Notes: a model not told the origin generated them from the sequence alone. Counted from the stretch's first letter, positions 1-64,000 are shown. The stretch: 64,000 bases of DNA from Pseudomonadota bacterium (GCA_014584465.1 JACTMU010000081.1:1-64000); one strand, 5' to 3'. A program made the numbers and translations.

Positions 1-93
1 GAGTTAGCGCCTCTGGCTAGCCCTTCGTCGGCCCGCCTCGGTATAAGAAAAACTTATCAAAATCGATCAAAAAGCGAATTACCGGACAGCCCC
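1..93. repeat. MITE-like palindromic element, copy A (right part only; continues off the left edge)
   Basis: gagttagcgcctctggctagcccttcgtcggcccgcctcggtataagaaaaacttatcaaaatcgatcaaaaagcgaattaccggacagcccc is the reverse complement of the 48401 copy; flanked on the right by tacctag. Confidence 0.9.
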
Positions 94-96
94 TAC

Positions 97-1443
97 CTAG
101 AAAACATCTTCTCCTTGATCGGGAAGATCGGACTCGCGCGCTTGCCGATTTAGCTCAGAAGCTTCCGCTCGAACTTCATCAATCTTAGGAGTTTTGCTAG
201 TCACAGGCTCAATTTGTTGCTTGGCATTAGAAATCGCTTCACGCCCGATTTCTAATCGATTGGTGAAAACAACCTCACGGTGTGGATCGGGAAATCGAAA
301 ACCTTTGGCGAGAAGAATCCTTTTTACTTCCAGAAGCAAATAGCTCGAAACCTTAAAGAGGCTGACCTCGCGAACATTGAGCCAAAAGTAAACCCTGAGA
401 TTGACTGCTGACCCTCCAAGTTCATCCACTAGAACCCATGGCTCCGGATCCTTGAGGACCAGTTGACTTTGCCTCAATAGTTCTAACACTGTGATTTGCG
501 CTTCTTCTATGGAGTCACTATAATCGATACCAAATACAAAATCTCCACGCATTTTCGGATTGGCAGTCTTGTTGATAATTATGCTACTGTAAACTAAACT
601 GTTCGGGATAAGAACGTGGTTTCCCGTAAAATCCATAATCAAAGTGGAGCGCGAAGTCACCTGTTGGACGATGCCTTCGACATTTCCAATAGTCACCCAA
701 TCGCTCGGGCGAAAAGGTTTTTTTACACTTAGAAAAATACTCGCAGCATAGTCTTCAAAAATATTTTTTAATCCCAGACCAAGTACCAAACCAAAGAGAC
801 CAGTTCCACCCATAATCGTGAAGGCTAGTCCCGTGAGGCCTGAAATTTTTAATGCCAAATAGAGTCCCACTAACAACACGGGAATTGCGAGCGCTTTAGC
901 TATTACATTCAAGAGCAAAAGACTCGAAATCCGGGCCGCAAACACTCTTCGAATTCCAAGAAATACGATAAAAAAAATCAAGAAAAAGAGAATAAGAACA
1001 ACGAGCGCCAAAACAATCGTAGGAAGGTGGTGCATTGCCATTTCTGTGAGCCGCCCTATCTCTTCACGAGCGAGAGTGAGGTCAAAAATCTTCTTTGTGT
1101 GGCTCGTGATTTGATTTTGAACAGCCACTACACCATCTAGCCGCGAAGCTAAATCTCCCACCCATTCAATCTGGTGGTCCTCATCGACTATGCCTGACAA
1201 AATTACGACCCCAGAGAGGACTTGGACTTTCACATGATCATAATTACCTACTGCTGCAAGTATTTCGCTCAATCGTCGTTCGATCTTTTTGTCCGATGTG
1301 ATCTCTTCTACCGCAATCGGCTTAAGAGATCGGCTTGGAATGGATGAAGGTTCTTGAGCATAAAGCATCGACGAATGGGTAAAAAGAATTATCGCATAAG
1401 GACCAAGCCATTTTCTTATCATTGCACCTTTCCTGTCAGCCAC
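97..1443 (-). CDS. Mechanosensitive ion channel (MscS family) with N-terminal signal peptide and BON-like domain
   Basis: BON-like segment (VKVQVLSGVVILSGIVDEDHQIEWV), TM segments, MscS core 'GLVLGLGLKNIFEDYAASIFLSVKKPFRPSDWVTIGNVEGIVQQVTSRSTLI'. Confidence 0.88.
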   Translation of the reverse strand: MADRKGAMIRKWLGPYAIILFTHSSMLYAQEPSSIPSRSLKPIAVEEITSDKKIERRLSEILAAVGNYDHVKVQVLSGVVILSGIVDEDHQIEWVGDLASRLDGVVAVQNQITSHTKKIFDLTLAREEIGRLTEMAMHHLPTIVLALVVLILFFLIFFIVFLGIRRVFAARISSLLLLNVIAKALAIPVLLVGLYLALKISGLTGLAFTIMGGTGLFGLVLGLGLKNIFEDYAASIFLSVKKPFRPSDWVTIGNVEGIVQQVTSRSTLIMDFTGNHVLIPNSLVYSSIIINKTANPKMRGDFVFGIDYSDSIEEAQITVLELLRQSQLVLKDPEPWVLVDELGGSAVNLRVYFWLNVREVSLFKVSSYLLLEVKRILLAKGFRFPDPHREVVFTNRLEIGREAISNAKQQIEPVTSKTPKIDEVRAEASELNRQARESDLPDQGEDVF

Positions 1444-1529
1444 GATCTAGGATTCTAATATCGGGTATCACACAGGTTGGGAACCTAAAAGACTGGGCGC
1501 CACGCGTAACAATTAAGTGTAAAGTCAGC

Positions 1530-1761
1530 TTACGCAGATTCGGAAAGACATTCATTCAAATGACGTTTCAAACTTTCGACCTTGAGACTTGTTAAGCCTG
1601 AGATCGCTGCATGTACCTCCTGTATGATTTGCTGGTACGGTCGTTGAGAGTCGATCATTCTCTCTACGCCTTCTAATTGACCAAGTATTTTGTGAACTCG
1701 AATAACTTCAGGTGAACGAACAACCCGGGAACCCTGCTTAGTGCTTCTTTTTTAGCTCCAT
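1530..1761 (-). pseudogene. CsoR/RcnR/FrmR-like (DUF156) metal-sensing repressor, frameshifted at an A6 run near the start
   Basis: Manual minus-strand translation gives ...KQGSRVVRSPEVIRVHKILGQLEGVERMIDSQRPYQQIIQEVHAAISGLTSLKVESLKRHLNECLSESA*. The ATG-initiated frame MELKKKH* stops after the A6 run; removing one A joins the frames. Not in the supplied ORF track. Confidence 0.65.
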
Positions 1762-1918
1762 AGCGTTATGAAAGGCAGTTGCAAGATCGAGGCCACTGGC
1801 ATACTCCCTGTTAGTATGGGGTAGCAATGGCTTTAGGCGCGTTGAGTGCGAAGTTGACCTTGCGTATTTGGACAGATTTACCATGCCCCTGAGACATTTT
1901 GTCAGTGGAGACGCTGTT

Positions 1919-4636
1919 ATGAACAAAAAGATTGCTTGGCACTCGCTTGAACCTGATGAGGTCGTCAGGAGACTAAAATCTAATATGGAGTACGGGCTTG
2001 CGTATGAAGTCGCAAGGGAGCATCTGCAGCAGTTTGGTTTAAATGAGTTGCCCGAGCCCAAACGACGCACTCTTTTGTCTATTTTTCTCCATCAATTTTT
2101 AAGTCCGCTCATCTACCTCCTGCTTGTGGCAGCGGCCATTGCTTTCTTTATTGGCGAAGCTCGTGATTCAATCGTCATCCTTGTCGTTTTGCTTTTAAAC
2201 GCTCTAATTGGAGCATACCAAGAGGGGCGTGCGGAGCAGTCGTTAGAAGCCCTTAGACGATTATCAAAACTAAAAACTAGAGTCTTGCGTGGAGGCCAAG
2301 AGCAGATCATCGAAGCGAGTCAAATTGTGCCAGGGGATGTCCTTGTTCTTAGTTCTGGCGACGCCGTACCTGCTGACGCAAGACTTATTGAAGCATCCAC
2401 CATTGCCGTTGCAGAAGCAGCACTAACAGGTGAATCACTTCCCGTTATTAAATCGATCTCGAAGCTTGCTGACAGTACACCACTAGCTGATCGTCAGAAT
2501 ATGATTTTTGCGGGCACCTATATTACCTCTGGCCGAGGACTCGCAGTTGTAGTTGCGACAGGAATTGACAATGAGATTGGTAAAATTGCCCATCTCGCGA
2601 CGACCACAATACAACCAAAAACTCAACTTGAACTTCGTATTCAACAATTCGGTAGATATCTCGTCGTCGCCGCCGTAAGTGTATTTTTTCTTGTCATCGG
2701 ACTTGGATTTTTACGTGGGATTCCATTCGCGCAGATATTTATGATCGCGATCAGTCAAATGGTTTCCTTGGTGCCGGAAGGATTGCCTGTGGCAATGACG
2801 ATTGCACTGGCTGTTGGCGTTCAACGAATGGCACGCAGAGGGACCGTCGTTAGGCGTCTTGCTGCTGTTGAAACTCTTGGCGCAACGACAGTTATTTGTA
2901 CCGATAAGACCGGAACCCTTACGCGAAATGAAATGGCCGTCACTGCAATCTATCTCCCGGCAGGTCAAAGGGAAGTTGCTGTGACAGGCGTTGGCTACAC
3001 GCCAGAAGGTTATTTTATGGAGCGCGAGTATAGGCTGACACCTAATGGCGACAAAACATTACAGAAATTGTTTGAAGCATGTGTTTTGTGTAATGACTCT
3101 CAACTGCTTGGCCCTGATGCTTCAAACCCTCTGTGGAAGATGATCGGTGATCCAACAGAGGGAGCACTCCTTACATTGGCAGCTAAAGGCGGGTTAGATC
3201 CTGCTTCTGTTCGCAGTAAGTATCCTAGAACCGCCGAACTTCCTTTCGGCTCAGATACAAAAATGATGGCAACTCAACATACGATAGATGGAAAGAGTGT
3301 TGTTTACCTCAAAGGCGCACCAGAAGTTTTACTAGAACTATGTGGCTCCGTTTATCACGATGGTTACATAAAGCCATTCGACGAGAGCCTACATCTTAAG
3401 ACACAGGCAGTAGCAGGTAAAATGGCCGATTCAGCTCTGCGCCTTTTGGCTGTGGGCTTTGTTCAAGATGCTTACATTGATGGATCAAAAGGCTTCACAC
3501 CCTTTTCTCAAAAGGTCACTTTAATAGGAGTGATTGGTGAAATGGACCCACCCAGAGAAGAGGTGGCCGCATCCGTTCGCGAATGTCAACGTGCGGGAAT
3601 CAGACCTGTCATGGTGACAGGCGATCATAAGGCAACAGGACTTGCCATAGCAAAGGCCCTTGGAATTAGTCAAAACAATGACCTGGCAATCGACGGCCAA
3701 GAGCTTGATCTTCTTTCTGACTCCTCTCTCGATGAAAAAATAGATCACATCAGTGTTTTTGCCAGGGTTCATCCTGCTCAGAAGTTGCGAATCGTAGAGG
3801 CCTACCAGAGAAAGGGAAATGTTGTGGCGATGACCGGAGATGGGGTTAACGATGCTCCGGCTTTAGTCTGCGCAAATGTTGGCGTTGCCATGGGGATTAC
3901 CGGAACTGAGGTCGCAAAAGAGGCGGCAAAAATTGTAATTACGGATGATAATTTCTCAACGATTGTCGCTGCAGTTTCTGAAGGACGTCTTGTTTATCAA
4001 AATATCAAGAAGCTTATTTTATTTTTATTTGTGACTTCAATAGATGAAGTTATTGTGCTTTTTCTTGCTCTAATCCTTGGTTACCCAATACCTCTGGCGG
4101 CTGTGCAAATCCTCTGGATCAATATCGTGACTGAAGGTACATTGACTGTAAATCTGATTATGGAACCAGCAGAGGGGGATGAGATGCAAAGGCCTCCGAT
4201 TCCTGTTAATCAGCCACTTTTAGATCGTGCTCTCTTGTCACGAATGCCGCTGATGGTACTGGCCTCAGTTGTCTCAACTTTTGGATGGTTCGCATTTCGC
4301 ACCTCCCAGGGAACGCCAACCGCACAAGTGCAAACGGAAACGTTCACAGTTCTTGCCGTCTGCCAATGGTTTAATGTACTCAATTGTCGTTCTGCTCTTC
4401 ATTCAGTCTTTTCTTGGGATTTATTCAGGAATTTATGGCTCATCGGCGGTCTTGTGTTGGGCAATATACTTCACTTAGCCGTGGTTTATTGGCCGCCTTT
4501 GAGTCAATTCTTTCATACAGTGCCAATTGATTCAAAGACGTTCTTTGCCATCGGAGCTGTTGCAAGTTTAGTGCTTTGGACCGAGGAGCTTCGAAAATTT
4601 ATTAATAGAAAGATTATACTAAATATGAAATCTTGA
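1919..4636 (+). CDS. Cation-transporting P-type ATPase (Ca2+/PMR1/SERCA-like architecture)
   Basis: DKTGT phosphorylation motif (ICTDKTGTLTRNEM), TGES (LTGESLPV), GDGVND (MTGDGVNDAPAL), N-terminal cation-ATPase domain. ATG at 1919 (MNKKIAWHSLEPDEV) is likelier than the ORF start at 1868. Confidence 0.93.
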   Translation: MNKKIAWHSLEPDEVVRRLKSNMEYGLAYEVAREHLQQFGLNELPEPKRRTLLSIFLHQFLSPLIYLLLVAAAIAFFIGEARDSIVILVVLLLNALIGAYQEGRAEQSLEALRRLSKLKTRVLRGGQEQIIEASQIVPGDVLVLSSGDAVPADARLIEASTIAVAEAALTGESLPVIKSISKLADSTPLADRQNMIFAGTYITSGRGLAVVVATGIDNEIGKIAHLATTTIQPKTQLELRIQQFGRYLVVAAVSVFFLVIGLGFLRGIPFAQIFMIAISQMVSLVPEGLPVAMTIALAVGVQRMARRGTVVRRLAAVETLGATTVICTDKTGTLTRNEMAVTAIYLPAGQREVAVTGVGYTPEGYFMEREYRLTPNGDKTLQKLFEACVLCNDSQLLGPDASNPLWKMIGDPTEGALLTLAAKGGLDPASVRSKYPRTAELPFGSDTKMMATQHTIDGKSVVYLKGAPEVLLELCGSVYHDGYIKPFDESLHLKTQAVAGKMADSALRLLAVGFVQDAYIDGSKGFTPFSQKVTLIGVIGEMDPPREEVAASVRECQRAGIRPVMVTGDHKATGLAIAKALGISQNNDLAIDGQELDLLSDSSLDEKIDHISVFARVHPAQKLRIVEAYQRKGNVVAMTGDGVNDAPALVCANVGVAMGITGTEVAKEAAKIVITDDNFSTIVAAVSEGRLVYQNIKKLILFLFVTSIDEVIVLFLALILGYPIPLAAVQILWINIVTEGTLTVNLIMEPAEGDEMQRPPIPVNQPLLDRALLSRMPLMVLASVVSTFGWFAFRTSQGTPTAQVQTETFTVLAVCQWFNVLNCRSALHSVFSWDLFRNLWLIGGLVLGNILHLAVVYWPPLSQFFHTVPIDSKTFFAIGAVASLVLWTEELRKFINRKIILNMKS

Positions 4637-4658
4637 AGTTTGTGAGTCCACTTACAAA

Positions 4659-4847
4659 TTATCGTCTCAGGAATTTCTCTATGAAAGGACTGACTTGCCG
4701 TAAATCCTGTGGCACATCGGGATTATCATAAATGAACTCAAATAGGTTTTTCTTCACCATCAAATCCGTGGGCATAAAGACCAATCCCTTTTCCCAAACC
4801 TCTTTGGCTTCTTTGTATTTCTTGAGGTTGTAGTAAGCAGTGCCCAT
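4659..4847 (-). pseudogene. TPR-repeat protein remnant
   Basis: MGTAYYNLKKYKEAKEVWEKGLVFMPTDLMVKKNLFEF is TPR-like. Reading upstream in frame gives LPGDKFHLNETYNN before a TGA, so TPR sequence continues 5' of the ORF start and is cut off. Confidence 0.5.
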
Positions 4848-4925
4848 GTTATTGTAAGTCTCATTCAGATGGAATTTGTCTCCTGGTAATCATTCCCAAA
4901 GGAAATCTTATTACTTCTGCACACT

Positions 4926-6471
4926 CTACAAAAGTTTCTCGCCCGTTAGACATCGGAGCTCTTTAATGAACCGAGGTTTTCTTTTATTTTCTTCACTAAG
5001 GCCAGCAATGTATTGAGACCACTCTCTTTCCCGTTTTGTTTTTTGATAGAGCTTCTTTGCTTCCTTCAAGTATGAAACGGCTGTTATATAAGCTGAGGGG
5101 CTGGTCTGTGCAATTTGGTTTTCTGCCAACGAACACCAAATCTTAATAGATTCATCCGGGTATAAATTCTTAATTGCACTTGCTACTTGGATATGAGCTT
5201 GTAAATATCTCTTCTCTTTCGCTGCTTCTTTATAAAGAGACCAAAGATCCTCGATACGTTTTTCTTTCTCTGCAATATCAATCAAAACTTCATAATCAGG
5301 AAACTCTTTTTTGAAATACCTTTCCCTGGGCTGAAAGGCCTCCTTTAAAGCACCTTTGGCTGGGGCTTTCCCAGTGAACAAATAATTTAAAGCCCAAGCG
5401 CGTATCTCATCTTTATTTTTTGTTTTAATAGCGGCTTCCAGCAAATCCTGGAAAGAAGTTAAACTTGGACAAGATAAAAACTCTTCCTGCTTCAGAAGCA
5501 AAATTACAGAGTAATCTCGCAATCTCAGCTTCCAGAGCAATAAGCAATTTGTCAAATGGACTCCAAGAGCATTTCCTCAGAGCTTTAAAACCAATTTCTA
5601 GACAAGAACCCAATTGAGCGGCGGAGTCGCCGTCATCATCACAAGACTCAACATAAGAAGCAGCTTTCTTCAAAAGGAACTTCATCACATCCACTACAGC
5701 ATCATAATCGCCCTGATTTAACAAGTTTTGAAGATTCTTTGTAACTCGACTGAAATCTCCTAAATTTCCCTCACCAGACCAGTGGTTGTGCCATGCAGGT
5801 TCCGACATGATTGCCAAGATTTCCTTGCGGATGCTTGAAACGATTTGTTTTGTTTTGCCACTTGAGAGTCTTGAGCGATCCAAAAGATCTTGTCGTAAAT
5901 CGGAATGGGCTAGAGACATCTGCATGATCATCTCAACTAATTCACCTTTACTGTGCTTATCCAGATATTCCAAAATGTCTTGTCTGGGATCTGACTTTGT
6001 AGAGCGAGTTGCAGCAGATTTGGTACCTTTTTTTGATCGTTTTGGCTCGGAGAATAGATCGTCATCATCATAATCAGAGTCATCATCAAAATCGTCTTCT
6101 AGATCGTCTTGTCGTGGGCCATCTTTTAAAAGTTTAAGACCTGAGTCACTAGGTTTGGCCTCAGGAACGGTTCTCTTTTTCTTGACACAATCAACGTAGG
6201 CCAAAATCACAGCAACAGCGTGTTTGCAGCCAGAACCATAGGAGCAAGTGCAATCAGTAGAGATACCTTTTTCTCTCTTCTTGGGAAAAGAAACTAGGGT
6301 GACGTATCTTTCTGATCCTTGAACATCCGCTAACAGACCTTCAGAACAGGTTCTTAAATTTGTAACTCGTTTACTCTTAAAATAGGATTCTCCCCGCCCA
6401 AGGATGCGGGGACCAAACTTACTTTGAAGATCAGTCCAGGACATATTTTTTAAAATCTGATTCGCTTTCAT
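4926..6471 (-). pseudogene. SWIM zinc-finger protein, split in two frames at a homopolymer T5 (ORFs 5425-6471 and 4926-5555)
   Basis: SWIM motif CTCSYGSGCKH in the N-terminal ORF. The second ORF carries the expected helical C-terminus. Removing one T from the T5 run (5476-5480) joins ...ASEAGRV to LSCPSLTSFQDLLEAAIKTKNKDE... Confidence 0.7.
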
Positions 6472-6814
6472 ATTTCACCTTACAAATTCGAAGAAATCTG
6501 ATCGGAAGATATATAACTCAGGGCAATTAGTCAAAAGCAATTACCCTAAATTAAGGCACAAACAATGTCTTGAGTCGTATGAGCGATACTTAAACGGCCT
6601 CTTGGTTGCGTGAAAGTTGTAAGTCTTTCGTAGGCGGAAGCAAAGTAGCGGCTGGACTCGGGTGGTTTTTTGGGCAAAACAGTTTTTGACAACAGATAGT
6701 CTAAAGCAGAATCCGTGAATAATTGGCGGTCTGATTTCACAACATGAGGCAAAAAGACGATCTGAAGAGATCTCTCGCTAAACGATTGGCTGCAGCTGGT
6801 GCAAAGGAGGCAGC

Positions 6815-9800
6815 CTAGTGGACGAGGTGCAGGCATCGAGATCGGATCTTTTCGGCCAGCGCGGGATCGGTGGCCTCCAAGAACTTCATGTTGGAAGAGG
6901 CGAGAAGCTCCCCAAACGGAGAGGAGCCGGACATGGACCTCCCCGAAGGGGACTTTATTTCATTCGCCTTTTTGAGCACCTGAAGCGAAAGCCATCGGTA
7001 TGCAACTGTGGCGTCTCCTTCACCCAGTCTTTCGTATTCTCTGAGCGTCTTCGACAAGAGCTCAGAGGCTTGTGAAGAGGGAGCATCAGCACGTTCCTCG
7101 ACGAGCGCAAGATAGTATCCCGAGAGGGCCTCAAATATGGGACGACTCAAATGTTCGCCGCTCTCCTCGGCCATCTCGGTGGCAAGAAGAAGAGAGGCTG
7201 ACAGAGACTCTTTGCTCTTGGCCAGATCGCTCTTTCCAAGATAGAGTTTGGCCAACTGAATCTGGTTCTTAATACGACTTTCAAACCACCACTCCCGCTT
7301 CATTGAGACACGATCCAAATCCGAGCCCACTTTGACAAAGAGACTCTCTCGCTCCTCTTTGAATTTGATGGCGAGCTCTGCACCTTCCAATTGGGACAAA
7401 AATCCCAAGAGATGCAACTTCAACCGATCACTCTTTCCATCGCTTCGGGATTCGAGCTGTCGAAGAACCTCCTTAAAGATAGAGCTGGCTTGCTCGCCTC
7501 TCTTCAATTTAAAGAGCGCATACCCGTGATTGTAGAGGACTTTGATGCGTGTCCATTCATCCAAAAGGTTTTCATATTTTCGAAGAGTCACATAAATCCT
7601 GTGGGCCTCCTCGAAGTCCTGAGCCACCGTCGCATAAAATCCTTGTTTCTCCAGCCATGCTCGATGAAAAGAGGAAGATGGATCTGGCACGCTCTCACTT
7701 AAGACCTTAAGGGCCTCCTTCGAAAGATCTGCATAGTAGAGGGAACGGGCAAAGAACCATGAAAATCTTTGGAACTCCTCAAAATGGTCAAAACCCAGCT
7801 CCCGTCTTTGGGAAAAAAAGCGGTTGGCCATAGAGTGGTTCCCTGCCCTCTGGTGAAGAAGAGCAAGATTCATCAGAGCCGTGGCTTTGACACGAACATT
7901 ATTTCGACCCAGATCAAGAGCCAACATTAAGTGACGATGAGAAAGATCAAGGACCTCTTTGTCTTGAAGAAAAAACTTTTCCAAGTAGAGATACCCGAGA
8001 AGCAGATGCCAAGTTGAAGAGGTCTGAGCTCCCTGGATCGATTCCACTCTCTTAAGAATTCCATCCATCGTGGATGGATCTCTACTCTTACCCTTTTCTT
8101 CCAAACTGAGAAGCTCGATGACGGACTCAGCAAAGGCAAGGCTCTCACCGATGACTCCTCGCTTTTTTAAGTTCTCATAGAGGCTTCCAACTTGAGCAAG
8201 CTTTCCCTCAAGTTGCTTGGAGACCAAAAAACTGTAGTGAGATTCAAGGTCATCGGTTAGAGAGAGGGCTCCATAAAAATGGCCCGATGAAGTCTGATAC
8301 CGTCCTTCTCCTAGAGTCCAATAGCCGCGCTCAATCTCCGAGGACCGATACTGTTCACGAGCGTAGATGTACTCTGAGTCTTCGGGCTCAGCAAATCTCA
8401 ACCAGTTGGTCGTGACAAACTGGGCATACTTATAATTGTCGCTCTTAATGAATTGGGTGATCGCACGAATGTAGATCGCTTTACTGAGGAAATAGTCTCC
8501 TCGATGCACATTGACCATCTTGACATGTTCTGAATAGTTGGCCCCCTTCTCGCTGTCTGAAGCTCCCATCAATTTCAAAACCCAAAGTTCCGCCTCCAGA
8601 AGAGCGCGAGTCCCGGAGTCCATCTTCTTTTGAGTTTTGACCTTCTCAGACAAGAAAAGTTCAATCTGCTGCACGCGATCTTTCCTTCGTGACAACATGG
8701 CCTCCATCTCTTCAAGAAGCCTAAATGCATAGTAGATCCTCGTCTCGTGAGAGAGCACGGAACTGTTGGCCATTTGCAAATAGGTCGACCAAAGGCTCTT
8801 TCGATCCAATTTTTTAGAGAGAAAGAGCTTATGCGCAAGTTCAAAATGGAGATGGTGCTCTATGGGGCTGGACATCACTTCGACCCTGGTTTGGACCCAT
8901 ATGCGGTGGGCACTTTGAGGACGCTCCATGACCTCATAAAGGTGACCCAACACCAGAGATTTCATCCCACTGTTTTGCTGTGATCGCAATTTAAGGTTTT
9001 CGGTTCTTCGAAGAAGACCCGAGATGTGTCGAGCACTTTTGAATGAAAGATGCCCTTGATCCCGCTCATGGCGAATCTCTTCGGAGTGTAAATAGGTCAG
9101 AAAGAGCAACCAGAATTCGTGATCCTGACCACCATTTTGTGAGTCACTCAAATGGTTCAAAATTCTCTGAACATAATAGACTGAGGCAAAATACTCCTGA
9201 GAAAAGAGGTGATTGCTCAAAAGATCCACAAAGGTTTTAAATCCACTTTGATCACAGTGGCGATGCCGAAGGACGTTGCTCATCAACACGCGGTCTTGAT
9301 AAGAGCGCAAGGTCTCATAGCCACGGCGAAGTTTTTCTAAACCCCACTCTTTAGGGATCATACCCTCTCGAGGAAGTCGATAGATGTCCAACGAGCCCTC
9401 AAACGCGCAGCTCGTATAGAGATAGGCCCCTTTCGGACTTGGAAAATTACAGTCCAGCTCTGCCGAAGTGAGCTGTTCGGGCATCCTCAATTGGTCCGTC
9501 CAAAGATCTGAAAGTTTTGAGCGGAAAAGAACACTGTGATCGTGGCCATCAATGAGACGATCACGATTGGTATCATTGAAGTAGTGGCTGAAGTAGAGAT
9601 ACTCCTCGTGGTCATCGATCGCTGCAAATCCCGAAATTCCTGGAAGGTCCCATGGAAGCTCTTTCTGCTTTAAAGAGTGTCGATCCAACAAGAACATGGT
9701 TCGTCTCAACTCTCCATGGATGGTTTGATCCTCAAAAGCGACGATGTAGCGCCCACCTTCAGCCATCGAGGGGGCCCAGATCTTCCCCCTTCGAATCACT

Positions 9801-10357
9801 CGACGCTCAGGTCGATCCAGGCTAAAGAAGACAAGCTCTGAATCCTCACCAAAGGGATCACGTGCCAAATACCCTACGGTTTGAGAATCGACCCAAAAGG
9901 GCGAGAGAATGGTCTTCCCGTGCTCAGGAATGCAATGGGTCTCTTCGACCTTTGCCAGGGTAATCCAACACAACTCTCCTCGTGAGCTCCTCTCAAAAGA
10001 GACAAAGAGGAGTCTCGATCCATCTTGCCCGAAGCGAGGTTGATTGCCATCGACGGAGAGATCAAAAAGCGCCTTCTCTCGGCCTGTGGTGAGATCCTGC
10101 AGAAAGATGTGAGGTGCCAAGTCGACGGTTCGGGTGAATGCCAGCCACTGACCATCACGACTCACATCTCCCTGATGGTTGTCAAAGGGACCCACCGTCA
10201 CTTTGGTGGGCTGATGGAGCACAGAGACTGAGGAGATTGAGGCCCCACCACCCGCATGAGCAGAGGGCAAATCGATCCAAATCGACAGTTGCAAAATCAC
10301 GGACACCAGAATCATGGTGCCTTGCTGAAGCTGCCTACTCATTTGTGAAATCACCAT
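6815..10357 (-). CDS. Large secreted protein: TolB/WD40-like beta-propeller N-terminus plus long TPR/helical C-terminus
   Basis: Signal peptide ending PSAHAGG; propeller motifs 'GDVSRDGQWLAFTRTVDLAPHIFLQDLTTGREKALFDLSVDGNQPRFGQDGSRLLFVS'; helical repeats follow. Confidence 0.7.
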   Translation of the reverse strand: MVISQMSRQLQQGTMILVSVILQLSIWIDLPSAHAGGGASISSVSVLHQPTKVTVGPFDNHQGDVSRDGQWLAFTRTVDLAPHIFLQDLTTGREKALFDLSVDGNQPRFGQDGSRLLFVSFERSSRGELCWITLAKVEETHCIPEHGKTILSPFWVDSQTVGYLARDPFGEDSELVFFSLDRPERRVIRRGKIWAPSMAEGGRYIVAFEDQTIHGELRRTMFLLDRHSLKQKELPWDLPGISGFAAIDDHEEYLYFSHYFNDTNRDRLIDGHDHSVLFRSKLSDLWTDQLRMPEQLTSAELDCNFPSPKGAYLYTSCAFEGSLDIYRLPREGMIPKEWGLEKLRRGYETLRSYQDRVLMSNVLRHRHCDQSGFKTFVDLLSNHLFSQEYFASVYYVQRILNHLSDSQNGGQDHEFWLLFLTYLHSEEIRHERDQGHLSFKSARHISGLLRRTENLKLRSQQNSGMKSLVLGHLYEVMERPQSAHRIWVQTRVEVMSSPIEHHLHFELAHKLFLSKKLDRKSLWSTYLQMANSSVLSHETRIYYAFRLLEEMEAMLSRRKDRVQQIELFLSEKVKTQKKMDSGTRALLEAELWVLKLMGASDSEKGANYSEHVKMVNVHRGDYFLSKAIYIRAITQFIKSDNYKYAQFVTTNWLRFAEPEDSEYIYAREQYRSSEIERGYWTLGEGRYQTSSGHFYGALSLTDDLESHYSFLVSKQLEGKLAQVGSLYENLKKRGVIGESLAFAESVIELLSLEEKGKSRDPSTMDGILKRVESIQGAQTSSTWHLLLGYLYLEKFFLQDKEVLDLSHRHLMLALDLGRNNVRVKATALMNLALLHQRAGNHSMANRFFSQRRELGFDHFEEFQRFSWFFARSLYYADLSKEALKVLSESVPDPSSSFHRAWLEKQGFYATVAQDFEEAHRIYVTLRKYENLLDEWTRIKVLYNHGYALFKLKRGEQASSIFKEVLRQLESRSDGKSDRLKLHLLGFLSQLEGAELAIKFKEERESLFVKVGSDLDRVSMKREWWFESRIKNQIQLAKLYLGKSDLAKSKESLSASLLLATEMAEESGEHLSRPIFEALSGYYLALVEERADAPSSQASELLSKTLREYERLGEGDATVAYRWLSLQVLKKANEIKSPSGRSMSGSSPFGELLASSNMKFLEATDPALAEKIRSRCLHLVH

Positions 10358-10580
10358 TCAACACATTCCAACTTCTCTTTTGAGAGGAGTCAACCTCTTG
10401 TCTTTGAAAGAAGGTCACCCCCTTGCGTTTCTCTTTGATCAAAAATGCGTCGTAAAGATCGGGCCAATCTCCTGAAGCCTCCTCCTCATGAATCGTATGG
10501 CGATCAATCACATAAACGGCAGGCGCACACCCAGACAAAACGGATGCGGCACAAGCTGATAAAAGACAAAAGAGTTTCAT
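10335..10580 (-). CDS. Small lipoprotein
   Basis: MKLFCLLSACAASVLSGCAPAV: signal peptide with lipobox LSGC; 3' end overlaps the 5' end of the next ORF (10357) by 23 bp. Confidence 0.7.
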   Translation of the reverse strand: MKLFCLLSACAASVLSGCAPAVYVIDRHTIHEEEASGDWPDLYDAFLIKEKRKGVTFFQRQEVDSSQKRSWNVLNGDFTNE

Positions 10581-10600
10581 ATGATCCTCCTACGCTGTTT

Positions 10601-10638
10601 AGTGTCTGGCGCGAAATGAGGTTTCTCGCCAAGCACCA
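10601..10638. repeat. REP-like imperfect palindrome (tagtgtctggcgcgaaatgaggtttctcgccaagcacc)
   Basis: Arms GTGTCTGGCG / CGCCAAGCAC pair imperfectly; related half-copy at 48360-48388. Confidence 0.6.
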
Positions 10639-10646
10639 AGTAAAGT

Positions 10647-13229
10647 TCACTCAATCATGCGCTCCTTGAGAGCTGCCGCAAGCAGTGTTGAAATTGGAAC
10701 AGCTCGAACCTCAAAATCGAGACGAACTGCACCCGCCAGCTTCAAAAAGAGATTCATAAACCCATTTTCGACCTGAATCTTAACCAAGATCGGATTGGCC
10801 AGTGACAACGCCTTTCGCATCTTGTTGATCTGAACATCTTCAAACTCTGGATCCACAATATTGAAGAGGGTGATCAACTGATCGGCCCCTATTTCATAAA
10901 GGTCCGTCCGACCACTGGCCATCGACTCGCTCAAATTAAGGACCCATGCGCTTCGACCGGCAACTCTGCGATCCTCACTTCCATGAATCTTCTTGATTCG
11001 ATCGGGTAGAACATCATTGAGTTTGATGTCAGAAAATCGCGCCAGCAGACCAACCTGGTACTTCTTTGGGTAGAGATCCAAATAGAGACTCCCACTCATC
11101 GAACCTCCACCTAAAACCAGATCAAATGAGTGAATCGTCAACATATTCTGGTTCAATGAAAAGGCACCTCCAAAGGGACCGTAGCTCTTCTCTTCAAAGC
11201 GAATCAGATCAACTGAAAGCTGATCCCTTTGATTTAAAAGAGGTTGAACTCGAAAAAAGTCAACTTTTTCAAAGACATTGACCGGAGCAATGTAGGGAAA
11301 AATATATCCGCTCTTGGCCACATCATGAGATGAACCCGAGCTCTTTTGGAGTCTCTCCTGAAACGGAACCATCCCCTTCAATCCGCGCAGCTCCCACTTT
11401 TTTGTTGCCAAATGAAATCGATCAAATCCAACGTTTCCTGCAACACTTAGAGCTCCCGACCTTTCAAGTGAAACTTGCCAGGGCACATGAAGGGTTCCCC
11501 AAAGCTTCACTCCATTTGGACGGATGGCTCCCTCGGGCAGCTTCAGTGTGAGAGTTCCTTCCGACTGAAACCACCCCCCATCTCCTCCCATAGTCCCTGA
11601 AAGGTCCACCCCCAACCATCCCGATTTGAGGTGGCTCCTCAGTTGCTCCAACCGCCACTGAGATTCGGGAGAGCCCACCAGTCTCATCTCCACAAAGAGG
11701 TCTCCCATCTCTTGGGGGCTCCCCAAGAGTCGCGAAAGTTCCCGATCCAGATGAAGCCCCTTTGCATCGCTTTTGAGATGAATGTTCCAAGGAGATTGAA
11801 AAAGGGAGTCGCTCTCGATTTCAACATCCAAAGAGGCTCCTTGCAGAGTCCCCTTTCCACTGTACTGAAGAGGAGGTAGCTCCAATGAGGCTTGCACCGT
11901 CAAACGAGAACCATCGATCCCATCGCCCCGCTCTTTTGGAAAAACTAAGGAAAGATCCAGATGAGCTTTCATCTGAACCTCGTCACTTAAAAAGAACTTT
12001 GAAAACTCTCTGAGGATCTCGTGGTTTATCTTCACATCACAATCTCCCATAAAATGGAGATTCGTTTCGCCAAATTCCATGGATCCAATCTTCAAATCAA
12101 TTCTGTTCTCCTCCGACTCAAGAGTGAGGCGCTTCAGTTCATTTCCTTCAGCTGCCACTCTCCATCTTGTCTTTTTCAAAAAACTCAGCTCCTCAGGAAG
12201 ATTTGAAATCTCTCCCTCCACGGAGAGATCCCCATGGAGTTCCCTTTTGCGAAGTCTTTGGTCGAGCTGAACCACAGCTTTGGATTGCAGTCCAATCGGC
12301 TGCAAGAATGGACCGAGATCGGAGTAGCGATCGATCTTGAGCTCAATCTCAACTTCAAAAGAATCCCTTCGATAATTCTTGGCACCCAACTGTAAATCCA
12401 GAGAGTCGAGTCGACGTCGATGATTCAACTCCCGCAGCTCCACCTGATGCGCCTTCACATTCAAATCCGCACGCTCGCTCTTTCCGAAATTAACTTGTAA
12501 AGAACTTATGAACTCTCCGGAGATTTCCCGATCGAGCCTCTCTCCCCGCTTTGTGGAATGAAAAAGAAGAGGATCTTCTTGAGGAAGACGAAGCTTCATC
12601 GATCCCAAGAGGAACTGATCGTGACCTGCCTCAACCTGATTCAACTCCAAATGACCTCTTGCGATTTTTATGAGTGAAGAGTTTTGATTCCCTCCTGAAA
12701 CCACCATCTCCAACGAAGCGTTCAAATCGGTTACATTTAAGTTTTGAACCAAGAGATTCACAGGCAACTCGGCAAGTATACCTTGATAAGGTTGAACAAA
12801 CTCCGTTACGGTTTGAAATGAGGATTCCTCACTCTCTGAATCGACTTTGGCAACCATGCGTCCATCAAGACGAACTCCTTGGATGGAGCCCCTTTGAATG
12901 ACGATGCTCTTGGCAAGAAGCTTAAGAAGATCATACTCAAGGCGCATCTCATCAATTTCAAGATCAACCTCTCTCCCCTCTTCACTCTCAATTTTAATCT
13001 TTAACCCGCGAACTTCGAAAGCAGGGTAGAGCCTTCCTGAGTCCGAATGGAGCTCCTTCAACCCCAGGGATCCACTTTGGGGAAGGCCAGATACAATCTC
13101 CATCGCCTTCTGAAATGCCCCCTCGGTCTGAATGTATCGAAAGGCACCATAGACAACTCCTGCAAGAAGAGCCACCAACAATACTCCTCCGAGCAGAATG
13201 GTGATCGTCCATCGTCGCAGTCTCCCCAC
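10647..13229 (-). CDS. AsmA-like (AsmA/YhdP/TamB-type) inner-membrane-anchored protein
   Basis: N-terminal TM anchor and long beta-rich periplasmic domain; 'VNVFEKVDFFRVQPLLNQRDQLSVDLIRFEEKSYGPFGGAFSLNQNMLTIHSFDLVLGGGSMSGSLYLDLYPKKYQ'. Confidence 0.7.
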   Translation of the reverse strand: MGRLRRWTITILLGGVLLVALLAGVVYGAFRYIQTEGAFQKAMEIVSGLPQSGSLGLKELHSDSGRLYPAFEVRGLKIKIESEEGREVDLEIDEMRLEYDLLKLLAKSIVIQRGSIQGVRLDGRMVAKVDSESEESSFQTVTEFVQPYQGILAELPVNLLVQNLNVTDLNASLEMVVSGGNQNSSLIKIARGHLELNQVEAGHDQFLLGSMKLRLPQEDPLLFHSTKRGERLDREISGEFISSLQVNFGKSERADLNVKAHQVELRELNHRRRLDSLDLQLGAKNYRRDSFEVEIELKIDRYSDLGPFLQPIGLQSKAVVQLDQRLRKRELHGDLSVEGEISNLPEELSFLKKTRWRVAAEGNELKRLTLESEENRIDLKIGSMEFGETNLHFMGDCDVKINHEILREFSKFFLSDEVQMKAHLDLSLVFPKERGDGIDGSRLTVQASLELPPLQYSGKGTLQGASLDVEIESDSLFQSPWNIHLKSDAKGLHLDRELSRLLGSPQEMGDLFVEMRLVGSPESQWRLEQLRSHLKSGWLGVDLSGTMGGDGGWFQSEGTLTLKLPEGAIRPNGVKLWGTLHVPWQVSLERSGALSVAGNVGFDRFHLATKKWELRGLKGMVPFQERLQKSSGSSHDVAKSGYIFPYIAPVNVFEKVDFFRVQPLLNQRDQLSVDLIRFEEKSYGPFGGAFSLNQNMLTIHSFDLVLGGGSMSGSLYLDLYPKKYQVGLLARFSDIKLNDVLPDRIKKIHGSEDRRVAGRSAWVLNLSESMASGRTDLYEIGADQLITLFNIVDPEFEDVQINKMRKALSLANPILVKIQVENGFMNLFLKLAGAVRLDFEVRAVPISTLLAAALKERMIE

Positions 13230-13231
13230 AC

Positions 13232-14623
13232 CTACCCCACAAGACTCTTATAGAGACCATCAAAGCCGCCATTGCTCATCACAGCGGCAACATCACCAGA
13301 TCGCCCGTGCTTGCGAAGCAAATTCAGGATCTCCTCGTTCGATGAGGTCACCCATGCCGAAACCCCATCCGTTCGAAGCTCCTCCACGAGTCGGTCCGAT
13401 GAAAATCTTTCTCCTTCGGCTATCTTCGTCTGGTCAAATGGTTTTGAAATAAGAACAAAGTCTGCTTTTGAGAAGGCCCTTCGGTACTCATTTTGAAAGA
13501 CATTTCTCCTTGAAGTTGCCGAACGGGGCTCAAAGATGGCCAAGATCTTAGATTGAGGATAGCGCTCTTTGAGAGCCTCAATGGTCAACTCCACCGCGGT
13601 AGGATGGTGGGCAAAGTCCTCCATAATGGTGATGCCCTGGTAGGCACCGATGATCTCTTGTCGACGCTTCACACCCTGAAAGCTCTCTATAGCCCCTACC
13701 GCCTCTTTCCAATCCCACTTGAGTTCAGAGGCGAGCGCCAGAGCTGCCAAACTGTTGAGCACATTGTATCGCCCGATCACATTGAGCTTGCAACGACCAA
13801 GATGTGCCCCCCGCCCCATAACATCAAACTCTCCCGATTGAGGTCTCCAATTTCTCGCATGATAATCTCCACTCTCCCACCCAAAGGTCACAATGGGTGC
13901 CACAGCCTTCTGCAAAACCGAGGCGACATTTGGATCACCATGACGGGCCACAATCACACCATCTTGGGGGACTCGCTCGATCGCCATCTCAAATGCTCTT
14001 AATACCGCATCGAGATCCTTGTAGATATCGGCATGATCGAACTCAATACTTCCTAAGATGAGATACTTTGGGCGGTAGTAGATAAACTTTGGCACCTTAT
14101 CGAAGAAGGCCGTGTCATACTCATCACCCTCAATGACAAAGTATCTCCCATGAGGAATTTCAAAAGATCGACCAAGGTTCTTTGGAACGCCACCCACCAT
14201 GTAACCAGGACGATGACCACACTGAGTGGCAACCCAAGCCATCATGGCCGTCGTCGTCGATTTACCGTGTGTGCCCGCCACCACAATGTTCTCTGTGCGA
14301 TTCAAAACGAAGCGTTCAAGGGCCTTCGGAAGACTCGTGTAGGCAATGTTGGACTCAAGAAGCGCCTTGGCCTCTTCATTGCTTCGAGAGATGACATTCC
14401 CCACAATGACCAAATCGGGTCGCGGCTCCAAATTTTCGGCTCGATACCCATTTAGAATTGAAATCCCAAGACCCCGCAAAACATCCGACATGGGAGGGTA
14501 GACATTTTGATCACTTCCGGAAATCTGATACCCCTGCTCCTTGAGCAAACCTGCAAGACTTGCCATCGCCGTGCCACAAATGCCCATCAGATGAATATGG
14601 GCTCCCCGTTTGAGTTCTTCCAT
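13232..14623 (-). CDS. mpl: UDP-N-acetylmuramate:L-alanyl-gamma-D-glutamyl-meso-diaminopimelate ligase
   Basis: HLMGICGTAMASLAGLLKEQGYQISGSDQNVYPPMSDVL; GTHGKSTTTAMMAW; DFAHHPTAVELTIEALKERYP: Mur ligase fold with Mpl-specific features. Confidence 0.93.
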   Translation of the reverse strand: MEELKRGAHIHLMGICGTAMASLAGLLKEQGYQISGSDQNVYPPMSDVLRGLGISILNGYRAENLEPRPDLVIVGNVISRSNEEAKALLESNIAYTSLPKALERFVLNRTENIVVAGTHGKSTTTAMMAWVATQCGHRPGYMVGGVPKNLGRSFEIPHGRYFVIEGDEYDTAFFDKVPKFIYYRPKYLILGSIEFDHADIYKDLDAVLRAFEMAIERVPQDGVIVARHGDPNVASVLQKAVAPIVTFGWESGDYHARNWRPQSGEFDVMGRGAHLGRCKLNVIGRYNVLNSLAALALASELKWDWKEAVGAIESFQGVKRRQEIIGAYQGITIMEDFAHHPTAVELTIEALKERYPQSKILAIFEPRSATSRRNVFQNEYRRAFSKADFVLISKPFDQTKIAEGERFSSDRLVEELRTDGVSAWVTSSNEEILNLLRKHGRSGDVAAVMSNGGFDGLYKSLVG

Positions 14624-14761
14624 CGTTCTTCTACCCCAACCTGTCGCTTTGATGTGTTACCGCAGCCCATCCACAAAACTCTATGAGGGCAATCTTACTC
14701 TTGCAACACTCTACTTCGAAAATTTCTACGACACAACTTGCTGCAGTTCGTGCCACTCCCC

Positions 14762-15805
14762 TCATTTGAGACTGGTTGCGATCAGGTTGTGGATGATGGG
14801 GCGGAGAGCACGAAAAGAGGTGTTTTCACGATCTGGATGGACACGATTGGAGAGAATGGTCACAAGAAGGTCTCTTTTGGGGTCAAGCCAAAGCGAGGTT
14901 CCCGTAAATCCAGTATGCCCCACGGATCGAAGAGAGAAGAGTCGACCACTGCTCGAAAAATCTTTAGACGGGAGCATGAAGCCCAGCGCCCAATCGCCTA
15001 CTTTTCGTTCAGTTGCACGTCGACAAAACTTACGAACCGTCGATGGACTCCCCAACCGACTTCGTTTTCCTAAGACAAAACCTTTGCGCAGCTCCAGCCC
15101 CCAGCGTGAGAGGTCCTCGATCGGCCCAAAGAGCCCCGCATTGGTTGAGACCCCGCCCAAAGCCCACGCATTGTCATCGTCGACCTCACCCTGAAGGATC
15201 TTGCTTCGCCATGAAGAGTAGGAGGTTGGTGCATAGAGTTTCCGATCATAGACAGGGCGATTGTGACGATGAAAATGGGTCTCCTCAAGACCCAGCTTAC
15301 GACTGAAACTCTTCCAGAGGTCAGAAAGAGATTCCTCATTGACCTCTTGAAGAATCAGTCCAAGGGTCAAAAAACCAAGACATGAGTAGACCGATTGAGA
15401 TGAAATTTTAGGAGAGGTCCGCTCAAACAGGAGCCCACGAAGCTCTCTCCAAGAAAAGAGGGGTTGTTGCCGCTTCAATTCTAAATAAAATGGATAAGTT
15501 GGTTCAAAACCGGCGGTATGGGTCAAAAGATGAACGATCTTAACCTTCGGCGAGGGAAAGTCAGGAAGATAGTTCACAACAGTTTTATTGAGATCCACTC
15601 TTTTCTCTTCAAAAGCCCTCATCATTTGACTCACAGTAAAGACGATCTTTGTGAGCGAGGCCCAATCATAAAAGCGATAGCACTTGCCAATTTGAAGATC
15701 CGCTCGAAGCCTCCCGCGCAGATGGACTTGAAGGGTGACCCCTGGAGTCACTCCTTCGATTGCAGGCAATAGGGCTGAATGAAGCTTGCGTTCTAGAGGA
15801 TTCAT
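14762..15805 (-). CDS. Serine hydrolase (class C beta-lactamase / penicillin-binding protein family)
   Basis: YDWASLTKIVFTVSQMM (SxxK), YSCLGFLTLGLIL, VGHTGFTGTSLWLDPKRDL (HTG). Confidence 0.85.
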   Translation of the reverse strand: MNPLERKLHSALLPAIEGVTPGVTLQVHLRGRLRADLQIGKCYRFYDWASLTKIVFTVSQMMRAFEEKRVDLNKTVVNYLPDFPSPKVKIVHLLTHTAGFEPTYPFYLELKRQQPLFSWRELRGLLFERTSPKISSQSVYSCLGFLTLGLILQEVNEESLSDLWKSFSRKLGLEETHFHRHNRPVYDRKLYAPTSYSSWRSKILQGEVDDDNAWALGGVSTNAGLFGPIEDLSRWGLELRKGFVLGKRSRLGSPSTVRKFCRRATERKVGDWALGFMLPSKDFSSSGRLFSLRSVGHTGFTGTSLWLDPKRDLLVTILSNRVHPDRENTSFRALRPIIHNLIATSLK

Positions 15806-16719
15806 TTCACTCCTGTGTCAACGACAACATAGGGATCTTCACCTAAATGAAGCTCTGTGAATGTTCGTAAAGGAAGTGGTTTTTGAACTCTTCCGTGTCC
15901 AGAAGGAACTCCGGAGAGAACAGGGACCGAGCTTGTCTTTGCAAATTCACGCAACACTTTTGGCCACAACTTCTTTCCATCCTTCTCCTCTCCTCCCGAA
16001 AACTGACCGAAGAGAATGGCTCGAGCACGACGAAATATTCCAGCCTGCTCCATCTGCACGAGCATCCGATCCACACGGTATCCTCGCTCTCCAATATCTT
16101 CAAAAAAGAGGATCTGACCCTCTCCATGAATCTGCCATGGAGTTCCCAAAGTTGACTGAACCACAGTGAGGTTCCCTCCGTAAATCTCGCCCTTCACGGC
16201 CCGAGGACGTCGAGCCGCCATATTCAAAGGTTTTAACCTGTAAGTCACTTGATCCAAATTTCCAAAGAGAACTCTCTTCACCGATGGATCCAAACCAGAC
16301 TCTTTCCCCAATCTTTCAAGAAGTGGACCATGAAGGGTCGGCCAACCCCAGCGCTGATTGAGAAAGAGGTGAATCGATGTAACATCACTGTAACCTAAAA
16401 AAATCTTCGTTTGTGATGGTCGTTTCCATCGGCTCAACGAGGGGAGCAATCGTATGGATCCATACCCTCCACGAATCGCCCATACAAGTCGACTTTCAGG
16501 TGAAAGGAGGGCCTCTTTCAAATGTTGCATTCGCACGGGATCGCTATTGGAACAGAGACCTCTCCCCCTGAAGAGGTTTCGAGGCACACGCACCTGAAGC
16601 CCCCATCGCTTCAATGCTTCGACACTCTTTTCAAGTTCGTCGTTTGAACATCTGGAGCCCGGTGCGACCACATCGACCACATCACCACACTGAATCGGAG
16701 ACCACGACGATGCTTTCAT
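15802..16719 (-). CDS. ldcA: LD-carboxypeptidase (peptidase S66 family)
   Basis: VDVVAPGSRC..., ESRLVWAIRGGYGSIRLLP, FLGYSDVTSIHLFLNQRWGWPTLHGPLL, GEIYGGNLTVVQSTLGTPW; ATGA overlap with the downstream serine hydrolase. Confidence 0.9.
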   Translation of the reverse strand: MKASSWSPIQCGDVVDVVAPGSRCSNDELEKSVEALKRWGLQVRVPRNLFRGRGLCSNSDPVRMQHLKEALLSPESRLVWAIRGGYGSIRLLPSLSRWKRPSQTKIFLGYSDVTSIHLFLNQRWGWPTLHGPLLERLGKESGLDPSVKRVLFGNLDQVTYRLKPLNMAARRPRAVKGEIYGGNLTVVQSTLGTPWQIHGEGQILFFEDIGERGYRVDRMLVQMEQAGIFRRARAILFGQFSGGEEKDGKKLWPKVLREFAKTSSVPVLSGVPSGHGRVQKPLPLRTFTELHLGEDPYVVVDTGVK

Positions 16720-16728
16720 GAAAAGTGA

Positions 16729-17238
16729 CTAGATGCCAGATTGACTTAAGAGGTCCGCAACCTTCCCCAACCCCAACTTGATCGCAAGTTTGTTAAAGTG
16801 GAGTCCACCATCATCTTCGTGCAACAAAAGTCGCTTAAGGACCACAAGTAGATCCGTCTCAGTAATGATTCCCACAACTTTCTTCGAAGAGGCCTCGGTC
16901 ACCACCACGGCTCCTACTTTGTGATCGACAATGCAATTTACAACATCAATAAGTTCTGCTTGAGGCTCAATGGTTTCAACCTCAAGGGACATGTAATCCT
17001 TCACCTGCCAGTTTTGTTCCAAACCAAAGGCAACGGGCCTCTGATCCTCGGGGTCAACCATGGCCACCTGAACCGCGCGCTGAATGTCTCGATCCGAAAG
17101 AAGACCTACGAGTTCACCATCTTGGACTACCGGAAGGTGCCTACACCCCAAATCGGACATGAGCTGGGAGGCCTCGACCAAACTTGATTCTGGGTCTACC
17201 ACCACCACCTCTTTTGTCATCGTTCCCGAAACCTTCAT
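16729..17238 (-). CDS. CBS-domain protein
   Basis: Two CBS repeats: MTKEVVVVDPESSLVEASQLMSDLGCRHLPVVQDGELVGLLSDRDI and MSLEVETIEPQAELIDVVNCIVDHKVGAVVVTEASSKKVVGIITETDLL. Confidence 0.92.
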   Translation of the reverse strand: MKVSGTMTKEVVVVDPESSLVEASQLMSDLGCRHLPVVQDGELVGLLSDRDIQRAVQVAMVDPEDQRPVAFGLEQNWQVKDYMSLEVETIEPQAELIDVVNCIVDHKVGAVVVTEASSKKVVGIITETDLLVVLKRLLLHEDDGGLHFNKLAIKLGLGKVADLLSQSGI

Positions 17239-17333
17239 AGATTCCTCCTCTGCACGGGGTGCCTAAGAACTTCCTCCGAGCTGTCCAAAAATCTGGTCCC
17301 AATGTTACGACAACAATAATCGTGAGATGGCAA

Positions 17334-18458
17334 TTACGCAACCAATTTGAATCCGCAATTGCCGCAGAATTTTTGTCCCTCCGTAAATTCCACCTGGCAG
17401 TCGGGGCAGATGCATGCGCCTCCACTCTTCTCATCCGATTTTTTCTCTTCAAGATCTACAAACCCCTTGGCATTCCACTGGTCGATTTCATGGATGATCT
17501 GCCAATAGGCACTGACCTTGGCAAACTCTTGACGATCAATGGAGAGCAATAGACCCTTGTCCTGACTCTTTCGCTGAACGAGTAACCCCTTTTTCTCCAA
17601 GAGATCCAAATGCGTTGCCTTGAGATCAATGCGATAGCGGGCTTTGAGATCAGAAAGAAGCTGCTCGTAAGGCAGCTGGGTGGCCCCTTTAAAATCTGGT
17701 GCGAGCCCTTCGCTAAGCTCTACGAGAGCCTTTGCAAGAGTCATGGCCATTGGATCCACATGGATGATTTCGTTGGGGCCGGATTTGTAAAAATGAAATT
17801 GATAAAAATCGGCAAACCCTTCAATGAACTGAGGGTCCTTGATTTTGATCACGTCAAGAACGCTCTCTCCCTCTTCGGTTTGCGAAAATTGAAACTCCAC
17901 ATAACCCAATTTTTGAAGCAGATCCAAAGCCCCTCGAATGCGATCCACGGTTTCGAGAAACATCCGATATCCATAGACACGAAGGGAGTTCCACGAAACC
18001 GCGACACTGTCGGCTTCCCGCTTTCCAAAGTGATTCCCAAGAACACCAATCAGACCAAAGACGCGCGCAACCATCTTCTGTGGACAAGGGCTGTTGTCCA
18101 TCTCCAACTTCATCGAACGAACTTGACCGCGGGAATCATGAAGCAGTCCCATCACTCCCTTTAGAAAAAGCTTCATCAGCGCATCAGAGCCTTCGACTCT
18201 GGGTTTCAGTACCTTAAAGGATACCTCGAGGACGACCGAAGGCACCGCGGATTCGGCAGTGAAGAGGCTTTTGGATTGCTGATACAACCCATGTTCTCCC
18301 AATACCTGACCTGCCACGACATTGGCCACTTCAACCCGGTGCCCCGAGCGTTCTTGATAGAGCGAAAATCGACCCGATTTTACTAGGTAGAAGCTCTCAA
18401 CGACCTGCCCCTCCTTAAAAAGAACTTCACCCTTCTTAAGTTCCTTTAAATTCTCCAC
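17334..18458 (-). CDS. Cyclic-nucleotide-binding-domain protein with C-terminal zinc ribbon
   Basis: N-terminal cNMP fold (LKKGEVLFKEGQVVESFYLVKSGRFSLYQ); C-terminal CICPDCQVEFTEGQKFCGNCGFKLVA. Confidence 0.85.
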   Translation of the reverse strand: MENLKELKKGEVLFKEGQVVESFYLVKSGRFSLYQERSGHRVEVANVVAGQVLGEHGLYQQSKSLFTAESAVPSVVLEVSFKVLKPRVEGSDALMKLFLKGVMGLLHDSRGQVRSMKLEMDNSPCPQKMVARVFGLIGVLGNHFGKREADSVAVSWNSLRVYGYRMFLETVDRIRGALDLLQKLGYVEFQFSQTEEGESVLDVIKIKDPQFIEGFADFYQFHFYKSGPNEIIHVDPMAMTLAKALVELSEGLAPDFKGATQLPYEQLLSDLKARYRIDLKATHLDLLEKKGLLVQRKSQDKGLLLSIDRQEFAKVSAYWQIIHEIDQWNAKGFVDLEEKKSDEKSGGACICPDCQVEFTEGQKFCGNCGFKLVA

Positions 18459-18469
18459 AATGATCCCTC

Positions 18470-18862
18470 CTAGGCGATCCTTTTCTTGATTCGATGATTT
18501 ACATCCAGAAGTATCTTACAGACATCTTCTCGAAAAAATGGCTTGGACAAAATTTCATCTGCACCCAACTCCGCCGGTGATTGATTTCCCATCACGATGG
18601 CACTGCCAGATATAAGGAGGTACTTTGCATCCCCACACAAATTGATCTTTCGGGCCTCCTTGAGGAACTCGATCCCAGACATCCCGAACATCTTCATATC
18701 ACTCATCACATAATCGTAGGGCTTTTGCCTGAGTCTCATAAGACCCTCTTCACCTGAGCTCGCCTCATCCACCTTCAACCCAAACTCAATCAGCATTTCC
18801 ACGAGAATCTCTCGCAAATCATCGTCATCATCAACTACGAGGGAAACTCCCTCAAAACTCAT
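18470..18862 (-). CDS. Single-domain response regulator (REC)
   Basis: LVVDDDDDLREILVEMLIEFGLKVDEASSGEEGL...YDYVMSDMKMFGMSGIEFL...ISGSA...KPF. Start ATG at 18862 (MSFEGVS) is likelier than the longer ORF start at 18955. Confidence 0.9.
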   Translation of the reverse strand: MSFEGVSLVVDDDDDLREILVEMLIEFGLKVDEASSGEEGLMRLRQKPYDYVMSDMKMFGMSGIEFLKEARKINLCGDAKYLLISGSAIVMGNQSPAELGADEILSKPFFREDVCKILLDVNHRIKKRIA

Positions 18863-19039
18863 GTTCATCACAAGATCTAAGATACCATCAAACCTAGGGA
18901 TTTCACCACACAGCCGGCGGAGATCCCGACTTTGGCTCTGCCAGCGGCTGTTCATTGAAAATTGGCCACAGCTGGCATTTTGTCAGACGAAAGACGATAA
19001 ACGAAAGACCCAAAACCCAGATGACCAAGGGAATTCCGT

Positions 19040-20053
19040 GTGGTAAGGACTTCGCATATGATTCATCGAAACTCCTCTCTCATTCTTAAGTCGGGGCATC
19101 TTCTTCGAAATCGAATTGTCATTCCGGCTATGGCATCTCAAACCGCCGACCTGGATGGATTTGCGACAGAGAGGACGCTCCAACACTACCAGAGATTGTG
19201 CCAGGCTAAGGTTGCAATTCTCTTTGTGGAATACACCTACGTCGACCGATCTGGTCGAGGAGAGTCCCATCAGTTGGGAGTCTCCTCTGACCAGCACATT
19301 GAGGGTCTTCAGAGGATTGCTCGGGTCATCAAGAAGTCTGGGGCGCTTGCCGCCTTGCAGCTCGTTCATTGTGGTGGAAAATCATCCACATCCCTGACGG
19401 GTCAAGATCTCATGGGGCCCAGCGCAATTGCGATCCCTGTAAAAGATAACGTTCTCGAAACTCCCCGACCACTCTTACCCAATGAGATTGAGGAGTTTCA
19501 AAACTCTTTTGTTCGTGCAGCAGATCGAGCTTGGCGCGCAGGCTTCGACCTCGTAGAGCTTCACAGTGCCCATGGTTATGGCTTAAACCAATGGATTTCA
19601 CCCGTCACCAATCAGCGGCAAGATGGTTATGGTGGAGACCGAGCAAATCGTGCGCGCATGCTCCTTGAAATTGTAGAAAAAATCAAATCTGCTCACCCCC
19701 AGGGTGTTCTCTCTGTGCGAATGGCAGCTCAAGACTACTACGAAGGAGGCATTACGCTGCCTGACTCTCAATGGCTTGCAAAGGAACTTGAGCAGCGTGG
19801 CGTGGACATTCTCAATGTCTCTTCGGGCATAGGAGGATGGCGACGCCCCCAAGAAAAGGCCGGAGAAGGCTACCTTGTCGAAGATGCCCATGCCATCCAG
19901 AAAATTGTTCAACTTCCCGTGATCGGAGTTGGAGGAATCAGCTCCGGACTCTATGTCGATAGGGCTCTCGAATTGGGCCACTTCTCACTTGCTGCCGTTG
20001 GTCGAGCCATTTTGGAAGACCCAAGGTGGACCGAGCGAGAGGGAATCATTTAA
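19040..20053 (+). CDS. NADH:flavin oxidoreductase / Old Yellow Enzyme family
   Basis: RNRIVIPAMASQ, LQLVHCGGKSS, GFDLVELHSAHGYGLNQWISPVTNQRQDGYGGDRANRARMLLEIV, VGGISSG, VGRAILEDPRW. Confidence 0.92.
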   Translation: MVRTSHMIHRNSSLILKSGHLLRNRIVIPAMASQTADLDGFATERTLQHYQRLCQAKVAILFVEYTYVDRSGRGESHQLGVSSDQHIEGLQRIARVIKKSGALAALQLVHCGGKSSTSLTGQDLMGPSAIAIPVKDNVLETPRPLLPNEIEEFQNSFVRAADRAWRAGFDLVELHSAHGYGLNQWISPVTNQRQDGYGGDRANRARMLLEIVEKIKSAHPQGVLSVRMAAQDYYEGGITLPDSQWLAKELEQRGVDILNVSSGIGGWRRPQEKAGEGYLVEDAHAIQKIVQLPVIGVGGISSGLYVDRALELGHFSLAAVGRAILEDPRWTEREGII

Positions 20054-20137
20054 TTTTGGTGATACTGAACTCTTGTCAGCTTCGAATTTTCGTTCTGACC
20101 AGATTTGGGTAAAGAGCGGAATTGTGTCTCTAAAGTT

Positions 20138-20211
<74 letters not shown>

Positions 20212-20282
20212 CTAAGATTCATTTCGTGCCATGAAACAGCAAGATATTTGCTTATCGTGTTATGATGTCTATTTCAACCCAC

Positions 20283-21602
20283 TTATTTCGTAACTAACCG
20301 CAAAAAGATGAGACCTAATATCGCCGACAAAATGGATCCGGCAAGAATTCCTAACTTTGAGTAGACCTCCAAGTCGGGAGAAAGGGCAAGACTGCTTACA
20401 AAGAGCGCCATGGTAAAGCCAATGCCTCCAAGCACGCCGGCCCCAAAAATATGACGCCACTTTATCTGAGAGGGAAGTTGCCCAAGTTTTAATCTAACTC
20501 CAACCCAACAGGCTGCAAAAATTCCTATGGGTTTCCCCAAAAAGAGGCCAAGGGCAATCCCAAGAAAAATAGAGTTATGGGTCAAGTCTGGCAAACCCGT
20601 TGAAGGGATCTGAACCCCTGCATTGACCAGAGCAAAGACCGGCATAATGAAAAAACTCACCCAGGGGTGCAAGATGTGAATCAAGCGATCCAGTGGAGAC
20701 TCCGCATTGAGAACGAGATATCGTAAAGACTCAAGATGCCCCTTGGAGTCAGGATGAAGTTCGCCAGGTTTCTCACTGTCTTGCTGACGAATCGAGCGGG
20801 TCAAATCCTGCGAGGATCTCTCCACCTCTTCCGCAACCTCTTCTTTGGAGTACCATGGCCTTGTGGGAGTCAAAAAACCCAATAGCACTCCTGCAATCGT
20901 AGCGTGGATTCCCGACTTCAAAACCCCTAACCACGCCCCAACTCCCAAACAGAAGTAGACAAGGAACCTTCGAATTCCCACCAACCTGGCCAGGTAGATC
21001 AAGATTAAAAAGAGCCCCGCCATTCCAAGAGCGCGTCCAGAAATTTCACTCGTATAGAAGAAGGCAATGACCAACACAGCACCCAAATCATCGACGATCG
21101 CAAGGGCCAACAAAAAGATCTTCAATGCAAAGGGAACTCTTCGACCCAAAAGGGTCAAGACTCCTACGGCAAAGGCAATGTCCGTCGCCATTGGGATCCC
21201 CCACCCAGGCTCACTTGGACCTGAAGGATTGAGAGAAAAGTAGATCAGCGCCGGAGCCACCATTCCACCAAGTGCTCCAAAGAGCGGCATCGCGGCCTTT
21301 CGAGGAACGGAGAGCTCACCAGAGACAAGCTCATACTTGATCTCCATGCCCACCATAAAAAAGAAGACCGCCATCAGACCATCGTTGATCCAATGAAGAA
21401 GACTTTTGGAGAGTTCATAACCGCCAATCTTGAGTGAAATTGGAAGATGAATGAGGTGAAAATAGCTCTCGCTCCAAGGACTGTTCGCCCAGGTCATCGC
21501 CACGATCGTGCAAATGATCAAAACGATCCCGCCAGAAGTCTCCATCGCCATAAAGCTTTCGATAGGTAAAATCAGACGTTTCACGATGGTCTGCTTTGGC
21601 AT
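20283..21602 (-). CDS. nhaA: Na+/H+ antiporter NhaA
   Basis: FMVGMEIKYELVSGELS, PSEPGWGIPMATDIAFAVGVLTLLGRRVP, LAIVDDLGAVLVIAFFYT, FALVNAGVQIP, IGFTMALFVSSLAL. Confidence 0.96.
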   Translation of the reverse strand: MPKQTIVKRLILPIESFMAMETSGGIVLIICTIVAMTWANSPWSESYFHLIHLPISLKIGGYELSKSLLHWINDGLMAVFFFMVGMEIKYELVSGELSVPRKAAMPLFGALGGMVAPALIYFSLNPSGPSEPGWGIPMATDIAFAVGVLTLLGRRVPFALKIFLLALAIVDDLGAVLVIAFFYTSEISGRALGMAGLFLILIYLARLVGIRRFLVYFCLGVGAWLGVLKSGIHATIAGVLLGFLTPTRPWYSKEEVAEEVERSSQDLTRSIRQQDSEKPGELHPDSKGHLESLRYLVLNAESPLDRLIHILHPWVSFFIMPVFALVNAGVQIPSTGLPDLTHNSIFLGIALGLFLGKPIGIFAACWVGVRLKLGQLPSQIKWRHIFGAGVLGGIGFTMALFVSSLALSPDLEVYSKLGILAGSILSAILGLIFLRLVTK

Positions 21603-21608
21603 GCTCGG

Positions 21609-22598
21609 TCACTCCATGTTGCTTTTCAATGTTTGTATGAAACTCCTTGCCAAATTCATTCCCGAAAGGACAAAGAGGTGAATTCCCGGTGCACCCCGCT
21701 GGCGAAGCTTCTCCACGTAGGTTAAAAACAGATCCATCACCCGATTTTGTTCTTCCGGTGAGTGTTTTTCAGGAAGTGCCTTCAACATCCAGTCTGGGAT
21801 CTTAACTGAAAAACGTTGACCCATTCGAAGTGCCTGTTCACGAGAGGTCAATAGCCGAGTTCCAGGCAACACGGGGATTTGAAAAGAACCCGACTCCTCT
21901 AAGAAGTCTCCGTAAACGTCGGGATCAAAAACCATCTGAGTGATTGCAAACTCAGCTCCGACGTCAATCTTTCTCTTAAGAAAATCGACGCGCTCTCTAG
22001 GGTTGGCGTGTTCTGGATAGACCGCGGCCCCAATGCAAAAATCTGTGGCCTCTTGAACCTTGGACTCTTTGGTCTCTCCATCCCTCTTAAGATAGATCCC
22101 TCGATTGAGCTGAGCAATTTGATGAATCAACTCATACGCATAGTTGTAGCAACCCTCTCTGGCTTTCCAATGGGGTTGGCCCGAGGGAGGATCACCTCGA
22201 AGTGCAAGTATGTTACGAATGCCAAAGAGATGATGATCCATCAACTGATTTTCCACCTCCTGCGGCAGCAAGTCTCGACAAGTGAAGTGGGCAATACAAG
22301 GAACTCGAAAATGGTCCTTAATGGTTTGTGCAATGGGCAGACTTCCTCCACGAAGACTTCCACCAGCCCCCTTAGTCACTGCAAGAAACTGACTTCCTGA
22401 AGAGACGAGCCCCTCAATTCCTTCAAGCAGCTGACTCTGCTCAGCCCCATTTCGCGGCGGAATGATCTCTGCTGAAACCGTAAAGGAATTTTCCCGCATC
22501 ACGTCGGTGATCTTTTGATCAATCTGGTAACCGAAATCTCTCATACTTCCAACATTTATCGCAATGCAGATGAAAGAAGGCAAGTCTTTTGGTGACAT
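21609..22598 (-). CDS. metF: 5,10-methylenetetrahydrofolate reductase
   Basis: SAEIIPPRNG, VTKGAGGSLRGGSLPIAQTI, HFTCRDL, NILALRGDPP, GAAVYPEHAN, KRKIDVGAEFAITQMVFDPDVY. Confidence 0.93.
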   Translation of the reverse strand: MSPKDLPSFICIAINVGSMRDFGYQIDQKITDVMRENSFTVSAEIIPPRNGAEQSQLLEGIEGLVSSGSQFLAVTKGAGGSLRGGSLPIAQTIKDHFRVPCIAHFTCRDLLPQEVENQLMDHHLFGIRNILALRGDPPSGQPHWKAREGCYNYAYELIHQIAQLNRGIYLKRDGETKESKVQEATDFCIGAAVYPEHANPRERVDFLKRKIDVGAEFAITQMVFDPDVYGDFLEESGSFQIPVLPGTRLLTSREQALRMGQRFSVKIPDWMLKALPEKHSPEEQNRVMDLFLTYVEKLRQRGAPGIHLFVLSGMNLARSFIQTLKSNME

Positions 22599-22863
22599 TC
22601 ACAATATCGCATCTCAAAACTCTCTCAAGCGTTGTTGCGCCCTGCTATATTGTGCCTTGGAGAGTTTCATAGAGGGTCAACACTCTCCCCAATCCGCCTG
22701 ATTCAAAAAGAACAAGAAATAGGTCGAAAAGACCTCAAATGTGGAAATTCGAATAGTCATCATCTCATCTCTCTCTTCAAGCGCCGCATTCCATTTTGGA
22801 ACATCAATGGGATCCGGCAACATCGCATGAGGAAAGTTTCACAACCCTTAAAATAAACGGTCG

Positions 22864-25800
22864 TTAGACTGCAAAGTATTTGGAATCCTTGTGATGAAAG
22901 ACAAGAGCGGAAACACTGGCTTCCGGATCCATCATGTAGCCCTCGGTCAGCTCCACGCCAATACGCTCAGGCTTCAAGAGCTCAAAGAGAATTTTCTGAT
23001 GCTCCAAATCGGGACATGCAGGGTACCCAAAGGAGAACCGTCTTCCCTGATAGTTGGCACGAAAGAGATCGGTCATCGTGAACTCTGGTGAATCTGAAAT
23101 ATTCCAGAACTTCCGTATGAGAGCATGAATGTACTCTGCATAGGCCTCGGCCGACTCAATGGCCAACACCTGCAGAATGATCGACTTCAAATACTCCCCT
23201 TTTTGTCGCAGCCTCATGGCCTCGCTCGCGACTCCGACCCCAACACTCACCACAAAAAAAGCAACGTTGTCGATGGGTGCACCTCGAGGGTTAATGTAGT
23301 CGGAGAGACAAAGCTGCTCTCCATCTCTCTGACGTCGAAATTCAAAGGTAGAGATCGCCTGATTCAAACGCCGCGGATTTTCATAGAGATGAATCTTGTT
23401 GCCGTCGCTCCAAGCTGGAAAATGGCGATAGATTGCCGCTGGCTTCATAAAAGTTGTGTTTCTGTACTCCTTCATTACGGATTGAGTTAAGCTCCAAATC
23501 TCTACAGCCTTTGGCGCCTCTTTCAACAACTCCTCTTTTCGCTTCTGGTTATGACCTATTTCTGCAAGCTTCTTGACGATGCTCCCTTTGATTCCCAAAT
23601 GCCTTCCATAAAGCATCTGTGGGTTGATGAACTTCCAAATCAGGTCAATCGGAGTGTTGTGGAGAATGTGTTCGTCATAGTCGCTCGGTTCAGGTGGCGA
23701 AGACACCACAGGGACCGTCAAAGCACGCTGGCGGTTCTGCTCGCTCAACTCCACCTTGATTTCCGACGCGGCAAGCTCTTCCGTGGGTTTTGAAGAGGTG
23801 GTCTCCGAGGCCGCCAAGTCCCCACTCTCCATCAGCTGCTTGGCAAGATCTAGAGCCGTCATGGCATCCTTTGCGTAGAGACAAGAGCCCTGATAGGATG
23901 GAGAAATTCGTGTCTCGGTAAATTTCGCGGTCAACGCGGCTCCCCCCACCATCATGGGGATTCGTATTTGAGCCTGACTTAAATCTTGAGCTGTTGCGAT
24001 CATCTGGTGGGCCGATTTCACAAGAAGACCCGAAAGCCCCACAATGTGAGGTGAATGTTTTCGAACTCCTTCAACGAGAGTCTCTGGAGCAACTTTGATC
24101 CCTAAATCAATCACCTCAAAACCATTGTTGGAGAGAATGATGTCCACCAAATTCTTTCCGATGTCATGAACATCACCCTTCACGGTCGCAAGAAGCATTT
24201 TCCCTCGAGTTGCAGCTTCGTTTTTTGTCATAAATTGATTCAAATGATCCACAGAAGCCTTCATCACCTCAGCGGACTGAAGGACCTCAGCCACAATCAA
24301 CTTGTTCTGATTGAAAAGCTTGCCCACCTCATTCATGCCATCCATCAACGGACCGTTGATGATGTCCAATGGCGCATAATTTTTCAAGGCAAGATTCAAA
24401 TCTGCAATCAAACCCTCTTTGGATCCCTCGACCACACAGTTTGCCAACCTCTGTTCCAGTGAAAGTGACTCTTCATTGGTTCTCTTTTGATGTCCCCCCG
24501 TCTTCTGGCGAAAATAGGCAGTGAATGTACCGATTGGATCTGTGCCTCGATGAAACAGAAGGTCTTCAGCAAGTTGAAGCTCCTCTTTGCTGATCGAAGA
24601 GTACCTCACAAGCTTCTCGGTATTGACGATTGCAAGATCAAGCCCCGCTTGGACGCAGTGATAGAGAAAGACCGAATTCAATACTTCACGCCCGGCAGGA
24701 GGTAGACCAAAGCTCACATTGGAAATCCCAAGAACCGACTTCGTCTGAGAAAACCTCTCTTTGATGAGCCTCAATCCTTCAATGGTCTCCACGGCGGATC
24801 CGATGTACTGTGCATCACCCGTTGCACAAGGAAAGACCAATGGGTCCCAATAGATGTCCTCGGGTGGCACCTGATACTTTGATGTTAAGAGTTCAAAACT
24901 CCTTTCCGCCACGGCGAGTTTTCTTTCTCGACCAATCGCCATCCCCTGTTGAGGGTCATCATCAATTGTCCCCACCACGAGGGCCGCGCCATACTTTCGC
25001 GCAAGAGGCACAATCTTGGAAAACCTCTCTTCACCATCTTCCAGATTGATCGAATTGATGATCGATTTTCCCTGACAATAAGTTAAAGCTCTTTGAATCA
25101 CCTGTTCATCTGTGGAATCGATCATCAGAGGAGCTCTGACCTTCTTCACGACCTGCTTTAAGAACTCCTCTGTGTCTTTGAGCTCATCCCTATCGGGATT
25201 GGCCAGACAGACATCGATGATGTGAGCCCCTTTTTTGGCTTGAGACTTTGCTATCTCCGCAGCCTCGTCGAACTTCTCATCACAAATCAAATCCTTAAAC
25301 TTCTTGCTCCCGATCACGTTGGTCCGTTCACCCACAAGGAGAGGACGATGATCATCGTCCACCTCAAGAAAATCAACTCCTGAAAGAAAACTCCCTCGGT
25401 TTCCCTGATTGAGCGGTCTTGGCGAAAATTGCTTTGCAACCTCTGCTATGGCTTCAATATGATCCGCTCTGGTTCCACAACACCCCCCCAAGAGATTCAC
25501 CCATCCACTCTTGGCAAAACGACTGAGCACGCGGGCAATCATGGCGGGGGTTTCAAGATAGTTCCCATCCTCATCGGGTAAACCTGCATTAGGAACGCAG
25601 GCCACAGGGAAAGGGGAAAGCATCGACAAAGATCGAATGTGGTCGGTCATGAAATCGGGACCTGTCGCACAATTGAGCCCAATATAAAGAAGATCTCGAT
25701 GTGAAAAGGAGGCCACGAAGGCTTCTACCGATTGACCTGCAAGCATCGTCCCCATCGCTTCGATGGTCCCTGAAATCGCAATTGGAACTTCGTCTCCAAT

Positions 25801-26367
25801 TTCCGCAAAGAGCCGATCGATTCCATTGAGTGCGGCCTTGATGTTACGACTGTCCTGGGAGGTCTCTATGAGAAGGTAGTCCACTCCGCCTTCAACCAGC
25901 GCCTTAGACTGAAAGTAGAACTCCCGAGAGAGCTCTTCAAAGGTAGCCCCTCCCGTGACACTCAGAGATTTTGTCGTTGGCCCCATAGAACCTGCCACAA
26001 AGCGAGGAGCGTCGCTGGTCGAGATGGCATCCGCAGCCCTTCGAGCAAGTTGAGCGGCTCCAAAGTTGATCTCATAGGCTCGGTCACTAAGGTCAAACTC
26101 ACCAAGCACCAGTGAGGTACCCCCAAAGGTGTTGGTTTCAATGATGTCACTGCCTGCCCTCAAATAGGTTCGATGAATGTTCTCCACAATCTCTGGGCGA
26201 GTCAAAACCAAGTGCTCGTTGCAACCCTCATACTGTGCACCCCCAAAATCCTCCTCGGACAATTGGGTGCATTGAAGGGCCGTGCCCATCGCTCCATCAA
26301 GAACAAGAATCTTCTTCTTTAATAACTCTTTTAGTCGTTCGACTCTCTCTCTTCGTTGTAAATCCAA
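22864..26367 (-). CDS. metH: Cobalamin-dependent methionine synthase
   Basis: LDGAMGTALQ, NLLGGCCGTRADHI, GERTNVIGSKKFK, KGDVHDIGKNLVDIILSNNGFEVIDLG (B12 site), C-terminal activation domain. Confidence 0.97.
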   Translation of the reverse strand: MDLQRRERVERLKELLKKKILVLDGAMGTALQCTQLSEEDFGGAQYEGCNEHLVLTRPEIVENIHRTYLRAGSDIIETNTFGGTSLVLGEFDLSDRAYEINFGAAQLARRAADAISTSDAPRFVAGSMGPTTKSLSVTGGATFEELSREFYFQSKALVEGGVDYLLIETSQDSRNIKAALNGIDRLFAEIGDEVPIAISGTIEAMGTMLAGQSVEAFVASFSHRDLLYIGLNCATGPDFMTDHIRSLSMLSPFPVACVPNAGLPDEDGNYLETPAMIARVLSRFAKSGWVNLLGGCCGTRADHIEAIAEVAKQFSPRPLNQGNRGSFLSGVDFLEVDDDHRPLLVGERTNVIGSKKFKDLICDEKFDEAAEIAKSQAKKGAHIIDVCLANPDRDELKDTEEFLKQVVKKVRAPLMIDSTDEQVIQRALTYCQGKSIINSINLEDGEERFSKIVPLARKYGAALVVGTIDDDPQQGMAIGRERKLAVAERSFELLTSKYQVPPEDIYWDPLVFPCATGDAQYIGSAVETIEGLRLIKERFSQTKSVLGISNVSFGLPPAGREVLNSVFLYHCVQAGLDLAIVNTEKLVRYSSISKEELQLAEDLLFHRGTDPIGTFTAYFRQKTGGHQKRTNEESLSLEQRLANCVVEGSKEGLIADLNLALKNYAPLDIINGPLMDGMNEVGKLFNQNKLIVAEVLQSAEVMKASVDHLNQFMTKNEAATRGKMLLATVKGDVHDIGKNLVDIILSNNGFEVIDLGIKVAPETLVEGVRKHSPHIVGLSGLLVKSAHQMIATAQDLSQAQIRIPMMVGGAALTAKFTETRISPSYQGSCLYAKDAMTALDLAKQLMESGDLAASETTSSKPTEELAASEIKVELSEQNRQRALTVPVVSSPPEPSDYDEHILHNTPIDLIWKFINPQMLYGRHLGIKGSIVKKLAEIGHNQKRKEELLKEAPKAVEIWSLTQSVMKEYRNTTFMKPAAIYRHFPAWSDGNKIHLYENPRRLNQAISTFEFRRQRDGEQLCLSDYINPRGAPIDNVAFFVVSVGVGVASEAMRLRQKGEYLKSIILQVLAIESAEAYAEYIHALIRKFWNISDSPEFTMTDLFRANYQGRRFSFGYPACPDLEHQKILFELLKPERIGVELTEGYMMDPEASVSALVFHHKDSKYFAV

Positions 26368-26425
26368 TGGAACTCTCCTCCTCGTCAGTCCCTGTTTTTG
26401 GACCCTGTTTTTGTGGCACTACTTA

Positions 26426-26573
26426 GGGGCTGTCCGGTAATTCCATTTTTGCCGATTTCTATAAGTTTTCCTTATACCTTCGTTGAGCCTCCTCGAGTTA
26501 GCGCCTCTGGCTAGCCCTCGGTATAAGAAAAACTTATAGAAATCGATCAAAAAGCGAATTACCGGACAGCCCC
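26426..26573. repeat. MITE-like palindromic element, copy B (148 bp, complete), flanked by TACTTA direct repeats
   Basis: ggggctgtccggtaattc...gaattaccggacagcccc TIRs, arms of about 50 bp including tataagttttccttatacc/ggtataagaaaaacttata; tactta at 26420-26425 and 26574-26579. Confidence 0.92.
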
Positions 26574-27487
26574 TACTTAAGAAACAGGGGCTCTTCGATC
26601 CTAAAATCCCCCTTCTCTTCCACAATCTTAGCCACTTCACAATAGGGATCATGCTCAAAAAAGAGATAGGAGCCCCGCGAGGAGGCTCCTTTTAAAACTC
26701 TCTCCTTCTCTTCAATGATCACAAGAGGTTGAAGATCATACCCCATAATCCAGGCCCGACGCACATGACTGGCGGTCGGTATGAGATCTGCACAATAGAT
26801 AACCTCACCCCCATCATGATGAAAATGAACCAGCTGCATCGCTTGCGTGTGTCCATAGGAGACGGAAAGTGAGATGTGGGGCAAAAGGTTCTCCTGAGGA
26901 CCCTTTAGAATCTGAAGCTGCCCCGCGTCCATTAGGGGCTGATAATTGGCAGCAAAGAAGCTCGCCCTTTCCCTGACGTTGGGGTTTTGAGCTGTCTCTA
27001 AGTGTTCCTGCTGTAAATAGTAGGTGGCTCTTGGAAACGATGGCCTTAATCTTCCATCTTTCCAGGTCGTTGCCCCACCGGCATGATCAAAGTGAAGATG
27101 GGTAAGAATGACATCGGTAATCTCATCCACAGTGAGGCCAACCGCTCGCAAGGACCCTTCCAATGTCCTCTCCTGATCGATCTTGTAGATCTCACCAAAC
27201 TTGGCCCCTACCTTTTCACCATACTTTTCCACAAAATGGGAACCTACGCCTGTATCTACAAGAATTCGCCGACCACCACGTGAACTCTCGTCCACGATCA
27301 ACAGTGCCCTGGCTTCCATTAAAATGCGGTTGAACTCATCGGCCGGCTGCTGGCGATTCCACATTGTCTTTGGAACGGTGCCAAACATGGCCCCACCATC
27401 AAGTGCAAAGGTTCCGGTGGAAATTGAGTGAAACCGAAAAGATCCTAATTTCAAAGTGATTCTTTTTCTTCCCTGTTCTTCTTGCAT
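26573..27487 (-). CDS. MBL-fold metallohydrolase
   Basis: VILTHLHFDHAGGATTW (HxHxDH), VDTGVGSHF, YGHTQAMQLV, IYCADLIPTASHV. Confidence 0.92.
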   Translation of the reverse strand: MQEEQGRKRITLKLGSFRFHSISTGTFALDGGAMFGTVPKTMWNRQQPADEFNRILMEARALLIVDESSRGGRRILVDTGVGSHFVEKYGEKVGAKFGEIYKIDQERTLEGSLRAVGLTVDEITDVILTHLHFDHAGGATTWKDGRLRPSFPRATYYLQQEHLETAQNPNVRERASFFAANYQPLMDAGQLQILKGPQENLLPHISLSVSYGHTQAMQLVHFHHDGGEVIYCADLIPTASHVRRAWIMGYDLQPLVIIEEKERVLKGASSRGSYLFFEHDPYCEVAKIVEEKGDFRIEEPLFLK

Positions 27488-27624
27488 CTCTTACTTCCTC
27501 AAGTTACAGCTAGTGCCACAATCCAGTCGTCTGCATGGTATGAATGGCGTTTGATCCAATGCGACTCGATGATGCACTCAACCACATTGGACTTAAGTGC
27601 TGAACCTAGCTTATAGGGGTCTCC

Positions 27625-28266
27625 ATGGCAAAGAAATATCGTTTTTCACCTGAAGAAATTCTCTCTCATGTACGGGCCACTCCTGTGATTCCCAATGGGC
27701 GCAGCGAGGATGAGAAGATTGAACAGATCACGGAACACTTTCGAAAGATCATGGAGATTCTAGGCCTGGATCTCACAAATGAAAGCCTTCGTCAGAGCCC
27801 TGAGCGTGTGGCAAAGATGTTTGTAAGCGAACTCTTCTCTGGACTCAACAAAGAGAGTTTCCCCGATCTGACGGTCATCGACAATGATATGGAATATGAC
27901 CAAATGGTCGTAGTCCGTGAAATTGGAATCATGTCCACTTGTGAACATCACTTTGTGACGATCAGTGGAAAGGCGACCATCGCCTACATACCAAACAAAA
28001 AGGTCATTGGACTCTCCAAGATCAATCGAATTGCCAAATACTTCTCTCGTCGTCCTCAGGTTCAAGAGAGACTGACCAAGCAGATTGCCGACTGTCTTGT
28101 TTATGTTTTGGAGACAGAGAATGTTGCCGTTCATATCAACGCCAAACACTACTGTGTGGTTTCACGAGGTGTGGAAGACATCAACAGTACAACGACCACC
28201 AACGACCTGCGGGGAGAGTTTCGTACTTCCCCTGAAACACGTGCTGAGTTCTTTTCACATTGCTAA
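27625..28266 (+). CDS. folE: GTP cyclohydrolase I
   Basis: SPERVAKMFVSELFSGL, IGIMSTCEHHFVTISGKATIAYIPNKKVIGLSKINRIAKYFSRRPQVQERLTKQIADCL, HYCVVSRGVED. Confidence 0.96.
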   Translation: MAKKYRFSPEEILSHVRATPVIPNGRSEDEKIEQITEHFRKIMEILGLDLTNESLRQSPERVAKMFVSELFSGLNKESFPDLTVIDNDMEYDQMVVVREIGIMSTCEHHFVTISGKATIAYIPNKKVIGLSKINRIAKYFSRRPQVQERLTKQIADCLVYVLETENVAVHINAKHYCVVSRGVEDINSTTTTNDLRGEFRTSPETRAEFFSHC

Positions 28267-28300
28267 ATTTATCTCCATTTTTAATTTTGGGATCCGGGTC

Positions 28301-30271
28301 TCAGGCTGCTTGTTCTCGTGCAGGCTCCCACTCAAGGTAGGGAAGCTCAACCACCAATCGAGTCCCTTTTTGGACTGTAGAGAAGATCTCGACCGTCCCG
28401 CCCAACTTGTTCACAGCCACCTTAATTGCATCCATCCCGATTCCCCTACCCGATATCTGGGTGACCTCTCCGCGAGTTGAAAAGTGGCTGTCAAATACAT
28501 GTTGAATCAATTGATGCTCAGACTCAGTTTCACACGCCAAGTTCCCCTGGCTCTTTAGCTTCTCTTTCACACGTTTGGGATCAACCCCTGCACCGTCATC
28601 TTCAATCTCAATTCGAATCTGCCGCTTCAAACCCTTTCCGAAAAGTGAGATCGCGACCTCAACATGACCCTCCGGACTCTTTCCCAGCTTCTCCCTTACC
28701 TCAGGAGTCTCAATCCCATGATCCACAATGTTTCGAAAGAGGTGAATCAACGAAGAGAAGAACTCTTCGTAGGGGGTAGGAAAAATCATTAGATTGCCCC
28801 CGACAACGCGCATTGAGGAGACTCTCTTTCCAAGCTTCTGTGCCAACTCAGAGATCGCGGATTCAAATTCTCGAATGAATCTTTCAATCGGTTCTCTAAA
28901 AAAGAGGTTCAAAGACCTCTGATAGATCCTCAGACTCGGATCCAGTTCCTTAACCTCAGCACAGAATTGCATCAAAGCATGGGAATCCACACTTACAGTC
29001 TTCTCACCATCTTCAAACTCCACCCCCAGAATGTCCCTATTTCCATGAACAAAGCTTCGCAAAAGTGAGTTGACCTGTAAAAAGTCGGACCTCAATTGCG
29101 ATACTGGCTCGACCTTAGATTGAGGTCCTTGATTCTTCAACGTTGCAAGCTGCTCCTCACACCTGTGACACAGAGCCACCACTTCATCCAAATCAAAGGT
29201 CGCAGCACCGCCTTTGAGTGTGTGAGCCGCCCGAAACAGGGACTCCAAACCAAACCCCTCACTCCTAGAGTCAGAAGACAAAAACAGATCAAGTTCGGCA
29301 ACAGCAGAAGCAACGATCTTTTTTGCATCGTTCAAAAACGTAAGGAAGTGGCGCTTGTTCTTTGCCAGTCGAACAATTCGTCGAGCGAAACTTCTCTCTC
29401 TTTCGGCCTCTTGCTTGGCCTCAAACTCCGCAGTCTCATCTTTGACCACCACCACAACCGCACTGACAGAATCATCTACCAACCGCATCGGATGGTATTC
29501 AAGCCGAATCTGTTTGTTTTCAGAATGGCAAAACTTTGATGGACCTAGTGGAACCAAATCCTCAAACGGAAGAGGTTCAGCAAAGAGTGTCTTGCACCAA
29601 TCATAAAATGTCGCTTTCTCTTCAATTGGTATCCGTAAAACATCACTGATATTCTGTCGTGCTGGTGACCCTTCAAGAAGCCTTTCACAGGCTTTTGAAT
29701 AAGTCGACAAGCAGATTCCAGACCGATTGAAGATAAAGAAACCCTCAGAAAGACTGTTGATCATGGCCTTTAGGAGATTATTTAAATTTTCCAGTTCAAG
29801 CGTTCGCTCTTGGACCTTCTTTTCCAAATTTTTTGAATAGTCTTCAAGTTGCATCTGAGCCGATCTTAGATCAACGATCAGGTCATCCTTGTGTTGAAGC
29901 TCCGCAAGGTACTTATCCTGAAGCTGCCGTTCCAGAGTAACATCTCGGACGTACATGATCCACATAGGATCATTCCCGTCCGATCCCCTATCCAACTGAA
30001 AGGAGACCCTGACATCTCCAGACTTCCCTGACATAGAATCAAAATGGACCTCTCGATATGGAGAGGCTTCTTTGATGGCCCACAGTTCGCTCACGTCCTC
30101 AAACAGTTCCGGATCAAAGGTTGCGATCTCACTTAAAACCTTTCCATCTCTAAGTCTTCTTATACTTACCTCAAAAAGCGCTCCTGCAGCCACATTTGCG
30201 TACCAAACCCTTAAATTACGATCAATCACAACGACGGCATCAAGGAAGTTATCAAAGACAGCATAACTCAT
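28301..30271 (-). CDS. PAS-HPt-HATPase hybrid kinase (CheA-like catalytic region)
   Basis: PAS-like N-terminus; HPt motif RAAHTLKGGAATFDLDEVV; CheA-type N-box HLFRNIVDHGIETPEVREKLGK; G-boxes IEDDGAGVDPKRVK, SGRGIGMDAIKVAVNKLGG. No CheW-like domain visible. Confidence 0.88.
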   Translation of the reverse strand: MSYAVFDNFLDAVVVIDRNLRVWYANVAAGALFEVSIRRLRDGKVLSEIATFDPELFEDVSELWAIKEASPYREVHFDSMSGKSGDVRVSFQLDRGSDGNDPMWIMYVRDVTLERQLQDKYLAELQHKDDLIVDLRSAQMQLEDYSKNLEKKVQERTLELENLNNLLKAMINSLSEGFFIFNRSGICLSTYSKACERLLEGSPARQNISDVLRIPIEEKATFYDWCKTLFAEPLPFEDLVPLGPSKFCHSENKQIRLEYHPMRLVDDSVSAVVVVVKDETAEFEAKQEAERERSFARRIVRLAKNKRHFLTFLNDAKKIVASAVAELDLFLSSDSRSEGFGLESLFRAAHTLKGGAATFDLDEVVALCHRCEEQLATLKNQGPQSKVEPVSQLRSDFLQVNSLLRSFVHGNRDILGVEFEDGEKTVSVDSHALMQFCAEVKELDPSLRIYQRSLNLFFREPIERFIREFESAISELAQKLGKRVSSMRVVGGNLMIFPTPYEEFFSSLIHLFRNIVDHGIETPEVREKLGKSPEGHVEVAISLFGKGLKRQIRIEIEDDGAGVDPKRVKEKLKSQGNLACETESEHQLIQHVFDSHFSTRGEVTQISGRGIGMDAIKVAVNKLGGTVEIFSTVQKGTRLVVELPYLEWEPAREQAA

Positions 30272-30273
30272 CG

Positions 30274-32208
30274 CTAGCTTCCAAATCTTTTCACAATACT
30301 ATTAAAGATTGATGTAATTCCTGTCCGAGTCCCCTCTTGTGAACTTTTAAGAGTGATCAAGTTCAGCTCTCTTTTTGCCTCAATCATTGAGGGATCATCG
30401 CTGATTGCAAGCTCAAAATTTCTACGCGCCAACTCATAATCGCCCACAAGCCTTTTGTAGAGACCCTTGACAAAGTAGTAGACGGCTGCATGTCGATCCT
30501 CAGGAGGAATCGCCGACAACTCCTTTTCAATGGAGTCGCTCAATACGCTGTTCATCTGACCCTCTTTAATCCCCTTCATCTTGATCCACAACAAGAGCAA
30601 TTTGAGTTCAGATGTTGATTCCATAACCTTCTCGGCGTCGCTAAAACATTGTAAAGCTTCTTGAATCCTGCCTTTCTTCAAAAAGTCCTTCCCTTGATCC
30701 AAAATGCCTTCATATTTCATTTGAGATTTTGCCTCTTTTGCACCAAGCTCATCAATGTACTTTGCCCTTTGCTCTGGATTGGTAATGACTTTGTATGCAG
30801 CTGTAACTTTCGCAAAGATATTTCCAGTCAACTCTTGAACCTCTTTTGGTGCTCCAACTATCTTATCGGGGTGTAGGAACTTTGATATCTCCCGGTAGGC
30901 CTTGTGAATCTCATGTTCACGAGCATTCCGATTGATTCCCAGTATTTCGAAAATCTCGAAATGATTCTTTCCTTCAACATCTTGAGTTAACTTCTTCACA
31001 CGCGCCAAATGATTTCTATAATCCACCTTTGAAACATTATCACTAAAGACAACGAATCTCTTAGCTAACAGTAAGTAGACCGATTTGTAGATGAGGTCCT
31101 CAGAATATTGACCCATATCAATCAGAGATTGAATTGTAGTACCTGAAGAGACGAGATCCCGAACTCCTTCCATTTGGGATAACACAGGACTGGCCCACAA
31201 TGAGTGCACTTTTTCAAACTGAGGTCCTGCATCAATCCTGTGATCGAGCCACGAACGGAAAAAGGATCGAAACCACACTGTTGAGATCTTTGAATTGATC
31301 CAATCATGAAGATAGGAGGTAAACGCCATCTCACTGATGCATGGGACCTTCGGCTCAATCTTGGTTGGTGAAAAATTCATCTGATAGGTTGTGTCCAAAA
31401 CAATTCTCCCAAGTCGAATGGCCATCTGCTCAGCCAATGCTATAGGAACCGCATGGGGACTGAGAAGATTTGCCTGAATCAGCCGCTCACCCAAGGGCAG
31501 TTGACTTGCCTCAAAAGTAAAATCCACAAGATCTGAATGAGAAACGTATCCCTGTTCCACAAGAAGTTGTCCTAGAAAACTCCGTTCATCCTTGATATCG
31601 ACATGAACAACTGTTCCTTCACCAAACGAAATACCAGAAACTTCCCCCTTTTCGTTCACAATATTCAGATGCCCTCCGGCTTTTGCGTGAACCAAAAAGG
31701 CATATATGAGCGGGAGTTCAAACCCGTGAACTCTCTCTAGACCCTCAATGGACTTTATGATCTCTCTTTTTGTGGGTTTGTTATTACTGATGATCGTATA
31801 AATTGCATCTTGAATCACCTCCTCCTTCCTGTCAAAAGTCTGATCCAAGACATCCAATATCTCTTTAACTTCAAAAGGCTTGCTAAGAAATGTGAGAGCA
31901 TTTGATTGTTTCAACGCATCTCGCACAAAACTTCGATCTTTAAAAATCCCACTGATAAGCACCGTTGGTAACTTGTGGCCAAGTTGCTCTTCTATTTTCA
32001 AAGACAACTCAACCCCATTCATCTTAGGAAGCATGCAATCAATGATGGCACCCTGAACCGCTTGGGTCCGTACCAGCGTCAGCGCCTCCTGAGCATTGGT
32101 CGCATAAAGGGTGGTGTATCCATGCCGAGATACAGCCTCACAAAGGGAGGATCCAAGACCCTCATCATCCTCTGCAACCAATATTTTTACAGCATTTTTG
32201 TTACTCAT
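30274..32208 (-). CDS. REC - PATAN/DUF4388-like - DnaJ - TPR protein
   Basis: REC: ILVAEDDEGLGSSL...GAIIDCMLPKMNGVELS...FLSKPF; DnaJ: HFEIFEILGINRNAREHEIHKAYREISKFLHPDKIVG (HPD); C-terminal TPR. Confidence 0.87.
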   Translation of the reverse strand: MSNKNAVKILVAEDDEGLGSSLCEAVSRHGYTTLYATNAQEALTLVRTQAVQGAIIDCMLPKMNGVELSLKIEEQLGHKLPTVLISGIFKDRSFVRDALKQSNALTFLSKPFEVKEILDVLDQTFDRKEEVIQDAIYTIISNNKPTKREIIKSIEGLERVHGFELPLIYAFLVHAKAGGHLNIVNEKGEVSGISFGEGTVVHVDIKDERSFLGQLLVEQGYVSHSDLVDFTFEASQLPLGERLIQANLLSPHAVPIALAEQMAIRLGRIVLDTTYQMNFSPTKIEPKVPCISEMAFTSYLHDWINSKISTVWFRSFFRSWLDHRIDAGPQFEKVHSLWASPVLSQMEGVRDLVSSGTTIQSLIDMGQYSEDLIYKSVYLLLAKRFVVFSDNVSKVDYRNHLARVKKLTQDVEGKNHFEIFEILGINRNAREHEIHKAYREISKFLHPDKIVGAPKEVQELTGNIFAKVTAAYKVITNPEQRAKYIDELGAKEAKSQMKYEGILDQGKDFLKKGRIQEALQCFSDAEKVMESTSELKLLLLWIKMKGIKEGQMNSVLSDSIEKELSAIPPEDRHAAVYYFVKGLYKRLVGDYELARRNFELAISDDPSMIEAKRELNLITLKSSQEGTRTGITSIFNSIVKRFGS

Positions 32209-32212
32209 ACAC

Positions 32213-32707
32213 CTACGATACTTTCAGAAATTTAAAGTACTTTGCGGAGATTACATCAATTTCATATTCGCCACCGACATCATCAAAGGTCATGGTCTCC
32301 TGAAAATTGACAAAGCCTGGATTCGACCCCATCGGTTGACGAAAGTCTCTCTCTCTCTCCAAAAGAATGGATCGATCCGCATCGTTCTCCTCACAGTAGT
32401 AGGGAACATAGAACGATTCAACATACACATTCTTCGGAAGGAAACCAGAAACCATATTGACCTGATCAATCACAATCTTTGGACAGCAATGGAAATGAAC
32501 CTCATAGGTCTGGGACAGTGGCTGTATCCACTTGACCCACTCTCGTATTCCACAGGAGTTGATTGTCTTGAGTTGTCTAAGATCAATATGCACCTCACGA
32601 ATCTTCTCAGTGATCACAGGCAGTTTTGCATCTTCGTCAAGACTCCCAGAAAATTCGAAATGAACTAGATCACCGTCCACTTTTTTTTGTACTTGAAATA
32701 CTGCCAT
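32213..32707 (-). CDS. STAS-like (anti-sigma-factor-antagonist-like) protein
   Basis: FEFSGSLDEDAKLPVITEKIREVHIDLRQLKTINSCGIREWVKWIQPL: STAS-like strand/helix pattern with Ser at the expected position. Confidence 0.65.
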   Translation of the reverse strand: MAVFQVQKKVDGDLVHFEFSGSLDEDAKLPVITEKIREVHIDLRQLKTINSCGIREWVKWIQPLSQTYEVHFHCCPKIVIDQVNMVSGFLPKNVYVESFYVPYYCEENDADRSILLERERDFRQPMGSNPGFVNFQETMTFDDVGGEYEIDVISAKYFKFLKVS

Positions 32708-32776
32708 TACTTCCTCCTCTTTCTTCCTCGATCACCTCGAGCACGATGAAAAACTCTCATGGTTTTCACCTTTTCA

Positions 32777-34630
32777 CTATGAAGCTTTCTCTAAGCCTTC
32801 AAATCGGCAGAGAAAGATTGTAAAATCGTCATTGAGAGGCGCATCCTCTCTAAAAGCAAATGCTTCGTTCTTTACAGTTTCAACCACGGTGGTCGAATTT
32901 CCCTTTGCAGAGACTGCTCCCAGCAAGGACTTGATGAATCGGCGTTCACCCCATGACTCTCCCGACTTGTTTTGCAAATCAAGAACACCATCTGTATAAA
33001 GAGCGATGGAGTCACCTTCACACAAATTAATGGTAGTTTCCAAGAAGTTGACATCACGCTGCTGTCCCAATCTCGGATTGTTGACCTCGTTTAATAGCAC
33101 AATATCCTTCTTCTTTAAGGGCTCATCTGAAGCTCTCAACAGGTAAGGTGGATCATGACTCGCATTTGAGTAGGTCAATACTCCGGTTTGCTTGTCAATT
33201 GCACCGAGAAAAAACGTCATCATAAAGCGAGATTTAGACGTCTCATAGATGGCACGATTCATAAGAAACAGAGCTTTGGCAGGGGTAATGTCCGGAAAAC
33301 ACTCCACAATCGCCGAAGCAGATTTCGCGGCACTTGTGATGAGGGCCGCAGGAGCACCATGTCCCGTGGCGTCCCCAATCCAAAAGAAGATGCGATCACC
33401 AATTTCACTGTAATGCCACCAATCACCACCAATTTCACTGGCTGGCTCGAAGAAGCCTGAAATATGTACTGCGCCAAGGTCAGAGGAAGGTGGCGGAAGA
33501 AGGTTTTCCTGGACCACCTGCGCTGTCTTAAGTTCATTCTCCATCCTTGCCTTTTCAGCTGTCTCACTCATAAGCCGAGAGACCTCAACTGCCATCTTGT
33601 TGAATCCTTGAGCAAGACTTCCAACCTCATCCTTTGAAGTTGCTAAGACTTTAATGTCAAAATCTCCATGGGAGATCTTTTTAGTTGCAAGGTAGAGCTG
33701 CCGTAAGGCACTTGTCATCTTCTGAGAGGCAAAGACACTCACGATGACAGTTGCAGAGATCAGAGCGACAAAAAAGAGAATGGACTTGATCAACAGGGAC
33801 TGAACGGCTGCAAGCGCGGCTCCACGCTCCACAAATGAAGTTACTGTAAGCTCCCCAACACCAACTTTTGCGTAAGAGGCGAGAAACTCAGACCCCTTCG
33901 AAGTTCGAACCTCTTTGGTCCCCTCATTTGAATATTCCCCTTTAAAGGACCCGAACTCTTGAGCCACAATGGAGGTCAAATTGACATCTCGATCCTTTGG
34001 GCCCATCAAAGTCTCACCGTTGGGACCAAAGAGATACTTCGTATAGATGTCCGACTGATGAAAGATTTCAAAAAGGGTTGTATCTTGAACTACCGAGATG
34101 AAAACCCAGTGCTTTTGAGCAGATTGCACATGGTGCTTGACACCCACCAAGATGTCGTTGGATCCGTTGTCAATGGGAAGAATGAGCAGGTTTTCTTGAT
34201 TGATACGAGTAAGTATCTGTTCTACATAGGCACGATAGCTCGTAAGATAGGCATCAGCTGCCACACTTTTTTGAAGAAACGCGGATTTTTTCGGCATTGT
34301 GGAGCTACTTAGATCAAAAACCACAATCATTGAGAAACGACTCTCCTTCTGAAAAAGTGACTGAGAGATGTGATCAAATTTTGTCTCGTTCAGATCAAAA
34401 CCCTCAAATATGGGCTGCATGGAAGACAAGATTGAACCAATGTTTGAGTGAACTTGTGCTGCAATGGCCCTTGTGGTCGTGACACTCGAATCCAACACAT
34501 AGGCAATCTTGTCTTTCTTGAACAGATCGACCGCAAGAGCTAGGTAGAGAGAAAGTGTCACCAGTGGAATCACTGTAAGCGTTAGAATCAACTTGAATCG
34601 AATAGGAAACTTCACCCTCTGTTCTGTCAT
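32777..34630 (-). CDS. HAMP-SpoIIE (PP2C-type) serine phosphatase with periplasmic sensor region
   Basis: Two TMs, HAMP (LYLATKKISHGDFDIKVLATSKDEVGSLAQGFNKMAVEVSRLM), PP2C: EIGGDWWHYSEIGDRIFFWIGDATGHGAPAALITS, IALYTDGVLDLQNKSGESWGERRF, PLNDDFTIFL. Confidence 0.93.
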   Translation of the reverse strand: MTEQRVKFPIRFKLILTLTVIPLVTLSLYLALAVDLFKKDKIAYVLDSSVTTTRAIAAQVHSNIGSILSSMQPIFEGFDLNETKFDHISQSLFQKESRFSMIVVFDLSSSTMPKKSAFLQKSVAADAYLTSYRAYVEQILTRINQENLLILPIDNGSNDILVGVKHHVQSAQKHWVFISVVQDTTLFEIFHQSDIYTKYLFGPNGETLMGPKDRDVNLTSIVAQEFGSFKGEYSNEGTKEVRTSKGSEFLASYAKVGVGELTVTSFVERGAALAAVQSLLIKSILFFVALISATVIVSVFASQKMTSALRQLYLATKKISHGDFDIKVLATSKDEVGSLAQGFNKMAVEVSRLMSETAEKARMENELKTAQVVQENLLPPPSSDLGAVHISGFFEPASEIGGDWWHYSEIGDRIFFWIGDATGHGAPAALITSAAKSASAIVECFPDITPAKALFLMNRAIYETSKSRFMMTFFLGAIDKQTGVLTYSNASHDPPYLLRASDEPLKKKDIVLLNEVNNPRLGQQRDVNFLETTINLCEGDSIALYTDGVLDLQNKSGESWGERRFIKSLLGAVSAKGNSTTVVETVKNEAFAFREDAPLNDDFTIFLCRFEGLEKAS

Positions 34631-34765
34631 GCTTGTCTTATCGGAGGCAACGCCACGGGCAATGAGCTGCCGCTAGGTCCAGAAATGGCAGGACTCAGCT
34701 AAGGACCGCCCTCAAGATCGACCTCAGGCCAGTCAATTCCTAGGTCAAAACGTACGATATAGATA

Positions 34766-37606
34766 GTGGTGAAAGAGGAAAGAGAGAACTTAGACTACTT
34801 GATCGTTGGGATCTCATTTGTGATCTTCGTGGCATCGGTCTACCTTGTTCTCGATGATCGGTGGCTTTTTCATATCGGCGAGAGACAGTACAGTGCAACT
34901 GATGCGGTCGGGAAGATCTCAAGCTACCAATCGGATGTTCGTCGAAAATACAAACGAGCTTTCTATTGGATGCCGGTGCGCGAAGAGGATCCTGTCTTCG
35001 AAGAAGACAGTCTCTTTACGGGAGAACAATCCGAAGCCAGTGTCGAGCTCAGCAGTGGCATTGTGCTTGAAGTCGCTCCGAAGAGCCTCATCGTTCTCCG
35101 AAAGGGAGTGCAGTCCGATGAGTTTGTACTTGATGTTCGCTACGGTTCCTTCCTCGGAAAAGTAAATCAAAGTCAAAAACTCAAGGTTTCTCACGCTGGT
35201 CAAACCACTGAGATCAGTGGGGACAAGGCCACATTCAAGATTGACACCACTGGCAAGAGTGGCGTTGGAATCAATGTTGTTTCAGGGAAAGCCAAAGTTG
35301 CTGCCAAAAACAAAACGGTGGAGCTCTCAAAGAATCAATATACAGACGTGAATAAGAGCGGCGATCTCGGACAAGTCAAGGAACTCGACATTGAACTCAT
35401 AGTGCCCGCCGAAGGAGCTCGACTTTGGCAGGAGGAAGATGCCCCTGTTGAATTTAAGTGGCGCAGTTCAAAACCCTCTGAAAAGGTTCGTCTTGAAGTG
35501 GCAAAAGATGGTGACTTTAAGAACCTGGTCTTCAAAAAGAGCCTTGAAGGTGAGGCGGTCCAGGCACGTCTTGCAAACCAACGAGGACTTCTTCATTGGC
35601 GGATCATTGAATCTGACAAAAAGACCACGAAGGTTGTTCTTCGTAATTCTACGTCTCGATTTCACCTCCTTTCTAAGAGTCCACCCAGACCCGTCTCTCC
35701 AAAGGACGATGTTGAAATTGTAATTCCCATCCATCGAAAACAATTCAGAGCCAATGACCACTCTGGTCTTCGAATTCCAATTTCTTTAAACTGGGCTGAA
35801 GATAATGGCTGGGGCAGATTCGATGTTGAAATCTCAAAGTCAGAGGACTTTGGTATTGGAACCGAATCCTACATCGCCAACGCTGCCCCAATGAGAACTA
35901 AGGCCCTCGAACAAGGATCGTACTATTGGCGGGTTCGTTACAATGACCCTAAGCCTGGAACGAACCACAGTTGGTCCAAAGTCGCATCATTTCATGTTGT
36001 TGAAAAACTAATGGATAAACCTCTCACGGGTCCAAAACTTTCCAACGTGGAGCTCTTCAAAGTTCGCTACAAGTATGAAGTCTCAGGCGAAGATGAAGAC
36101 CTCAAAGTTCTTCGGAAACTGAACAGTGCTTCTCCTCAGTTTCAATGGTCTACGATTCCCGATGCCAGCCACTATCTCTTTGAACTCTCCGATCGAAAAG
36201 AGTTCGACCGAATTCTTACAAGAAAGAGCGTTGCCCGTACTGAGTTCAACTGGGATCAAGTTCAACCAGGCAACTACTATTGGCGCGTCCATGCCGTTGA
36301 CATCTTAGATCAACCCGGACACTATAGCTCTACTAAAGCCATCCGTGTTGTCAAAGATTTGGCACCAGCACCTGTGATCCAGAATCGAGAGCTTAAAATT
36401 CTGCTCCCTTATGATCATGAAGAAGAAGCCACATCGACAACAGCAGGTCACGCCGCCCTAAGGTGGTCCTCCATTGAAGAAGCTAAGAGGTATGAGATTC
36501 AGATCTCTCCAAATGAGACCTTCAATGAGCCGGTGAAGCGGCTTGTGTCTCGCGAGACTGGACACATATGGCAGGCTCCTTCACAGGGTCGTTTCTACTG
36601 GCGTGTTCGCGCCGTTGATTGGGACAACGACCCCGGTCATTTCAGTGAATTGGGAAAGATTGAAGTTCAGTCTCCAACCTGGGGAGCGCCACTCGTAGAG
36701 GCTTTTGATCATGATCGACTGCTGGTTGACGATGACCTTGTAGAACCTAAGGTCGGAAGTCCTCTGAAAAAGCCCCCTAGGTTCAGTTGGTCTGAACTGA
36801 GTTATGTCAAAAGATATCAAATCGAAATATCCTCCACCGAATCCTTCGAAGAGCCCCTTCTTCGAAAGATCATTGACTCAAATGAGTATCAATGGAGTGA
36901 AGCAAGACCTGGGCGATATTTCTTCCGCGTTCAAGGTCTGAGAAGTGAGCGAAAGAGAGGACCCTTTAGCAACTCTGTACCGATCAAACTTTTGACTCAC
37001 GAACTGATTGCAAAAAAGACCGACGAGACCATTCAGCGCCTCCTGGCCTCAACGGATCATCTTAGGAAAAATGTGGATCCCGTACGAATTGAGTGGAATA
37101 AAACCTTCGTCCCCGATCAATACGAAGTTGAAGTGTCCAGATCAGATGATTTTGGAACTCCTGTTCGTCACCTTACCGAAAGCTCATGGTTTGACTACGT
37201 ACCCAAGATCAATGGATCTCACTTTTGGCGTGTGAGACCTTTGAATAAGCTCAAGCAACCCCTTGCGCCCTTTTCTTCGGTCAACAGGTTTCATTTCAGT
37301 CAAAAATTGGGAATGCCACACCCACGAATCGCTTCTCCAAGAAATGAAGAGCCGTTCATTATCACTCCCCATCTTCCGAATCTACTGATACTCACATGGA
37401 ACAAAGTTCCTGGAGCCTCGGTTTACTCTGTGGAGATGTCACAGACGAAGGATTTTTCAACACTCCTCTTCAGTGGAAAATCGAGATCCAACTCCTTCTT
37501 GGTGAAACAGCCACCTCCTAAAGGAATCATCTATTGGCGAGTTAAAGCTCTCTCCTCTGAGACCGAATCCGAGTGGTGCCCCACAGAAAGCTTCGAAGTG
37601 AAATAG
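34766..37606 (+). CDS. FecR-domain protein with tandem Fn3-like repeats
   Basis: FecR-like region (VLEVAPKSLIVLRKG...LDVRYGSFLGKV...ATFKIDTTGKSGVGINVVSGKAKVAAKNKTVELSKNQYTDV), then repeats ending YYWRVRY / YYWRVHAVD / FYWRVRAVD / YFFRVQG / HFWRVRP / IYWRVKAL. Confidence 0.75.
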   Translation: MVKEERENLDYLIVGISFVIFVASVYLVLDDRWLFHIGERQYSATDAVGKISSYQSDVRRKYKRAFYWMPVREEDPVFEEDSLFTGEQSEASVELSSGIVLEVAPKSLIVLRKGVQSDEFVLDVRYGSFLGKVNQSQKLKVSHAGQTTEISGDKATFKIDTTGKSGVGINVVSGKAKVAAKNKTVELSKNQYTDVNKSGDLGQVKELDIELIVPAEGARLWQEEDAPVEFKWRSSKPSEKVRLEVAKDGDFKNLVFKKSLEGEAVQARLANQRGLLHWRIIESDKKTTKVVLRNSTSRFHLLSKSPPRPVSPKDDVEIVIPIHRKQFRANDHSGLRIPISLNWAEDNGWGRFDVEISKSEDFGIGTESYIANAAPMRTKALEQGSYYWRVRYNDPKPGTNHSWSKVASFHVVEKLMDKPLTGPKLSNVELFKVRYKYEVSGEDEDLKVLRKLNSASPQFQWSTIPDASHYLFELSDRKEFDRILTRKSVARTEFNWDQVQPGNYYWRVHAVDILDQPGHYSSTKAIRVVKDLAPAPVIQNRELKILLPYDHEEEATSTTAGHAALRWSSIEEAKRYEIQISPNETFNEPVKRLVSRETGHIWQAPSQGRFYWRVRAVDWDNDPGHFSELGKIEVQSPTWGAPLVEAFDHDRLLVDDDLVEPKVGSPLKKPPRFSWSELSYVKRYQIEISSTESFEEPLLRKIIDSNEYQWSEARPGRYFFRVQGLRSERKRGPFSNSVPIKLLTHELIAKKTDETIQRLLASTDHLRKNVDPVRIEWNKTFVPDQYEVEVSRSDDFGTPVRHLTESSWFDYVPKINGSHFWRVRPLNKLKQPLAPFSSVNRFHFSQKLGMPHPRIASPRNEEPFIITPHLPNLLILTWNKVPGASVYSVEMSQTKDFSTLLFSGKSRSNSFLVKQPPPKGIIYWRVKALSSETESEWCPTESFEVK

Positions 37607-37720
37607 GTGCCAGGTTCCGAATGCTGGAAACGGCGAGTTAAATTCGAGCTAATTCTCTCTTCTAGTGATTTTCTCCATCGTTGCAACGATACGCGTCCAG
37701 CAATTGGAACCTGGCACCTA
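37604..37720. repeat. 117-bp inverted-repeat element with about 25-bp arms (TAGGTGCCAGGTTCC...)
   Basis: Left arm taggtgccaggttccgaatgctgga (37604-37628) and right arm tccagcaattggaacctggcaccta (37696-37720): 23/25 complementary. Confidence 0.9.
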
Positions 37721-38926
37721 AAAGCAGGAGCGGTCCATAAAGAAATCTGAAGAGTTCTTTCCATTATCAACTCGGTAGAATCGGCTGTTGTAGTGCTGAA
37801 TTCTCACTTGAGTTCCCTTCTTGAAAAGCTTCTGCCCCTGATTCTTTCGATCTTTGAGACGACAATCCCGTCGCAGCGGTCGTGAAGAAAACGACGCTGA
37901 GGAAAAATTGGCAGGTGTTCTCCCGGACTTGGACTTGTATCGATCTCTCTGATTCTCACTTTGAATCTTCGCCACATCATACTCAGTGACCTTGGCATCA
38001 AGCTCTGCCTTTGCAGTCATCTTCTTTTGTTTTTGATATTTCAACTCATTAGAGACTTGCTCTTTTTCAAAGTTACCTTTTCGGATCATCTCATCATATT
38101 TTCGTATCTCTTGTTTCAGCTTTTCTGTCTCAGCTTTGGTCTTTGCGATTTCGCCTTGGGTCTTTTTTGTAAACGCATTCTTCTTTTGAGTTTCGATCTC
38201 AGCCTCTTTCTTTTTCCTCTTAAGACTCTCTTCAGCTAAGCGACGCTCCTCTTTCGCTCTTTTGAGCTCAGCCGCTTTAAGTTCCATCTCCCGCTTCGCA
38301 CTGCTTGCCTTTTCATCCCACTTCTGAGCCTCTCCGACGAGAACCCCAGTTTCCGTGATGACCTTCTCCTTCTCCTGCACAGCCTGTTGGCGGGCAGCTA
38401 AAGCCTTCTGCTCCTTATCTTGGGCATTGACAATCTTTCGCTTTGCTTGAACCTGTTTTGCCTTTGCTGCGGAGATCTCCTTCTCAGCCTGATTTTTCGC
38501 CGAAATGTGAATCTCTTCTTGCTTGATAGCTCGAGTGGCCTCTTCCTTTGCGGCCCTCTCCTTCAAAAGGGCGGCCTTCTTCTCTTTAAGGGCCCTCTCC
38601 CTTTCTTCCGCTGCCTCACGCTTGGCATCTTCGGCCGCCGCTTGAGCCTCCTCAGAATCGATGATCGCCTCTTCCACTTGCAAAAGGTCGTCGTCAAACT
38701 CATTAGGATCAGCAAGGCAGATCCCAGTGAACAGGAGGGAAGCTGTGACCACGAACAGCTGAGCCGTAGATGTTAAAGAATTGATTCGGATCACTCTCCT
38801 CAAAGGCCTCAACATCAGACTCCCTAGATGGAAACTTTCCCCAATCTCTATTTGATTCCAAAGCGGCAAACCCATAATTGCTCCTTGTGGTGCACCATTG
38901 TTTCGGGGGCTGGTCGGCAAATCCAT
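37718..38926 (-). CDS. Secreted/anchored coiled-coil protein (TolA-like composition), possible C-terminal SH3-like segment
   Basis: Hydrophobic segment LFVVTASLLFTGICLADP followed by about 220 aa of K/E/A-rich coiled coil; C-terminal KKGTQVRIQHYNSRFYRVD. Confidence 0.55.
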   Translation of the reverse strand: MDLPTSPRNNGAPQGAIMGLPLWNQIEIGESFHLGSLMLRPLRRVIRINSLTSTAQLFVVTASLLFTGICLADPNEFDDDLLQVEEAIIDSEEAQAAAEDAKREAAEERERALKEKKAALLKERAAKEEATRAIKQEEIHISAKNQAEKEISAAKAKQVQAKRKIVNAQDKEQKALAARQQAVQEKEKVITETGVLVGEAQKWDEKASSAKREMELKAAELKRAKEERRLAEESLKRKKKEAEIETQKKNAFTKKTQGEIAKTKAETEKLKQEIRKYDEMIRKGNFEKEQVSNELKYQKQKKMTAKAELDAKVTEYDVAKIQSENQRDRYKSKSGRTPANFSSASFSSRPLRRDCRLKDRKNQGQKLFKKGTQVRIQHYNSRFYRVDNGKNSSDFFMDRSCF

Positions 38927-39397
38927 CTTTGCTGAGCAACCCCAAGCTCATAGCAGCTCATCGCACGTGAGAGTGCATCAAAGCTGACCCGGCCAACTCA
39001 TATCCACTACAGACCAGTTCTCTTATCGGACCTTTGGAACCAAAACTGAATTGACCACCGTATCCATTGGCATCATCAGGCATAGACGCTGCCATGAACA
39101 CCAGGGAGACGAGATTGCCTGGCTGGGAACCAGACAAAAGTTGACACTTCTAGATGAGAGTGTAGGAAACATTTACACTGACAATTATCCTTTAAATTCA
39201 ATAGGTTGGCTAAATTCAGCCTTTCACCATAGCAAAACTTGTCCATCCGCCCCCAACTCAACTCCACAGTGAACTCTTCATCGTCCCAGAATGGAGCCCA
39301 TCTTCACTCAGCTCGATCTCAGGGTGAAACAAGGAATTCAAAAAATGCTGCGATGTGGCATCTTGTTTGCTACTGTTCTATAGCATAACCCCCCTTG

Positions 39398-39438
39398 GCG
39401 ACCTGGTCCCCCTACCCCCCTCCAGGTCGCTTTTTTTT
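39398..39438 (+). terminator. Rho-independent terminator (orphan)
   Basis: gcgacctgg tccccctacccccct ccaggtcgc tttttttt: perfect 9-bp stem plus T8. Confidence 0.9.
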
Positions 39439-39552
39439 CTTCCACCTTGGATTGGTTTTTTTCTCCAAACATGCAAGCTTCCACAGTTCACGATAGGATA
39501 GAGAAAAGCTTGGCACTGCAGCCACTTTGGTCGTCGATCTAAAAAGGGGATC

Positions 39553-40305
39553 ATGTTGAAGTCTCTTATCACCTCTCTTTTCATACTCCTCTATTGGGCC
39601 TCTTCTGGAGCAGCAGGGCATCGCTTCCCTGTCATCGTTGACCCAGGACATGGAGGAAGCGATGGTGGGGCCACTCGTGGAAACCTCCGTGAAGCCGACA
39701 TTGTCCTCTCCGTCAGCCGCCACCTCACAAAACTCTTAGAAGCTGACAGTGAGTTTGAACCTCGCCTGACCCGGCACCGTGACATGGAACTTACACTTGA
39801 AGAGCGAGCTCAGTTTGCACAAGGACTTGAACGAGGGCTCTTTCTCAGTGTTCATGTCAACGCCTCAGCAAATCCTAAGGCCCATGGAGTGGAATTTTAC
39901 TTTCAAAATCAACTCCCGCCGGATGAGGAGTCGCAATTCATGGCCAATCGAGAAAACCAAATGGTCGACGTGGCCGCAATTGCCGAGAGAGCACCAAAAT
40001 CGGATGTCTTGGCCATCATCAGTGACCTTGCCAGAAACTTTCGCACGCGACAAAGTGCAAACCTTGGAGAGGATCTCGTCCTCTCTTGGCAAGGTCCCAT
40101 TCAGGTAAGGACCCTTCCTCTGCGTCAAGCTCCCTTCTTTCTTATTACACACCTGGAGATTCCTTCGATTCTGATTGAACTTGGATTCATCAGCCACGAA
40201 CGTGAAGCGCGCAAGCTTGCGGATCGCAACATTCAAATGGCCATGGCCCAACACCTCTACGAAGGGGTAAAAAAGTTCAAAGAAAGATTGGACAACGAAC
40301 CCTAA
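39553..40305 (+). CDS. N-acetylmuramoyl-L-alanine amidase (Amidase_3)
   Basis: [75 protein letters not shown]-terminal signal peptide. Confidence 0.93.
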
Positions 40306-40324
40306 ACTCCTCTACATTGGGTCC

Positions 40325-41068
40325 ATGCGTGACGATGGACGAAAATTTGATGAACTTCGAGAAATCCGTATCATTCCGAGAGCCTCTCGATACGCCGAAG
40401 GCAGCGTTCTCATTGAGGCCGGTGCGACCCGTCTCTTTTGCACTGCCAGTGTGGAGTCTCCTGTTCCGAAATGGCTTCAGGGAAGCGGGCAAGGATGGGT
40501 CACTGCCGAATATGGGATGCTCCCTCGCTCCACTCATGATCGAATCAAACGCGATCGTGCCGCTGGCAGCGGCCGAACTCACGAGATTTCTCGCTTGATC
40601 GGACGCAGTCTGAGAGCCGCCGTGGATCTTAAGGCTTTAGGAGAAAAACAGATCATTGTGGATTGCGACGTTTTGCAAGCCGATGGTGGCACGCGAACTT
40701 TGGCGGTCAGTGGAGGATTTGTGGCGATGGCGCTGGCTCTTGAAGAGCTCATGGTCCGAGGGGAAATCAAGTCATTGCCACTCAAAAGTGCCGTAGCTGC
40801 AGTCAGTGTGGGAATTGTTCGAGGAAAGCCACTGCTGGACCTCTGCTATGAAGAGGACTCCCAAGCCGATACGGACATGAACATCGTCACACTCTTTCCC
40901 TCACAACGATTTGCGGAAATTCAGGGAACTGCCGAAGGACACCCCTTCACGACGGAAGAACTCCATGAGTTGATTGCCTTAGGACGTAAAGGATGCGAAA
41001 GCATCTTCGAAATTCAAAGCTCCCATTTGGGCGGAATTTTTAAGACCTTAAGATCGAAATCGGGCTGA
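40325..41068 (+). CDS. rph: Ribonuclease PH
   Basis: [103 protein letters not shown]. Confidence 0.96.
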
Positions 41069-41659
41069 ATGATGGAAATTTGGATCGCCACTGGAAATTC
41101 TGGTAAGCTTAAAGAGTTTGAATCTCTATTGAAGGGCAAATTTGATAAGGTCCATTCACAAAGAGAGCTTGATTACTATGCCCCCCCTGAAGAGACCGGT
41201 GCAACATTCAAGGAAAATGCCGAGATCAAGGCACGCTCGCTGAAGGCATTGAAACCCCAGAGTTGGGTGATCGGTGAAGACTCCGGACTCGAAGTCGATG
41301 GCCTTAACGGAATCCCCGGAGTCCACTCGGCCAGATATGCAGGACCTAAAGCAACGAGCGCAGAGAATACAGCAAAACTTTTAAAAATGTTGCAGTTGCG
41401 ATCGCCAAAGAATCGTACGGCAGCTTTTCGCTGCTTCATGATTGCCATTAGCCCCGATGGCAAAGAGTATCTCTTTGAAGGGTCTCTCAAAGGAGAGATT
41501 TCCCTGGCCCAGAAGGGAAAGGGTGGGTTTGGATATGACGACGTCTTTATTCCGGAGGGACGATCTCAAACTTTGGCGGAGATCGACTTTGCCGAGAAGA
41601 ACAGACTCTCTCACCGAGGCCAAGCAACCAAAAGATTTCTGGAATTTCTAAGCAATTGA
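41069..41659 (+). CDS. rdgB: Non-canonical purine NTP pyrophosphatase (RdgB/HAM1)
   Basis: IWIATGNSGKLKEF, TFKENAEIKARSL, VIGEDSGLEVDGLNGIPGVHSARYAG, GFGYDDVFIPEGRSQTLAEI. Confidence 0.96.
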   Translation: MMEIWIATGNSGKLKEFESLLKGKFDKVHSQRELDYYAPPEETGATFKENAEIKARSLKALKPQSWVIGEDSGLEVDGLNGIPGVHSARYAGPKATSAENTAKLLKMLQLRSPKNRTAAFRCFMIAISPDGKEYLFEGSLKGEISLAQKGKGGFGYDDVFIPEGRSQTLAEIDFAEKNRLSHRGQATKRFLEFLSN

Positions 41660-41665
41660 CGGATT

Positions 41666-43060
41666 TCAGAGTTTGCGAAACCGCGCTGTAAAATGGCGCA
41701 ACACCGGCGCCTGATAGGTCAACTCATAGCCACCCAACTTATCGAGATCCTGAGTGATCTGTGTGGCCATCTCAATCATATAATCCACATGGCTTTGAGT
41801 ATAAACCCTTCGTGGAATTGCAAGTCGCAACAACTCCTGAGGTGCTGGCGTCTCCTTTCCCGTAGATGGATCAACGTGACCAAGCATCACCGTCCCCACT
41901 TCCACACCCCGAATGCCGATCTCCTCATAAAGTGCCACTGCAAGAGCCTGTGCAGGGTATTGCAGCACGGGAATGTGTGGGAGTGTGGCTCCGGCGTCGA
42001 CGTAGACCGCATGCCCGCCAACAGGTTTGACAATTTGAAATCCAGCCCGTTCAAGACCCTCTCCAAAGTAGGCCGTTGAGCGAATTCGATAGGAGAGGTA
42101 GTTCTCATCTAAAATCTCGTCAAGTCCAATGGCGAGGGCTTCGAGATCTCGTCCTGCAAGCCCTCCATAGGTAGGAAACCCCTCGGTGATCACCATAGAG
42201 GTACGAATCTGTTCGGCAACCGATTCACTTCGAAGCGCCAAAAACCCTCCGATGTTGCCAAAAGCATCCTTCTTTGCGCTCATCAAAACCCCATCGGCAA
42301 GTGAAAAGATTTCATGAGCAATCGTACGCACACTCTTGTCGTCAAATCCCGACTCACGTTTTTTAATAAAATAGGAGTTCTCTGCAAAACGAGCCGCATC
42401 GATGTAAAGAGGAACCCGAAACTGGTCGGCAAGATCACGAACCTCTTTCAAGTTGGACATGGATACGGGTTGCCCGCCCACTGAGTTGTTGGTGATGGTC
42501 ATAATGATTAGGGCCACCTCACGCGGATGCTTCATTAGGTACTCTTTCAACCTACTGCAATCGACATTCCCCTTAAAGGGCGCTTCTGCCTTCGATTCAC
42601 GACTCTCCTTACAAGGTAGATCGACTGCCTCTGCACCGACGGCCTCAATGTTGGCCCGAGTTGTATCAAAGTGTGTATTCCCAACCACAACCTGTCCTGG
42701 CTGAACAAGTGTCTGCATCAAAAGCGCTTCCGCCGATCGCCCTTGATGTGTGGGAATCACCTGACCCATTCCCGTCAACTTCTGGATCGTCTCCTCAAAG
42801 CGTCGAAAACTTCGCGAACCAGCGTAAGCCTCATCTCCTACAATGATTCCGGCCCACTGGTAACAGGACATTGCGCTGGTCCCGCTGTCGGTCAAAAGAT
42901 CAAAGGTCACATCATCTGCCGAAAGTCGAAAGAGATTGTAATTAGCCTCTTCAATGGCCTTCAACCTACGATCACGACTCAATATCGGTAGGGGTTCGAC
43001 GGAACGAATTTTAAATGGTTCAAAAATGGTTTTCGGTGTGTATTCCTTGCTTCTTTTCAT
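41666..43060 (-). CDS. tnaA: Tryptophanase / tyrosine phenol-lyase family beta-eliminating lyase
   Basis: LTDSGTSAMS, GDEAYAGSRSF, PTHQGRSAEALL, NSVGGQPVSMSNLKEVRDLADQFRVPLYIDAARFAENSYFIKKRE, VLRHFTARFRKL. Start MKRSKEYTPKTIFEPF likelier than TTG at 43096. Confidence 0.88.
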   Translation of the reverse strand: MKRSKEYTPKTIFEPFKIRSVEPLPILSRDRRLKAIEEANYNLFRLSADDVTFDLLTDSGTSAMSCYQWAGIIVGDEAYAGSRSFRRFEETIQKLTGMGQVIPTHQGRSAEALLMQTLVQPGQVVVGNTHFDTTRANIEAVGAEAVDLPCKESRESKAEAPFKGNVDCSRLKEYLMKHPREVALIIMTITNNSVGGQPVSMSNLKEVRDLADQFRVPLYIDAARFAENSYFIKKRESGFDDKSVRTIAHEIFSLADGVLMSAKKDAFGNIGGFLALRSESVAEQIRTSMVITEGFPTYGGLAGRDLEALAIGLDEILDENYLSYRIRSTAYFGEGLERAGFQIVKPVGGHAVYVDAGATLPHIPVLQYPAQALAVALYEEIGIRGVEVGTVMLGHVDPSTGKETPAPQELLRLAIPRRVYTQSHVDYMIEMATQITQDLDKLGGYELTYQAPVLRHFTARFRKL

Positions 43061-43092
43061 CGGCCCATTATGCGTGAGTCCCAAACCGGTTG

Positions 43093-45489
43093 TCAAATCT
43101 CTCCAATTTGAGCAATGATTTGACCTAACGCAATTCCCCCATCATTTGGTGGAATTTGGTGTTGCCAATAGAGTTTGATCCTCTCTTGATCAAAGAGGAC
43201 TTTTGCAAATTCAATAAGGAGCCTATTTTGAAAAACTCCGCCACTGAGAAAGACTGCTTTGGACTTCTCCCTTCGGGCAATCTCCAAGATCAGATGAGCC
43301 AATCCAACATGAAACTTCAATGAGATCTCCTGGACCAAACATCCGCATTCCAAATCACTTAAAATCTCACCGACAACTGGACCCCAAAGAATTTCGCTCC
43401 GCCCTTCGTCCATCAAAAAGCGATATCTTGGGGCACCTTGGGGATCGAAGGTCTCCAAGTTATCGATCGCACGCTCAGCCAGGTGTTCTAATTGTATGGC
43501 CGCCTGAGCTTCAAATTCCACACCTCCTGAAAAGCCCAAGATGGAGGAGACCCCATCAAAGAGCCTACCCACACTTCGGCATTGCACGAGCTTTGTGGAC
43601 CCCCCTTTCAACATCGATCTGTACCACTTACGCTCATCTTCAGTTAAATGAGAAAAGAGCGAAATGGACTTCAACCTGCCAAAAAGAGCGTCTCCTAAAA
43701 ATTCATACAGCAACGCCAAAGCAATTCGCTGTGGTTCACGAACAGCTTGCTCACCTCCCAATAAGGGAAATGGCCTAAAATGCAGAAGGGGCTGCAGAGA
43801 GTGATCTTCAGAAAATCGAAAGAACTCCCCGCCCCATATTGTGCCGTCATCACCCCAACCTGTGCCATCCCAACAGATACCAAGTCCGTGGTCATCCTTG
43901 CATGGCCACGTTTGCCCGCTCTCAGCAAAGCATGAGTAAATGTGAGCCCTGTGGTGCTGCACACCCACAAGACAAGAAGAGTAGTGACGATCACCCCAAA
44001 GAGTTCCGTGGTAATCGGGATGGAGATCACAAAGAACAGATTCTGGATCCATTTCGTATAGATTCAATAGAGAGCGAACTTCAGACTCAAAACGGTGAAG
44101 CGTCTTTCGATGACCGAGATCTCCAATGTGTTGACTCATCACCACCTCATCTCGCTTGAGAATGGCAACGGCGTTTTTGAGCTCACCCCCAAGGGCCAGA
44201 AAAGATGGGTCTCTTCTCTTTTCAGAGGGGGCCCCAGATCGCATCGCTGAAATGAGAGATCGACCGATCGGAAGAGGAGCATAACCTCGTGCACGGCGAA
44301 TCAGCATGGTCTTTCCTCCCACAACCTGAACCACAGAATCATCCATGGGACGAAAAATCGGTCGATTGTGAATGAGAAAACCATCTGCCAATGAGGAGAG
44401 CGCCTCTTTGGCCTCTCTCTCATCGATGCAAATGGGCTCCTCCGAGAGATTCCCACTTGTGGCAATCAATGGAACCTCACAAAACTCCCTCATCAAAAGA
44501 TGATGAAGGGGTGAATAGGGGAGCATCACTCCAAGATAGGGATTGTCTGGAGCCACACTCTGGGCAAGCGATCGATTCCTCAAACTGCTAGCATCTCTTC
44601 TTAAAAGAACAATCGGAGCCTCAGGCGATTGCAACAACGCTCTCTCTTTGTGGTTCAAACAGCAGTGCTGTGAAACCAACTCGATCTGAGACATCATCAC
44701 CGCAAAGGGTTTCAACCTACGACGTTTTCTTCTTCGCAGTTCAAGAACACTCCTTTCATTTGTGGCATCCACCAGAAGTTGAAATCCACCAACTCCTTTA
44801 AGTGCCAAAATTCCACCCTCTTTAAGAAGTTGAACCGCAAATTCCAACGCCCGGTCCGATGAGCTCTCCTTTCCTGTAAAGTGAAATGCCAGATGGGGTC
44901 CACATTGAAAACATGCGTTGGGTTGCGCATGAAATCTCCGATCTCTGGGGTCATCATACTCCCGTTGACATTCATCACACATCCTAAAACTCTTCATCGT
45001 CGTAGAGGGACGATCATAGGGCAGAGACTCCACAATGGAGTACCTAGGACCGCATTGAGTGCAGTTGATGAAGGGGTATCTATAACGTCGGTTCAGAGGA
45101 TCATTGAATTCACTCAGGCAGAGATCACAAGTTGCAAGATCGGGCATCACCGTGACCAAAATCTCTTGCGATGGGGACTTTGAACTTAGATCAACTTGAA
45201 AATCCTGGTACCCCAAAAAGGGGAGATTTTGAGTCTCAATCTCATCGATCCTTGCCGGATGGGGTAGACGCCCTTGAAGTGCCTCAACAAACTTACGGAT
45301 CTCTCTCTCAGATCCTTCCACTTCGATCTCCACTCCACCAGCATGATTCCAAACTCGACCCTGAAGACCAAATTCACAGGCCAGACGAAAGACGTAGGGT
45401 CGAAAACCGACTCCTTGAACAATGCCATTGACATGCACCATGAGACGAATGGGCGTCTCTTCAACCAAACTCAACCTCGACTCGTTCAA
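43093..45489 (-). CDS. hypF: Carbamoyltransferase HypF ([NiFe] hydrogenase maturation)
   Basis: Acylphosphatase domain (VNGIVQGVGFRPYVFRLA), two zinc fingers (CDLCLSEF..CTQCGPRYS; CDECQREY..CFQCGPHL), YrdC-like and Kae1-like domains (GVQHHRAHIYSCFAE). Confidence 0.95.
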   Translation of the reverse strand: MNESRLSLVEETPIRLMVHVNGIVQGVGFRPYVFRLACEFGLQGRVWNHAGGVEIEVEGSEREIRKFVEALQGRLPHPARIDEIETQNLPFLGYQDFQVDLSSKSPSQEILVTVMPDLATCDLCLSEFNDPLNRRYRYPFINCTQCGPRYSIVESLPYDRPSTTMKSFRMCDECQREYDDPRDRRFHAQPNACFQCGPHLAFHFTGKESSSDRALEFAVQLLKEGGILALKGVGGFQLLVDATNERSVLELRRRKRRRLKPFAVMMSQIELVSQHCCLNHKERALLQSPEAPIVLLRRDASSLRNRSLAQSVAPDNPYLGVMLPYSPLHHLLMREFCEVPLIATSGNLSEEPICIDEREAKEALSSLADGFLIHNRPIFRPMDDSVVQVVGGKTMLIRRARGYAPLPIGRSLISAMRSGAPSEKRRDPSFLALGGELKNAVAILKRDEVVMSQHIGDLGHRKTLHRFESEVRSLLNLYEMDPESVLCDLHPDYHGTLWGDRHYSSCLVGVQHHRAHIYSCFAESGQTWPCKDDHGLGICWDGTGWGDDGTIWGGEFFRFSEDHSLQPLLHFRPFPLLGGEQAVREPQRIALALLYEFLGDALFGRLKSISLFSHLTEDERKWYRSMLKGGSTKLVQCRSVGRLFDGVSSILGFSGGVEFEAQAAIQLEHLAERAIDNLETFDPQGAPRYRFLMDEGRSEILWGPVVGEILSDLECGCLVQEISLKFHVGLAHLILEIARREKSKAVFLSGGVFQNRLLIEFAKVLFDQERIKLYWQHQIPPNDGGIALGQIIAQIGEI

Positions 45490-45739
45490 CCGTTATCCCC
45501 TGGGCTTTGGTTGAGAAGAGATCACTCTCCTCGTCAATCACAAGCTCAGCCCCCTTAAGATAGCTCCGAGCCTCTTCGAGGTCCGCAAACATCTCGAAAT
45601 GCTCTCGAAAATGGTCTGCAGAAATTTGAGAGAGCGCGCCCAGGCGAATCCATACCTTCTTGACCTTCGTCCCGCCTTCCTCCTCAAGAACTTCCCGAAT
45701 CCTCTGAGCCAAACCTCTCATCATCGAACTCTCGTGCAT
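45461..45739 (-). CDS. hypA: HypA-like nickel chaperone lacking the zinc ribbon
   Basis: MHESSMMRGLAQRIREVLEEEGGTKVKKVWIRLGALSQISADHFREHFEMFADLEEARSYLKGAELVIDEE...ITVERVEVEFG: HypA framework without any Cys. Confidence 0.75.
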   Translation of the reverse strand: MHESSMMRGLAQRIREVLEEEGGTKVKKVWIRLGALSQISADHFREHFEMFADLEEARSYLKGAELVIDEESDLFSTKAQGITVERVEVEFG

Positions 45740-45944
45740 CGCTCACCTCAAACAACTCTATCGATTGTGACTTTGGAGGCAGATCCTCCCCTCACCAATT
45801 CCACTTTGCTCTTACACTCTCGACTATAATCTCGGTTGATGGAACTGACAACTGGTCTAACAAGCTAAAATCCTCTAAACTGGAGGTGACCTCATTTTCG
45901 AGTTCAAAGGATCAAATGCCTCCAAACCCAACTGGAAAGAGTTC

Positions 45945-47456
45945 ATGCACCGGGTCTCATTGACACTTTTCTTGTCGATACTAGCCTACTCTTTCGAACT
46001 TCATTCTCAAGTCCAAGAAATAGTGAGTGAACCTGCATCTGGTCCGTGCAAGGATAAAACAATCATAAAATCATTTGAAAAGGAACTAAGTAACTTTAAA
46101 ACCACATGGCGTCCATCAACTTCAACCTCGGCGACTTTCTGGAGTGGAGTATTCGACTCGAAAGAAAATCAGAATCGACAAGTGCATATCTTTGAAACTT
46201 TTGACAAGATCCTAACAAAAACTGAAAAAGGACTCGATGAGTTGCGCGATCTCTCGGAGACACAGGTGCCTCCACCAACTAAAGATTCCGTACCTAGCGA
46301 ACGCGACGAATTCATTGAATTCCTCACAAGAAGCGGGAGACTCGACTCTCAACTTAACTCGTTCAAGGCGAAAATCGACTCCCTCAAAGAAGAGAGGTCA
46401 CGCTCCAGATTGCCACCAGAACCAGCCTGGAGAACCCTCACCTGCGATCAACTTACGACTCTTTCCGAGAGATTCAAATCTTCTGGGGAAGCAAAGAGCC
46501 AAAGCACACCCCTCTCACCCAAACCACAAGATACTCAATTTGCTTCGTGCATGAGCTTAGAACAATATTTCGGACAAAACCCAAGGGACCGTTCCTTAAA
46601 GGAGATTAGATTTTCAAATGATAAGGATACGGATCGATATGTTCTCAGTTTCACCCATCCCAAAGCTGATGGAACGTCTTTAAAATTTCCAGAGACAATG
46701 GCTTATTCTTCGAATCCGAATATCGGCCCATACGTCCGCATGAATGACCCTCTTGCGAAATTTAGAGAGTTTGAGACCTTCCGCAGCAACTGCATGGGGA
46801 AACAATATAGCACCACTGTTTTACCCAGCAGTTTGATCCCCAAGGCCTTCGACTTCGATGCGGTATCGGAACTCTTTTGTGCACAGCTGCGCAAAGAGCT
46901 AGAGACCGGATTGACTGCCACCAATCCAATTCTATCGAGGCTCCAACGTCGTCAATCAGGACTCAAGGACCCTGAAAATGACGGCTTTACCTTCAAAGAG
47001 TTCATGGAGTATCTTCTCCCGGAACAACTGGATCCGGAGAAATTCAATTATGTGATCAGTCAAGAAGACCCTAAGGGGTGCCGATTCAAACTCATCAATT
47101 GCAAAGAGACTCAGCAAGAACTCATTCAATCTCTTGATCACGCCCAATCAACTCTTCAGAAAGCCTACGATCGCTGGTCCCTCTTGAGTGACCTTAAAGA
47201 TCTGACATCGAACTCCTCCGCAGCAACACAGCTTCGTCCCCTTTCAAAAGATATCCCCTATTTTAAAGAATTTAACAACGAAATCCAGAATCTTAAATCC
47301 GTGTCGAATTGCCAAGAAATCCTAGAGTGGAGAAAAAGGGCACCGAATCTCATCGAAAAGTTGGAAACAAGCTTTTACAATGATGTTGCACCATTGAGTC
47401 CTCACGACAACACAAGGGACCCAGAGAAGAAGAACCAACAAGGAGGCGCGCAATGA
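45945..47456 (+). CDS. Hypothetical secreted protein
   Basis: 503-aa ORF with N-terminal signal-like region; ATGA overlap with the next gene. Confidence 0.6.
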   Translation: MHRVSLTLFLSILAYSFELHSQVQEIVSEPASGPCKDKTIIKSFEKELSNFKTTWRPSTSTSATFWSGVFDSKENQNRQVHIFETFDKILTKTEKGLDELRDLSETQVPPPTKDSVPSERDEFIEFLTRSGRLDSQLNSFKAKIDSLKEERSRSRLPPEPAWRTLTCDQLTTLSERFKSSGEAKSQSTPLSPKPQDTQFASCMSLEQYFGQNPRDRSLKEIRFSNDKDTDRYVLSFTHPKADGTSLKFPETMAYSSNPNIGPYVRMNDPLAKFREFETFRSNCMGKQYSTTVLPSSLIPKAFDFDAVSELFCAQLRKELETGLTATNPILSRLQRRQSGLKDPENDGFTFKEFMEYLLPEQLDPEKFNYVISQEDPKGCRFKLINCKETQQELIQSLDHAQSTLQKAYDRWSLLSDLKDLTSNSSAATQLRPLSKDIPYFKEFNNEIQNLKSVSNCQEILEWRKRAPNLIEKLETSFYNDVAPLSPHDNTRDPEKKNQQGGAQ

Positions 47457-48391
47457 AAGTTCTAAGTCGACAATTTTCTAGAGTCTATGACGTTCTTGTC
47501 ATCATCTTTCTTGTTTGGGCCTCTTTTGGTTGCGCTCAAAATGAAACCAAGAGGGAAATGGGTGATGACAAGTCCAAGGCCAAAAATGAGCGAAGATTTC
47601 AACTTCCGGAAGAGTTGGTGGAGGCCTCAAAGGACCAATCTTTATGTCAATCCTCCAAAGAGTTCATCACGACTCTTGAATTCTTACGTGATGATCCAGA
47701 ATTTGCCGTGGCTCCTTACAACTCAACGACGGTCGCTGAAGAGGTCTCCTCAGGCTGCACGGATGCCGCCCAACGGTTCATCAGCTCCTATCGACTTCTT
47801 CGAAAGGCCGGAGTCAACATCAGTGAAGCCATGACTCTATCTAAGTCACTGGCTCAAAGAGACAACGAGACCTTTGAGGTCTTCTCGGAGATTTTCATGA
47901 GCCTCTTCTCTGCCAATGGTCTCGACCTTGATCTCTCTCAATCTCTGAAAGTTGCAAGATCTCTCTCCATTGACTTTGATGGGCCGGCTCAAGATGCCTT
48001 TTCGGACTTTCAAACGATCATCAAATTCTGCACCAGTGACAAGACCTTGGATCTACCCACACCCCTTTGCGCTCAACTGGCTCAGCGAATCGCCGCCGAA
48101 GGCGCCCATACTGGCCAAAAGGTGGCCTATCACTTCATCTTTGCATTCAACTATTTGACCGCCAAAGGTGGTGCGGACCTTCCCACCAGCGAAGCTTTGA
48201 AACTGAGTGAAGAGATTGTACGCTATCATCCTGCAGCCCTTTCAAACTTCATTCCAGCATACCTCTATGCAATTTCTGAGACTGGTCTTGGACTCGACAA
48301 GAAGAGCGCCCTACGATTTGCCACGAAGATGGCCTCTCAGAGCCGCAAACCGACACACGTAGTGCCTGGCGCGAAACCTGCTTTCGAGTGA
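47453..48391 (+). CDS. Hypothetical lipoprotein
   Basis: LVIIFLVWASFGCAQNE lipobox-like; translationally coupled (ATGA) to the upstream ORF. Confidence 0.6.
   Translation: MKVLSRQFSRVYDVLVIIFLVWASFGCAQNETKREMGDDKSKAKNERRFQLPEELVEASKDQSLCQSSKEFITTLEFLRDDPEFAVAPYNSTTVAEEVSSGCTDAAQRFISSYRLLRKAGVNISEAMTLSKSLAQRDNETFEVFSEIFMSLFSANGLDLDLSQSLKVARSLSIDFDGPAQDAFSDFQTIIKFCTSDKTLDLPTPLCAQLAQRIAAEGAHTGQKVAYHFIFAFNYLTAKGGADLPTSEALKLSEEIVRYHPAALSNFIPAYLYAISETGLGLDKKSALRFATKMASQSRKPTHVVPGAKPAFE
48360..48388. repeat. Half-copy of the REP-like GTGCCTGGCG repeat (related to 10601-10638)
   Basis: tagtgcctggcgcgaaacctgctttcgag; 16/17 identity to tagtgtctggcgcgaaa at 10601, and similar to the reverse complement of the right arm there. 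Confidence 0.5.
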
Positions 48392-48400
48392 ATTTACATA

Positions 48401-48652
48401 GGGGCTGTCCGGTAATTCGCTTTTTGATCGATTTTGATAAGTTTTTCTTATACCGAGGCGGGCCGACGAAGGGCTAGCCAGAGGCGCTAACTCCTACATA
48501 GGGGCTGTCCGGTAATTCGCTTTTTGATCGATTTTGATAAGTTTTTCTTATACCGAGGCGGACCGACGAAGGGCCAGCCAGAGGCGCTAACTCAAGGAGG
48601 CTCAACGAAGGTATAAGGAACACTTATGGTGAATTCGGCGAAGTCAGAATTG
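48401..48652. repeat. MITE-like element copies C1/C2: 100-bp tandem duplication of the left arm plus degenerate right arm
   Basis: tacataggggctgtccggtaattcgc... at 48395 and again at 48495 (period 100, two substitutions). C2 continues into ggaggctcaacgaaggtataaggaacactta, matching the reverse complement of copy B's left arm before decaying. Confidence 0.88.
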
Positions 48653-49465
48653 AAGTGAGACCATCAGGGCTGGAGCAACTCTTCCTGCCGAATTTCGAAT
48701 GGGCAGGAATCCGAGCGAGGAGACAGGACCATAAATTCGTTTCTTGTAAGTTTCGTGTTGATAGTAGACTTCACTCCAATGGTGAGGGAAGATCAGAGGG
48801 CTAAAGGCAGCCATTGCAGAGAAACCTGCTAGAACCTGCCCCTCCAAGCCCGTGGTGGTCATGATGTAGATGGAGGCTCCCAAGTTGGTGACGATCGACA
48901 AGAGAGTCAATCGATCCGCAAGTCCTGCAGGCTTTCCAAGTGCCTCTTCGGCCATTCGCTCTCGCAAAAGTTCACGAGCCATCTTGGATTCACCCTTTTT
49001 TACTTTGAGATTTCGTAGCGCCTTATAACCATCTTGATAGGGTTCATAGCCCGCCGCCAACGCGGTTGTAAGACCAACCCAAAAGAGGCCGACTGCAATT
49101 CCACCTTTGCTCGCCCAACGGGCGTCGTTTAAGGCTGTCTCTCCATCTTTTTCGGGCATGTTGGCATTGGCGTAGAGGCCACTGACGAGTGTCATGACTC
49201 CTGAAACCTGAATGGCAGAGTGGCGGCTCCAATTGCTCTTTGCCTCCGCTTCGGATTCCATTCTCAATCGATCACTTGCGCTGGGAGAAACATGAAGTTC
49301 AGGATAGAGGAGTTCACCCGTTGCATGACTCTGACTTGAGATGAGAAGAGCCAAGAATTGTATCCTTAAGACGTCGAGAATGATTCCACCACGTGAAGTC
49401 GCGCTCGACGCTCGATCTTTTATCTTTCCCAAAAAAGTTTTTCTGATAGAATGTAACTCAAACAT
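48644..49465 (-). CDS. Hypothetical membrane protein
   Basis: 273-aa ORF with several hydrophobic segments (IQVSGVMTLVSGLYANA, GGIAVGLFWVGLTTALAAGY, LLSIVTNLGASIYIMTTTGL). Confidence 0.55.
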   Translation of the reverse strand: MFELHSIRKTFLGKIKDRASSATSRGGIILDVLRIQFLALLISSQSHATGELLYPELHVSPSASDRLRMESEAEAKSNWSRHSAIQVSGVMTLVSGLYANANMPEKDGETALNDARWASKGGIAVGLFWVGLTTALAAGYEPYQDGYKALRNLKVKKGESKMARELLRERMAEEALGKPAGLADRLTLLSIVTNLGASIYIMTTTGLEGQVLAGFSAMAAFSPLIFPHHWSEVYYQHETYKKRIYGPVSSLGFLPIRNSAGRVAPALMVSLQF

Positions 49466-49497
49466 AAGATTATGAGATATCTTCGCTGGAGTTTGAG

Positions 49498-50502
49498 ATG
49501 GTGTCTAGTTACAGGAAATGGATTCTGGTCTTTAACATAGCCTTTTTTTTGTTGCTCGCTCTTTTCTCCTCAAGAAGACTCTTGGCGAGCCAAGGAGTCC
49601 TGACCATGACGAAGGGCCATGTGGAGATCTACACAGAACCTCAGGTACAGCCTCAAGGCGTGGGCCCCTTTGTTCTCTTCAACGATCAACACTATCGACT
49701 CAAACAAGGCAAGATCGGAACCAAAGTGGGAGTCAGGGACGTTGTGCACACCGGCCCCAATGGCAAAGCTCGCATTGTCTTTCCTGATGGTGATCAGTTC
49801 ATCGTAGGACCAGCGACCACCTATCGCCTTACCTCTAAAGATGGTGAAGCTGGTCAGAAAAAGAGTGCTCCCCCCGTTTTGGATCTTATGTATGGCCGAA
49901 TTCGATCTGTGATTTCCAAAAGTGGTCCTCGAAACCGACTTAAAATAAAAACTCCTACAGCTGTGGCGGGTGTGCGGGGGACGGACTTTTACATTCGACA
50001 CTCCCCAAGTGAGAAGAGATCTAAGATTTCGGTTTTGAGAGGTTATGTCGAAGTGAAACCTCGAAAGAGCAAAAGCAAACCCGTCCTGATCGAGAAGGGG
50101 TTTCATGCTCGAATCGAAGCCATGGAGAAAGACAAGAAGAAGATCCCCAAGGTCCGACTTGAGCGTGCTTCACAGCAAGACCTCATTGGCATTCAATCGG
50201 AGACCTTCATCAAGAACGACCCCTCAGAACTCGAATCTCTCAACCCCGATGTCAAAGAGAGCATCGCCAAGTTGGAAGAGAAGGCAGCCATAACCACTTT
50301 GACCGACATCAAAACCTATGACCCCCAACTCTACGAAAAGATGGTCTCGCAAGGCGCTAAGACAGTTTCGGAGGTCAATTCAGCTGTGGTCTCCGATCTT
50401 TACCACTCCGCCCCAGTGGACGAGAAAAAACCCTCTCTGCTTGAACTTCAAAATCTCGATGAAGATGTCTACGAGCGATACTTCAAAATCGACAAGAAGT
50501 GA
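49498..50502 (+). CDS. FecR-domain protein (secreted)
   Basis: Signal peptide; HTGPNGKARIVFPDGDQFIVGPATTYRL; RLKIKTPTAVAGVRGTDFYIRHS...SVLRGYVEVKPRK. Confidence 0.88.
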   Translation: MVSSYRKWILVFNIAFFLLLALFSSRRLLASQGVLTMTKGHVEIYTEPQVQPQGVGPFVLFNDQHYRLKQGKIGTKVGVRDVVHTGPNGKARIVFPDGDQFIVGPATTYRLTSKDGEAGQKKSAPPVLDLMYGRIRSVISKSGPRNRLKIKTPTAVAGVRGTDFYIRHSPSEKRSKISVLRGYVEVKPRKSKSKPVLIEKGFHARIEAMEKDKKKIPKVRLERASQQDLIGIQSETFIKNDPSELESLNPDVKESIAKLEEKAAITTLTDIKTYDPQLYEKMVSQGAKTVSEVNSAVVSDLYHSAPVDEKKPSLLELQNLDEDVYERYFKIDKK

Positions 50503-50509
50503 CTACATA

Positions 50510-50644
50510 GGGGCTGTCCGGCAATTCCATTTTTGCCGATTTCTATAAGTTTTCCTTATACCTTCGTTGAGCCTCCTCGAGTTAGCGCCTCTGGCTAGCC
50601 CTTCGTATCAAAATCGATCAAAAAGCGAATTACCGGACAGCCCC
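50510..50644. repeat. MITE-like palindromic element, copy D (135 bp), flanked by TACATA direct repeats
   Basis: ggggctgtccggcaattcc...gaattaccggacagcccc; tacata at 50504-50509 and 50645-50650; 27-bp internal deletion relative to copy A. Confidence 0.92.
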
Positions 50645-50693
50645 TACATAGTGTTAGCTGATTCGATCAAACTCTTTCTCAAATCTCCGAGAA

Positions 50694-51767
50694 TCAAAAA
50701 AACGTTGTGAAGTCAAATCCCAATGATTGAGAGTTCCAAGCAGAACCACCTTGGTTGGATTGAAGATGGGTCACCTTCAATGCGAAGTGAGTCTCCTCTC
50801 GCCTCTCATACTGCAATCTTGCTGATCCATAGTGCCCCCACCCCTCAACGCCTTGATCACGGTCGATCCATCGATTTACATTGAGTCCTACTGATGTGGA
50901 CCACTTTCCGTAGATTGGAGCCGCAAACTCTACGCGAGGTCCAAAGGTCTGAAATTGAGAAGGGGACCAGTAACTGCTTTCCAAATGGCCAAAACCCAGC
51001 TGTTCAAAACCAACTCCCGTCCACAACCAAAGATCCCCTGTGAAGATTCCATAGGCTGCTGAGAGATCGATCTGTTGCATGGAATTTGAATCGGAAAACT
51101 GCCTCATCTTCAATATCGCCTGGGTACGAATTTTTTCAATCCACCTTGCCCCTGCGGTCATCAGAAGGTCCGTCGATTTAAGCTTGTTGATCAAACCACC
51201 CGGAAGCACCATCTCATGATAGAGGAAATCTCGCTTAATCTCTGCACGCACCGAGAGAAGATCTTTCCAGAGATAGAAGAGCTCTGCTGCATAGGTGGGC
51301 TGAACTTCAAAGTCTCTCTCCTTATGATTGAACAACTGATGGGCACCATACCTCCCCTCCAAATACAGTGAAGGGGAGAACTTTCGACCTAACAGCCCCG
51401 TAAGAGCAAATCCGCTAAAGTTCTCACCCACAACTTGACCTGTGTGGTAATCAACTTGATATCCCCAGTCCCACGCAGACCCCATCTCTTCTGGATAGGG
51501 CCAAAGGAGATTGCGACGATGATTTTGTTGACGAACTCGAAAAGAGGTCCGTGCAAAATCGTCGGACGTCCTCTCTGTATCTGTGTCGAAAGTGAGAAGG
51601 CCCAGCTCCTCGCCGCGCAACTGAGAAGGAGCCGAGAGGGAAATGAGGGAAATGAGCAAAAGAGCGCTCAAAATCAACTTCCACTTCCACCACAAAACTG
51701 AGAACCATGTTGCACAAGATTTAAACATCGCAACATTGATTTTCCTAGATCCTCCGCTCGTGATCAA
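50694..51767 (-). CDS. Putative outer-membrane beta-barrel protein
   Basis: Alternating aromatic/polar strand pattern and C-terminal SLGFDFTTFF (terminal Phe); signal-like N-terminus. Confidence 0.6.
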   Translation of the reverse strand: MITSGGSRKINVAMFKSCATWFSVLWWKWKLILSALLLISLISLSAPSQLRGEELGLLTFDTDTERTSDDFARTSFRVRQQNHRRNLLWPYPEEMGSAWDWGYQVDYHTGQVVGENFSGFALTGLLGRKFSPSLYLEGRYGAHQLFNHKERDFEVQPTYAAELFYLWKDLLSVRAEIKRDFLYHEMVLPGGLINKLKSTDLLMTAGARWIEKIRTQAILKMRQFSDSNSMQQIDLSAAYGIFTGDLWLWTGVGFEQLGFGHLESSYWSPSQFQTFGPRVEFAAPIYGKWSTSVGLNVNRWIDRDQGVEGWGHYGSARLQYERREETHFALKVTHLQSNQGGSAWNSQSLGFDFTTFF

Positions 51768-51793
51768 GTAGTTTTAGGTTCTAAGGAGCTCTC

Positions 51794-53308
51794 ATGGGTT
51801 TGAAAAACTTTTTCCTTCTTTCTCTGCTGATCGTGGCATCTCATCTGGGTGTTCTAAGTTGTTCCAAAAAATCCGCTGGTGATGACAAAACTCTTTATGT
51901 TGCTCTCAGTGCGCCACCCAGCACCCTGGATCCTAGGTTTGCCACCGATGCAAATGGCATGAGAATCTCTCACCTTCTCTTTAACTCTTTGGTTCGTCTC
52001 GGCCCTGATCTCAAGATTGTTGGTGACGCGGCATCTTCTTGGGAGTACAAGGATCTTCTCTACACCTTTCATCTGCGTCCGGGCATCTCCTTTTCGAATG
52101 GTTTTCCCCTCACTAAAGAGGATCTCCTTTTCACCTTCAAGCAGTATCAGTCGGAAAGCTCCCCCTTTCGCTCCTCACTTGAACCCATCAAGGAGATCGA
52201 AGTCTCCGACGAGACTGATGACCATCATTTCATCGTCAAACTCAAACTCTCGCAATTTTCCGCAACTCTTCTCACCGATCTGACTCCCGTCAAACTTCTT
52301 TCTCAGAGAGTCTTATCTGAGAAAGCCGATTTTTCCGTCCAGCCCATTGGATCAGGAAGTTTCGTTCTCAAGAGTCAGACAGCCAACGAGATACTTCTCG
52401 AAGCACGAAAGGATCATCCCGTTCTCACACCTAAGATGGAACGAGTCGTCTTTAAGATCATCAAGGATGACAATACAAGGTACCTTAAGGTCCTCAAGGG
52501 GGACATCGACATTGCTCAATCTGAACTTCCTCCATCAAAGATCCCCTCCCTATCCACCAACAGTGACCTCGTGGTCCACAAGAGCCCGGGACTTGCCATG
52601 AGTTACATATTGGTCAATCTCAATGATCCGAAGCTTTCTCAGTTGAAACTTCGACAGGCTCTTGCCCATGCCATTCACCGCGAGGAGATCATTCAATACA
52701 AACTTGAAGGACTTGCAACACCAGCAACCTCGATTCTCACACCAGGAAACCCCTACTTTGACTCAAATCTTAAGAACTTGCCTTTCGATCTTGAAAAAGG
52801 TCGAGAACTCATTCGAAATTTAGGTTTTGAGGGAAGCGAATTCACTTTAAAGACATCAAACTCACAAGACGCTGTAGAAAATGGAAAGATCCTCGTCAAC
52901 CAGTTGGAAAAACTTGGAATCAAGATCAAACTTCAAAGTTATGAATGGGGAACATTCTATGATGATGTCAAGAAGGGACAGTTTCAACTTGCCACCATGA
53001 GATGGGTTGGCGCCACAGATCCCGACATCTATAGGATTGCATTTCACCAATCCGAACTCCCACCAGGAAGAAATCGAGGGAGCTACAAAAATGTGAATTT
53101 GGATCGCCTCCTTGAGGAGGGGCTCAAGATCGACCGCACGACCGAACGCATTCAACACTATTCCAAGGTCCAATCCACCATTATGGACGATCTTCCCATC
53201 ATTCCACTATGGTACAACACTCAAGTTGCCGTTGTTCACCGCCGCGTCAAGAACTACATTCCCCCGATGAATGGTGATTTCTCGCCCTTAGCTCAGGTAT
53301 CCAAATAG
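51794..53308 (+). CDS. ABC transporter peptide-binding lipoprotein (SBP family 5, DppA/OppA-like)
   Basis: Lipobox GVLSCSKK; LYVALSAPPSTLDPRFATDANGMRISHLLFNSLVRLGPDLKIVGDAASSWEYKDLLYTFHLRPGISFSNG. Confidence 0.93.
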   Translation: MGLKNFFLLSLLIVASHLGVLSCSKKSAGDDKTLYVALSAPPSTLDPRFATDANGMRISHLLFNSLVRLGPDLKIVGDAASSWEYKDLLYTFHLRPGISFSNGFPLTKEDLLFTFKQYQSESSPFRSSLEPIKEIEVSDETDDHHFIVKLKLSQFSATLLTDLTPVKLLSQRVLSEKADFSVQPIGSGSFVLKSQTANEILLEARKDHPVLTPKMERVVFKIIKDDNTRYLKVLKGDIDIAQSELPPSKIPSLSTNSDLVVHKSPGLAMSYILVNLNDPKLSQLKLRQALAHAIHREEIIQYKLEGLATPATSILTPGNPYFDSNLKNLPFDLEKGRELIRNLGFEGSEFTLKTSNSQDAVENGKILVNQLEKLGIKIKLQSYEWGTFYDDVKKGQFQLATMRWVGATDPDIYRIAFHQSELPPGRNRGSYKNVNLDRLLEEGLKIDRTTERIQHYSKVQSTIMDDLPIIPLWYNTQVAVVHRRVKNYIPPMNGDFSPLAQVSK

Positions 53309-53331
53309 AAAGTTCCTGCTAATATAGAATC

Positions 53332-54249
53332 ATGAAAAAGCGAGATTGGTTTATTGTGATTTTACCTCTCATTGGGGTGTGGGTTTTGGATCGCCTGACA
53401 AAGCAGTGGGCACTAAGTTTAAGTGGAGTGAAGTTTCACGGCATCTTTGGCCTTACTCTGCACTACAATCCGGGGGCTATACTTGGCCTCTTCTCGGATC
53501 TCCCTCCAGTTCTCCGTGTGGTTTCACTTTCCACTGGAGGCGCATTCTTGCTGCTATCATATGGAATCATTCAGTTTCTCCTACCCATCAAGTCGCTCAC
53601 TCTGCGTACGGGAATGTCCATCATGATCGGTGGCATTCTTGGAAACGTGACCGATCGAATTGTGTGGGGAAAGGTCGTAGATTTTCTACTGATCGGCACA
53701 CGAGAGTTTTCTACACCCGCCTTCAATCTTGCGGATGCCCTTCAGTGGGTCGGCTATGGGATGATTGTATTTGCCTTGATCAAGGAGCGCGAGGTTCTCT
53801 GGCCCTCCTACAATGTTCGACGAACCTATTGGGTCAATCCTCGCTTTCAGTTGAGGTATTGCTTTATATTGATGGGCGCAGCCTTTGGATTCTCCGTGAT
53901 CTCAGCCACCTATGCCTACACATTCCTACGAGTGACCATCATCGACCTCGTCGGTCACAATGAACGCATATTGACACAGTTCGTTGCGCCTTTCTTGATC
54001 ACCGTCGGGGTGATCAGCGCCACGATCACCATCATCATGTTTCTTCTTGGTCGAGTTCTCTCCCACCAGATCGCGGGCCCACTCTATGCATTTGAAAAAT
54101 ACCTCGATGAACTTCTCGAAGGTAAATATCAACCATTTCAACTTCGTTCTCAGGATCAGTTTCAACACCTCACCGAACTTGCCAACCGAATCAAAGATGA
54201 ACTTGAAAAGTGCAAGTGCGAGAAGACTCCCAAAATCAAAAGCTCCTGA
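53332..54249 (+). CDS. lspA: Lipoprotein signal peptidase (SPase II) fused to a C-terminal TM-HAMP-like module
   Basis: LDRLTKQWA, HYNPGAILGLFS, IGGILGNVTDRIVWGKVVDFL, AFNLADALQWVGYGMI (LspA motifs with both catalytic Asp), then two TMs and GRVLSHQIAGPLYAFEKYLDELLEGKYQPFQLRSQDQFQHLTELANRIKDEL (HAMP-like). Confidence 0.88.
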   Translation: MKKRDWFIVILPLIGVWVLDRLTKQWALSLSGVKFHGIFGLTLHYNPGAILGLFSDLPPVLRVVSLSTGGAFLLLSYGIIQFLLPIKSLTLRTGMSIMIGGILGNVTDRIVWGKVVDFLLIGTREFSTPAFNLADALQWVGYGMIVFALIKEREVLWPSYNVRRTYWVNPRFQLRYCFILMGAAFGFSVISATYAYTFLRVTIIDLVGHNERILTQFVAPFLITVGVISATITIIMFLLGRVLSHQIAGPLYAFEKYLDELLEGKYQPFQLRSQDQFQHLTELANRIKDELEKCKCEKTPKIKSS

Positions 54250-54284
54250 CCTCGAACGAAAAGTGCTGAGTCTCACGCCATAAT

Positions 54285-55871
54285 TTAAAGCATGCCGAAT
54301 CGAAAGGCCAAGACCTCGATCCAGAGTTTTTGCAATAGCGTCACTTCTGAACTTTGAAGCGCCTCAATCAACGTGAGACGAATCGTCTCGCTATCCATCT
54401 TGTTCAAATTATACAGACCAACCATCGCCACGATCAGGTTCAAATATTCGCGTTCAAAGTGCTTGATGTTTCGATAGTTTTTAATGTAGGTGGGCAAGTC
54501 GGTAGAATCGATAAAGAGATCACGTCTTTCTCTTGAAACTCGAATCTTCAAAAGAGCAAGTGGAATCGTTATGGGTGGATGAGCCTCTTGAACGAAACTG
54601 TTGACGAGATCAACGCCCGATCGATTGGTGAAGGTCGAGAGCAGTTCGACATAGATCTGGCCTCGTAGAGAGTCCCCCCGATTGAGATCTCTGAGGCGAT
54701 TCATAATTTTGCCAGACCGTTCGATCCACTCATTTCGTTTTGTTTCACTCGGACACCACTTTGGGTCTCCCGATTTTGATGAATTCCAAGGAGATGAGTG
54801 TCGATCACATGAAATCCATTCGATCACGGCCAGACACTTTTTCACCAATGCAGAATAGTGTGCATCGACATCCGAATAGTTAACCCTCTCCAACTCCTGA
54901 TCACAACCTTCAGAGAAGAGGTCTGCGTAGGACTCTAGGTCAAACTTGGGCGTGTGTCCTGCACCCAGAAAGAGCTCTTGATACTCGCCAAACTCCTCGC
55001 GAGTGACCTCTTCAAGGTTCTTCATCACCAAAAGATGATCTGCACTCTTCGGTCTCAGCTTTGATTGAAGAATCGTGATCGAGGTGTCCGCTCCGAAGTC
55101 TGTGATTCCAGCAGCTTCCAAAATCGCCTGAGATGCAGAGAAAAAGGAGGTCGCCTGAACATTGTCCTTTGTGATGGTTTCTGTACCTCGGGTGGTCCTA
55201 TGGAGAAGCCCTACGATTTTGCCATCGACATCGAGAACAGGAGAACCACTGTTACCTGGAAGAACGAAGTGATCGGATAAGACCCAATTGCCACTGGAGC
55301 TGAGCCCCTCTCCCTCAATCCATTTCTTAAGCGCACCAACAGGATGGCCTACAATGTACATCTTCTCCCCAACAAGAGATTGTGCAGAGGCCGAACGAAA
55401 AGTGAGGTGGTAGGGTGAAGTGTAAGTAGATCCAACTTTTCTGTCACCCCCTCCGTTATCAGTAACGTTTTTGATCTGAAAGAGCGCCATATCAAGTTGA
55501 ACATCCACCAAAAGGGGGACTGCAAAGACCAGCTCCGGTTCTTGATATTTTAAGCCAACCTCAAGTCCTCGAGTCAACTCGGCAAAACAACCGGTACGAG
55601 CGCAGTTTTCTGCACCCAGCACATGGTTGTTGGTCATAAGCAAGCCCTGATCATTGACAAAGAAAGCCGTCCCGCTGCTCCCATGAGTGTCTCCGATCTT
55701 CATGATTGCTGCGGAACGAGCCTTGATCTTTTCGGGAGCCGAGTCCATATCCTTCAGACTGGAGTACTCAGGAATATCTTGAACTCGTGTGGTGATCTTT
55801 TCAACCTCTTTGGTTTGACAACCCAAAATCGTTAAAAGCACACAAAATTGGAACATTTCTCTGAACGACAT
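54285..55871 (-). CDS. Trypsin-like (V8/HtrA-type) serine protease, predicted lipoprotein
   Basis: Lipobox LTILGCQ; GSSGTAFFVNDQGLLMTNNHVLGAENC (His), VQLDMALFQIKN (Asp), HFVLPGNSGSPVLDVDGKIVGLLH (Ser). Confidence 0.88.
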   Translation of the reverse strand: MSFREMFQFCVLLTILGCQTKEVEKITTRVQDIPEYSSLKDMDSAPEKIKARSAAIMKIGDTHGSSGTAFFVNDQGLLMTNNHVLGAENCARTGCFAELTRGLEVGLKYQEPELVFAVPLLVDVQLDMALFQIKNVTDNGGGDRKVGSTYTSPYHLTFRSASAQSLVGEKMYIVGHPVGALKKWIEGEGLSSSGNWVLSDHFVLPGNSGSPVLDVDGKIVGLLHRTTRGTETITKDNVQATSFFSASQAILEAAGITDFGADTSITILQSKLRPKSADHLLVMKNLEEVTREEFGEYQELFLGAGHTPKFDLESYADLFSEGCDQELERVNYSDVDAHYSALVKKCLAVIEWISCDRHSSPWNSSKSGDPKWCPSETKRNEWIERSGKIMNRLRDLNRGDSLRGQIYVELLSTFTNRSGVDLVNSFVQEAHPPITIPLALLKIRVSRERRDLFIDSTDLPTYIKNYRNIKHFEREYLNLIVAMVGLYNLNKMDSETIRLTLIEALQSSEVTLLQKLWIEVLAFRFGML

Positions 55872-55931
55872 ATCTCCCCCTCAAAGAGTCTCGGATTTTC
55901 AGACGCTCAAGCAGCGTCCTAAGCAAAACAT

Positions 55932-56072
55932 ACAGTCCGTCTCGAAAATTCTGCGACACCTATTACAGAGGGTTACCTTGCCAGATAAAACAGAGATCCA
56001 CAGAGGAGACCTTTGTTCCATCTGATCGGAAAGACCAAACAAGTTGTATCGCAGAATTTTCGAAACAGACTG
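55932..56072. repeat. Inverted repeat of about 141 bp with about 24-bp arms
   Basis: acagtccgtctcgaaaattctgcga (55932-55956) vs reverse complement of tcgcagaattttcgaaacagactgg (56049-56073): two mismatches over the arm core. Confidence 0.8.
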
Positions 56073-56144
56073 GAGGCCTCACCGGAGAAAACCTCTACCA
56101 CGAACCGTTCGCCAGGACGATCAAAAAATCAGACTCTGAAGAAA

Positions 56145-56939
56145 TTACTCGTTTTCAACCCAGTTTCGAAGCGAGGTGATCTGATCATAATCGGTCACAT
56201 CCGTCTTGAGTGGGACCACCGAGATGTAGCCATCATCAACGTGAAGACAATCGCTCCCAGGGATCTTATCGAAATCCTTATACGCTCCGCCTATCCAGTA
56301 GTATCTTTTGTTGCGTGGATCAACACACTCAACAATCTCTTTGTCATAGTGCCGCATACCAATGTGGCCCACGCGAACCCCATTGATCTTCTCATTTGGA
56401 AGATTGGGCACATTGACATTGATGAGTTCTGCTCTCCCCTTTTGACCCCTCTTAAGCACCTCAGGTAAGAACTTCGTCATAAAAGAGGTGGCAGTTCCCC
56501 AGTGGGGAGGTTCACGATGATCATCATCACTGACCTCACCCTCAATATTTCGAGGTCGAAAAATACAGAGACTCACAGCGATGCTCGTAATTCCAAAGAG
56601 GAAACCCTCACGAGCTGCCGCCACGGTCCCTGAATAAAAGGTATCCGTAGCTAAATTGGCACCTCGATTGATTCCAGAGACGATCAGATCGGGAGGCTCT
56701 TTCATGATGTGCTGAGCCCCTATGTAGATGCAATCAGCAGGAGTCCCTGTTACTGCAAAATAACGGGGTCGAGTCTCGTAGATGCGAAGTGGTTTATGCA
56801 ATGTCAAACAGTGCCCTGCTGTGGAGCGCTCACGGTGAGGAGCCACAACCGTCACCTCTGCAATCGACTCTAGGGCCTTTGCCAGCTCAAGGATGCCGTG
56901 AGCATGGATTCCATCATCATTGGAAATTAAAATTCTCAT
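56145..56939 (-). CDS. surE: 5'-nucleotidase SurE
   Basis: MRILISNDDGIHAHGILELAKAL, VVAPHRERSTAGHCLTLHKPLRI, AVTGTPADCIYIG, LIVSGINRGANLATDTFYSGTVAAAREG. Confidence 0.96.
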   Translation of the reverse strand: MRILISNDDGIHAHGILELAKALESIAEVTVVAPHRERSTAGHCLTLHKPLRIYETRPRYFAVTGTPADCIYIGAQHIMKEPPDLIVSGINRGANLATDTFYSGTVAAAREGFLFGITSIAVSLCIFRPRNIEGEVSDDDHREPPHWGTATSFMTKFLPEVLKRGQKGRAELINVNVPNLPNEKINGVRVGHIGMRHYDKEIVECVDPRNKRYYWIGGAYKDFDKIPGSDCLHVDDGYISVVPLKTDVTDYDQITSLRNWVENE

Positions 56940-56981
56940 CGAAAAAACTCACCGTGTAAAATATTCAATCCAAGTTTCTTA

Positions 56982-57725
56982 TCATCTCTTTGCAATCGCA
57001 ACAAGTTCCAAATCGAATATTAAAGTCTCATTGGGGCCCACGGTTGGAGGCACCCCTTTTTCGCCATAGCCAAGGTGTGGAGGTATGTAGAGCTTCCAAC
57101 GCGCTCCCTCCTTCATCTGCATGAGGGCTTCAGCAAGCCCTGGAATGACTGCATTGAGGGGAAGTGTTGCTGATGAACCCCGCTTAAAGGAGCTATCAAA
57201 CTCCTGACCGTTCAAAAGAAACCCGCGATAGTTGACCACAACTCTCTCATCCAAAGTTGGTGCCAGACCCTCACCTGCTTTGATCACTTCATACTGAAGA
57301 CCACTTGGAAGAACCGTAACTCCCTGCTTGGTCTTATTGGTGGCAAGGAACTTCTCACTCTCCTCCTTGTTCTTTGCACCCAGCTTCTCCCAATTCTCCT
57401 TTTCTTCTTTGGCCCGCTCCTGACCAATCTTAGCCATATCCTGTTGGATCTCGGCCATAAGGTTCTTCTGATCCTCCTCACTCAGCCGACTCTTTACACC
57501 CTCGCGCTCATCTCTAAAACCCAGAAGGAAAGCCTCGGTTTCTATGGGAAGTCCTTGTGCCTTCAAATTCGTACTGACCTGCATGCCAAGCGAATAACTC
57601 TTCTTGAGCTTTGCGTCCGTCAAAGCCACTGGACTTGCAGACTTCTGACACCCCCATACGCAGATCAAGCAAAGAAGCAAAACAGTTCCATACAGCGTTG
57701 TTTGTTGATCATAAATTCGTTTCAC
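56982..57725 (-). CDS. FKBP-type peptidyl-prolyl isomerase (FkpA/Mip-like), predicted lipoprotein
   Basis: Lipobox VWGCQKS; DERVVVNYRGFLLNGQEFDSSFKRGSSATLPLNAVIPGLAEALMQMKEGARWKLYIPPHLGYGEKG. Confidence 0.94.
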   Translation of the reverse strand: MKRIYDQQTTLYGTVLLLCLICVWGCQKSASPVALTDAKLKKSYSLGMQVSTNLKAQGLPIETEAFLLGFRDEREGVKSRLSEEDQKNLMAEIQQDMAKIGQERAKEEKENWEKLGAKNKEESEKFLATNKTKQGVTVLPSGLQYEVIKAGEGLAPTLDERVVVNYRGFLLNGQEFDSSFKRGSSATLPLNAVIPGLAEALMQMKEGARWKLYIPPHLGYGEKGVPPTVGPNETLIFDLELVAIAKR

Positions 57726-57891
57726 TCCATATCCCCCTCTTTTTTCTGTACCCAGATCCGGGCTTTAAGTTAAGGATATGCAAGAAATGGAGTCTGCAGA
57801 ACTCTTTTGAATTCAACTAAAATAAATGGTTGGAGTTTCTGGCCTTAAGGCTTGAGAGATTCTCTTCAAAAATGAAATCATCGAAGATCAC

Positions 57892-58530
57892 CTATTCAAC
57901 GTACCACAGACTCAGGAGTGAATCAGGCCCGGCAAACTTCGGCTCAACAAGAGCGCGAAATACAGATTGGGTGCGAATCTTCTCCCGAAATATGGAATCT
58001 TGGTGGAGTGACTTTTCTTCAAGTGGTACGATTGGCAAACCAGAGATGATGTGGGATAGATCCTTCCACAGGTAACCTCTACGCTCATGTTTGAGTGCAA
58101 ACCCAGAAATCCAAAAGAGGCCAACCATCAGACGGCCTTGGCTGATCTCTGCCTCAATGGAAGAGACGGAACGAAAATTATTCGAGGTCACCAAACAAGG
58201 CGTCTCCTCAAAACGACCCAAGAGATCATAGGTGATGAAGTACCGCAGCTCATTGAGATTCAAATAGGCGTCTTTCAATATCACCGATTTGTGAATAAAG
58301 ACGTACTTTGAGGAGAAACCAAAGGGCTCGATCTTCAGACCGAAGTGAGCAATGACCAGATCCTTATCCTTATGGACAACAAAGAGTGAGTCCTTTTCGT
58401 GGGCCAGCTTCCACGGACTTCGCGACGTCGAGGTGGCACCCGCGCAAAGAAGTCTCTCTCCTTCGTTTCGAGTCAAAGAGAGATAAAACTTGCGCCTTAC
58501 GTAGTCATATCGATCGATCTCGAATCTCAT
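57892..58530 (-). CDS. Hypothetical protein
   Basis: Likely ATG at 58530 (MRFEIDRYDYVRRKF). The longer GTG start at 58593 lies inside the terminator hairpin of the upstream gene. Confidence 0.6.
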   Translation of the reverse strand: MRFEIDRYDYVRRKFYLSLTRNEGERLLCAGATSTSRSPWKLAHEKDSLFVVHKDKDLVIAHFGLKIEPFGFSSKYVFIHKSVILKDAYLNLNELRYFITYDLLGRFEETPCLVTSNNFRSVSSIEAEISQGRLMVGLFWISGFALKHERRGYLWKDLSHIISGLPIVPLEEKSLHQDSIFREKIRTQSVFRALVEPKFAGPDSLLSLWYVE

Positions 58531-58566
58531 GACCTCTTTTAGATTGTATTGAATGGAGCTGGCAAG

Positions 58567-58600
58567 AAAAAGGGCACAGGAGATCTCCTGCACCCTTTTT
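58567..58600 (-). terminator. Rho-independent (potentially bidirectional) terminator
   Basis: AAAAAGGGcaCAGGAGATCTCCTGcaCCCTTTTT near-palindrome; on the minus strand GGGTGCAGGAGATCTCCTGTGCCCTTTTT. Confidence 0.85.
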
Positions 58601-58625
58601 GTTGGCTCTCAATGGGCAGTTCTAT

Positions 58626-60499
58626 TTAACGTTCAATCACTGGGGGCACAACATCCATCGAATCCAAATCGTCGCTGTTGCCCATTCCCATTCCCATGCC
58701 CATGCCGCCGCCGCTCATGCCGCCGCCGCCACCGCCGCCGCCCATTCCGCCGCCGCCGCCGCTACCGCCGCCGCCCATCCCGCCGCCGCCGCCGCCGCTA
58801 CCGCCGCCGCCGCCGCCGCCGCCGCTACCGCCGCCGCCTCCTGGTTCCATTGGCCCTGGTCCTGGTGTGGGATTAGGCGTGGGCTCCATTGGCCCTGGCC
58901 CTGGTGTGGGGTCCATTGGCATTGGCCCTGGTGTGGGATCCATTGGCATTGGCCCTGGTGTGGGATCCATTGGCATTGGCCCTGGTGTGGGATCCATTGG
59001 CATTGGCCCTGGTGTTGGATCCATCGGCATTGGCCCTGGTGTTGGATCCATCGGCATTGGCCCTGGTGTTGGATCCATCGGCATTGGCCCTGGTGTTGTG
59101 TTGGATCCATCGGCATTGGCCCTGGTGTTGGATCCATCGGCATTGGCCCTGGTGTTGGATCCATTGGCATTGGTGGCATTGGCATTGGACGAGGTTCATC
59201 AGGTTTATGAACACAACGCTGTTTGCTGCTCGACCACCAGTGGCCGACAGGGCAACGTGGGTTGGGACGATCTACCTCGCACCTGCCTGAGTGTCGATCC
59301 CAATGTGTCCCTCGCCCGCACTCCACTCCTCGGGGAACGCATCGATGGTAGTGATCGCTCCATCTCTCGTCAAAACGACAATCTCGTGGTCCCCAATCGT
59401 TGCGATCGCAACGAAATCGACCAAAATCCCAGTGGTAACCCCAGGGACATCGGAACCAACCATCCCGAACACACGTCTGCAGTCGATAATTGTAGCTGTA
59501 CCCTGCAGGGCAGTAATGGATTGGCCAATTGGGCAAACATCGGTGCTCATAACGTGAATAGTGCCATCCGATAGGACATATTCGCTGATATGGAACACAA
59601 TGACCCGCATAATCTCGATAATATCCAATTGGACACTCGGGTACAACGGGGTAGGAGAGACACTGATCCAACTCCGGATCATAGTAGGTCCCCTCTGGGC
59701 ACGAGTCGATCGGATCAGGCACACATCGGTTCAATTCTCGATCGTAGTATTCATTGGCAGAACAATCCTGTTCATGACGAAAAACTTGAAACTGAAATTG
59801 TCTCGAAGTTTCACGTTCTTCATCATCGATTGCATGGATCACAAAATGATATTTTCCCTCTTCCGCAATCCAACCGCTGATTTGAGCTGTCGTAGAGTCC
59901 ACAATCTCGATGGATACATCTACGGGAATATTGCCCCTATGGGCAGCCAATTGGACACTGGATTCATCAAGCAACTCCAAGTAGATGTTCTCACTAAAAT
60001 ACTCAGACAGCTCTTGAGCCTTCAAATAAGATGGAGTCTCAAATCGAGGATGGTTGATCTGTGGATTGTCATTTCCATAAAGACAAATCTCTCGATGGGC
60101 CACTCGAGAACTTGACCTCTCACTTGCCGTGAGCACAAAACACCAAGTTCCTGTAAACGATGGATACCCCGATATGACAAAGGCAGATGGCGCGATCTCC
60201 TCGGTCTCCAGACCCGCAGGAAGTTCAGCTTCTGAAATCTCCCACAAAACATAACCCTCAGGCAACTCATTCAAATGAAATTGAATTCTCGAGTACTCAC
60301 CATAAGTCACCTCGAGGTCGCGATCGTCCACTTCAATTTGAAGCTCATTTCGAAAATCCAACGTTCGAAAATCTGTCGAAGTCTCGGCAACAGTCTTGGA
60401 GCCAAAACTCAACGTTCGGATGTGATAAACACTCGCCAAGAGTGCCGTACACGTTACCATTAAGATGGCCAAAAGTCGCCATCCCCTTTTCACCCTCAT
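58626..60499 (-). pseudogene. Cys-rich secreted protein with (PMPMDPTPG)n and Gly-rich tail, interrupted by a 5-bp duplication (paralog 1)
   Basis: ORFs 58715-60499 and 58626-59084 are the two halves. The array reads ...ggtgttGTGTTggatcc at 59092-59104; removing 5 bp gives one 623-codon frame ending VVPPVIER. Confidence 0.8.
58890..59175. repeat. 27-bp tandem repeat array (ggatccatyggcattggccctggtgtk)n
   Basis: About ten direct units visible, one followed by an extra gtgtt; encodes PMPMDPTPG on the minus strand. Confidence 0.95.
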
Positions 60500-60780
60500 A
60501 ACCCCCCCTTTTTTTCGATCACTTAGTGACCCAATGTTTCAATCACCGCGCACTCAGACACCTCACTGCCCAATCAAAAACGATCATCTCTCATCAAGTG
60601 CCATAGCACTTGTGATTCGATTTAGATTCAGATGAGCAATTGAGGAGCGGCGTAGCACGATTCCGCCAGGGACAAAACTCCCTTTTTCTCAACCCCACAG
60701 CAAGGAATATGCCAGAGAATTTGGTCCCATTTGCACCTCCAGGCCATTACCAATATCAGAACTGGGTTGAAAATAGAAAA

Positions 60781-60872
60781 GGCGTAGCTTGAGCTACGCC
60801 TTCTGCAAACTGGAAGCGTAGTTTGAGCTACGCCTTCTGCAAACTGGAGGCGCAGGTTCAATCTGCACCTCC
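60781..60872. repeat. Three tandem 34-bp hairpin units
   Basis: ggcgtagcttgagctacgccttctgcaaactgga / agcgtagtttgagctacgccttctgcaaactgga / ggcgcaggttcaatctgcacctcc; each unit is a near-perfect palindrome. Confidence 0.88.
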
Positions 60873-60921
60873 GAAAACTTCCCTCGTTCCAAGTCCACGA
60901 GGTAGATCCACAGTGTGGAAA

Positions 60922-62670
60922 CTACTCAACTTCGGGCGGGATGATACCTCCATCGGAATCGAAATCAGTTCCGAGGACCATTCCCATTCCCATTCCGCCC
61001 ATACCTCCACTGCCGCTCATACCGCCCATGCCCATCGGTCCTCCTGGATCCATTGGCATCGGCATTGGCCCGGGTGGCATTGGCATTGGCATTGGCCCGG
61101 GTGGTATTGGCATTGGCCCGGGTGGTATTGGCATTGGCCCGGGTGGTATTGGCATTGGCATTGGCATTGGCCCGGGTGGCATTGGCATTGGCATTGGCCC
61201 GGGTGGTATTGGCATTGGCATTGGCCCGGGTGGCATTGGCATCGGCATTGGCCCGGGTGGCATTGGCATTGGCATTGGCCCGGGTGGCATTGGCATTGGC
61301 ATTGGCCCGGGTGGCATTGGCATCGGCATTGGCATTGGCCCAGGTGGCATTGGCATTGGTCGTGGTTCATCAGGTTTATGCACACATCTTTGCTTACTTC
61401 GTGACCACCAGTGCCCTGAAGGACATCTATGATCCGGGCGATTGGGTTCACAACGATCTCTATGTCGGTCCCAGTGTGTTCCGGGCCCACAGACTCGATC
61501 TCGCGGGATACATCGATGCTGATGATCACTCCATCTCTCATCAAATCGACAATCACGACGATCCCAATCGTGCCTTACACATCGTAGACGGCTGTAATCC
61601 CAATGGTATCCCCAAGGACATCCATACCATGTATCGCGAACACAAACTTCAAGATAGTAGTTGTATTTGTAACCGATGGGACAGTAATGCGTCGGCCAGT
61701 TTGGCAAACATCGATTCTCATAGCGCGAGTAGTGCCATCCGATGGGACAAATTCGGCGATAGGGCACACAGTGGCCTGCATAGTCCCGATAATATCCATT
61801 TGGGCAGTGCGACTCGATGGGATAACTAATGCAACGGTCAAGCTCAGGATCGTAGTAAGTTCCCGACGGACAACTGTCGATGGGATCCGGAACACATCGA
61901 TTGAGATTAGTATCGAAGTATTCATTTGGTCCACAATCATGAACCTTTCGATAGACGTGAAACTGAAATTGTCTTGAAGTTTCACGATCAAAATCATCGA
62001 TGGCATTCACCACAAAGTAGTAACGACCCTCTTGCGATACCCAACCACTTGCTACAACTGTGCTAGAGCCCTCAACGTCAAAACTCACATCTTCAGGAAC
62101 ATTTCCTCTTTCAATGTAGAGCGTGACTGGACGTCCATCGAGTGATTCCACAGAAACAACTTCAGTAAAGTAGTCTGAAATCTCCTGAGCTCTTAGATAG
62201 GATGGGGTCTCAAATCGCGGGTGGTTCAACTCTGGATTGTCATTTCCAAAAAGACAAATTTCACGATAGCCGGTATCCCCAGTTGAACTCTCCGTTGCGG
62301 CAAGTGTAAAACACCACGTCCCGGTAAAGGCAACATATCCTGAAATGACAAATTCACTCTGTGATACATCTTCGGTCTCAAGACCATTGGGTAGCTCTGC
62401 CTCTACAATCTCCCAAGAAACGTTACCTCTTGGATATTGGTTGAGATGGATCGGTATGCGAACATACTCCCCATAAGTAACCTCCAAATCGTTCTCATCA
62501 ACTTCAAGCTGAAGTCCATTTTGAAGATCCAAAACTTCAAAATCGGTCGATGTCTCTGCCACGGTCTTTGAACCTAGGCCCACCCTTTCAGTACCGTAGA
62601 TCCCACTTGCCACGGCAACAAGCGCCACAAGCAAAATGGAGAAAAACGGCAACCTTCGTTGCTTCATCAT
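60922..62670 (-). CDS. Cys-rich secreted protein with (PMPMPPG)n tail (paralog 2, intact)
   Basis: N-terminal signal; GSKTVAETSTDFEVLDLQNGLQLEVDENDLEVTYGEY shared with paralog 1; CPxGYYRDYAGHCVPYRRICPIGWHYSRYENRCLPNWPTHYCP Cys repeats; PMPMPPG repeats and Gly/Met-rich end. Confidence 0.8.
   Translation of the reverse strand: MMKQRRLPFFSILLVALVAVASGIYGTERVGLGSKTVAETSTDFEVLDLQNGLQLEVDENDLEVTYGEYVRIPIHLNQYPRGNVSWEIVEAELPNGLETEDVSQSEFVISGYVAFTGTWCFTLAATESSTGDTGYREICLFGNDNPELNHPRFETPSYLRAQEISDYFTEVVSVESLDGRPVTLYIERGNVPEDVSFDVEGSSTVVASGWVSQEGRYYFVVNAIDDFDRETSRQFQFHVYRKVHDCGPNEYFDTNLNRCVPDPIDSCPSGTYYDPELDRCISYPIESHCPNGYYRDYAGHCVPYRRICPIGWHYSRYENRCLPNWPTHYCPIGYKYNYYLEVCVRDTWYGCPWGYHWDYSRLRCVRHDWDRRDCRFDERWSDHQHRCIPRDRVCGPGTHWDRHRDRCEPNRPDHRCPSGHWWSRSKQRCVHKPDEPRPMPMPPGPMPMPMPMPPGPMPMPMPPGPMPMPMPPGPMPMPMPPGPMPMPIPPGPMPMPMPPGPMPMPMPIPPGPMPIPPGPMPIPPGPMPMPMPPGPMPMPMDPGGPMGMGGMSGSGGMGGMGMGMVLGTDFDSDGGIIPPEVE
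61050..61365. repeat. Degenerate tandem repeat (ggcattggcattggcccgggtggyatt)n
   Basis: Direct reading; units of 18-33 bp, all multiples of 3. Confidence 0.93.
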
Positions 62671-62891
62671 ACCCCCCCTTTTTATTTGCCTCTTCCCCGA
62701 AGGTGCACTTCAAGAAAGCGACTCTTTTGTTGTTGTAAAGACAAAAGTCCCCTCTTTCTTTCAATAGTAAGCAAAACTTATGCCAGACCAAAATTTTTCT
62801 AATGCAATCCAGGCAGACAGCCTTGTGCGTCATCCTCGCACAATGGTGCTCTTTTCGTACAAATCGGTACCTTTTTGGGAGTCCCTAAACT

Positions 62892-63662
62892 CTAACCTGG
62901 TTTCAAATTGATCCAATTGGCTTTGCAAGAGCGCAGATGAACGACGTTGTAGGAGTCATTCCACCAACCTAAATTCAAAGAGCGAACCACTCTTTCTCTC
63001 ACATCAGTTGAAGAGTCATCCTCAATATGGCAGTGCCCCGTCACAATCCAATCAAAGGCCCTCTGTTGATAAACACATCTTATATATGAATCCAAATTTC
63101 TTCGAAATTCTTGATCCGACAAGCTCCTCATCTGTGTCGTGTACCCTCGACTCAATCGACTCGCCCGCCGTCCAAACATCGCAACAATGGAACCTGGCAA
63201 ATGTTCAATCACCCATCGAACAACACCCTGATGCAGTAACCATTTTAAGAAGCGATACCCATGGTCCGTCGGATCCATAAGATCACCATGCTCAACCCTT
63301 ACCGTCTGATCTGATATCTGAAAATAGGTCGGTTCACAGTGAACCTCAAAGTTCAGCTGATCTCTCCAATATCGCTCTAAGTAGAGATCATGGTTCCCTT
63401 CAAAGTAGATCACTCGATAACCCTTTGATTGAACATTCCTGAGCTCTTCGATGAGTGGTTGCCATTGAAGAATAAAGTAAGAGTGAGCGCCTACCCATAG
63501 GTCAAAGAGATCGCCTACCAAGAAAAGTCCGACAGCTCCATGTTGTTCAAGGTCTGGGAGATCTCGCAAGAAGCGCAAGAAGACCAAACACTTCTCTTCA
63601 TCGGGAGATTTGAGATGAAGATCCGAGACAAAATAGGCCTCTCTCAGGACCAATACGCCCAC
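62892..63662 (-). CDS. lpxH: UDP-2,3-diacylglucosamine hydrolase (LpxH)
   Basis: YFVSDLHLKSPDEEKCLVFLRFLRDL, LVGDLFDLWVG, YFEGNHDLYLERYW, RVEHGDLMDPTDHGYRFLKWLL, VTGHCHIEDD; GTG start overlaps the ftsZ TAG. Confidence 0.9.
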   Translation of the reverse strand: MGVLVLREAYFVSDLHLKSPDEEKCLVFLRFLRDLPDLEQHGAVGLFLVGDLFDLWVGAHSYFILQWQPLIEELRNVQSKGYRVIYFEGNHDLYLERYWRDQLNFEVHCEPTYFQISDQTVRVEHGDLMDPTDHGYRFLKWLLHQGVVRWVIEHLPGSIVAMFGRRASRLSRGYTTQMRSLSDQEFRRNLDSYIRCVYQQRAFDWIVTGHCHIEDDSSTDVRERVVRSLNLGWWNDSYNVVHLRSCKANWINLKPG

Positions 63663-64000
63663 TATTTTTTGGGATCTTGGGCTTTATTCTCGGCCTGTCG
63701 ACGACGAATGTAGGCAGGAATCTCCAACTCTTGCAAATCAAATGGAGGTTGAACGATATCTCTTGCCATCTTTCGAGCTCGTTCGAGCTCACACTCGGCC
63801 GACTCAAAATTCATCGTCAACTGTTCTGGTTCATTGTGTGGCGGGCGGCGCGCGCCCTGAACATTTTGACCATTCTGTGGACTTTGCACATTTTGTGAGC
63901 TCTGCACGCCATGCGAGCTTGGGTAACCCTGGTAACCCTGAGAACCTTGAGAGCTTTGAGAACTTTGAGAACTTTGAGAACTTTGAGAACTTTGGGTCTC
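63662..64000 (-). CDS. ftsZ: Cell division protein FtsZ, C-terminal linker and conserved C-terminal peptide only (truncated by window)
   Basis: PFDLQELEIPAYIRRRQAE matches the FtsZ conserved C-terminal peptide; preceded by a Q/S/N/G-rich linker. The frame continues to the window end. Confidence 0.8.
   Translation of the reverse strand, partial: ETQSSQSSQSSQSSQSSQGSQGYQGYPSSHGVQSSQNVQSPQNGQNVQGARRPPHNEPEQLTMNFESAECELERARKMARDIVQPPFDLQELEIPAYIRRRQAENKAQDPKK
63939..63994. repeat. 9-bp tandem repeat (agaactttg)n inside the FtsZ linker
   Basis: gagaactttgagaactttgagaactttgagaactttg, encoding (QSS)n on the minus strand. Confidence 0.92.

Follow-up and report, generated by a model that had tools for sequence, protein, structure and literature searches.

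Organization of the locus and its distribution

At the gene level, the segment considered here lies in a window of 64,000 nucleotides (the whole stretch of DNA that was analysed, itself part of a 3.75-Mb draft genome) and contains four minus-strand open reading frames (ORFs) followed by a divergent gene:

28301-30271, minus strand: KIN, a protein with PAS, HPt and CheA-type HATPase domains (ORF and Pfam)
30274-32208, minus strand: RDJ, a REC-PATAN-DnaJ-TPR protein (ORF and Pfam)
32213-32707, minus strand: STAS, a SpoIIAA-like protein of 164 aa with a C-terminal extension (ORF and AlphaFold/PDB match)
32777-34630, minus strand: SPO, a membrane-anchored HAMP-SpoIIE (PP2C/PPM-type) Ser/Thr phosphatase (ORF and Pfam)
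34631-34765, no strand: divergent intergenic region of 135 bp, the probable site of both promoters (position only)
34766-37606, plus strand: FECR, a divergent FecR-like protein gene (FecR match and conserved position)

The gaps between the four minus-strand ORFs are 2, 4 and 69 bp, and an ORF check of the window returned exactly the coordinates and gaps given in the first-pass annotation of this DNA. A comparison of loci showed that the four genes are co-located in many relatives, as that annotation had expected; the set is therefore not a chance run, and an operon of four signalling genes is confirmed. A consensus scan for terminators found about as many sites as in shuffled sequence and none in the three gaps, and a consensus scan for promoters, which included the 135-bp divergent region, was uninformative. 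No type IV pilus or chemotaxis genes were recognised in the operon and no sigma factor gene in the module, and Pfam detected a GGDEF domain neither in the operon nor in the neighbours tested.

The module also comprises FECR, which was missing from the gene list of the first-pass annotation. Its product has an N-terminal hydrophobic stretch followed by Ig/FnIII-like repeats, with a FecR domain that falls below the Pfam cut-off in the window protein (E 0.0068) and reaches 2e-7 in an orthologue (L083). Comparison of loci across families places a FecR-like homologue beside SPO, and the FECR and KIN genes of Bdellovibrio-type loci share a 4-bp overlap.

The four genes together with FECR recur across Bdellovibrionales, and the core FECR-SPO-STAS recurs across the phylum. 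Most of the named relatives are Bdellovibrionales or belong elsewhere in the Bdellovibrionota; among them are B. bacteriovorus strain kdesi (L204) and Bdellovibrio sp. qaytius (L223). Two layouts are common. In Bdellovibrio-type genomes FECR-KIN is divergent from SPO-STAS-RDJ, whereas the order in family f4 is SPO-X-STAS-KIN-REC-RDJ, X being a candidate opposing Ser kinase. At the 30 loci where STAS is flanked on both sides by 7.5 kb or more, SPO lies nearby in 23, KIN in 26, RDJ in 21 and FECR in 20, counts that are descriptive because the loci were found via STAS and some labels come from domain-level matches. Several f4 clusters lack SPO and have ribD-type and other metabolic genes as neighbours, and SPO homologues lie elsewhere in those genomes. 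In other orders of the phylum FECR-SPO-STAS recurs, usually with X, and matches to KIN and RDJ are weak, short or absent. When 144 genomes of the phylum were sampled, 104 proved to have the STAS family, 33 of them belonging to the same order.

The phosphatase and the STAS protein

SPO combines a SpoIIE domain (32801-33400, Pfam 4.8e-33) with a HAMP domain (33584-33721, 8.9e-10) and a weak dCache match. The metal-binding Asp residues of the phosphatase are kept in all 71 relatives, and its best structural neighbours in the PDB include Rv1364c and the SiaA phosphatase, the PP2C domain of the latter (6k4e) matching at 5e-10. The 164-aa STAS protein has no Pfam match, and its sequence profile is only marginal against the PDB (E 0.06); X has no Pfam match either and its PDB profile search was empty, so that a comparison of folds was needed for both. 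The AlphaFold model of STAS, built on an alignment of 25 relatives (pLDDT 88.8), has as its top PDB matches the SpoIIAA chains of SpoIIAB complexes, along with other STAS proteins (Foldseek E 9e-5), which agrees with the fold first proposed for it. The motif Asn50-Ser51-x-Gly53 is invariant in 104 of 104 relatives, and it places the putative acceptor as follows:

32555-32557, minus strand: Ser51 codon of STAS, putative phospho-acceptor (motif position)

We take this serine to be the position that is phosphorylated in SpoIIAA and RsbV. A SpoIIE/PPM phosphatase with an intact metal site is found adjoining a STAS protein with a conserved serine, and the SpoIIE-STAS partner-switch logic put forward initially, in which SPO would act on STAS, gains support. 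No target of STAS was found. The window genome encodes two further STAS paralogues. Some STAS paralogues (L123:9517-10050, L124:9250-9747 and L130:8113-8604) carry CxxC pairs resembling a zinc ribbon, and metallo-beta-lactamase-fold genes adjoin those of L124 and L130.

The putative relay arm

The domains of KIN and RDJ that bear on a phosphorelay, together with those in the remainder of RDJ, are located as follows:

28337-28753, minus strand: CheA P4-type HATPase of KIN (Pfam, PDB)
29081-29338, minus strand: HPt domain of KIN, with His350 (Pfam)
30757-30954, minus strand: DnaJ domain of RDJ (Pfam 3.2e-14)
30865-30873, minus strand: HPD motif of RDJ, residues 446-448 (sequence)
31516-31725, minus strand: PATAN/DUF4388 region of RDJ (Pfam 5.8e-5, just under the cut-off)
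31846-32184, minus strand: REC domain of RDJ, with phospho-Asp57 (Pfam 2.6e-15)

In Pfam, KIN shows PAS, Hpt (1e-11) and HATPase_c (4e-16) domains, and its ATPase matches CheA P4 in the PDB (6s1k, 5e-34), so that the HPt (P1) and P4 HATPase pairing of CheA is present. The HPt histidine and the N, G1 and G2 boxes are kept in 66 of 66 relatives. There is no match to a CheW-like P5, P4 ending at residue 645 of 656, in line with the initial description of KIN as a kinase without a CheW domain. On the receiving side, RDJ has the acidic pair D14/D15, the phospho-Asp D57, S86 and K110, with D57 intact in 55 of 58 module copies (some genomes being counted twice); its C-terminal TPR-like region matches TPR below the Pfam threshold. 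These conserved residues fit with the idea, raised at first pass, that transfer from HPt to REC is the likely relay.

In genus g8, 11 genomes yielded no full KIN orthologue, a single short CheA-type ATPase match being all that was found, and their RDJ matches begin at query residue 117 or later, except for one at 77 that runs through stop codons; with so late a start, most or all of REC is missing. In nine KIN-bearing comparison genomes RDJ is full-length. The joint loss of KIN and REC is confined to one clade and thus represents one or few events. It is also to be considered that RDJ relatives beside mre genes retain REC even where a search of the genome gave no KIN; KIN can therefore not be the sole possible donor, and the non-module copies would have another. 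At one g8 locus (L108:6445-9402) an RDJ without REC or J continues in frame into a putative outer-membrane protein, which is a separate ORF in a relative (L109:6856-8292).

The candidate opposing serine kinase

The product of X has about 290 aa and displays an ExxxN box, a D..G box and a GGAGIG box. In many relatives its gene lies between SPO and STAS, an arrangement in which 4-bp overlaps occur; the window operon lacks it. When the window genome was searched with an X alignment, one match was obtained, inside a 602-aa protein encoded elsewhere in the genome:

G000:C102 5238-7046 (L141:5238-7046): C102 protein, with cNMP-binding, receiver-like and X regions (PF00027 1e-15, X-alignment match)

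One region of this protein is receiver-like by eye. The model of its X domain (pLDDT 87.5) finds SpoIIAB and RsbW as best PDB matches, and the X model also has a match to the SiaB-SiaC complex (6kko) that is weaker than the one to SpoIIAB. The key Glu, Asn, Asp and Gly residues are conserved among the X proteins (49) and the cNMP-X proteins (8), apart from one Gly that is substituted once. The distribution of X-type domains follows that of STAS: among 104 genomes of the order, 79 have both, 3 have STAS only (one clear match, in G073, and two marginal ones), none has X only and 22 have neither; as these genomes are related, the co-occurrences are not independent trials. Family f17 has fusion proteins in which the X domain follows SPO at its C-terminus (L231, L232, L233 and L249; 857-918 aa). 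The cNMP-X protein is single-copy, has equivalents in most STAS-bearing relatives and is typically the sole X form in Bdellovibrio-type genomes, several other genomes having the operon form only.

These observations support a role for X-type kinases as the predicted opponents of SPO. Considering the co-occurrence with STAS, the lack of X where STAS is lacking and the fusion to SPO, the C102 protein, rather than KIN, is probably the missing STAS kinase in this genome. Its gene is unlinked to the operon, and since cNMP-X proteins are also found in genomes that have an X of their own, it may serve other STAS paralogues. The two genes that follow X in other orders were considered as an output and set aside, being by eye Maf-like and YggS-like housekeeping genes.

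The J domain and the paralogues of RDJ

The J domain that the first-pass annotation had described in the window RDJ is present by sequence, with its HPD motif in place. The motif is likewise intact in most f4 module copies and in 33 of 34 RDJ copies without a linked STAS. By contrast, none of the Bdellovibrio-type module copies examined retains HPD, and their J region is degenerate, from which it follows that the DnaK recruitment suggested at first is not a function shared across the module. In the window organism itself, RDJ may be coupled to DnaK. The loss of the Hsp70 motif while the remainder of RDJ stays constitutes a natural experiment on the purpose of the J domain.

A second RDJ locus, with the order mreC-mreD-PBP2-rodA-RDJ-(...)-lptF, exists in most families of the order. 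The tree groups the window protein with the module-borne RDJ copies and splits these from most second-locus copies (25 rows, support 100/99), five of the 25 rows having no STAS in the stretch examined. That the window RDJ might not be the module orthologue had been considered, as its top sequence matches lie outside the module, but the tree rejects it. Its placement there suggests that the paralogue is connected with elongation of the cell or growth of the envelope. REC-PATAN-J-TPR paralogues at the mre/rod-lptF locus were seen in L066, L071, L084, L091, L116, L117 and about 20 more.

Proposed mechanism and alternative readings

From the gene anatomy, folds, catalytic residues, synteny and co-occurrence, which the analysis established, we infer every phosphotransfer step and the output of the following scheme. 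It appears reasonably probable that the locus is a Bdellovibrionota partner-switching module of the SiaABC/RsbUVW kind, to which a CheA-like phosphorelay arm leading to RDJ has been joined. SPO would sense an envelope signal, possibly with FECR, and dephosphorylate STAS on Ser51, which a SpoIIAB/RsbW-type kinase (the best candidate here being the C102 protein) would phosphorylate again; dephosphorylated STAS would bind the kinase and in this way free or activate some target. In the other arm, KIN would autophosphorylate on His350 of its HPt domain and pass the phosphate to Asp57 of RDJ, which may act as a PATAN-J-TPR scaffold. Co-transcription suggests that the two arms are set together. The first-pass interpretation is retained here in its architecture, STAS fold, partner-switch logic, HPt-REC relay and neighbourhood, and finds no support as regards KIN as the opposing kinase and DnaK coupling as the function of the module.

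The proposal that the CheA-like KIN itself opposes SPO on STAS, in place of RsbW, had its origin in a window operon without an RsbW-type gene, and it could also draw on the adjacency of KIN and STAS in some relatives and on the fact that GHKL ATPases comprise both His and Ser kinases. Nevertheless, the HPt histidine and CheA P4 boxes never vary in KIN (66/66), a dedicated X coexists with KIN at many loci and is elsewhere fused to SPO, SPO and STAS persist in genus g8 without KIN (some of the genomes also having X), and X-type domains track STAS across genomes, one of them being available in trans here; taken together, this makes the proposal very improbable. Control of chaperone action by the phosphorelay, with phosphorylated RDJ directing Hsp70 to a client, would be in keeping with the HPD motif of the window, of most f4 copies and of nearly all non-module copies, and it has a precedent in the DnaK1/DnaJ3 pair of Nostoc, which regulates motility polysaccharide depending on type IV pilus activity (PMC9239167). 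It is nonetheless unlikely, given that the Bdellovibrio-type copies examined have lost HPD while 55 of 58 module copies still have an intact REC.

A different question is whether SPO-STAS and KIN-RDJ are unrelated pairs that share an operon and its regulation without crosstalk. FECR-SPO-STAS-X occurs in other orders where no full RDJ is recognisable, paralogues of RDJ are found beside mre/rod genes with no SPO, STAS or KIN nearby, and several of the genomes with mre/rod-RDJ have no KIN or SPO orthologue. Against this weigh the repeated co-location of the genes, in different orders and across families, and the FECR/KIN overlap of Bdellovibrio-type loci, which ties both arms to one FecR-like protein, so that independence of the pairs is rather unlikely. 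Beyond the partner-switching module with its relay arm, which we prefer, a broader version can be envisaged in which the locus integrates envelope signals through Ser phosphorylation of STAS, a His-Asp relay to RDJ and a cyclic-nucleotide-controlled kinase, RDJ acting on elongation or envelope growth; this version is speculative and we give it low credence.

Relation to known systems

In P. aeruginosa, the membrane HAMP-PP2C phosphatase SiaA and the kinase SiaB act on their target SiaC, a protein that has its phosphorylation site at Thr68 and serves as activator of a diguanylate cyclase (PMC7647112, PMC8457831). SPO and the X model resemble this system in their matches to SiaA (6k4e) and to SiaB-SiaC (6kko), respectively, whereas the acceptor position of the module is Ser51, its operon has no cyclase, and FECR, KIN and RDJ are added. 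In the absence of a cyclase, the module is not a member of SiaABCD. Like the RsbUVW and SpoIIE-SpoIIAA-SpoIIAB systems of Bacillus, it has a SpoIIE phosphatase, an acceptor serine at the same motif position of STAS and, in relatives, a GHKL-type kinase; unlike them, it has no recognised sigma factor, its candidate kinase is here unlinked and fused to a cNMP-binding domain, and its STAS protein has a C-terminal extension (with zinc-ribbon-like CxxC pairs in paralogues). In the HptB-HsbR-HsbA system of P. aeruginosa, a PP2C/anti-sigma-kinase/STAS switch is linked to an HPt/REC phosphorelay (PMC6482189). The module would share this coupling, and the SPO-X fusions of f17 recall the phosphatase-kinase order of HsbR; however, the REC of HsbR is fused to its phosphatase-kinase, while that of the module resides on a distinct protein of PATAN-J-TPR type, and SPO brings a membrane-anchored sensor region of its own. 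KIN shares HPt and P4 with CheA but carries a PAS domain, and lacking P5 it is not a CheA chemotaxis kinase. RDJ joins REC to a PATAN/DUF4388-like region as do PATAN-CheY-like regulators (e.g. PixE), and differs from them by its J domain and TPR-like region.

A literature search, from which subscription journals were largely out of reach, found no paper describing the module. Its genes, which also occur in Bdellovibrio bacteriovorus and have stayed linked throughout a phylum whose members are largely predators, make good candidates for a switch in a central decision. As the analysis names a kinase candidate for STAS and a receiver for KIN, each step is open to single-gene tests. Bdellovibrionota module genes were also seen on contigs titled Nitrosovibrio sp. 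(L210) and Streptomyces griseus (L219), bins that for this reason are probably misnamed or contaminated.
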